DNA of 33,528 bases from Rhodopirellula sp. (lineage in GTDB: Bacteria > Planctomycetota > Planctomycetia > Pirellulales > Pirellulaceae): NCBI GenBank assembly GCA_002701385.1, contig NZVD01000056.1, forward strand, positions 67,305 through 100,832, written 5' to 3'. The notes under the pieces are model-generated. The model was not told the DNA's origin. It saw nothing but the letters and a program-made list of their open reading frames with translations, and did no database searches. Numbering within the stretch: the stretch's first letter is position 1; each line of letters starts with the position of its first letter. Made by a program: the position numbers and the translations under genes. Positions 1 through 33,528 of the stretch are shown here, piece by piece.

Positions 1-46
1 GAGCAATCCAAAACCACAACCATCACATTTACTCTGGCCCCTTAAC

Positions 47-166
47 ATGCCTTCTAACACTTGCAAGACCATCGGTGTGATTTCATTGTTCCTGACTTTG
101 ACAACAAATACATCTTGTGGCAAACGTCTACCTTCAACGGATGACTCCAATTCAAAGCCCCTGTGA
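47..166 (+). CDS. Possible small lipoprotein-like ORF, 39 aa (doubtful)
   Basis: An ATG at 47 opens a 39-codon frame ending at TGA 164-166. The predicted peptide has a lysine near the N-terminus, a hydrophobic stretch (about residues 8-18) and then NTSCGK, a poor match to a lipobox because Asn sits at -3. Planctomycetes encode many tiny lipoproteins of this size, but no homology can be judged here. Frames 1 and 3 are also open in from the left edge (frame 1 stops at TAA 43-45, just before this ATG), so an upstream gene could end here. There is no clear ribosome binding site. It may be non-coding. Confidence 0.22.
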   Translation: MPSNTCKTIGVISLFLTLTTNTSCGKRLPSTDDSNSKPL

Positions 167-178
167 CAACGTGTGAAT

Positions 179-203
179 TTTGCCGGACACGTTAGCCGGC
201 AAA
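179..203 (-). terminator. Hairpin at the 3' end of the 2-hydroxyacid dehydrogenase gene
   Basis: Arms 179-186 (TTTGCCGG) and 196-203 (CCGGCAAA) are perfect complements around a 9-nt loop that holds the TAA stop codon (192-194). The position suits a transcript end for the minus-strand pair, but no T-run follows on the minus strand, so it could act only in RNA stability or as a weak terminator. Confidence 0.3.
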
Positions 204-1142
204 GACACTACTCGGCGAGGCGCCGGTTAACACGGCACGAACATCTGCGCAAACGGTATCGACGACGCGACATTGTGCTTCTTCCGAAAACGCTCCAATA
301 TGAGGAGTAACGAGCACATTCTCCAAGTCGGCTAATCCACCGGGCTTGGGCGGTTCTGATTCACGAACATCCGTTGCAGCTGCTCGTAAATGCTCTGAAA
401 CCAACGCGTCGACAAGTGCCATTTCATCCACCACTTCTCCGCGAGACGTGTTAATAAACACCGCTCCAGATTTCATTTGATTAAATTGTTCTACACCAAA
501 CAGGTGACGTGTATCAGGCATTAGCGGGACATGGCACGACACGTAATCCGAAGCAGCCAATACTTCATCCAAGGGCAGCATCTCCACGTCTAACTCATGA
601 ACAACGGGAGTGTCGTGAGGGAGATACTTATCAAAGGCACATAACTTCATATCAAAGGCCTTGGCGCGACGAGCGACCATTTGGCCAATGCGTCCGAATC
701 CGACCACCCCTAGTGTTTTCCCAGAGAGTTCTGTCCCTACGAACTGGCTTCTATTCCAGTTTCCCTCTTTAGTATCATTGTTAGCCAAGGTTATAAACCG
801 AGCGAGGTTAAGCATAAATCCCATTGCCAATTCGGCCACTGCTAGAGAATTTTCGCGAGGCGCATAACACACAGTAACATTTCGACTCATGGCTGCCTGA
901 GTATCTACATTATCTAGGCCTGCACCGGCTCTGGCGATCACCTTCAGATTTGGAGCTTGAGTTAACAGAGCTTCGTTGATCTGCGTTTGATTCCGCACGA
1001 TGATGGCGCGAGCCTCTGACACCGCCTGCGTCAAAGCCTCGCCATCGTTCCATAAGGAATCGTTCCAATGCACGTCAAAATCTGACATCAAGGCATCCAT
1101 CGATGGACCTTGAATATTCTCAGAGACAATTATATCTGCCAT
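192..1142 (-). CDS. D-isomer-specific 2-hydroxyacid dehydrogenase (phosphoglycerate dehydrogenase-like)
   Basis: A 316-residue cytoplasmic NAD(P)-dependent dehydrogenase of the SerA/2-hydroxyacid family. The Rossmann motif GFGRIG lies at 148-153, inside the NAD-binding domain (about 100-285). The catalytic set is complete: Arg234 in NTSRGE, Glu263 in SEPP and His281 in TPHIG; the Arg-Glu spacing equals that of E. coli SerA. There is no C-terminal ACT domain, so it is a short form not regulated by serine through ACT. Substrate cannot be told: 3-phosphoglycerate, glyoxylate/hydroxypyruvate or a sugar-derived 2-hydroxyacid are all possible. Its ATG follows the TAA of the upstream Gfo/Idh/MocA gene with no gap, and a GAGGTGG stretch inside that gene's end can serve as ribosome binding site, so the two are almost certainly cotranscribed. 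Confidence 0.9.
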   Translation of the reverse strand: MADIIVSENIQGPSMDALMSDFDVHWNDSLWNDGEALTQAVSEARAIIVRNQTQINEALLTQAPNLKVIARAGAGLDNVDTQAAMSRNVTVCYAPRENSLAVAELAMGFMLNLARFITLANNDTKEGNWNRSQFVGTELSGKTLGVVGFGRIGQMVARRAKAFDMKLCAFDKYLPHDTPVVHELDVEMLPLDEVLAASDYVSCHVPLMPDTRHLFGVEQFNQMKSGAVFINTSRGEVVDEMALVDALVSEHLRAAATDVRESEPPKPGGLADLENVLVTPHIGAFSEEAQCRVVDTVCADVRAVLTGASPSSVFAG

Positions 1143-2132
1143 TTACACCACCTCTTCTCGATTACCCGTCCGAGCGGATTTCATCAGAGCATCGACTACA
1201 CGTTGATTATCCAGCGAGCGTTGGGGCCAAAATTCGCACAAGTTCCCTGAGCGAATCAGCCTCACCAATGATTCCACCATACAGGTTTCTTGAACTACAC
1301 TTTGGCAATCATGAACGGTCGCTACTCCCTCGTCGTCATGTGTCCAAAAACGCTGTTTTTCAATATCCCAGGGAGAGAGGAAATCGTCGCACACCAGATT
1401 CCCTGACTCACCCACCACTTCCATCCATTTCCGACGAGTTAAGTCGTAACCACAATCAAACGACGCCATTCGGTTGTCCGAAAACCACATTAGCGCCGTT
1501 GCGTTGTTGTCCACTCCTCGATGATACGTCGCTGTTGCATAGACGTGAGTAGGCACTGCGTCAAAGGCCCACAAGGCCGCTCGAATACAATACCATCCAA
1601 TGTCATAAAGAACTCCACCCCCAAGTTCTGGAACATAACGGTGCTGTTCGGGCGTATCTGACATCTGAATACTAAAGGCTGATACTACTCGCCGAAGTTT
1701 TCCCAAACGTCCCTCCTGGATCACCTTTTTCATAGCTGCCGCTCGCGGCGTATGAGGCCACATAGTCCCATCTAAAAATTGCACTCCATTACTTCGACAT
1801 GCCGCCAACATTTCCCGTGCTTCAATAGCGTTCATAGCTGTTGGCTTTTCACACAGAACATGTTTACCCGCCTCGGCGGCTTTGATGGTCCATTCTTTGT
1901 GTAGAGAAGGGGGCAGGGGAATGTACACTGCATCCACATCAGATCTCTGTAACGCAACGTCATAACCAGCGACGGCTTCCTGAGCATGGTGCTCCTCAAG
2001 CCAGGCCTGAGCTTTGCCCAATTCACGACTAGCGATTACGGCAAGTTCTGCGCCTTCCGCCTGATGGATAGCTCGACCGACTTTAGTTGCGATTTTCGCC
2101 GTGCCTAACACCGCAAATCTAACCGTCTTCAT
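1143..2132 (-). CDS. Gfo/Idh/MocA family oxidoreductase
   Basis: A 329-residue NAD(P)-dependent oxidoreductase acting on sugars or related polyols. The N-terminal Rossmann domain begins at residue 4 (RFAVLGTAKIA, a GxxxxA variant of the nucleotide loop). The family motif CEKP is at 94-97, with Lys96 as the expected catalytic lysine, and GGGVLYDIGWY at 171-181 matches the substrate-domain motif with Asp177. The closest subgroup by pattern is the dihydrodiol/D-xylose dehydrogenase type rather than inositol dehydrogenase; this is an inference. First gene of a two-gene minus-strand unit with the 2-hydroxyacid dehydrogenase, so both may act on one sugar-derived substrate. It is divergent from the DUF1549 cassette across 183 bp. 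Confidence 0.9.
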   Translation of the reverse strand: MKTVRFAVLGTAKIATKVGRAIHQAEGAELAVIASRELGKAQAWLEEHHAQEAVAGYDVALQRSDVDAVYIPLPPSLHKEWTIKAAEAGKHVLCEKPTAMNAIEAREMLAACRSNGVQFLDGTMWPHTPRAAAMKKVIQEGRLGKLRRVVSAFSIQMSDTPEQHRYVPELGGGVLYDIGWYCIRAALWAFDAVPTHVYATATYHRGVDNNATALMWFSDNRMASFDCGYDLTRRKWMEVVGESGNLVCDDFLSPWDIEKQRFWTHDDEGVATVHDCQSVVQETCMVESLVRLIRSGNLCEFWPQRSLDNQRVVDALMKSARTGNREEVV

Positions 2133-2254
2133 TCTCTAATCCGTTCTACATGTCGCTTTGGGAGGCAATTTAATGTCACTCAGTATAGTCCTCCGGGCAT
2201 ACGATTTCACCCAGTAGTCTCCGCCGGTACACCTATCCTTGAATTCCAGACAGA

Positions 2255-2263
2255 TGTTACAAT
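2255..2263 (+). promoter_or_regulatory. Possible extended -10 element upstream of the first DUF1549 cassette
   Basis: TGTTACAAT at 2255-2263 combines a TG dinucleotide, one spacer base and TACAAT (5 of 6 to the -10 consensus). It lies about 52 bp before the ATG at 2316. No convincing -35 hexamer is present at 16-18 bp. Confidence 0.3.
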
Positions 2264-2315
2264 GGCTCTGTTACAGTTTCCCTCCCAACCCGCCTGCTAA
2301 CCGTCTGTTCTTGCC

Positions 2316-3890
2316 ATGCTTCGGTTCTTAGTCTCGCTTCTAATCATTAGTGCCTGTGTATCTCTGCAGGCAGAGACCGTCACCGAAGCAATCAATCGCC
2401 ATATAAGTGCGAGATGGGCAAAACAGCAGATCACGCCGACTGACACCGTTGACGATGCCTCATTCGCACGCCGTATCCACTTAAGCCTTATAGGCCGCCC
2501 TCCATTTGTTAGTGAATTGGATACGTTTTTAGCGGATGGCCGAGCGGACAAGCGAGAGCACTTAGTTCAGCATTTACTCAGCAGTGACGCCTACGCAGTA
2601 CACATGGCTCAACTTTTTGACTCTGTTCTCATGGGACGTAGAGGTGCCGGAGAGTACAAAAAGCGTAAAGATCAAGGCTGGCTTACGTACCTGCAAAGGC
2701 AATTCAAAGAGAATGTCTCATGGGAGACAACCGCACAGGAAATCCTGCTAGCAAGACCAACAACCGCATCGCGTAAAGGTAGCACCTGGTTCCTATTCGA
2801 ACGCAAGGACGAACATCAAGTCATTGCCGAAGCCATCGCGCCCGCGTTCTTCGGAATTCGCATTGAGTGTGCCCAATGCCACGACCATCCGCTGGTGGAT
2901 GAAATCAAGCAAGCACACTACTGGGGACTGACTGCCTTTTTCAATCGAGGTAAAAATCAAAACACCAAGCAGGGGCCACAGATTCAAGAGTCCGCTATAG
3001 GCGGTTTTTCTGACTTCTCGGATTTAATCGGCAATACACAGCCCAATGAACTTGTCTTTTTCAAAGCCGATAAGGTAGATGAAGCTCGCCCGAAAAAGGA
3101 CGATAAGCCCGAAGACAAGGCTGAACTCTATCGGGATTCTGAAATCGAGGGACTTCCTCGAGTCCCTTTGTTCTCACGCCGTGCAGCTTTTGTTGATCAG
3201 GTGCTGACAGGCCATCCGTTACTTGCTACCGCTATGGTAAATAAACTTTGGGCCATCATGCTGGGACGAGGATTAGTCGATCCGGTTGATGAGATTGACT
3301 CCCTCCATCCCCCTAGCCACCCTCAATTACTCGAATATTTGTCCCAACAATTTCGGGACTCCAATTATGACGTCAAGGCACTAATAAAAGCAATCGCCCT
3401 CAGCACTCCCTATCAACTAAGTTCGAATCAACCTGCTGAAATCTATGACCCAGCCACGTTTGCCTGGTTCCAACCTCAACCACTGACAGCCGAAGTCATG
3501 GTGCAGTCCTTAAATAGTGTTGTGAGACACGTCCCGAATAACGAACTTGGAGTGCTAAATCAGTTCCGCAGACATTTCCCCGAGGTTTTACAATCTGAAA
3601 CGAATACAGGATTAGACGACGCGATGTTCCTTTCGAACAACGCCGAATTCAACCAATTCCTGAACGAAAGCAATGCTCCCGAACATCTGGTACCAAGCAT
3701 GCTGAAATTGGACTCTAACGAACAACGCATTAGCCTATTATTTCGTTCGGCCTTTTCTCGTCTCCCGGACGCTGACGAACTGACCGAAATAAATTCCTAT
3801 CTCAATCAACGTCAGGACGACCTGACTGCGGCTCTACATCAGGTAGTCTGGGCCGTGGTTACCAGTGCTGAGTTCCGATTTAATCACTAA
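2316..3890 (+). CDS. DUF1549/DUF1553 secreted protein with CxxCH motif (cassette 1)
   Basis: A 524-residue exported protein of the Planctomycete-specific DUF1549 plus DUF1553 family; biochemical role unknown. Residues 1-19 form a signal peptide (hydrophobic LVSLLIISACV); ISAC at 11-14 could even be a lipobox. The DUF1549-like N-terminal half covers roughly 20-220 and carries CAQCH at 185-189, a c-haem-type site followed by DHP. The DUF1553-like half runs from about 275 to 524 and includes NKLWAIMLGRGLVDP. Members usually also have an N-terminal cytochrome domain (PSCyt1); it is missing here, so this is the short form. It heads a three-gene unit: the DUF1501 start lies 4 nt after its stop. A 558-residue paralog sits at 20999-22675 in the same gene order. 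Confidence 0.88.
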   Translation: MLRFLVSLLIISACVSLQAETVTEAINRHISARWAKQQITPTDTVDDASFARRIHLSLIGRPPFVSELDTFLADGRADKREHLVQHLLSSDAYAVHMAQLFDSVLMGRRGAGEYKKRKDQGWLTYLQRQFKENVSWETTAQEILLARPTTASRKGSTWFLFERKDEHQVIAEAIAPAFFGIRIECAQCHDHPLVDEIKQAHYWGLTAFFNRGKNQNTKQGPQIQESAIGGFSDFSDLIGNTQPNELVFFKADKVDEARPKKDDKPEDKAELYRDSEIEGLPRVPLFSRRAAFVDQVLTGHPLLATAMVNKLWAIMLGRGLVDPVDEIDSLHPPSHPQLLEYLSQQFRDSNYDVKALIKAIALSTPYQLSSNQPAEIYDPATFAWFQPQPLTAEVMVQSLNSVVRHVPNNELGVLNQFRRHFPEVLQSETNTGLDDAMFLSNNAEFNQFLNESNAPEHLVPSMLKLDSNEQRISLLFRSAFSRLPDADELTEINSYLNQRQDDLTAALHQVVWAVVTSAEFRFNH

Positions 3891-3894
3891 GCCA

Positions 3895-5217
3895 ATGATG
3901 AAAAGACACAAACGAGATTGCGGTACTCCGGAGCATAGTATGCACCGACGCCTGTTCCTACAGGGATCCATGGCAGCATCCACCGCCTCTGTCGCAAGCT
4001 TTAATGGCCTCTTTTCCATTCCAGCATTGGCAGAACAGGTACAACAAAAACAAAAAAAGGTCATCCTATTGTGGTTGTGCGGAGCCCCAAGCCAATTCGA
4101 AACATGGGATCCCAAGCCAGGAACTTCGACGGGCGGCCCCTTTGGAGCTATCCAAACTAAACTTCCGGGAGTCATGCTTGGTGAAATGATGCCCAAGACG
4201 GCGTCCCTGTTAGACAAAACCGCCATCATTCGTTCTATGTCCACAGGCCCCGAAGCTCACTTCCAAGGTATCGATTGCCTCACCAGAGGAGATACTCCTC
4301 GCCCTCCATTCACCCGACCTATCCTGGGCTCTGTCATCGCCGAACAACTTGGGCAACTCGACAGCCCCGTACCTCAGTTCGTCCTGCTCGATCCATGCCC
4401 GGAGGGCAACGAATTCAAGAGTTTCAAAGCCGGGAACTGGGCTGGCTGGCTGGGCGCCGAATATGCTCCAGTACGAGGTGGTAAGGGCTATAGCATTCAG
4501 AACACCGCCCTCCCTGACAGCCTCAATGAATTGGCTCATCATGACCGCGAGCAATTACGCCGTTTTCTCAGTAGGAAATTCCTCAACGAAACTCGAAATG
4601 AATCGGCCAAAGGTTATAACACTGTTTTCAATCGTGTAAAAGGGCTAATGAGTGCCGCGGATTTATTTGATCTGGATCGCTTACCCGAAAAAGAGCGGTT
4701 GAGATACGGTCCTGGCGCCTTTGGACAGCATACGCTCATGGCTAGGAATCTGATTGAGAATGGCTCAACTTTTGTCATGGTGGCCAATGGGATGCCTTGG
4801 GATTGCCATGTTCTAAACCACGAAATCTATCAAATGCTCGTACCGGAATTGGACAATGTGTTCTATCAACTGGTCACCGACCTGGAAGACCGTGGCATGC
4901 TGGAAGATACGTTGGTCATAGCCATGGGGGAATTCGGACGTACGCCCTGGCTTAATGCAGCGCGCGGACGCGACCATTACCCCAAAGCCTGGAGCATGAT
5001 CATGGCCGGAGGTGGGATCAAGGGGGGCGTCGTGCATGGTGCAACTGACGAACTGGGGATCGCCGTCAAAGATGGTAAGGTCAATAATCGCAACCTCTTC
5101 GCTACGTTCTTTAGCGTTCTGGGGATTGACCCACACGAACAGTACAATCTGCCAGGCTTGCCAACCTTCCATCGAGTCGAAGATAACGCTGCTCCTATCG
5201 AGGAGGTATTAAGCTAA
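3895..5217 (+). CDS. DUF1501 Tat-exported protein (cassette 1)
   Basis: A 440-residue member of the DUF1501 family, which belongs to the alkaline phosphatase/sulfatase-like fold; activity unproven. A twin-arginine signal is plain: Arg18-Arg19 in MHRRLFLQG, then a small-residue-rich hydrophobic stretch ending PALA, so it should be folded in the cytoplasm and exported by Tat. Family motifs include LWLCGAPSQFETWD just after the signal and MGEFGRTP with GRDHYP near the C-terminus. I chose the ATG at 3895 (followed at once by a second ATG) because an upstream in-frame ATG at 3865 would overlap the preceding gene and misplace the signal. The gene lies 4 nt after the DUF1549 gene, and its TAA overlaps the next ATG (TAATG), pointing to translational coupling. 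Confidence 0.9.
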   Translation: MMKRHKRDCGTPEHSMHRRLFLQGSMAASTASVASFNGLFSIPALAEQVQQKQKKVILLWLCGAPSQFETWDPKPGTSTGGPFGAIQTKLPGVMLGEMMPKTASLLDKTAIIRSMSTGPEAHFQGIDCLTRGDTPRPPFTRPILGSVIAEQLGQLDSPVPQFVLLDPCPEGNEFKSFKAGNWAGWLGAEYAPVRGGKGYSIQNTALPDSLNELAHHDREQLRRFLSRKFLNETRNESAKGYNTVFNRVKGLMSAADLFDLDRLPEKERLRYGPGAFGQHTLMARNLIENGSTFVMVANGMPWDCHVLNHEIYQMLVPELDNVFYQLVTDLEDRGMLEDTLVIAMGEFGRTPWLNAARGRDHYPKAWSMIMAGGGIKGGVVHGATDELGIAVKDGKVNNRNLFATFFSVLGIDPHEQYNLPGLPTFHRVEDNAAPIEEVLS

Positions 5218-6308
5218 TGGCCCCCCTCAACGACGACACTGCCGACGCAACCAAAGTTACACTGAGCGATCAGGCTTTCAAAATCCAACTTCCAACATTG
5301 GTCCTTGGTGCAACTTGTACTAAGGATGGCCAGACGATCTACGCAAGCTGTGTTGATGGCGTATATCGCGTCAACACGGACAACAAGTCCCACGAGAAAC
5401 TTTACTCCCATGACAGCTATGCCAGCGGGGCCGTATACAGTGAACAACACAACCTGCTCATTACAGCAGGCTATGACGGCAACCTCATTTGGTATGATCT
5501 CGCAAAGAAAGAGATCATCCGCAAAATACCCGCTCATAATTTCTGGTCTTGGAAAATGGCGATTTCTTCAAATCATTCGATGATTGCTAGTGTGAGTGGA
5601 CAATATTTGGCCGGAGATTTCGACTATCGACCTAAGCCGGCGGATGAGCCAACTGTAAAGGTCTATGACACTCAAACCGGCCAATGCCTGCACGCTTTTG
5701 ATCACCTACCATCTGTCCAATCCGTTGCATTCTCACATGACGGTAAGCATCTTGCCGCAGGCAATTTAATGGGTGGCATCCGAGTTTGGGATTTAGAGAC
5801 TGGTGAACTTGCCGCTGACTGGACTGACGAAGGCTTTACAAGCTGGGGCATCATTAAAAGCCATTGCTACATTGGCGGCATCTACGGACTGGACTTCACC
5901 CGGGACAACACCGATGTGCTGGCAACCGGCTTTGGTCCAATGCGAGATCCCATGGCGGGCAATGGCAAGCAGTTGTGGCAACGATGGCGTTGGAATCAGG
6001 ATGTGCCCGAAAAAGTGGCTGAAAAGCAACAGGGAAGCGGGCTAATGGAGTCGATCCAAATGCACACCTCTGAAGAATTCTTTGTCATGGCTGGTCGTTT
6101 GCGTGATGGAGATGCAAACATTTCGCTGTTCAGTACTGCTACCAATGAACGAATCGCGCACGCTAAAGTCGGATTCCGAATCACCGAAGCAATTTTCCCT
6201 CACGAAAATGCCAAGCTCATCGTGGTTGGCGGGTCAGGGCAACCACGCAACGCCGACGGCAACTTCCCCAACTGGGGACACATCCATATCTATGAACTAA
6301 CTTTTTAG
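5217..6308 (+). CDS. WD40-repeat protein (cassette 1)
   Basis: A 363-residue predicted beta-propeller. WD40-type repeats are visible through phrases such as VRVWDLETG and VQSVAFSHDGKHLAAG (about 155-200), YDGNLIWYDLAKKEI (about 85-100) and KVYDTQTGQC. No signal peptide or membrane segment is seen (N-terminus MAPLNDDTAD), so it should stay in the cytoplasm although both upstream partners are exported. Its ATG overlaps the stop codon of the DUF1501 gene by one base. The role is probably protein binding or scaffolding; no catalytic motif is apparent. A 409-residue counterpart occupies the same third position in the second cassette at 18470-19699. Confidence 0.87.
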   Translation: MAPLNDDTADATKVTLSDQAFKIQLPTLVLGATCTKDGQTIYASCVDGVYRVNTDNKSHEKLYSHDSYASGAVYSEQHNLLITAGYDGNLIWYDLAKKEIIRKIPAHNFWSWKMAISSNHSMIASVSGQYLAGDFDYRPKPADEPTVKVYDTQTGQCLHAFDHLPSVQSVAFSHDGKHLAAGNLMGGIRVWDLETGELAADWTDEGFTSWGIIKSHCYIGGIYGLDFTRDNTDVLATGFGPMRDPMAGNGKQLWQRWRWNQDVPEKVAEKQQGSGLMESIQMHTSEEFFVMAGRLRDGDANISLFSTATNERIAHAKVGFRITEAIFPHENAKLIVVGGSGQPRNADGNFPNWGHIHIYELTF

Positions 6309-6406
6309 AGTTTTTCGCGCCTATTGTATCCCATACTCTGCACCATTTAATAAGTACTCGCTTTTATTGAACACCTCCATCATTGAGAAACAAACCGGTA
6401 AACAAT

Positions 6407-8617
6407 ATGGCACAAGACGATTTCAACTCCGAAATTACCAGACTTAATGCCATTGATTCGAGCTATGACCGACGTCGAGAAATGGAGGCAATGCCCGCCG
6501 ATGCCGTATACGAAACTCGACTGACTATCGACAAACTGGAACGGACGTATGGGTACATCCGTGAAGAGGGATTTCGTGACGGGCAAACAGTGATCGGAAC
6601 AATCCCCGGTACTAACCAGGAAGTTAAGATCTCGCTTTTGCAGTCACTTAACGACGAGATTGAACACTGGGAGGAAGGAGATAGTGTTTCGGTAATCGTG
6701 AACTTCCATGACTACGACACCGCATACAACCGGTACCATCTGCTGGGACGATCGCTCGGTAAAAATACCGATTCTCCCCCTACCGTTGAAACAATTGATG
6801 AGCCTACCGAAGCACTGAGCGACGACTCAAACGAGATTCCAAGCGAAGAACGACTTGAAGAACCTACTAACAATCCGGCTGAGCCCTTAGCTGATAGACA
6901 AGCTAGTTCCCCAGACCTCACAGCCTCCGATTCACCGACAAGTACGCAGGAAACTCCTGAATCCAAAAGCCTTGAGACAAACCAAACATCCCCGGAAGTT
7001 ACTGAAGAGTCGACGGCAGAAACCACATCTGAGCAAGTCGTCGAGCCTGAACCTGAGCCTGAACCTGAACCTGAACCTGAGAAGGAATCTGCGACCGCAC
7101 TGGCCCTGCCTGAATCTATCCCGCCGGAAATCCCGAACACCTCGAACAGGCTTGCCGATCAGACTCTGCCACAGCTAACAACGGTTGATGAATTCGATCA
7201 TCTTGACGTCGATGAATCAAGTTTATCTCTACCCCCTGCTGCCATCGCATCTGCCGGAGAAGCCACTACAGGCAAACTCAAAAAACGAAAATCTACAAAG
7301 TCAAAGACAAAGCCAAAACGGCAAAACACTCAATCAAAGACAAAGCGAAGAATCGTTCGAAAGGTCAAGAAGCTACCTACCCGCAGTCTCATCTTAGTCA
7401 TTATTCTTGCGGCAGCGGCAGTGATCCTGATCCCTCAACTGAACTTTTCCCAAAATGACAATCAAGTCAAGCAACGAGTGGAATATCAACCTCAAACACT
7501 CACAATCGACCCAATTTATCGACAAGAACTGCCGGTCATGGATCCCGATTTGGTGAGCCTGGGGTATACGACGTCACGTCCCTTTTGGACTGACAAAGAT
7601 TCCTGGCCGGACGTTCCGCCCTTGCGGATCGTCTCCACCAAATTGGTGCAAGGTCGGGCAGCAAGCCTTACATTCCATCCTCATGACAAAGCCATGGTGT
7701 ATTTTGGGCTTACGTCAATAGCGGGGCTTCAACTGACCGACCAGGCCGAGTTCAAATTCCCAGAGGAAATTCGCAATATGGCGGGGACGGCCTCCTTCTC
7801 AAGCGATGGCAAGCAACTCCTCGTGTTCACTAACGGAGATTCAAGAAGACTCTGGATCTACGATTGGCCAATTACAGAACAATCCAAAGCAATATTCACC
7901 GCGGATTGCAATATAGACGTTGACGGTCTGATTTTCTCACCTTTCACCGATTCAAAAGCAATTTCTCTGAAGCAGTCCCACAGCGTTGCTCTGCATGACC
8001 TGGACATTCCTGACGCGAAGACAAATAACTCTGAAACCCCAGTTACCACTGTCTTAAATGATGGTACTCCACTGTCAACCATCAATCCCACATTCGCTGG
8101 CAACGACCTGTTAGTCAACATCACCGATAGCCAACTTTCCGCCGTCAACCAGTTAAACCAAGAAGCTTATCGCTCCAATCCAAATGCGATGCAATTCCGA
8201 ACTCAGTCGAGCCACCCCGGGTTCCAATTCATCATCACCACTCATGCAGACAAACAAATCCGTGTGTACCACTCCGACTACCGTCGCCCCGTGTGGGCCA
8301 TTAGTGGGTTTATTGAACCACCTAAATACGCGCAAATGGCCTCTAATGGAACGCACATGGCAGTCATTCCGGACACCCAAAAACCAACTATTCTGATTAT
8401 CAACTTCCGCACAGGCGAATTGACAATGAGACTTCTCTCAGAAGAGAAAGACGCGTTTCAACGATGTGAATTCACTCCGGATCTGTCTTATCTAACAGCA
8501 ACCACGGTCGATCACAAGTTGATCATTTGGCCGGTGAATCCTGAGTGGGTCACCCATGCCCCCACTCAGCCAGACGTCAATGATGCTAGCACGAATCTCA
8601 ATGCTACCCTGCAGTAG
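6407..8617 (+). CDS. Bitopic membrane protein: SYDRR domain, acidic linker, TM helix, WD40-like propeller
   Basis: Predicted 736 residues; function not recognised. Residues 1 to about 118 form a compact domain with the block IDSSYDRRR, shared with the next gene; its later part is beta-rich and ends DTAYNRYHLLG. A long Glu/Pro/Ser/Thr-rich linker (about 120-285) contains six Pro-Glu pairs. A strongly basic stretch (about 287-325, many KKRK/KTK) precedes one TM helix at about 327-345, so the N-terminal domain should be cytoplasmic. The rest (about 360-736) is a WD40-like propeller (SFSSDGKQLLVF, HKLIIWPV), placed outside. I chose the ATG at 6407 over 6383 because it aligns with the paralog's start and both follow the same AACAAT context. 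It probably forms a pair with the gene 48 bp downstream. Confidence 0.8.
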   Translation: MAQDDFNSEITRLNAIDSSYDRRREMEAMPADAVYETRLTIDKLERTYGYIREEGFRDGQTVIGTIPGTNQEVKISLLQSLNDEIEHWEEGDSVSVIVNFHDYDTAYNRYHLLGRSLGKNTDSPPTVETIDEPTEALSDDSNEIPSEERLEEPTNNPAEPLADRQASSPDLTASDSPTSTQETPESKSLETNQTSPEVTEESTAETTSEQVVEPEPEPEPEPEPEKESATALALPESIPPEIPNTSNRLADQTLPQLTTVDEFDHLDVDESSLSLPPAAIASAGEATTGKLKKRKSTKSKTKPKRQNTQSKTKRRIVRKVKKLPTRSLILVIILAAAAVILIPQLNFSQNDNQVKQRVEYQPQTLTIDPIYRQELPVMDPDLVSLGYTTSRPFWTDKDSWPDVPPLRIVSTKLVQGRAASLTFHPHDKAMVYFGLTSIAGLQLTDQAEFKFPEEIRNMAGTASFSSDGKQLLVFTNGDSRRLWIYDWPITEQSKAIFTADCNIDVDGLIFSPFTDSKAISLKQSHSVALHDLDIPDAKTNNSETPVTTVLNDGTPLSTINPTFAGNDLLVNITDSQLSAVNQLNQEAYRSNPNAMQFRTQSSHPGFQFIITTHADKQIRVYHSDYRRPVWAISGFIEPPKYAQMASNGTHMAVIPDTQKPTILIINFRTGELTMRLLSEEKDAFQRCEFTPDLSYLTATTVDHKLIIWPVNPEWVTHAPTQPDVNDASTNLNATLQ
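7046..7081 (+). repeat. Hexanucleotide tandem repeat (CCTGAR)6 inside a coding region
   Basis: Six in-frame copies of CCTGAA or CCTGAG encode alternating Pro-Glu at residues 214-225 of the 736-residue protein. A change in copy number would add or remove Pro-Glu pairs without shifting the frame, so linker length can vary. Confidence 0.85.
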
Positions 8618-8619
8618 AC

Positions 8620-8654
8620 AATCACTTTCATTTCCTTTCGAGATATGAGTGATT
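8620..8654 (+). repeat. Inverted repeat between the tandem paralogs
   Basis: AATCACT at 8620-8626 pairs with AGTGATT at 8648-8654, and the pairing extends inward with a bulge (TCAT with ATGA). It falls in the 48-bp gap between the two SYDRR genes. It may be an RNA hairpin that tunes expression of the second gene or a weak attenuator; no T-run follows. Confidence 0.35.
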
Positions 8655-8665
8655 AAACTAACAAT

Positions 8666-9691
8666 ATGGCTACAGATATCACATCCATCTTGCAGGAACT
8701 CGATTCGATCGATTCATCATACGATCGACGACGTAAAATTGAGAATCTCGCCAAAGACTCACTTTTCACGATCGCCGTAGTGGCCTCTGAAGTCGACCGA
8801 AATTACAGCTACGTACGTGAAGACGGCTATCGTGATGGATACTCCATTCTAGGTACGGTAAACAGTGTCTCATCAGCAGTTAAAATCCTACTACCGACTG
8901 CACTTAATGAACAAGCGACCAATTGGAGTGCCGGGGATTCTATTTCACTTGTCGTCAAAGTATACGACTGGGACAGTGCTTACAAACACTTCAAATTGCT
9001 AGCCACCGAAGTCGCAAGCGATACTGCGCCATCGCCCCCAGCCACAAGTACACCACCAGAAGTTACTCCACCGTCACCAGCGAAAGTGGAGACGCCCACT
9101 CCAGCCGAACCAACGTTAACAACTCCAGTTCCCTCAAAAGCTCCTTCTCCTCCGACTGCTACTCCCCCAACACCACCTAAACAGCCTGTCGTCGAGTCCA
9201 CGCAAACTATGGAACCAAGACCGGAATCTGTCAGAAAACCGGCCCCCGAACCAGAAGCCAAACCTGCTCCCAATCTAAAGAAAGTTGAACGTCCCAAAGC
9301 AAAACGCTCTCGTGCAAAACCTCAGACACCGAAGGCGCCCCGGGCTCCGGAACAAAAATCGACAAATCAGCAGCAGGCTAACACAACGCAAGCTCAGCCG
9401 CCAGTTAAACCGCAAGCTCAACCTACCGCCTATAACAAAACGCCTGTCAGCTTAAAGCAATACAATCCTCCGACACTCAAAGGTGTACCAACACGCCGGA
9501 ATACACCGACGTTTGGGGGACGCACAAAACCAATGCAGCCACAACGCTTTACATTGGCCCCAACAAATCCTTTTGAAATCGTCCAGGGCCAATATAAAAA
9601 ACCGCTCATTCTAGGCTTAAAGATTTTCGGCGGGATCTTTGCCGGATTCCTTCTCTTGATTTGCGTTTGCTGCGGGCTACTCTCTAGCTAA
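8666..9691 (+). CDS. Tail-anchored Pro-rich protein with SYDRR N-terminal domain
   Basis: A 341-residue protein whose first ~120 residues are a paralog of the preceding gene's N-terminal domain; both share IDSSYDRRR, a V/IREx-GYRDG/GFRDG block, a GDS(I/V)S block and DWDSAYKHFKLL/DYDTAYNRYHLL. Next comes a Pro/Thr/Ala linker (about 120-190), a Lys/Arg/Pro/Gln-rich region (about 190-310), and a single hydrophobic segment at about 312-338 ending in CVCCGLLSS, which makes it a tail-anchored membrane protein with the N-terminal domain in the cytoplasm. There is no propeller. No enzymatic motif is seen and the function is unknown. It ends 8 bp from the convergent haem protein gene with no obvious terminator between them. 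Confidence 0.8.
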   Translation: MATDITSILQELDSIDSSYDRRRKIENLAKDSLFTIAVVASEVDRNYSYVREDGYRDGYSILGTVNSVSSAVKILLPTALNEQATNWSAGDSISLVVKVYDWDSAYKHFKLLATEVASDTAPSPPATSTPPEVTPPSPAKVETPTPAEPTLTTPVPSKAPSPPTATPPTPPKQPVVESTQTMEPRPESVRKPAPEPEAKPAPNLKKVERPKAKRSRAKPQTPKAPRAPEQKSTNQQQANTTQAQPPVKPQAQPTAYNKTPVSLKQYNPPTLKGVPTRRNTPTFGGRTKPMQPQRFTLAPTNPFEIVQGQYKKPLILGLKIFGGIFAGFLLLICVCCGLLSS

Positions 9692-9699
9692 CAACTTGA

Positions 9700-12549
9700 T
9701 CACTTGGCCTGCTTGATGAATTCCACCAAGTCAGCGACCTGTTGTGCAGTGAGATCTTTAACCTGCAAATCCGGCATCAGGGACTTATCCTGCCGTTCCA
9801 CGAAATCAACTTCAGCGGCTGGGATAGCGGTTTGCTTCCCTTGTGCATCCAAGATTACAAGTTGCTTTCCGTTTCTTTCTTTAACGACGCCTGAAAAGAC
9901 TTTTCCACCCGTTGTTTCGACAACATAGGACGCATACTTCGCCTCGATTTTAGCCGAGGGACGAACGATACTTTCAAGAATCTCTTCGCGTCCCAAACGC
10001 TTGGCAATATCCTCGAGAGACGGTCCAACCGGCTTGCCTTCAGTCCCGATCTGATGACAATTCTTACACTGAATACCCTGCGTACTTAAAAACAACTTGC
10101 GACCGTTTTTTGAGTCCCCTTGAAGCCTGAGGATTTGCGACGAATCAAAATTGGTTCCCAGAGTTTGCGGTAATAACGCAGGATCAATGAATGGTTTATA
10201 GAGTCCGAGCTCCAGCGGCGGCTCCTGACCGGTTGCCTTTTGGCGAATTGCTAAGAGCGATTTCTGTCGAGCACTAGACAATGCATCTAAAGCCATTGCC
10301 AATGCCTTCGACACCGGTTGGTTACCTCTCTGATTCACAATATCGACATCGACTGCAAACACAAGTTCTCCAGCTTCAGGAGAATCCAGTTCGTCAATCC
10401 ATTGCCTTATCAAATCAATTGTCTGTGCGTCAGGAGTCTGAGCTCCCAGATGAGGCATGTGCCCAAGTCCAGTCGTCGTTAGACGATACAACAGGACCGA
10501 GCCTGATGGGTCACCAGCAGATACAATCCTCGCATCCTGAATCCCTAAACTACCTCTCGTTGGCCGGTGGTTAACCAATTTCATTGCATCCCACTCCGTT
10601 TGAAAACGGAGATCAATGGTTGCATTTCCGCCCCCTCCTGGCTGATGGCAATGTGCACAATTGGCTGCTAGATACGACTTTACAATCTGCGCCTTGTCTC
10701 CATCACGACCATGATGAAATGATGGCAATCCCTCTTTCAAGCCTGCAAGCTTGTGAGCATTCTCTTTTCCACCAACCGGATTCACCAATTGAACAACTCC
10801 ATCTTCGATTAGTGAATGTAATGCAATATCGTGTTTCGCACCGTTACCAGCCGTAAGTCCATTCAATTGGGGCAAGACAAATCCCAGTACCGTGGAGCGG
10901 CTGTTGTGACAAGTTACACACTCATTGCGACTGTGATACCGCCATTCAATCTCCCGTGTTCCTTTGAAAGCCAATGGATCATCAATCATCACGTTGCGAA
11001 TCGCACCTTTGGAAGGAACCAAATCTGCATCGGACTGGTCTTCCCGCCAGGCGTAGGTATAGAACTGCCATTGTTCATTCTCAAGGAACATGACTTGAGT
11101 CTCCAGACGAGTAAGTTCCTCTGCTCCGGCTTTCTGAAGATACAGCGTCTTGGCTAGTGTTGTTCCTTCGGGATAGAGCATCGTCCCGTTTCTTTGAAGC
11201 ATGACATTTTCTTCACCTTGCAGAGCAATGACTCGATCCCCGATCGCTCCATCGGACCATTGTGGCTGTGCAATTGTATACTCAAATACACCTGACGCCG
11301 GAGTCACCTTAGCATTAAACAAGCCAGTTTCGCTAATCTTAAGCGGAAAAGCGGACGGATCGACATCAATCTTATTGCCTTCAAGCTTGTAGATACCACC
11401 GGCATAATCAAGTACCAATAACTCACCACTGGAATCTTCTCCAAAGGCGATGACTTTAACTGTCGATCTGGCAATTTCCTGCAACGAAGTGAGTTCATTC
11501 CCTTCATTGGTTAACGCCCACAGAATTCCTGTCACATAATCTCCGTAAACATATTTCCCTTGAAGTCCATCATGCTTCCCACGGTAAACGAAGCCCCCGG
11601 TAATAGAACGTGACTCCGAATGATGGTGAGCAGCAACGGCTGGAATGACAGGTCCTGGGCCGGTCTTTAGGTCGGTACGAACTGGCTGAGGTCCTTCCGT
11701 GACGCTCCACCCATAATTCCCACCACTGACTACACGGAACACCATTTCCCACAGTTCCCAGCCAACATCACCAACCCAAAGTTCACCTGTCTGCTGGTCA
11801 AAACTCATTCTCCAGGGATTTCTAAAGCCAAAGGCAAAGATTTCGTGGCGAGCCTCTTCCATGGAAACAAACGGATTGTCGTCCGGAATTGAATAAGGGG
11901 ATTTTGCTGACGTATTGGAAACATCCAAACGCAGAATACAGCTCAACAAATCGTCGACTCCCTGCCCGGTGTTGTTTCCGTCAGGCGGAGAAGGGGCCGC
12001 AGCGTCACCTGTAGAAATGTATAACATCCCGTCCGGGCCGAATTTTAAACAGCCTCCGTTATGGCCCCCCGAACGCCAGCGTATAATCTCCACTTCACTC
12101 TCAGGATCAATTGTCGGTGGACTTTCTGATCGCATTCGAAATCTGGCAACTCGAGTCCCTTCCTCCAGATTAGGACCATCGATAAACGTCAAATAGACGA
12201 ATCGATTCTCTTTGAAATTAGGGTCGAATGTAAATCCATAAGCGGCGGCTGCGTCAAAAGCCTCGTTCAGGTTAATCACTAGATCGGCTTGCTGCACACC
12301 ATGATTAGATTGCTCAAAGCTAAACAGCTTGCCTTTCTGTTCAAGCACATACAACCGCCCGTCATTCGGACCACTGGTGATTAACACTGGGTTATCAAAT
12401 GACAGACCAGCATAGGATCGAACCAACGTGTATGGACTGGGCTTATCCGGGCTTCCTGTCAGCTTGCTTTCCTTCCAGACATCTCTGGCCAAAGAGGAAT
12501 TACCAATCAGTAGCATCAAAGTCAAAGTCAGTACGGATCTTACGAGCAT
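9700..12549 (-). CDS. Secreted sorbosone dehydrogenase-like protein fused to multihaem c-type modules
   Basis: 949 residues with a Sec signal (1-21, cleavage after SLA). Residues about 40-400 match the glucose/sorbosone dehydrogenase propeller family, with GGHNGGCLKFGPDGMLYISTGD as a signature. Residues about 410-735 resemble the SO2930/HNE_0200-type cytochrome region (QPQWSDGA, WRYHSRNECVTCHNSR) with haem sites CVTCH near 541 and CAHCH near 630. The last ~130 residues match the Pirellula/Verrucomicrobium putative haem-binding domain, with CKNCH near 826 and ESIVRPSAKI. So three CxxCH sites: probably a periplasmic or surface sugar or alcohol dehydrogenase passing electrons internally to c-haems. 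The PQQ requirement is inferred from family. An AGGA lies about 12 nt before the ATG. It lies 75 bp after the subtilase gene on the same strand. Confidence 0.87.
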   Translation of the reverse strand: MLVRSVLTLTLMLLIGNSSLARDVWKESKLTGSPDKPSPYTLVRSYAGLSFDNPVLITSGPNDGRLYVLEQKGKLFSFEQSNHGVQQADLVINLNEAFDAAAAYGFTFDPNFKENRFVYLTFIDGPNLEEGTRVARFRMRSESPPTIDPESEVEIIRWRSGGHNGGCLKFGPDGMLYISTGDAAAPSPPDGNNTGQGVDDLLSCILRLDVSNTSAKSPYSIPDDNPFVSMEEARHEIFAFGFRNPWRMSFDQQTGELWVGDVGWELWEMVFRVVSGGNYGWSVTEGPQPVRTDLKTGPGPVIPAVAAHHHSESRSITGGFVYRGKHDGLQGKYVYGDYVTGILWALTNEGNELTSLQEIARSTVKVIAFGEDSSGELLVLDYAGGIYKLEGNKIDVDPSAFPLKISETGLFNAKVTPASGVFEYTIAQPQWSDGAIGDRVIALQGEENVMLQRNGTMLYPEGTTLAKTLYLQKAGAEELTRLETQVMFLENEQWQFYTYAWREDQSDADLVPSKGAIRNVMIDDPLAFKGTREIEWRYHSRNECVTCHNSRSTVLGFVLPQLNGLTAGNGAKHDIALHSLIEDGVVQLVNPVGGKENAHKLAGLKEGLPSFHHGRDGDKAQIVKSYLAANCAHCHQPGGGGNATIDLRFQTEWDAMKLVNHRPTRGSLGIQDARIVSAGDPSGSVLLYRLTTTGLGHMPHLGAQTPDAQTIDLIRQWIDELDSPEAGELVFAVDVDIVNQRGNQPVSKALAMALDALSSARQKSLLAIRQKATGQEPPLELGLYKPFIDPALLPQTLGTNFDSSQILRLQGDSKNGRKLFLSTQGIQCKNCHQIGTEGKPVGPSLEDIAKRLGREEILESIVRPSAKIEAKYASYVVETTGGKVFSGVVKERNGKQLVILDAQGKQTAIPAAEVDFVERQDKSLMPDLQVKDLTAQQVADLVEFIKQAK

Positions 12550-12563
12550 TTTCTATATCCTGA

Positions 12564-12599
12564 AAGTGTTACGATCTGTGCTGTCATATTGTAACACTT
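12564..12599 (-). promoter_or_regulatory. 9-bp inverted repeat upstream of the multihaem dehydrogenase gene
   Basis: AAGTGTTAC at 12564-12572 and GTAACACTT at 12591-12599 are perfect complements separated by 18 bp, just upstream of the ATG at 12549. The arms are about 27 bp apart centre to centre. This could be an operator, or a hairpin between the subtilase and dehydrogenase genes. No U-rich tail follows on the minus strand. Confidence 0.4.
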
Positions 12600-12624
12600 C
12601 CAGCTTACCGTTCACCAATGATGG

Positions 12625-15600
12625 TCAGGACGGCAAGTTCAGTTCAAGCTCGTCGGCAGTCTTGAGACCAGACCTGTCTTCAACTGCTTCGCGATCGATC
12701 AGTTCGAGTTCAGTCACAAAGCTGTCTATGGTTCGCTGAATCTCACCGGGCGTGTCATTCCAATTCTCCGGAGCCGCCAGCCTATCTTCATTTTGATCAA
12801 TCGTCCGAAGCCAATCTTCATCACCTTCCATTCGATCATCAACCAGTCCAGGCCAAAACTCACCTTCAGCTTGAGCCTCACCTTCTAGAAAAGCATTTAG
12901 TTCATTAATTACTACAAGTGCATCGAGAGGTGAAAACTGGTTATCCCGGCTAGCGTCCCAAAACGGAGCTTGCATGCCTTGCTCTCGCTCAGTCGGCAGC
13001 GCACCACCTTCTCCCGCATTTAGGCGATTGATCACAGAAAGTGCATCCATTGGAACCAATTGACCATCGTCATTGATATCACCGGGGCTACTTCCGTTAA
13101 ACCAAAGGTAATCGGTGACCATTTCAATCGTGACCTGATGGGCATCCGTTGTCACGGTACCATCGGTTACTTTGTATTCAAAAGAATCGACACGATTAAA
13201 ATTCGTGTTGGGCACATACTCGAACGCTCCACCATCCCGAAGTACCAAAGTGCCGTACTCAGGGGGGGTAACCTGAGTAAACGTCAGCCGATTTACATCC
13301 GGATCGTCGACCAAACTGAACAGATCGCTATCAAACCCTGGATCCAACGTCTGATTATCTCTAAGTTCATAGACTCCATTGGAGGCAATCGGTTCGTCAT
13401 TGACTTGATTAACAACGACTGCGAACTCTTCAATGTAAAACTGATTGTCCTCGAGTGTATCTAAATCCTGATCATACCCAGAGTCCATCAACTGAAGTAC
13501 GATGGAGCTCGAGCCATTGGCGTGCTCTGGAAAACTCAATTCCAGACGTCCTGTCGATGCACTATTATCATGCGTGAGTTCGTAATCCAACAAATCGTCA
13601 TTCGATATAAACACATCTATCATGAATTGCTGAGATTCATCTATTCCCGAACTCAACCCAGTCAGATCCAAAACGACATCACCACTATCCTCGTCCAATT
13701 CGACATCTTCGACCGCTTCTATGGTTGGCGGCATGTCCGTGGGTGCCAAACTCAGATAGTAGTGTCCCATTGAACCGGGCATGGCACCTTCGCCAGTATT
13801 CGGGTCGTAATTAACGTCCCCTTCGTGATAGCCACTCACCCCAAAGTAATACGTCTCACCACCGGTAAATTCGTAGTGCAGAAAACTGCCTAATCCACCA
13901 TAAGGATCATCATCGTTCTGTGCGAGTTCTGCTCCCTGACTATCAAACAATCTCAGGACAGTATCAGCACTCCATGCCTGCGAACTGTCCGTCCAGACCA
14001 TATAGTCTCCGGATTCAGTTGGAGCAAAGCGATATAGGTCGACATCTTCCGCTGTTAATACGAACGTATCGTCGTAGCCAATTTCGGCCGATTGTACATC
14101 TCCGACCGCCAGGTCGAGTATCCCTTGGTGGGTTAGCTTGTCATCAGTGAGCATTTCATAGGCACCAGCATCAAATTGATCCCATTTCATTTGGTAGTAA
14201 CCAGTATCGCCCGGAACAGCATCACCAATTAAGAAAGGGTCGAAGGCTTGGTTCCCCAACCCGCTCACAGCAAAATAAACGGTTTCACCAGCTGTGCTAG
14301 CCAGGTGGATTTTGGAATCCCAACTACCATCCTGTACAAAATCCCAATCACGCTGCGCGATATAGTTTCCGGCCGAATCAAATACCGTAATGACACTATC
14401 CAAATCGTCCTCGTTGTCCTCAAGGACATAGGAATCCACATCAAACTCCAACACGCCGGAGATAGTAGGCGTCACCGAATAGAAATCAATATCTTTCTCG
14501 CTAACTTCAACCCAATCTCCTAACACAGAATCCCAATCAAAATAGATCAGCTCTTCATACCATGTGTTCGCATCGGGCAGTGGCATAGCCTGATTGATAT
14601 TTCCGGTTAAGTCATTGGAGATGAACTCGAATTCAACTTCGTAGAATCCACCATAAGTCGTTCGACGTCCATCAACACTCATGGGGTTATAACTGTGATT
14701 GCGCTGACCCGAAACTCCGAAATAAAGTACTTGACCTTGTTCGAGGTCGGTTCCCATAACAAAGCTATCGAGTGTATGACCATCGAAATACTGGCGATCA
14801 GTGGGATGTTCAAAGACATAGCCCGGATAGTAACCGTCAACAAACTCCAGGGGATTGCCAAATTCATCCACTTGTAAATCGTCGTCACTATAAACCAATT
14901 CATTTCCATCAGCGTCAAATACACGCAGAAAGGAATCGACGTATCCCTCTAAATACGGAGTGTCGATATCAACCAATACTTTACCGTCGTCCGGAACCAC
15001 CAAGCGGAACAAGTCTACATCCTGTGTACCTACATGCGTTCCATAGTCCTGTCCGATCAAGCCCTGAAACGACGTTTCTCCCTGATTGAAGCTCACTTGG
15101 ACAGCTGTATCCAGAAAGCCATTTAAGTCGTCATTCGCCCAGCTAAAAGCGAGTTTATAATGCCCTCGATCGGCCGAAGTCCCCGACCCCGGGTGCAGTG
15201 GTGAATACGTATCGTTCCCTGAACCGCTGACTCCCACGTAATACACGCCAACCGGAAGCGCTGCTTCTAAATGTGAAAAGGTTGTATCGTCATAATTGTC
15301 ATTTGCTGCCAGTGGTGTCCCGTTTGAATCAAAAAGTCTTAGAAGAGTATCAGCGGGTTCGCGATTCCCCCAGGCTTCGGTCTGCAAGATAACAACTCCG
15401 GGTGCGGACAGTTCAAACTTGAACATATCCACGTCGGCATCACCCGATTCAAAGCGTCGGCCATCCTTACCTAAAATCCCTTTCAGCTTCACCGCTTCGG
15501 TCGGATCGTTATCATAGACACTCCATCGCAAAGGTAATACCGGTCCCTGATACGCTCCAGCCAGCGTACTATTTGCGTCGCCACTATTGACCGCGTAGCG

Positions 15601-16737
15601 ATCCTCTCGCTGAGCCGGCGTCTCCACCAATTCTCTAACTGCACTGACGGCCTGATGGATATTGAGTCGAGGGTATTCAGCATTCGTGTAAGCAAATTCA
15701 ACTCCATCCACCGTCGTTATCGAATTTTCATCGTCACCATCATGAATAACATCGGCTGATTCACGGATTAGTTGTTGTACTTCGGACGTCGTTAAATATC
15801 GCCCTCCAAAAGTCATCGCCGCATCCTGCATCAGCGCCACAGCACCAGCAACCATCGGCGAAGCCATGCTTGTTCCTGCTAATTCCTGAAGTTCGTCACC
15901 GGGAACTGAACTGAGAATAAATGCTCCGGGCGCAAAGACTACATTACCTTGATCTGGTGGCCGCTGACTGAAGTGCACGATCCGATCTGACGCCGTAGTG
16001 ACGTCACAAACCTGATCCCCCATACAAATCCCGCCACCTTCATATGATTCCCAAACGGCTCCGACTACTAATGTGCTATAGATACCGGGAGCATTCGCAT
16101 TGCGAATCATTTGGTTCTGCCCGTTACGATCAATTCCGAATTCATTTCCAGCAGCACTAACGACGGTGATCCCCAGTCGCTCCAGATTCAAAATCTCACG
16201 GTAGACATCCTGTGTAACAGCTGCCGCGTCATTCGTATTTGCAAACAACCCTCCACCAAGAGACATATTCACTACTTTAATATTGTTCTCATAGTGATTT
16301 TCACGAACCCATTGCAACGCCTCCAGGATTTCAACCCACGAGGAATACCCATCTGTCTCCGAGAACACTTGTAACGAGATCAGATTGGCCTGAGGGGCAA
16401 CTCCTATATTGGGGTCACTTGCCGCCGCAATTCCAGCTACATGCGTCCCATGATTCGACGTGAAATAATTCCCTTCGTTGGCATAAACTAAATCAACGTT
16501 GGCAATAACTCGGTTCGTCAGCAATTCATGACTGCTGTCGACCCCCGTGTCGATAATGGCGATTCCAATTTCGTCACCATCTATCTCATCGAAATCCGGC
16601 AATCGTCGCATTTCGTAAAGATCTATCAAGTCAAAAGCAAATGAGTGCGGAGCGACACCTGTTAAAACCAATCGCGGCTCTAAAGGCTCCAAAAACAACC
16701 GCTTTTGCAGTCGTCTCCTATTTGATTTCCTGAGCAT
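12625..16737 (-). CDS. Subtilisin-like (S8) serine protease with PPC, cadherin-like and dockerin regions
   Basis: 1370 residues. The N-terminus carries the planctomycete LEPR-XLL export motif (LEPLEPRLVL, about 16-25) after a basic stretch. The S8 catalytic domain spans about 28-370 with a complete triad: Asp63 in IIDTGVD, His96 in NHGTHVAG, Ser290 in GTSMASP, and oxyanion Asn198. Four PPC-like beta domains follow (about 400-1000; each has DVD(L/M)(F/Y) and VGVSG or FGVSG phrases). Next are a cadherin-like region (about 1000-1200; EDSGDVVLDL, FEYKVTDGT) and two dockerin type I calcium loops (GDINDDGQLVPMDALSVINRLN-like and DASRDNQFSPLDALVVINELN-like, about 1215-1290), then an acidic tail. AAGGAGG about 11 nt before the ATG is the best ribosome binding site in the window. 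Likely surface-bound or secreted; substrate unknown. Confidence 0.92.
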   Translation of the reverse strand: MLRKSNRRRLQKRLFLEPLEPRLVLTGVAPHSFAFDLIDLYEMRRLPDFDEIDGDEIGIAIIDTGVDSSHELLTNRVIANVDLVYANEGNYFTSNHGTHVAGIAAASDPNIGVAPQANLISLQVFSETDGYSSWVEILEALQWVRENHYENNIKVVNMSLGGGLFANTNDAAAVTQDVYREILNLERLGITVVSAAGNEFGIDRNGQNQMIRNANAPGIYSTLVVGAVWESYEGGGICMGDQVCDVTTASDRIVHFSQRPPDQGNVVFAPGAFILSSVPGDELQELAGTSMASPMVAGAVALMQDAAMTFGGRYLTTSEVQQLIRESADVIHDGDDENSITTVDGVEFAYTNAEYPRLNIHQAVSAVRELVETPAQREDRYAVNSGDANSTLAGAYQGPVLPLRWSVYDNDPTEAVKLKGILGKDGRRFESGDADVDMFKFELSAPGVVILQTEAWGNREPADTLLRLFDSNGTPLAANDNYDDTTFSHLEAALPVGVYYVGVSGSGNDTYSPLHPGSGTSADRGHYKLAFSWANDDLNGFLDTAVQVSFNQGETSFQGLIGQDYGTHVGTQDVDLFRLVVPDDGKVLVDIDTPYLEGYVDSFLRVFDADGNELVYSDDDLQVDEFGNPLEFVDGYYPGYVFEHPTDRQYFDGHTLDSFVMGTDLEQGQVLYFGVSGQRNHSYNPMSVDGRRTTYGGFYEVEFEFISNDLTGNINQAMPLPDANTWYEELIYFDWDSVLGDWVEVSEKDIDFYSVTPTISGVLEFDVDSYVLEDNEDDLDSVITVFDSAGNYIAQRDWDFVQDGSWDSKIHLASTAGETVYFAVSGLGNQAFDPFLIGDAVPGDTGYYQMKWDQFDAGAYEMLTDDKLTHQGILDLAVGDVQSAEIGYDDTFVLTAEDVDLYRFAPTESGDYMVWTDSSQAWSADTVLRLFDSQGAELAQNDDDPYGGLGSFLHYEFTGGETYYFGVSGYHEGDVNYDPNTGEGAMPGSMGHYYLSLAPTDMPPTIEAVEDVELDEDSGDVVLDLTGLSSGIDESQQFMIDVFISNDDLLDYELTHDNSASTGRLELSFPEHANGSSSIVLQLMDSGYDQDLDTLEDNQFYIEEFAVVVNQVNDEPIASNGVYELRDNQTLDPGFDSDLFSLVDDPDVNRLTFTQVTPPEYGTLVLRDGGAFEYVPNTNFNRVDSFEYKVTDGTVTTDAHQVTIEMVTDYLWFNGSSPGDINDDGQLVPMDALSVINRLNAGEGGALPTEREQGMQAPFWDASRDNQFSPLDALVVINELNAFLEGEAQAEGEFWPGLVDDRMEGDEDWLRTIDQNEDRLAAPENWNDTPGEIQRTIDSFVTELELIDREAVEDRSGLKTADELELNLPS

Positions 16738-16775
16738 TATTCAGTTGTCCTCCTTCCCTGTATAGTGTCATCGTT

Positions 16776-16804
16776 TCGACAACACCTGTCATCTAAATTG
16801 TCGA
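16776..16804. promoter_or_regulatory. Inverted repeat TCGACAA/TTGTCGA in the divergent protease-sulfatase intergenic region
   Basis: TCGACAA at 16776-16782 and TTGTCGA at 16798-16804 are perfect 7-bp arms with 15 bp between, about two helical turns centre to centre. The site lies about 40-70 bp upstream of the protease ATG and is a reasonable transcription factor operator candidate. Confidence 0.35.
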
Positions 16805-16925
16805 TTTGTAACGCTACTAAAACCATTCTTTTTAGCTAAAACGGCAAACCACACCTGTATTATATGCAATCTGTGTGCCGTGAGCTCAGAAGATAGGGAC
16901 TCTCAAATGACAACGGCAATTTAGT

Positions 16926-16931
16926 TATAAT
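16926..16931 (+). promoter_or_regulatory. Perfect -10 hexamer upstream of the sulfatase gene
   Basis: TATAAT at 16926-16931 lies 57 bp before the sulfatase ATG. A -35-like ATGACA at 16907-16912 is only 13 bp away, too close for sigma-70, so only the -10 is supported. Confidence 0.35.
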
Positions 16932-16988
16932 CGAAGCTGACATTCCCCATCGAGGGATTCGATCGTTTTCCCATATCAGGTTCTTTTC

Positions 16989-18419
16989 ATGCCTCGCATC
17001 GCCCCGATACTCCTGCTACTCGTTTGTTTCACCACTTTGGCCAAAGGCAATAACAATGCCAAACCTCCGCTCAATGTAATCGTCGTTTTAGTAGACGATC
17101 TGGGCTGGATGGATTTGAGTGTCCAGGGTTCGGACTTTTACAAGACGCCCCACATTGACCGACTGGCTGCCACCGGTGCGCGATTTACAGACGGTTACGC
17201 TGCCTGCGCCGTTTGCTCTCCAACTCGAGCTGCATTGATGACCGGACGTCATCCACACCGTCTGGGGATTACGGACTGGATTCGAGCAGAATTCCAATTG
17301 GGTGGTCGACAAGGCCCCAATTCAGATAAACCGGGGTACCACGATGCTGGCCTGAATTACCTAACCCCTATCAACAACTCCTTCCTCCCTCACAAGGAAT
17401 TGACCGTTGCTGAACTAGTTAAATCAAAGGGCTACGCCACCTGCTTCATCGGAAAATGGCATTTGGGAGGGAAAGGCTATCTCCCCACCGATCAGGGATT
17501 TGATGAGAACTTTGGTGGCTGGGATTACGGACAGCCACCAAGCTATTTTGATCCGTATACAAACAAACGCCTATCGGAAGGAATTCCAACCTTAAAACCT
17601 CGTGAAAAGGGCGAATACTTAACCGACCGGGAAGCCGACGAGGCAGTAGGATTTATTAAGAGAAACAAAGACAAGCCATTCTTCCTCTATCTTTCTCACT
17701 ACACTGTCCATACACCAATCCAAGCCAAACAGTCTATCACTGACAAGTACATCCCTCTGAAAGACGGGAAAGGGCAGGACAATGCAACCTATGCATCCAT
17801 GCTCGAGAGCCTTGATGACTCTATGGGCCGTCTACTGAAGACTCTTGATGAACATGATCTGACTTCCAATACCGTCATCATTTTCACCGGCGACAACGGT
17901 GGACTGGATCGCAATGACAATCCTACAGACAACGCGCCTCTAAAAATCGGAAAAGGGTACGCAACCGAAGGTGGCATTCGAGTACCGTGGATTATTCGCT
18001 GGCCTGGCGTTACCAAAGCCGGTACCACCATCGATACGCCTATCACAAGTGTGGACCTCTTTCCCACCGTTGCATCCATTACCGGCACTCGCATCCCCAG
18101 TGGCGTTCAAATTGATGGCCAAAATCTGACCGGTGTCATCCAGGGCACATCAACTCTCGATCGCTCACTTTATTGGCACTTTCCCCATTACCGACATCGC
18201 GGCGGAGCGGATCCATATTCGATAATTAGAAATGGCGATTGGAAGCTAATCTATTACTATGATCCGATGAAAATCGAGCTCTACAATCTAGCGGATGATA
18301 TCGGCGAACAACACAATCTGGTGGAAGACAAACCGGAAATCACCGCGCGACTCCTTCGTTCTCTGAAGGAACATTTAGAAGAAACAGGGGCGAAGAAACC
18401 CATTGCGAAGGCTGGTTAA
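16989..18419 (+). CDS. Type I sulfatase (arylsulfatase family)
   Basis: A 476-residue secreted sulfatase that hydrolyses a sulfate ester. A Sec signal covers about 1-20. The formylglycine motif C-x-P-x-R is intact (Cys76 to Arg80, CSPTR), followed by AALMTGRHPHRLG, the second family signature. Metal ligands Asp36-Asp37 (LVDDLGW) and the later FTGDNGG motif are present, as is GKWHLGG. Length and motifs match the arylsulfatase A-like group common in planctomycetes; the true substrate is more likely a sulfated polysaccharide fragment than an aryl sulfate. No formylglycine-generating enzyme is encoded in the window, so maturation must come from elsewhere. It is divergent from the protease and convergent with the WD40 gene, 50 bp away, so it is probably monocistronic. 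Confidence 0.93.
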   Translation: MPRIAPILLLLVCFTTLAKGNNNAKPPLNVIVVLVDDLGWMDLSVQGSDFYKTPHIDRLAATGARFTDGYAACAVCSPTRAALMTGRHPHRLGITDWIRAEFQLGGRQGPNSDKPGYHDAGLNYLTPINNSFLPHKELTVAELVKSKGYATCFIGKWHLGGKGYLPTDQGFDENFGGWDYGQPPSYFDPYTNKRLSEGIPTLKPREKGEYLTDREADEAVGFIKRNKDKPFFLYLSHYTVHTPIQAKQSITDKYIPLKDGKGQDNATYASMLESLDDSMGRLLKTLDEHDLTSNTVIIFTGDNGGLDRNDNPTDNAPLKIGKGYATEGGIRVPWIIRWPGVTKAGTTIDTPITSVDLFPTVASITGTRIPSGVQIDGQNLTGVIQGTSTLDRSLYWHFPHYRHRGGADPYSIIRNGDWKLIYYYDPMKIELYNLADDIGEQHNLVEDKPEITARLLRSLKEHLEETGAKKPIAKAG

Positions 18420-18469
18420 CAACTCGCCTGGCAATCTCTCCTAAACAAAGAGCGGCAGGCTGCGCTCAA

Positions 18470-19699
18470 CTACATTTCATAGACTCGCAAGCTGCCATCG
18501 CTACAGGCGATGACAAACCTCCGGCCGTCTTCGGTAAAATCAATTCCGCGAACCGGCTTATTTACTTCCACTACGTGGAATGGTTTAATCTCGCGTGGTT
18601 TCTTTTCTTCAACCGGTTCTTCTGGGGCTGCATGGTCATCACAACCGGCTGCTTCCTCTTTGGGAGCCGCTGATTCCGACGCTTCCTCGTCGGCAAGTGA
18701 CCAGAACTCTACCGTCCCCTTACCATTTTGATTTCCCATTGCCCCAACAACGAATCCTTCAGGATGAAACCGCACACCCCAGGCCACGCCAGCCGAATTG
18801 CTTTTTGTGCGTAAATGACTGCTAATTTCCTTGGTCGCCCAATCGACAACGCAGATAATTGGATCCTGTTGGCCCGCAAATGAATTAACAACATTAGTTA
18901 TCCCAGCACAACCGAGCAGGCTTCCGTCGGCGTTAAAGGCCATATCCCGAGCACCGCCCATATCAGCTTGAAACTTGTTATCAAAGCCTGTCATGACGGA
19001 CTTCAACTCACGCGTACGCTGCCCTGTCTTCGCATTCCAGACAAAGATTTCGCCCATGAGGTCTTCTGACACCAGACTCTCGCCATCGGGGTGAATCATG
19101 ACCGCATAGGGATGTCGACCGTGACCGACAAACTCTTTCTTTAACTTCCAACGCCGAGCATCCCAAAGCTTAATAATCTTATCGTTACCACAGGTGGCAA
19201 TATATTTTCCATTCGGGCCGGCATGTACCCATCGCGAAAATCCCCGATGGGCTTCTACAATACGAACTGGCTTGTCGACTACCAATTCCACTTTGGGTTC
19301 GACTGGCTCTGAATCGTCTTCTGACTCAGTTTGTTCCACGGGCAATTCGACTGCCTGAATCGTTTCAGGCTGCACATCCCAAACGACTACCCGACCATCC
19401 CAACCAGACGTAAGTACTTGCTTACCGTCACTGGAAAAATCTATGCGACGGACCCAACTATCATGAGCCCCCCGATAAACAACTTTTTCACCGGTTTCAA
19501 TTTCCCACCGGTAGACACCAAAATCCTCAGCTCCGGCAAAAACGTACTTCCCCGAAGGATCTAGGCGACAGTTGGTCAGAGCCTCACCGTGGGTAAACTG
19601 CTTTAGTTCTTTGGCCTTTTTGGGATCCGGCTTGCCTGAATTTTCGGGCATCGGCACGACTTCGTCCATTTCAGGTGTCTGCGTCTCGTCGAATCTCAT
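18470..19699 (-). CDS. WD40-repeat protein (cassette 2)
   Basis: A 409-residue predicted propeller with WD40 repeats marked by GRVVVWDVQ, DKIIKLWDARRW and GEIFVWNAKTGQ and ending DGSLRVYEM. Two low-complexity acidic insertions interrupt the blades: about residues 117-140 (Glu/Ser/Asp) and about 343-378 (Ala/Glu/Pro, with a lone GCDDH). No signal peptide is visible. It is the third gene of the second DUF1549/DUF1501/WD40 unit, and its ATG overlaps the preceding TGA by 4 nt (ATGA), a classic coupling arrangement. Compared with the 363-residue cassette 1 protein it has a longer N-terminus and the acidic insertions. No enzyme motif is seen. Confidence 0.87.
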   Translation of the reverse strand: MRFDETQTPEMDEVVPMPENSGKPDPKKAKELKQFTHGEALTNCRLDPSGKYVFAGAEDFGVYRWEIETGEKVVYRGAHDSWVRRIDFSSDGKQVLTSGWDGRVVVWDVQPETIQAVELPVEQTESEDDSEPVEPKVELVVDKPVRIVEAHRGFSRWVHAGPNGKYIATCGNDKIIKLWDARRWKLKKEFVGHGRHPYAVMIHPDGESLVSEDLMGEIFVWNAKTGQRTRELKSVMTGFDNKFQADMGGARDMAFNADGSLLGCAGITNVVNSFAGQQDPIICVVDWATKEISSHLRTKSNSAGVAWGVRFHPEGFVVGAMGNQNGKGTVEFWSLADEEASESAAPKEEAAGCDDHAAPEEPVEEKKPREIKPFHVVEVNKPVRGIDFTEDGRRFVIACSDGSLRVYEM

Positions 19700-20964
19700 G
19701 TCAACAACTCCTTAATCGGAGCGGCCACCGGGTCGCCAATCGGCACAGAACGGCCATCCAACGCATGGTCAGATTGAGAATCTATCCCCACTGCCTGCAT
19801 ATAAGTATGGAAAAGGTGAGCCCCATCGACTTCTCGATCCGAGACCTCCGTACCATCCGCATTCGTAGCACCTACAACGCCACCTGGTTGTATGCCACAG
19901 CCTCCGAGTGCGATGGAGAACGATTTTCCCCAATGATCCCGACCATATTTATGATTCACTTTCGGCGTCCGCCCGAATTCCGAGTAAATAATCACCAATA
20001 CATTATCGAGCATTCCGCGGTCTTCAATGTCACCGAGCAACGTAGCGAATGTCTTGTCGAATTCGTCTAACTGTTCCACGTGAAAATTAAAATTCTCCGC
20101 ATGGGTGTCGTATCCATGATGCGTCACTTTAACACAGGTAACGCCTTGTTCGAGCAAAGTTCGAGCCAACAGGCATCTACGACCAAACCAATGGCGGCCA
20201 TATCGATCCAATTCCTTCTCGTCTTGCTTCTCAAACAAATCAGATCGAGCCATAAGTTGTTGAGCCTGTTCAAAGGACGTGTCGTAAGAATCGATCAACG
20301 CTCGGCTACGCTTACCACCAAACTGTTGATTCAGTTGTTGCCTTAAGCCTTCAGCCCGTATCGCCAGGGACTTAGAAAGATCCTTCGGACGCTCCAGATT
20401 CGTCGGGGGCTTCACTCCTTCCAGACGCATCATTTCATGCTTAGATTCAAGAAAGCCAGCCGTTTGATCCACGATTCCTCTGGTTGTAATATGCACATAA
20501 CCCGGAAGCGGATTATCTGCAGCTGTGAGGTACTTCGAAGCGACAGCGCCCACAAACGGATAGTCACCATTCTTACGCCCCTTTTCCATAAAGAGCCGCC
20601 CCACAGTGTGGTCATCGGTTTGTAGATTGATACTCCGCACCACGCTTAACAGGTGCATTTTCTGAGCGGTGTAAGGAAGCAGCTCACAAATCTGAACACC
20701 GGGCACACTGGTCGAAATCGGGCGAAACGGTCCACCATATTTCGTACCAGGCTTACAATCCCATGATTCAAACTGACTCACGCCCCCTTGCAAGTAAACC
20801 TGCAGAATTTGCTTTTGACCCGACTTCATTTCTTTAGCCATGGAAGGAGTCAGTAGACCGCCAAAACCGGCCATAGCGCCTGCCATCGCGCCAGTCCCCA
20901 TGAAGTGACGGCGTGTTACATGATGGTCAACAGCATTGCATCCGGCATTACGTCGCTTAGTCAT
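19696..20964 (-). CDS. DUF1501 Tat-exported protein (cassette 2)
   Basis: A 422-residue DUF1501 protein. I placed the start at the ATG whose first base is 20964, preceded by GGAAAAGAG, because it gives a proper Tat leader: Arg18-Arg19 in VTRRHFMG followed by an Ala/Gly-rich hydrophobic stretch ending SMA. A longer in-frame start at 21051 would overlap the DUF1549 gene. The twin arginines and Cys9 occupy the same positions as in the cassette 1 paralog at 3895-5217. Conserved motifs include YLQGGVSQFESWDCKPG, YSEFGRTPKV and GRDHWG. Activity is unproven; the fold is related to alkaline phosphatase/sulfatases. It lies 34 bp after the DUF1549 gene and overlaps the WD40 gene by 4 nt. Confidence 0.9.
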   Translation of the reverse strand: MTKRRNAGCNAVDHHVTRRHFMGTGAMAGAMAGFGGLLTPSMAKEMKSGQKQILQVYLQGGVSQFESWDCKPGTKYGGPFRPISTSVPGVQICELLPYTAQKMHLLSVVRSINLQTDDHTVGRLFMEKGRKNGDYPFVGAVASKYLTAADNPLPGYVHITTRGIVDQTAGFLESKHEMMRLEGVKPPTNLERPKDLSKSLAIRAEGLRQQLNQQFGGKRSRALIDSYDTSFEQAQQLMARSDLFEKQDEKELDRYGRHWFGRRCLLARTLLEQGVTCVKVTHHGYDTHAENFNFHVEQLDEFDKTFATLLGDIEDRGMLDNVLVIIYSEFGRTPKVNHKYGRDHWGKSFSIALGGCGIQPGGVVGATNADGTEVSDREVDGAHLFHTYMQAVGIDSQSDHALDGRSVPIGDPVAAPIKELLT

Positions 20965-20998
20965 CTCTTTTCCTTCTCCAAAAATGGATCGAACCCCA

Positions 20999-22675
20999 TT
21001 ATTTATTAAATCGGAATTCGGCGCTACAGAGTAAAGTACGAACCAGTTCACGAATCACTTCTTCGCGAGCCTCTTCACTTTGCTCGATAAATGCAGTGGC
21101 AATTCCGATCTCCGCCTCATTGGGCAACCGCGAATAAATCGCTAAATAAGCCGAATTCACCACCTCTGCATTATGATCTGATTTCAATAAGTCATCCAAT
21201 AAATATTGCTTACCTGTTGCCAGCCACGACGATACTTCCGGTCCGTTGAGCAAATACAAAGCATGATTTGCAGAAGCATCAAAGCGTGAAGCTGCATTAC
21301 TTGCTGCAAAAACGCCCACCACTTTATCCACACTGGGCTTCAATGCGGCGTGAACCTTTTCTTCGATCAATCTGGCAGCTTCTGGACTTGATAAATCTAA
21401 GGACTCGTTTTCCTTCGTCACTGCTGAGATAGCAACCGTACGAGATTGTTCAACCACTCCCACTGCCTGCATCAATGACCATGCAAATTGCTCTGGACTG
21501 AGAGGCTTGGCAGAAGAATTCAAGTAGAGTGGCCGCTCCTCTGCGTCTGCAACGTCTACGAATTCGGACTCTCGTTGATAGGCCTGTGTCATGACCAGCT
21601 CTTTGATCAAATACTTCAGATCATATCGTTGCTGCATGAAATCATCGGCGAGCAATTCCAACAACTCAGGATGGGATGGTGGATTGCCAAGATGAAACAT
21701 ATCCAGTGGTTCGACAAATCCTTGCCCCATGAGCATCGCCCAAATCCGATTGACGATATTTTGCCGAAAGGCGGTGTTGCCGGCATCGACCATGGCAGGA
21801 GCGAGTTGCAGCCTTCGCGTGTACTTAGGAATGCCTCGATTATTAGTATCCGGTTTTACCTCATACGGCTCTTCAGCAGGCTCCGGATCCACAATCTCTG
21901 CCAACTCTAATATCCGTGGTTGAGTCTGAGATTCCTCACCGGTAAATACCGAGGTGAATTTCACATCACCTTCCACCTTATCTCCGATAGACACGACCTT
22001 GGATTTCGGATCGGTAAACAGATAACTTCGTTGTAAAAATGCAGCCACTCCGAAATAATGCTGCTGCAAATAATCATCGACGTTTGGATGGTTGTGGCAC
22101 TGGGCACACTGCAAATCTCTACCTAAGAAGATTCGTCCGATCGCACGAACCGATTCTTCCCGCTTGATTTCACGATCCAGTAAAAACCTGCTGGCAGGAC
22201 GCAACTCAGGCTTGGAACCATCTGCTCCGAGGATTTCAGAAACCAGGGCATCGTACGGTTTATTGGACGAGAATGCGGTGCGCAAATACCCTTGAAAGTC
22301 TTCTGGTGCCACGTGTTTCTTAGGCAAGCGTTCCATGAACATCACATCAAACACATACTGCATGTGCCTAGCATATTCTGGAGTGTTCAACAATTGATCG
22401 ACTAAGACCTCTCGCTTATTCGCCTGTTCGTTCTCAACAAATGACGATAACTGTGTTGGCGAGGGAATCCTGCCTGTCAAATCCAAATAGACTCGGCGAG
22501 CAAAACCATAATCATCAATTACAGATGCTGACCGGTCTGCCAAGTCACCTTGTGCCTGCCTCAAAGAGTCGTCGATAATGTCATGAAGTGATTGTTCCTG
22601 AGCACTGAGAGTAGAGCAGGGCAATAATGCCCCCCACAGGAAACAAATCAAACCGGGGATGTAAATGTAACGCAT
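20999..22675 (-). CDS. DUF1549/DUF1553 secreted protein with CxxCH motif (cassette 2)
   Basis: A 558-residue paralog of the protein at 2316-3890. A signal peptide covers about 1-25 (ending STLSA). The DUF1549 part (about 28-230) holds the c-haem-type CAQCH at 190-194 followed by NHP. The DUF1553 part (about 280-558) carries NRIWAMLMGQGFVEPLD and HPPS-like HLGNPPSHPELLELL, and it ends in SAEFRFNK, nearly the same ending as its paralog (SAEFRFNH). It lacks a separate PSCyt1 cytochrome domain. It heads the second cassette and is divergent from the zinc-ribbon membrane protein gene, with a compact promoter region between them. Confidence 0.88.
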   Translation of the reverse strand: MRYIYIPGLICFLWGALLPCSTLSAQEQSLHDIIDDSLRQAQGDLADRSASVIDDYGFARRVYLDLTGRIPSPTQLSSFVENEQANKREVLVDQLLNTPEYARHMQYVFDVMFMERLPKKHVAPEDFQGYLRTAFSSNKPYDALVSEILGADGSKPELRPASRFLLDREIKREESVRAIGRIFLGRDLQCAQCHNHPNVDDYLQQHYFGVAAFLQRSYLFTDPKSKVVSIGDKVEGDVKFTSVFTGEESQTQPRILELAEIVDPEPAEEPYEVKPDTNNRGIPKYTRRLQLAPAMVDAGNTAFRQNIVNRIWAMLMGQGFVEPLDMFHLGNPPSHPELLELLADDFMQQRYDLKYLIKELVMTQAYQRESEFVDVADAEERPLYLNSSAKPLSPEQFAWSLMQAVGVVEQSRTVAISAVTKENESLDLSSPEAARLIEEKVHAALKPSVDKVVGVFAASNAASRFDASANHALYLLNGPEVSSWLATGKQYLLDDLLKSDHNAEVVNSAYLAIYSRLPNEAEIGIATAFIEQSEEAREEVIRELVRTLLCSAEFRFNK

Positions 22676-22695
22676 CTATCTATTATATATAGGTG

Positions 22696-22708
22696 GCGGA
22701 TAATCCGC
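22696..22708. promoter_or_regulatory. 13-bp palindrome in the divergent promoter region
   Basis: The sequence GCGGATAATCCGC is a perfect palindrome around a single central base and sits next to an AT-rich TATTATATATA run (22681-22691). It lies between the start of the cassette 2 DUF1549 gene and the membrane protein gene, a good place for a shared operator. Confidence 0.4.
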
Positions 22709-22740
22709 ATTATCAAAACAACTCAGGAGCCCCCCCAGAG

Positions 22741-23802
22741 ATGGCAGACTCGTTTGAATATACCTGTAGTCAATGTAGAGAATCACTAACGCTTCCTTTG
22801 TCACTTATGGGCCAACAGGGAGAGTGCCCAACATGTCATCATGTGGAAACCCTCTCCGATGCAAGTTACGAAGCCTTGCCAACTCCGGAGCCTGTGACGA
22901 CTCATTCAAACCACAGTCCGTTCGGTGGTGGTGCTCCCGTGGTGGCTGCTAATGTCCCGGGGACAGAGAATCCGTATGCTACACCGGCTGAAGATGCCTT
23001 TCAATTTGGATCTGTCAATCCCGATCATCGGGTGCGTTTATCACTTACGTTATGGGGAACCATGGCTGCATACACACTTGCAACCATCTGGGCAATCATA
23101 GCAATCGTCGCTCCCATGGTTAGCATCTTTACTGAAAATCCTGAGCGGTTTGAAGGCTTAAGTGATGACGAGCAAGCTTTCGAGTTTATGATTGCACTTG
23201 CTGAAAGCACGACAGACTTTGTTCGCGAGGATCTTAAAGATGTACCTAAGGACAAATGGGAAGAAAGACTTGGCTTGACTATTCTGACTGGTATGGGCAC
23301 GTTGCTCATAGGCCCTCTCGTGCTGTTTCTCTGTGGGACAGTTGCGTATTTGATCTTCTTCTATACATTATGGCATCAAATACAAGACTCTCCCGAGGTT
23401 GGCTTTAGTCCGACCGCCATCGTCCTGCTTCAGCTTGCTCCGCTGGCTGTCATACTCTTTGGCAGTCTCCTCGGTTCAATCAGCCCTCTCTTGCCTGTCT
23501 TCATTTCGTTCATGGGGGCCATTATCCACGGGGTGGTGATGTTCATCTCTTACTGGAAGCTTGCTGAATACATGGAGAGGTATTGTAGGCAACAGGGGAT
23601 CCGAGCTCGGCAATGTTCTCCGGGGCTGGCACTATCCATGTGCATTTGTCACGTGGTTGGAGCCATCCCACTTATTGGCCTGGGCGGTCTGGTCAATCTA
23701 GTTGGTTTGATCATTTGGTTTCCTGTCGTCTTTGGGCTAAAGAATTGTGCCACGGACATCATCAACCACAAAATGGCGATCGAGCAACAACAGCAAGGGT
23801 AA
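22741..23802 (+). CDS. Zinc-ribbon multipass membrane protein of unknown function
   Basis: A 353-residue protein from the ATG at 22741. The N-terminus carries a small zinc ribbon with Cys9, Cys12, Cys29 and Cys32 (CSQC...CPTC), followed by a loop rich in Pro, Gly and His (about 40-95). Hydrophobic segments then occur at about 104-130, 181-211, 226-273 (two helices) and 295-332 (probably two), with an acidic soluble stretch at about 133-178. This resembles planctomycete zinc-ribbon membrane proteins usually left as hypothetical. A GTG at 22693 would add 16 residues, but it would lie over the palindrome and the AT-rich promoter-like run, so I prefer 22741, which has AGGAG upstream. Function unknown. 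Confidence 0.75.
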   Translation: MADSFEYTCSQCRESLTLPLSLMGQQGECPTCHHVETLSDASYEALPTPEPVTTHSNHSPFGGGAPVVAANVPGTENPYATPAEDAFQFGSVNPDHRVRLSLTLWGTMAAYTLATIWAIIAIVAPMVSIFTENPERFEGLSDDEQAFEFMIALAESTTDFVREDLKDVPKDKWEERLGLTILTGMGTLLIGPLVLFLCGTVAYLIFFYTLWHQIQDSPEVGFSPTAIVLLQLAPLAVILFGSLLGSISPLLPVFISFMGAIIHGVVMFISYWKLAEYMERYCRQQGIRARQCSPGLALSMCICHVVGAIPLIGLGGLVNLVGLIIWFPVVFGLKNCATDIINHKMAIEQQQQG

Positions 23803-23857
23803 TAAAGGAATCCGATTCAACGTAGCAGGAAAGCCGATAAGGATCGTCTGTCCTTGC

Positions 23858-24859
23858 CTAAAGCTGGGTCAGCGTCAGATCGTCTTCCAGTGAACGGATG
23901 GGAGTCAGCCCAAGTTTCGATATCTCACCGTGGTAATCGCGTACAGCTTGTTCAGGTTCAATTTCACCATCTGCCAACAACCTTAAAAATTTCACGAAGG
24001 TTAACTGGTCTTCTGAGTTATTGATTTTACGGCCGAACAGGGCGGCATGTCCCCCATACTTCTTCGACTCCCAGAGCATCTTGAAGGCGTCGTGCGTTGT
24101 TCCTGACGACCCGCCTAAAATCCCCACGATAATAGAACTGTCATATCGAGCTAGCTGCTCCATTGCCTCGGGACCAAAATAAGGAATCTTCAAAAACACT
24201 GGACGACCGGCCTTGGTGACTCCTCCCAATGTTCGTGCAATACAATCATTCACATACCTTGGAATGTCCACAATCGGTTGCACCGGCGAGTTTGGCGCAA
24301 ATACTTCAAGGAAATGGCGAAACCCTTTTTCTTCAGCTTCAATCCGAAACTCTTTGTAAGCCTGCAATGCTTCCCGATCGATCGTTGCATCGTTGTTGAA
24401 AGTAATGGAATAGAGCCCGAGGTCGGCGCCTAGTGCTCGTTCTTCTGGTGTACACGCCGATTTCCCGCATTGAGCGTGATCAAGAGTTGTAGACCGGAAT
24501 GGCAGAGAAGGTTGATCTCCATAATTCCCGCTCAATCCACACCAGATATCGGTGGTATCGTTAGCTCGGATCGCAGGCGTCACTGGTGAATTGTCGAAAA
24601 TCCGTTCTTCAATAGTTAACTGCTCACTAGCACTGACACTCATCAACATAATGTCGACGAGGCCCTGTTCCACGATCGCTCGCATATTATTGCGATGATC
24701 CACAACCGTGCCAAATTCGTGCAAGGTAGGGTCGGGACTTAGTCCCGGAGCAGCGACTCCGAATCCCATATCTCCATCCTTCGCATCGGCTATGATAAAA
24801 TCTTCACAGGATGGGTTTTCGAGAATATTACGAAGCTTGATATCTAATGACTTTTCCAT
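23858..24859 (-). CDS. Class I aldolase-like TIM-barrel protein (DeoC/LacD/DhnA-type)
   Basis: 333 residues, cytoplasmic. The pattern fits the DeoC/LacD/DhnA class I aldolase superfamily: VFLKIPYFG with Lys224 as the likely Schiff-base lysine, then SIIVGILGGSSGT (242-254) as the phosphate-binding loop region, and ALFGRKINNS (273-282), the second phosphate-site motif. The N-terminal ADAKDGDMGFG (25-35) is also in the expected place. The substrate is unknown: tagatose 1,6-bisphosphate, fructose 1,6-bisphosphate or a deoxy-keto-sugar phosphate are possible. It is divergent from a PfkB-family sugar kinase across 157 bp, so a kinase-aldolase step pair is an attractive inference. AGAAGAG lies just before the ATG. 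Confidence 0.62.
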   Translation of the reverse strand: MEKSLDIKLRNILENPSCEDFIIADAKDGDMGFGVAAPGLSPDPTLHEFGTVVDHRNNMRAIVEQGLVDIMLMSVSASEQLTIEERIFDNSPVTPAIRANDTTDIWCGLSGNYGDQPSLPFRSTTLDHAQCGKSACTPEERALGADLGLYSITFNNDATIDREALQAYKEFRIEAEEKGFRHFLEVFAPNSPVQPIVDIPRYVNDCIARTLGGVTKAGRPVFLKIPYFGPEAMEQLARYDSSIIVGILGGSSGTTHDAFKMLWESKKYGGHAALFGRKINNSEDQLTFVKFLRLLADGEIEPEQAVRDYHGEISKLGLTPIRSLEDDLTLTQL

Positions 24860-25016
24860 GTCTCTTCTCTTTACTTACTCGTGAATTGTTTGCTTGGGAC
24901 CTTATCATTCCGCCTGATTCCTTGGCATAATAATGTAGATTCTAACGCAATCCTACAAGCATCGTGGGCTCCCGCCACATATTCTCCCCAATCACCCTGC
25001 GAATAACTGCCTTTCC

Positions 25017-25964
25017 ATGAGTTTCGAATTTGACTGTATTGTTGCAGGTATTTCCTGTGTCGACCTACTGATCGGCCCACTGGACTTTGACCAGCCACTC
25101 AACCAGGAAGGCACCTGGGCTTTGGATACCATTACCCCTACGGTAGGCGGGAATGTATCCAACAGCAGTATTGCCTTAGCGAGACTCGGGAGTCGCACCG
25201 GAGCCCTCTCGATTGCCGGCACCGATACTTGGGGCGACTTCCTCATCTCTACGCTTCAAAACGAGGGGGTTGACACGACTCGCTTCCGTCAAAGAGATAC
25301 GCTGGAAACCAGCGCCACCGCGGTGCTGATGAACGATCGCCGCGAGCATATCTTTGCCTACAAGCCTGGAGCAAATGATGCAATCGACCGAGGGTTATTG
25401 GAAGAGAATCTGGACTACATCGCCTCTTCTAAATACATCCTCCTCGGTTACTACGCGTTGCTTCCACAACTAGAGCCATACTTACACGAAGTCCTACAAG
25501 CAATCCAAGCAACCGGCTGCCAAACGGCTCTCGATTGTGCTGGCGGTGGTGGGAGCTTTGCACCGCTCGATCAATGCCTGCCATTTCTCGACATCTATAT
25601 TCCGACCGAGCATGAAGCACGATCTCAAACCTCGCTAAATACGGCCCGTGAAATGATTACCTGTTATCGCGATGCCGGCGCCACCGGACTACTAGGAATC
25701 AAACAGGGGGAACGCGGCGTTCTTCTAAGTCCTGCCAATCATGAATTTTTACAAATCGAGGCAGCCACCGTACCAGGTGAAGTCGTCAATACCACTGGTG
25801 CGGGAGACAGTTTTTATGCCGGCTTGATTTGCGGTCTAACCCGAGGGATGGACATCGAATCGGCAGCTCGGCTAGGAACCGCGACTGCGAGTTGGTGCGT
25901 TACAGGCTTGGGCGCTACAGAAAAACTGCAGGACTTCGAAACGACGACCGGACTGCTAGATTAG
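25017..25964 (+). CDS. PfkB (ribokinase) family carbohydrate kinase
   Basis: A 315-residue cytoplasmic sugar kinase. The C-terminal PfkB signature is intact: NTTGAGDSFYAG with catalytic Asp264 and the GAGD anion hole. The N-terminal substrate signature TVGGNVSNSSIALARLG is present at about 42-58, and the lid region follows. The family phosphorylates ribose, fructose, 2-keto-3-deoxygluconate, tagatose 6-phosphate or nucleosides; the sequence alone does not separate these. The ATG at 25017 begins MSFEFDCIVAG, a natural start for the first beta strand, with no Shine-Dalgarno. It is divergent from the aldolase-like gene and ends 19 bp from the convergent GIDE-LemA-TerB gene. Confidence 0.9.
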   Translation: MSFEFDCIVAGISCVDLLIGPLDFDQPLNQEGTWALDTITPTVGGNVSNSSIALARLGSRTGALSIAGTDTWGDFLISTLQNEGVDTTRFRQRDTLETSATAVLMNDRREHIFAYKPGANDAIDRGLLEENLDYIASSKYILLGYYALLPQLEPYLHEVLQAIQATGCQTALDCAGGGGSFAPLDQCLPFLDIYIPTEHEARSQTSLNTAREMITCYRDAGATGLLGIKQGERGVLLSPANHEFLQIEAATVPGEVVNTTGAGDSFYAGLICGLTRGMDIESAARLGTATASWCVTGLGATEKLQDFETTTGLLD

Positions 25965-25983
25965 AGCCGCTAAGACAATGATC

Positions 25984-28900
25984 TTAGTTTTGCCGCAAGG
26001 CTTTCAAATATTGCGTTGCAATCTTCTGTTCACTTTCGTGAATTTCCCCATCAACTTCAGACAACTGCGTAATGAATTGCGTCAATTGGACAACCACATC
26101 TTTACTAAATGTATTTGGCAGGCTCTTAATGACTTCCTCAACAATCTCTTCAAGACCCGATTCTTTAATCCGGTCGAGTGCCGAATCGGCTGCCTGACGA
26201 ACCTGTTTTCGGTTAGCCAAAGGTGTGTTGGCAATGATAAATTCTACAATGGAATCGAATTCCTCTGATTTAATCTCACCGTCGGCTGAAACCAGACTGA
26301 TCAAAGTCAGCATCAATATTTGATGCTGACTCGACAAAGACATCTCTTCCGGCTCTGGAAGTTTATCAGCCTGCTCCTTAGACGCCGTCGCTCCATCCAC
26401 AACTCCCCCGCCTAATGCATCTCGGAACTTGGCAATCATCGCCTCTTCAGCGCTTGTAATTTCCCCATCCGCTTCAGCCGTGCGATTCATAACAGTTATC
26501 AACGCACTGGCTTCTTCACTACCACTAAGACTCTCAAGACGCTTGCTGATTTCAATCACAGCCTGTTGCAATCCGACCTCGGAAATCCAAGCACTTATCT
26601 TTTTCCGGAGATCTTTGAGCTGCTTCCGATCACTGACCCCAGTAAGTGAAGACGCATTTTTATAAAAACGCTTAAATTCGTCGTTGGAAACTTTATTATC
26701 TTCGCAAAGCAGGCAGAACAAGGCTGCCATAAGCAACTCGGCAGAACTCGTTGTAGCCAGAAAACCATCATCTAGATCAGGTTGCTGCGTAGTTTCAGTT
26801 TCCCGATTCAACAAGGCATTGACGTCAACCACCTGGCCTTCCTGCTGATGATCCAGCTGAAAGAAACCAGCAGGTTCCATTCCCATCAATCGTGCCAGCA
26901 AAACATCCGGAAACGTTCGAATCCTAATATTGTGAGTTCCTGTTACAGCGTTGAACCCTGAACGTGCAAACTGCAACTGGTTTTCCACCTCAACAATTCT
27001 ATTCCCCAGATCCATAACAAGCTTATCCGTCCTAATCGAAGGATAAGCTTCAAGCAACACCTTAAACCGGTCAAGCAAGCCTCCCACTCGATCGGTCGTC
27101 GCGGCATCACCTGTTATCCCATGACGCAAGTGCGCTATGCTTGTCTGAACATCTTTCTCAAACGACAAGGCTGTTTTCATGACCTTTACCAGATTAGGAA
27201 TTAGATCTGCTCGTCGCTTTAAGGACACATTGAGATTCGCCCTAGCTCTGGAGAGCCAAGCCTTCATGAATATCAGATCATTGAAGATAAATGCAACATT
27301 GAGCACCAGTAGGAACAGGACCGCAAACAAAGCACCTGCAAAATACCCAAAGGGATCAAACGATGCTCCTCCGTAAAGAATAAATACTGCGCTAGCACAG
27401 GATGCTATCCCAATTCCCAGATAAGTAAGGCCGGTTCGGGCATACTTCAACAATACGGATTTTTCGTCCTGGTCACTAATGACAAAATGTCTTTCCTTAG
27501 AACTATGCTCTATCGTAAGCGTAGTATCATGAAGAGAATCTAAAACTGCCGGCCCCAAAATATAAAGCTGCTGCCCCGGTTTCAAAGTCCATTCGCTATA
27601 TCGCAAATTACCGGTGCGTTCGTAATAAGTTCGGGAAGCATCGACCTCGGCTTTTTTGGCATTCACTACGATTTGGCCGGTCTCGTCTTTGAGGAAGAAA
27701 TCTGCCAATGCAACTCCAGACTCAACTGTCTCCCACCTATATTTATCTTTATCTGTTTTGACTCGCCGTTCTTTGAGATAACGACAATAAACCACCGAAA
27801 CTCCACTGTATCTGGCAGAAACAAGTTTATCCTTTTTGAGGATCGTTCCCTCTACCTCCGTAAGCCCCGGAACCACTCCTTTAACTGGTGACGTGGGAAT
27901 ATTCTCAATCATTCTCTTTGTTCCTAGCTTTCGGTATCCCATAAAGCCACATAGCAAAGTCCCTACAGTCCCAGCAATAGTTAAATAGAAAACATAATCC
28001 ATCTGAAGTATGGAATCTGTACGTTTCCGTTGCGGGAAGGCAGTAAGTAGCGATTGTTCATCCGAAGCCAGTTCTAATCCATCTATCGGATCATAGCCTC
28101 CCAATAGCCTATGCAACATATTTGTCGGGCGGGTCCTATAGGCTTCGTAAAGCTCCAACGCCACATTCGTATCCCGTTTCAAAAGTGCCAGACGCGGGTT
28201 TTCGCCTTGCTGCATCTCGGGCAAACTATCTACTACCTGCTTGTAGCGTTGTACTCGTTTAAAGCCGGCGTCCAATTGCGAATTCGTGACAAACATCCAC
28301 TGCAAAAACAATGCGGGAGGCAGGGTTACGAATAGTGCCAAAGAAGCCATCATGATTTGGTGTTGACCTAGCAGGTCAAACAACAATCCAACAAAGAACA
28401 CAAACAGAAAAATGGCCCCCACCATCCAGAACATACTGCTCCAACCAAGCGTGCGGAGAATGGCATCTTCGCCCCGGGTAGAAATTGTGAATTCAGTGGC
28501 TAAAGCGCTGTCCGTGCTAGAAATCTGGTTTTGATCGCTATGATAACCTCCTACGACTGTCACTTTGTCGCGACTCAGGATTGCATACTCGGTCTCACGA
28601 TATCTCCCATATCTGCGATAGCCTGTCCTTTTCACTAAACGTTCCGGCTGTCCTCTACCATTCTCTACGGAGATTTCCCCGGAGGAATCAACAACCCGAA
28701 AATCGACAGCCTTAGTTCTGGAATCGACGGTTGTCCACGATTTGTCGCCGTCTGAATCCTCTACTTCCTTCTCTTTTGTCCAGTCAAAATAAACGCATGG
28801 TTGGCCATTAATCCTAGTCCGCAAGGTGGCATCATCATGTCGAACATTTCCCTCGACCATCGCCAGGCCGTCAATCAATCCCGCGTTATAGGCTAGAGGC

Positions 28901-29058
28901 GTTCTCTGCAATTCCAAAACAGATTGCATTCCGGACATACTGCAACCACGGAATCCTATCGCTAAAAATAGAAACAAAACGCAGCATATTGCATTGAGAG
29001 CAAACGCTGTTTGCTTTTTGCTTTCGGTATTTGCTCGAAACAACATATGTGAAATCAT
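25984..29058 (-). CDS. GIDE-GIDE-LemA-TerB-TerB multidomain membrane protein
   Basis: 1024 residues, apparently intact. Order by inspection: TM helix about 18-36; GIDE-like domain 1 about 60-200 (GLAMVEGNV, AVDFRVVDSSGEISV, ILSRDKVTVVGG); TM about 206-230 and 236-257; a helical soluble stretch 260-345; TM 355-375; GIDE-like domain 2 about 395-510 (GLTEVEGTILKKDKLVSARYSGV, DFFLKDETGQIVV, LKPGQQLYILG); TM about 545-563 and 570-593; LemA domain about 597-735 (VSLKRRADLIPNLVKVM, LLEAYPSIRT, VENQLQFARSGFN); two TerB-like helical domains at 772-885 and 908-1024. The TerB part holds four related acidic loops near 786, 863, 925 and 1002. GIDE is the bacterial relative of MUL1/MULAN ligase ectodomains; no RING is present. 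GAGGAA precedes the ATG closely; Met5 is an alternative start. Function unknown, perhaps envelope stress sensing. Confidence 0.85.
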   Translation of the reverse strand: MISHMLFRANTESKKQTAFALNAICCVLFLFLAIGFRGCSMSGMQSVLELQRTPLAYNAGLIDGLAMVEGNVRHDDATLRTRINGQPCVYFDWTKEKEVEDSDGDKSWTTVDSRTKAVDFRVVDSSGEISVENGRGQPERLVKRTGYRRYGRYRETEYAILSRDKVTVVGGYHSDQNQISSTDSALATEFTISTRGEDAILRTLGWSSMFWMVGAIFLFVFFVGLLFDLLGQHQIMMASLALFVTLPPALFLQWMFVTNSQLDAGFKRVQRYKQVVDSLPEMQQGENPRLALLKRDTNVALELYEAYRTRPTNMLHRLLGGYDPIDGLELASDEQSLLTAFPQRKRTDSILQMDYVFYLTIAGTVGTLLCGFMGYRKLGTKRMIENIPTSPVKGVVPGLTEVEGTILKKDKLVSARYSGVSVVYCRYLKERRVKTDKDKYRWETVESGVALADFFLKDETGQIVVNAKKAEVDASRTYYERTGNLRYSEWTLKPGQQLYILGPAVLDSLHDTTLTIEHSSKERHFVISDQDEKSVLLKYARTGLTYLGIGIASCASAVFILYGGASFDPFGYFAGALFAVLFLLVLNVAFIFNDLIFMKAWLSRARANLNVSLKRRADLIPNLVKVMKTALSFEKDVQTSIAHLRHGITGDAATTDRVGGLLDRFKVLLEAYPSIRTDKLVMDLGNRIVEVENQLQFARSGFNAVTGTHNIRIRTFPDVLLARLMGMEPAGFFQLDHQQEGQVVDVNALLNRETETTQQPDLDDGFLATTSSAELLMAALFCLLCEDNKVSNDEFKRFYKNASSLTGVSDRKQLKDLRKKISAWISEVGLQQAVIEISKRLESLSGSEEASALITVMNRTAEADGEITSAEEAMIAKFRDALGGGVVDGATASKEQADKLPEPEEMSLSSQHQILMLTLISLVSADGEIKSEEFDSIVEFIIANTPLANRKQVRQAADSALDRIKESGLEEIVEEVIKSLPNTFSKDVVVQLTQFITQLSEVDGEIHESEQKIATQYLKALRQN

Positions 29059-29117
29059 TTCCTCGCTTGAACTGTCAGGCTTCCGCAGGTCCGACTAAAT
29101 AAGTGATACCAAAAACG

Positions 29118-29150
29118 AATAAAAAGGGCGCCCCAATTTCGAGGCACCCC
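29118..29150 (-). terminator. Rho-independent terminator-like hairpin upstream of the GIDE-LemA-TerB gene
   Basis: Read on the minus strand, GGGTGCCTC (from 29149) pairs with GGGGCGCCC (to 29126) around a 6-nt GAAATT loop, with two G-U pairs, and is followed by TTTTTATT. The plus-strand reading would have C-A mismatches, so the minus strand is favoured. It sits 60-90 nt before the minus-strand ATG at 29058 with no minus-strand gene upstream, so it may be a leader attenuator or stop transcription entering from the right. Confidence 0.6.
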
Positions 29151-29226
29151 AAAAACGTTTACGGTTTCCTTTGCAAATATGACAAAATAAAGAAATATTA
29201 GAAACTATTGAAGGGAGAATCGGGAA

Positions 29227-30303
29227 ATGCGGATTAACAACTGTCAAATCCTACTGGTTGAAATCAGTCAAACAAAACCACTCGCTCCTTACCGATCTCA
29301 CATTCGAACGAGCGATTGGACAACCAAGGCAATTGTTAGGCTGGAAACTGAGAATGGATTAATTGGTTGGGGAGAACACAATCAGAATTTCCTACCCGAC
29401 ATTGATATGAACGAACAGAACCGGAAAGCATCTGAATTCATTACTGGATGGGATCCGTACGAAGTCGAGCGATATCATTTGGAAAACCCATTTGAACCGC
29501 GACTGCGATGTGGTGTGGAAATGGCGATGTGGGATTTAATCGGGAAAGACAATGGTCAACCGTTATATAAACTACTAGGCGGTAAAGTCCGAGATCGAGT
29601 TGAGCTGGCAGCCTGTATGGGGATCCAAACTTATGAGCGGGCAGGGGAAATGGCTCGCTGGTATGTCGAACAGGGATATACAACTTTAAAGACAAAAGCC
29701 GGAGCAGATGCTGATGAGGACTTTGAAATGGTCCGAGGTGTGCGGGATGCGGTCGGGAGCAAACTGAAACTTCGGATTGACCCCAATCGAGCTTACTCGA
29801 CTGAAGATGCTGCGAATCTAGCCATTCGCCTGGAACCCTTTGAATTAGAATATTTCGAGCAACCAATCATGGCAGAGCCACTAAGTGATGCCAAATGGCT
29901 AAGAGATCAAACCACCACCCCCATTGCGTTGAATGAAAGCGTGGAAGGTCCGGAGAGTGTCATGCAGATCTTTGAGGCTGATGCAGCAGAATTCATCCTG
30001 CCTGATACGCACACTGCCGGCGGAGTATTACCCTGTGTGAAGATTGGACACTTAGCCGAAGCGGCAGGAATTCCGGCCATCATGCACTGCGGGCATGACC
30101 TAGGCCTCAAGACCGCCGCTATGTTACACATCTGCTCAGCATTACCGGCTTACAACATGCCTAATGACTGTACGTATTACGGGCTGAGTGACGACATTCT
30201 TGAGGACTTCATTCCGATCGACCGTGGCACGATGACGGCTCCCGAATTACCAGGCTTGGGAGTCGTGGTGGACGAAGCCAAAGTGCGAAAGTATTCCATT
30301 TAG
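29227..30303 (+). CDS. Enolase-superfamily mandelate racemase/muconate lactonizing-type enzyme
   Basis: A 358-residue cytoplasmic enzyme of the MR/MLE branch of the enolase superfamily. The N-terminal capping domain covers about 1-125 and the barrel about 130-345. The KxK motif (Lys155, Lys157 in LKTKAGAD) and the metal ligands Asp185 (IDPNRAY), Glu211 (YFEQPI) and Glu237 (LNES) are in register. His287 and His290 in MHCGHDLG lie where a second acid/base may sit. These residues fit a sugar-acid dehydratase, muconate cycloisomerase-like or racemase role; the substrate cannot be assigned. AGGGAGA about 10 nt before the ATG is a good ribosome binding site, and an AT-rich stretch (29171-29210) lies upstream. 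Its TAG stop (30301-30303) falls at the very edge of a dispersed repeat. Confidence 0.9.
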   Translation: MRINNCQILLVEISQTKPLAPYRSHIRTSDWTTKAIVRLETENGLIGWGEHNQNFLPDIDMNEQNRKASEFITGWDPYEVERYHLENPFEPRLRCGVEMAMWDLIGKDNGQPLYKLLGGKVRDRVELAACMGIQTYERAGEMARWYVEQGYTTLKTKAGADADEDFEMVRGVRDAVGSKLKLRIDPNRAYSTEDAANLAIRLEPFELEYFEQPIMAEPLSDAKWLRDQTTTPIALNESVEGPESVMQIFEADAAEFILPDTHTAGGVLPCVKIGHLAEAAGIPAIMHCGHDLGLKTAAMLHICSALPAYNMPNDCTYYGLSDDILEDFIPIDRGTMTAPELPGLGVVVDEAKVRKYSI

Positions 30304-30333
30304 AGATCGCTGATTGCTTCGACATCACTTAAG

Positions 30334-30375
30334 CCCAATTGTAAAGACTGACAATTGTTTAACTGTTTAATTGTC
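30334..30375 (+). repeat. Left direct repeat of copy A
   Basis: This 42-bp stretch beginning CCCAATTG and ending TAATTGTC recurs at 30849-30888 with a 2-nt gap and two substitutions. Together the two bracket most of the long repeat copy. Confidence 0.75.
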
Positions 30376-30389
30376 TAGATGTTCCCCTG

Positions 30390-30414
30390 CTTCGGCCGAG
30401 CGGCCTACGCGAAG
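30390..30414 (+). repeat. Palindromic hairpin inside copy A
   Basis: CTTCG at 30390-30394 pairs with CGAAG at 30410-30414, enclosing GGCC-GAGC-GGCC. It lies in the 348 bp that copy B lacks. Confidence 0.4.
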
Positions 30415-30434
30415 AGGAGGGTAGGCAATTTGAT

Positions 30435-30461
30435 CCGACTTCGTCCTGCGGACTACGACGG
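30435..30461 (+). repeat. Left arm of a perfect 27-bp inverted repeat
   Basis: This arm is the exact reverse complement of 30758-30784, about 296 bp away. Only the right arm has a counterpart in the second copy (33441-33466 region). Confidence 0.8.
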
Positions 30462-30757
30462 ACAAGCTCCCTGTTTCTGTGGTAAAACTGATGATCTTAG
30501 CTGTTTCAACTACAGCAGTCGGACGGAGTTTATCCGCCAAAGCCTGAAAGGCAAAGGCGGAACGGACAAGCTCCTTCATACAAAAGCATTGGATCTTTAG
30601 CGAAGCACAAGAACTCAATTTTCGGCCTCTGGATACCAATACTGAAGTCTATAAAAGATGCTGCCCCTGAATACGGAATTAAAGCCTATTCCAACTGGCT
30701 AATTGTTTAACTGTTCACTGTCCAATGGCTAACTGGTTAAATGTAAAAGGAGTTTAC

Positions 30758-30784
30758 CCGTCGTAGTCCGCAGGACGAAGTCGG
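30758..30784 (-). repeat. Right arm of the 27-bp inverted repeat
   Basis: Exact reverse complement of 30435-30461. The arms could form a long cruciform or stem, or be traces of two oppositely inserted units. Confidence 0.8.
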
Positions 30785-30848
30785 GCCAAGGCTTCAAGAA
30801 TTCTCTGCGGAGGCGGCGCAGCTCGCCGAAGCACATTTAGAAAGTGAT

Positions 30849-30888
30849 CCCAATTGCAGACTGACAATTGTTTAACTGTCTAATTGTC
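30849..30888 (+). repeat. Right direct repeat of copy A
   Basis: A 40-bp near copy of 30334-30375, followed by short tandem units (AATGTCCC, AACTGGTTAA) that run into the 3' end of the dockerin gene. Confidence 0.75.
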
Positions 30889-30911
30889 CCAATGTCCCAA
30901 TGTCCAACTGG

Positions 30912-32309
30912 TTAACTGGTTAAATGTCTAAAGATTCTTCCCAGTGGGCTTTCGGTATCCTCGAGTGAGCTCAGCACACGCTCAGCCGACTCTGGAGTAA
31001 TAAAGCTTGGAAGATTCCCCTCTTCCTTCCATTGCCGTAGGCGATCGATACGCTCCTGAGCCAACTCTTCGGTGCTGGGCATTCCGCCATCGCGATTGAT
31101 GTCAACATGATTTACTGATTCAACTCCGTCACGCGGAATCACTTGTATTTGATAACTGAAGCCGGGCCCCCACATGCGTGTCGAAGCGGCTTTAAGCATT
31201 AGGTTACCGTTAGAATCAAGGGTCGGCTGCATCATAATTTGATTTGGACCAACGACGGTAGCAACAACAACCAAGTTTTCTTCAAAGTCTACTTCCGGGG
31301 CGATGGATGTAGGATTCCAATCGAGCCACATTTCATCAAAAGCATCCTGATCGACGATAAAATCATGACGGCTTTCAATCGTTTGATAATCTCCGTCTTC
31401 TACATAACCGGCGTAAACTTCTAAGACATCTGTAGGGGTGACTTCCGGAGCGTCTTGAAAATCATGGCGTCCGTCACCAAAACGGAAGTCAAACACTTTG
31501 TACTCGCGCAAGGAGCGTATTGCCCCGTTGATTTCATCAGCGTTGATATGCTCCGGCACGATGCCCTGTGCTACTGCTTTGCGCAGTTTACGAACATGTT
31601 CATCCACTTGTTCCTGAGATACTTCGTCGTGCGGGAGATAGTCTTCCCATTTATAGTCACGTTGCCTTTCCTGACGCACTTCGGAGAATTCTGCTCTTAG
31701 CCGTTTGTGTAATCCCAATTCTTTAAGATCTCGTTTTTCGAGATGATTTAGTTCGGGCTCGTGGTTGAGTTTATTGAATTCTTTGATGTAGTGATCTGCC
31801 AAGTCTGCAGCTCGTTGCCTGAAGCTATCCCGTCGTGCCAGCAGTAGGTCTTGGTCATGCCGAGGTGTTTGCAGAAATTCCTCGAGTTGCTCGCGCATGT
31901 CAGCAATTTCATCCGCTTGTTCCTGAACTCTAAGTAGCAGGTTTTGCCCCAGAGATTCGATATCCTCAGGAAGCAGTTCCTGCATCAACTCAACTTCTCC
32001 AGCAAAGGTCTCGACCTGCTCGAAAAGTGCTTCGTTGGTTTGCTCGGTGCCATTAAGTTCATTGATAATCTGAAGGGCATCGATGGCGGATGCTGCGTTA
32101 TCGCCGCTTACATCCAAAAATGCTCCGACCGGTGCGTCAACGTCATATAGTTCTGGGTAATTGAGGTGATTGATTACCTGCAACGCATCGACCTGTGATA
32201 CATGGCTATCAAAATTCACGTCTTGGTAGAGCAGGGGATTCTGAAAAGCAACATCAGCAGCCAGAAGTAAACGATGTTCTAGGGACTCAAGATTCAATCG
32301 TCGATTCAT
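30912..32309 (-). CDS. LEPR-XLL dockerin-bearing secreted protein, possible PrcB-like domain
   Basis: 465 residues. The N-terminus MNRRLNLESLEHRLLLAAD is the LEPR-XLL type export motif. Two dockerin type I calcium loops follow at once (DVNFDSHVSQVDALQVINHLN and DVSGDNAASAIDALQIINELN-like, about 29-90), an unusual N-terminal place for dockerin. A long charged, helical, coiled-coil-prone region spans about 95-290. Residues about 305-400 (HDFIVDQDAFDEMW, VDFEENLVVVATVVG) resemble the PrcB C-terminal family; this is an inference from pattern only. The last five residues (RHLTS) and the TAA stop are encoded by sequence belonging to the adjacent repeat. No Shine-Dalgarno precedes the ATG. Probably exported and calcium-binding; role unknown. 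Confidence 0.75.
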   Translation of the reverse strand: MNRRLNLESLEHRLLLAADVAFQNPLLYQDVNFDSHVSQVDALQVINHLNYPELYDVDAPVGAFLDVSGDNAASAIDALQIINELNGTEQTNEALFEQVETFAGEVELMQELLPEDIESLGQNLLLRVQEQADEIADMREQLEEFLQTPRHDQDLLLARRDSFRQRAADLADHYIKEFNKLNHEPELNHLEKRDLKELGLHKRLRAEFSEVRQERQRDYKWEDYLPHDEVSQEQVDEHVRKLRKAVAQGIVPEHINADEINGAIRSLREYKVFDFRFGDGRHDFQDAPEVTPTDVLEVYAGYVEDGDYQTIESRHDFIVDQDAFDEMWLDWNPTSIAPEVDFEENLVVVATVVGPNQIMMQPTLDSNGNLMLKAASTRMWGPGFSYQIQVIPRDGVESVNHVDINRDGGMPSTEELAQERIDRLRQWKEEGNLPSFITPESAERVLSSLEDTESPLGRIFRHLTS

Positions 32310-32343
32310 TTTTTCTATACCAAAGCTGTGAAACTAGGTTTTT

Positions 32344-32382
32344 GGGCAAGGTTTACTAATAGTACTTAAAATACACTTGCCC
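32344..32382. promoter_or_regulatory. Inverted repeat GGGCAAG/CTTGCCC upstream of the dockerin gene
   Basis: Perfect 7-bp arms at 32344-32350 and 32376-32382 flank 25 bp of AT-rich sequence, 35-75 bp upstream of the dockerin ATG on the minus strand. A candidate operator or leader hairpin. Confidence 0.35.
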
Positions 32383-32398
32383 TACAATCCAATTGTAG
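32382..32398. repeat. Small hairpin CTACAAT-CCA-ATTGTAG
   Basis: Seven-bp arms around a 3-nt loop, directly next to the GGGCAAG/CTTGCCC repeat and 25 bp before the tat promoter. Role unknown; with TTTTGT following on the plus strand it could insulate the two divergent units. Confidence 0.35.
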
Positions 32399-32422
32399 TT
32401 TTGTGAATACGCACCTCCCTAC

Positions 32423-32450
32423 TTGACGCTCCACACGATCAAAATAAAAT
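32423..32450 (+). promoter_or_regulatory. Sigma-70-like promoter for the tat genes
   Basis: TTGACG (32423-32428) and TAAAAT (32445-32450) each match consensus at 5 of 6 positions and are 16 bp apart, the best promoter pair I found in the window. Transcription would start near 32457 and leave a leader of about 155 nt before the tatA ATG at 32614. Confidence 0.55.
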
Positions 32451-32538
32451 AAATACACACTCGAGTACGGTCCTGGCAAACCCAAATCAGGGTGATTGCC
32501 CGCTTTCGCCGCTTGAGACAATGGAGTAATTCGTGGCC

Positions 32539-32563
32539 GTTTTGTGCGCACGAAGCACAAAAC
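32539..32563 (+). promoter_or_regulatory. Perfect 9-bp hairpin in the tatA leader
   Basis: GTTTTGTGC (32539-32547) pairs with GCACAAAAC (32555-32563) around a 7-nt loop GCACGAA. It lies inside the predicted leader, 50 nt before the tatA start. No T-run follows, so it is more likely a translation or stability element than a terminator. Confidence 0.45.
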
Positions 32564-32613
32564 TAAACCAGCTCGAATTAAAGCAATCTATTATTTACGC
32601 GAGGGCGAATCCT

Positions 32614-32832
32614 ATGACCACTTCTTTATTTGCCATTGGCATGCCTGGACTTCCGGAAATGCTTATCATCGGCGGTATCTTTATCCTTTTCTTCGGTGCC
32701 AACAAACTTCCCGGTCTTGCGAAAAGTATCGGCAAGAGTGCCAATGAATTTAAAAAGGGACTCAAAGACGATACCCCAATTGACCCGACCGACGATGATG
32801 ACGATGTCGTAGACGAAGATAGCGAACTGTAA
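32614..32832 (+). CDS. tatA: Sec-independent translocase subunit TatA
   Basis: A 72-residue TatA/TatE-type protein. The short N-terminal hydrophobic helix (about 11-26) with GLPEML and the FFG hinge, then the amphipathic helix (NKLPGLAKSIGKSANEFKKGL) and a very acidic tail (DDDDDVVDED) are all typical. It forms the membrane channel of the Tat pathway that exports folded proteins. I chose the ATG at 32614, preceded by GAGGG at about 9 nt, over an upstream in-frame ATG at 32533 that would add 27 residues lying on the leader hairpin. A second TatA/B-like gene follows after 85 bp; tatC is not in the window. The two DUF1501 proteins here carry Tat signals. Confidence 0.93.
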   Translation: MTTSLFAIGMPGLPEMLIIGGIFILFFGANKLPGLAKSIGKSANEFKKGLKDDTPIDPTDDDDDVVDEDSEL

Positions 32833-32847
32833 TTACAGTCCCCCCCA

Positions 32848-32872
32848 ACCACAGTCGTTAGCGATCTGTGGT
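32848..32872 (+). terminator. Hairpin between the two tat genes
   Basis: ACCACAG (32848-32854) pairs with CTGTGGT (32866-32872); inside, TCG pairs with CGA past one bulged T, leaving a TTAG loop. The sequence after it (GTCCATCTTCTTTACTC) is pyrimidine-rich but lacks a clean T-run, so partial termination or an RNA processing site between the genes is more likely than full termination. Confidence 0.5.
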
Positions 32873-32917
32873 GTCCATCTTCTTTACTCTTTCTGTTTGA
32901 CAGATACGACTGCCATC

Positions 32918-33316
32918 ATGAATGAACTCATATTAAATATTGCTGAATCCAGCTACACACCTCTGGCCCTGATCTTCGGAGGCATGGGGATGATGGAGGT
33001 CATGGTAATTGCCCTGATCGCCGTAATGCTGTTTGGCAAGAACCTCCCCGGAGTTGCTCGCAAGTTCGGAAAAACCTATCGTGAGTTCCGTAAAGGGCTC
33101 AGCGAATTTCAAAGCTCGGTCAAAATGGACGAGTATGTCAATGACGTCTCGAACGACTACTACAACGACCCATCGTCGAGTAGCTCTTCAGCATCTGGCG
33201 CGGACGACTGGTCGGCAGACGACTATGACGACTTTGAAGCTCCGGACGTTCCGATGTTTGAACCTCCTCCGTCCGAACCAACGGTAGCTGTCGAAACTCC
33301 CGAAGAAGCAGACTGA
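32918..33316 (+). CDS. Second TatA/TatB-like translocase subunit with acidic Ser-rich tail
   Basis: A 132-residue protein. The N-terminal hydrophobic helix is preceded by a longer lead than in TatA (FGGMGMMEVMVIALIAVMLFGKNLPGVARK spans about 20-50), with the FG hinge, and is followed by an amphipathic helix (KFGKTYREFRKGLSEF). The C-terminal half is disordered and rich in Asp, Ser, Tyr and Pro (a run of six Ser, then DDWSADDYDDFE). Length and the second part of the helix leave open whether it acts as TatA or TatB. I prefer the ATG at 32918; a TTG at 32897 is in frame but unsupported. No Shine-Dalgarno is seen. It probably shares the tat promoter, with the hairpin at 32848-32872 adjusting its level. 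Confidence 0.88.
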   Translation: MNELILNIAESSYTPLALIFGGMGMMEVMVIALIAVMLFGKNLPGVARKFGKTYREFRKGLSEFQSSVKMDEYVNDVSNDYYNDPSSSSSSASGADDWSADDYDDFEAPDVPMFEPPPSEPTVAVETPEEAD

Positions 33317-33332
33317 GCCATTTAGCCAGCTT

Positions 33333-33528
33333 AGAATCGCTGATTGCTTCGACATCACTTAAGCCCAGTTGTAAAGACTGACAATTGTTTAACTGTTCAC
33401 TGTCCAATGGCTAACTGGTTAAATGTAAAAGGAGTTTACCCGTCGTAGTCCGCAGGACGAAGTCGGGCCAAGGCTTCAAGAATTCTCTGCGGAGGCGGCG
33501 CAGCTCGCCGAAGCACATTTAGAAGGTG
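33333..33528. repeat. Dispersed non-coding repeat, short copy (copy B, truncated by the window end)
   Basis: Starting 17 bp after the stop of the second tat gene, this stretch matches 30308-30367 and then jumps to match 30701-30846. The join lies in a 15-bp motif (33383-33397) present at both edges of the 348 bp that this copy lacks (30353-30367 and 30701-30715). Only one mismatch is visible in each block. It carries one arm of the 27-bp inverted repeat. The element continues past the window. Confidence 0.85.

Follow-up and report, generated by a model that had tools for sequence, protein, structure and literature searches.

What kind of protein is encoded when two GIDE domains, a LemA domain and two TerB domains follow one another in a single open reading frame, and on which side of the membrane would each of them lie? 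The question is raised by an ORF in a 33,528-nucleotide stretch of Rhodopirellula sp. DNA (contig NZVD01000056.1; the whole stretch is referred to as the window), the 1024-residue product of which was read in the initial annotation as an envelope-stress sensor or scaffold. That idea is possible, and its merits depend on what the domains are, how they arose and how they are placed in the membrane.

Domain content and gene context

The domain order was examined by a Pfam scan at curated cut-offs, in which separate pieces of the protein, and also the whole protein, were scanned. Both GIDE domains, the LemA domain and both TerB domains exceeded the cut-offs of PF12483, PF04011 and PF05099, respectively, in the order that had been proposed (Table 1). 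Both GIDE domains adjoin predicted TM helices. The four acidic helix-loop units described initially do belong to TerB, but they make up two domains with two motifs each. As had also been noted, a RING is absent: none is found among the five families listed for the whole protein at E 10, and a ubiquitin-ligase reading was rejected on this result. Such an absence is usual for prokaryotic BAM domains and extends to every prokaryotic BAM sequence in the available portion of PMC4457424. In a sequence search of the PDB, the sole match of the 1024-residue protein was the LemA entry 2etd (phmmer E of 8.3e-15 for the LemA domain).

The AlphaFold2 model of the full chain, built from 16 sequences (mean pLDDT 77, pTM 0.55), agrees with this assignment, with beta domains at residues 64–193 and 398–528, a LemA helical bundle and six helices in each TerB domain. 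When GIDE2 was modelled alone, the pLDDT rose to 86.7. A structural second look at this model gave a best Z of 8.9 (rmsd of 5.2 over 88 residues), with listed rows that would be OB-fold proteins as judged by their titles, and a Foldseek search returned nothing at E 0.001 (best E of 0.014). Based on these models, GIDE is likely an OB-like domain. The fold search with the whole chain likewise returned nothing at E 0.001, with LemA 2etd at a probability of 1.00 and an E of 0.036. A resemblance of the TerB1 model to 2h5n (Z of 9.2) was set aside, as this range is reachable by unrelated helical bundles.

The ORF is a stand-alone gene, located between a convergent pfkB gene (to 25964) and a divergent MR/MLE gene (from 29227). 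These two genes adjoin the five-domain ORF in the five genomes of the genus that carry it in one frame, wherever the stretch examined extends far enough. By eye, no conserved operon partner is apparent in the regions of nine relatives, which fits a self-contained protein. Upstream, the motif TGGTAT[CT][AT]AT is present in exact form for six of seven genes, and the seventh is the present ORF, with the near match listed in Table 1. A candidate leader terminator at 29125–29150 was rejected: the hairpin is not preserved in aligned relatives, and terminator-like sites number 4 as compared with 3.4 in shuffles.

Table 1 Coordinates and properties of the features of the five-domain gene in the window.
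Feature	Coordinates	Strand	Properties
Complete ORF	25984–29058	−	1024 aa plus stop; single frame
Promoter-like element TGGTATCACT	29102–29111	−	one mismatch to the upstream element of relatives; position counted by eye
TM1	28951–29007	−	residues 18–36; N-terminus predicted inside
GIDE1	28444–28911	−	residues ~50–205; predicted outside; Pfam 31.0 bits (separate piece; PF12483 cut-off 23.6)
TM2 + TM3	28300–28425	−	residues 212–253 (helices 212–230 and 235–253); aligns with TM5–TM6
TM3–TM4 loop, eroded LemA remnant	27997–28290	−	residues 257–354; predicted outside; hhalign
TM4	27937–27993	−	residues 356–374; 4 K/R come next
GIDE2	27436–27933	−	residues 376–541; predicted inside; OB-like in model; Pfam 55.9 bits (separate piece; PF12483 cut-off 23.6)
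TM5 + TM6 hairpin	27283–27432	−	residues 543–592 (helices 543–561 and 574–592)
LemA	26821–27240	−	residues 607–746; predicted inside; Pfam 106.6 bits (separate piece; PF04011 cut-off 26.2)
TerB1	26404–26766	−	residues ~765–885; Pfam 36.7 bits (separate piece; PF05099 cut-off 24.4); boundaries by local HMM
TerB2	25987–26349	−	residues ~904–1024; Pfam 29.1 bits (separate piece; PF05099 cut-off 24.4); missing from 905-aa form (G003, G007)

Purifying selection acts on every domain of the protein. The overall dN/dS of the ORF is 0.17 and 0.16 against its two nearest relatives, L003 and L004, and that of L003 against L004 is 0.14; against L006, synonymous sites are saturated. Values for individual domains range from 0.04 to 0.28 against the two nearest relatives, with the eroded LemA segment described below among them, and higher values are confined to two short linkers that flank TerB1. 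These data bear on whether the ORF is a chance fusion or an assembly artefact that lacks a function. Although the gene of G002 is split over two frames and L086 carries a stop between GIDE2 and LemA, the five-domain order is found in one frame in the source genome and in four other genomes of the genus, a GIDE-GIDE-LemA order also exists in another phylum, and every domain is under selection. An artefact is thus extremely improbable, and the assembly join that had been considered initially is ruled out by the conserved order together with the purifying selection.

A tandem duplication and its predicted membrane orientation

The origin of the N-terminal part was approached with hhalign, for which 16 double-GIDE chains were aligned jointly; the second half is incomplete in two of them. 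Residues 1–354 align with residues 355–762 over 335 columns (probability of 99.95%, E of 1.5e-38), and GIDE1 aligns with GIDE2 (99.9%, E of 3.5e-33), where each E-value here and below stands for a single comparison. The TM3–TM4 loop, residues 257–354, matches no Pfam family at E 10, LemA PF04011 included. This segment was missed in the initial annotation and seen by hhalign, in which it aligns with the end of LemA, both from the same chains (E of 8.2e-5) and from 58 stand-alone proteins (E of 3.5e-6, probability of 87.6). As compared with a score of 40.1 for the real loop, column-shuffled loops reached at most 22.6 (0 of 200 attained the real score). Reversing the loop gave 10, and two helical controls scored 8.5–14. 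Subsets of the loops give weaker matches to stand-alone LemA, with an E of 2.8e-4 for nine Verrucomicrobiota loops plus that of L086 and 0.0098 for the six loops of the source genus, so it is the joint alignment, together with the match between the two halves, on which the assignment as an eroded LemA is based. These profile comparisons make it well supported that the 1024-residue chain consists of the unit TM-GIDE-TM-TM-LemA twice, the first LemA being eroded, followed by TerB twice. In a tree of the GIDE domains, a single branch (99/93) leaves all 16 GIDE1 rows on the same side, and the duplication therefore probably happened once. The GIDE2 copies do not form one group in this tree, which is rooted at the midpoint only, so the duplication may have spread by inheritance or by transfer.

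An odd number of TM helices per unit, three, means that the two copies should face opposite ways. Six TM helices are predicted in the 1024-residue protein; a seventh hydrophobic window, at residues 766–784, falls within TerB1. Six are likewise counted in 13 of 13 double chains and three in all six single GIDE-LemA chains. For these counts, the TerB1 window (seen in four double and two single chains) was set aside and read as a TerB helix, as in the AlphaFold2 model. Of the Lys and Arg residues beside the TM helices of the 13 double chains, 119 would face inwards and 40 outwards, a bias that fits the predicted topology in 12 of the chains; the exception, L179, has 4 inside and 8 outside. Based on the helix count and the charges, it is likely that GIDE1 and the eroded LemA lie outside, whereas GIDE2, LemA and TerB lie inside. 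Of the two ectodomain-like blocks described initially, GIDE1 is thus predicted to be one, but GIDE2 is not. The side on which inserts occur in relatives also fits this topology: a PDZ domain in L087 is inserted between GIDE1 and TM2, in the presumed outer segment, and zinc-finger-like N-termini in L174, L175, L176 and L178 (below the Pfam cut-off or recognized by eye) as well as a CxxC pair at the C-terminus of L085 (also by eye) are on the presumed inner side.

It is also conceivable that one TM segment does not span the membrane, which would place both GIDE domains on the same side. The link between TM2 and TM3 is very short, hydrophobicity is lowest in TM3 and TM4 (1.81 and 1.64), the charges of L179 disagree with a two-faced model, and the single BAM domain of human MAPL is outside, according to the available text of PMC4457424. 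These points are weighed against six TM helices in every double chain counted, the charge bias in all but one of them and the PDZ domain that L087 carries within its GIDE1 segment, and a same-side arrangement is consequently regarded as improbable. The opposed arrangement of GIDE1 and GIDE2 is the one used below.

Distribution of double and single chains

A double chain is found in eight of nine genomes of the source genus. The five-domain order occupies one frame in five of the nine, source genome included; in three of the other four, the domains were located with the help of an alignment and local HMMs, and in one also by Pfam. In G002 the order is split over two frames, the form in G003 and G007 has 905 aa and a single TerB region, and in G005 (89% complete) a double chain was not found. 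A shorter paralogue of ~600 aa, GIDE-LemA-TerB, is present in seven of the nine genomes, two of these copies being fragments. This paralogue was not found in the source genome, where all GIDE and TerB matches belong to the 1024-residue protein.

Outside the genus, the initial annotation had described GIDE and LemA as separate or neighbouring genes and had suggested a survey of the fused order. Adjacency does occur, as a GIDE protein adjoins a LemA gene in two Myxococcota records (L116 and L148), but GIDE and LemA are fused in one match in at least 24 of 392 Planctomycetota genomes (3 of the 24 with internal stops). One-frame fusions are also seen in Verrucomicrobiota, Gemmatimonadota and Chloroflexota records, and the simple GIDE-LemA fusion is both widespread and common. 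The whole N-terminal half, in contrast, was matched among the 392 Planctomycetota genomes in the source genome only; L086, a Planctomycetota record, has a double GIDE with the stop mentioned above. In a survey of 337 Verrucomicrobiota genomes at an E cut of 1e-45, which covered the phylum of the Verrucomicrobiales record L087 and included its genome, at least eight contain a double chain. It is intact in seven and, in G676, divided between two pieces that lie at contig ends. L085, also from Verrucomicrobiota, is a further case. A record titled Polynucleobacter (L096) is near-identical to Verrucomicrobia rows and looks misbinned.

The TerB domains have a narrower distribution. By Pfam, TerB was matched in none of 17 GIDE-LemA chains from outside the genus (L011, plus sets of 10 and 6), and the local HMM matched no other row outside it. 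Within the genus, the Pfam result is uneven: L009 and L084 score 24.1 and 22.0 bits against the cut-off of 24.4, none is listed for L030, and the double chain of G003 gave no TerB match in the genome scan. The local HMM finds TerB in all copies of the genus, from which same sequences it was built. The initial annotation had linked TerB to tellurite and phage response systems, a reading in which the protein would be a Ter-type stress-response component and TerB would join a Ter complex. Two TerB domains do exceed the cut-off, and G003, of the same genus, has two further TerB frames outside GIDE-LemA chains. Against this, the source genome has no TerB match beyond the 1024-residue protein and no TerD match, the protein matched 0 PADLOC-DB families at E 1, and TerB is missing from the scanned GIDE-LemA chains outside the genus. 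TerC is present in the source genome, but also in 9 of 14 control genomes. Signalling of the Ter or phage type is not supported by these results, and such a component is very improbable.

Possible role and comparison with known systems

A clue to function comes from relatives. A module of some 205–245 aa forms the C-terminus of four of the Verrucomicrobiota double chains and, in nine further places in seven of nine genomes searched, that of other proteins. All six carriers that were scanned are M48 peptidases by Pfam, and in G430 and G431 the module-bearing M48 gene sits directly after a LemA gene. The source genome contains no copy of this M48-type module, and its sole M48 match is on another contig. 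In hhalign, the module and TerB reach probabilities of 0.6 and 4%, which does not support their identity. A resemblance to TerB is only hinted at, by Pfam TerB matches below the cut-off in three of the six M48 proteins (E of 0.0034–0.019).

Because the module is common to these Verrucomicrobiota double chains and M48 peptidases, M48 membrane peptidases would be the best candidates for partners. In the mechanism that we propose, a TM-GIDE-TM-TM-LemA protein has been duplicated in tandem, with the first copy probably inverted in the membrane. GIDE1, a membrane-proximal and probably OB-like beta domain, may read the state of the periplasm or of the outer leaflet, the six-helix bundle may pass this signal to GIDE2 and LemA, and LemA and TerB may serve as docking sites for cytoplasmic partners in the quality control of membrane proteins. 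The full relay, in which a flipped first GIDE-LemA copy reads the periplasm through GIDE1 and the inner half controls quality-control proteases, is rather doubtful. We give somewhat less than even weight to the broader reading of this two-faced, duplicated GIDE-LemA-TerB protein as a single-gene inner-membrane hub with sensing and docking of quality-control partners, and a sensor or hub role in membrane quality control is offered tentatively, as a best guess. The hub component is suggested by MamQ, a LemA protein that is proposed as a hub at the cytoplasmic membrane in the accessible part of PMC4902198.

The same comparison supplies the main rival to a quality-control hub, a MamQ-like membrane organiser. 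With the same anatomy, the protein would organise or bend the membrane and gather proteins at sites of invagination or vesicle formation without any sensing, as proposed for MamQ when magnetosome membranes form. In the available text of PMC4902198, MamQ is a possible hub prior to invagination, and no other LemA member is connected with a process; the MamQ model NF040966 is the only NCBIfam match of the 1024-residue protein, though far below the cut-off (54.9 as compared with 250 bits). A link from mitochondrial vesicles, where MAPL acts, to bacterial OMVs is raised as an idea in the part of PMC4457424 at hand. However, the Pfam scan lists no curvature-type domain, and the PDZ and peptidase-type modules of relatives suit proteolysis or docking at least equally well, and the organiser is considered unlikely.

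The locus matters on several counts. GIDE and LemA are united in one chain under selection, the inverted duplication makes a clear and testable prediction, namely the face of each GIDE domain, and the module common with M48 peptidases names a candidate partner class. The relay, if true, would expose the ancestral role of GIDE/BAM, a domain to which a RING is joined in eukaryotes.

Among known systems, MAPL/MULAN/MUL1 of eukaryotes has a GIDE/BAM domain beside the membrane, as does the 1024-residue protein. Omi/HtrA2 cleaves the BAM domain of human MAPL in the intermembrane space, where this domain is located (PMC4457424, in the portion available), and the predicted outer side of GIDE1 would be the same. 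MAPL is a BAM-RING protein in that source, whereas the present protein has no RING but LemA, TerB and a second, predicted inner GIDE. Bacterial GIDE domains do not appear in the accessible part of PMC12527936. MamQ of magnetosomes has in common with the protein a LemA domain and a possible role as a membrane hub (PMC4902198, in part); the protein is far below the MamQ equivalog cut-off. Relative to TerB (PF05099) systems, its two domains above the cut-off stand in a membrane chain, in a genome without TerD. To our knowledge, MamQ contains neither GIDE nor TerB. M48 peptidases with the helical C-terminal module, two of which adjoin LemA genes, have this module in common with four Verrucomicrobiota double-GIDE chains, whereas the 1024-residue protein has TerB in its place and no peptidase domain.

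A further likeness is to the single GIDE-LemA fusions (PF12483 + PF04011, often about 450–480 aa), which consist of the same TM-GIDE-TM-TM-LemA unit and align along their length with the GIDE2-LemA half. These fusions have one copy and three TM helices, without an outer GIDE or an eroded LemA, and those scanned from outside the genus also differ by being without TerB. Duplications with inverted topology are well known in transporters; for a GIDE-LemA protein, no report of one was found in the open-licence papers searched. Judged by its sequence, the inverted whole-protein duplication with TerB would be, as far as these open papers show, a new variant.

The upstream promoter-like element

Seven upstream regions were compared (those of the window gene, L003, L004, L006, L007, L009 and L029). 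A promoter-like element, TGGTAT[CT][AT]AT, is exact in six of the seven, and its end lies 46-92 nt upstream of the start codon used. The L009 gene copy, which is found at another locus, is likewise preceded by this element. The element may therefore have moved together with the gene.

Other features of the window and genus

The window holds several further genes (see table). Elsewhere in the same genome, a TerC gene lies ~2 kb from the stand-alone LemA gene (G000:C23:33474-36921; L002, L207). In G003, a genome of the same genus, two TerB frames of 217 and 393 aa are separated by ~4 kb (G003:C76:18374-22757) and fall outside any GIDE-LemA chain.

Positions of the element and of other genes in the window
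Feature	Window positions	Strand	Remark
Promoter-like element	29102-29111	-	One mismatch to TGGTAT[CT][AT]AT; position counted by eye
Two TatA-like genes	32533-33316		In tandem; first matches TatA_B_E, second called by eye only
369-aa protein	22693-23802		By eye, zinc-ribbon-like start and several hydrophobic stretches; no match in a Pfam scan at E 0.001
DUF1549/DUF1553, DUF1501 and WD40-like gene set	2316-6308; 18470-22675		Present twice
Subtilase, 1370 aa	12625-16737		PPC, cadherin-like and dockerin domains

Inserts in GIDE proteins of other phyla

One Verrucomicrobiales double-GIDE chain (L087:1501-4224) carries an inserted PDZ domain, which separates GIDE1 from TM2, the second transmembrane helix. 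Two Myxococcota GIDE proteins (L148:1738-3831 and L116:1831-3819) adjoin LemA genes, and each carries, close to where GIDE ends, an EF-hand-like insert that scores below the Pfam cut-off.
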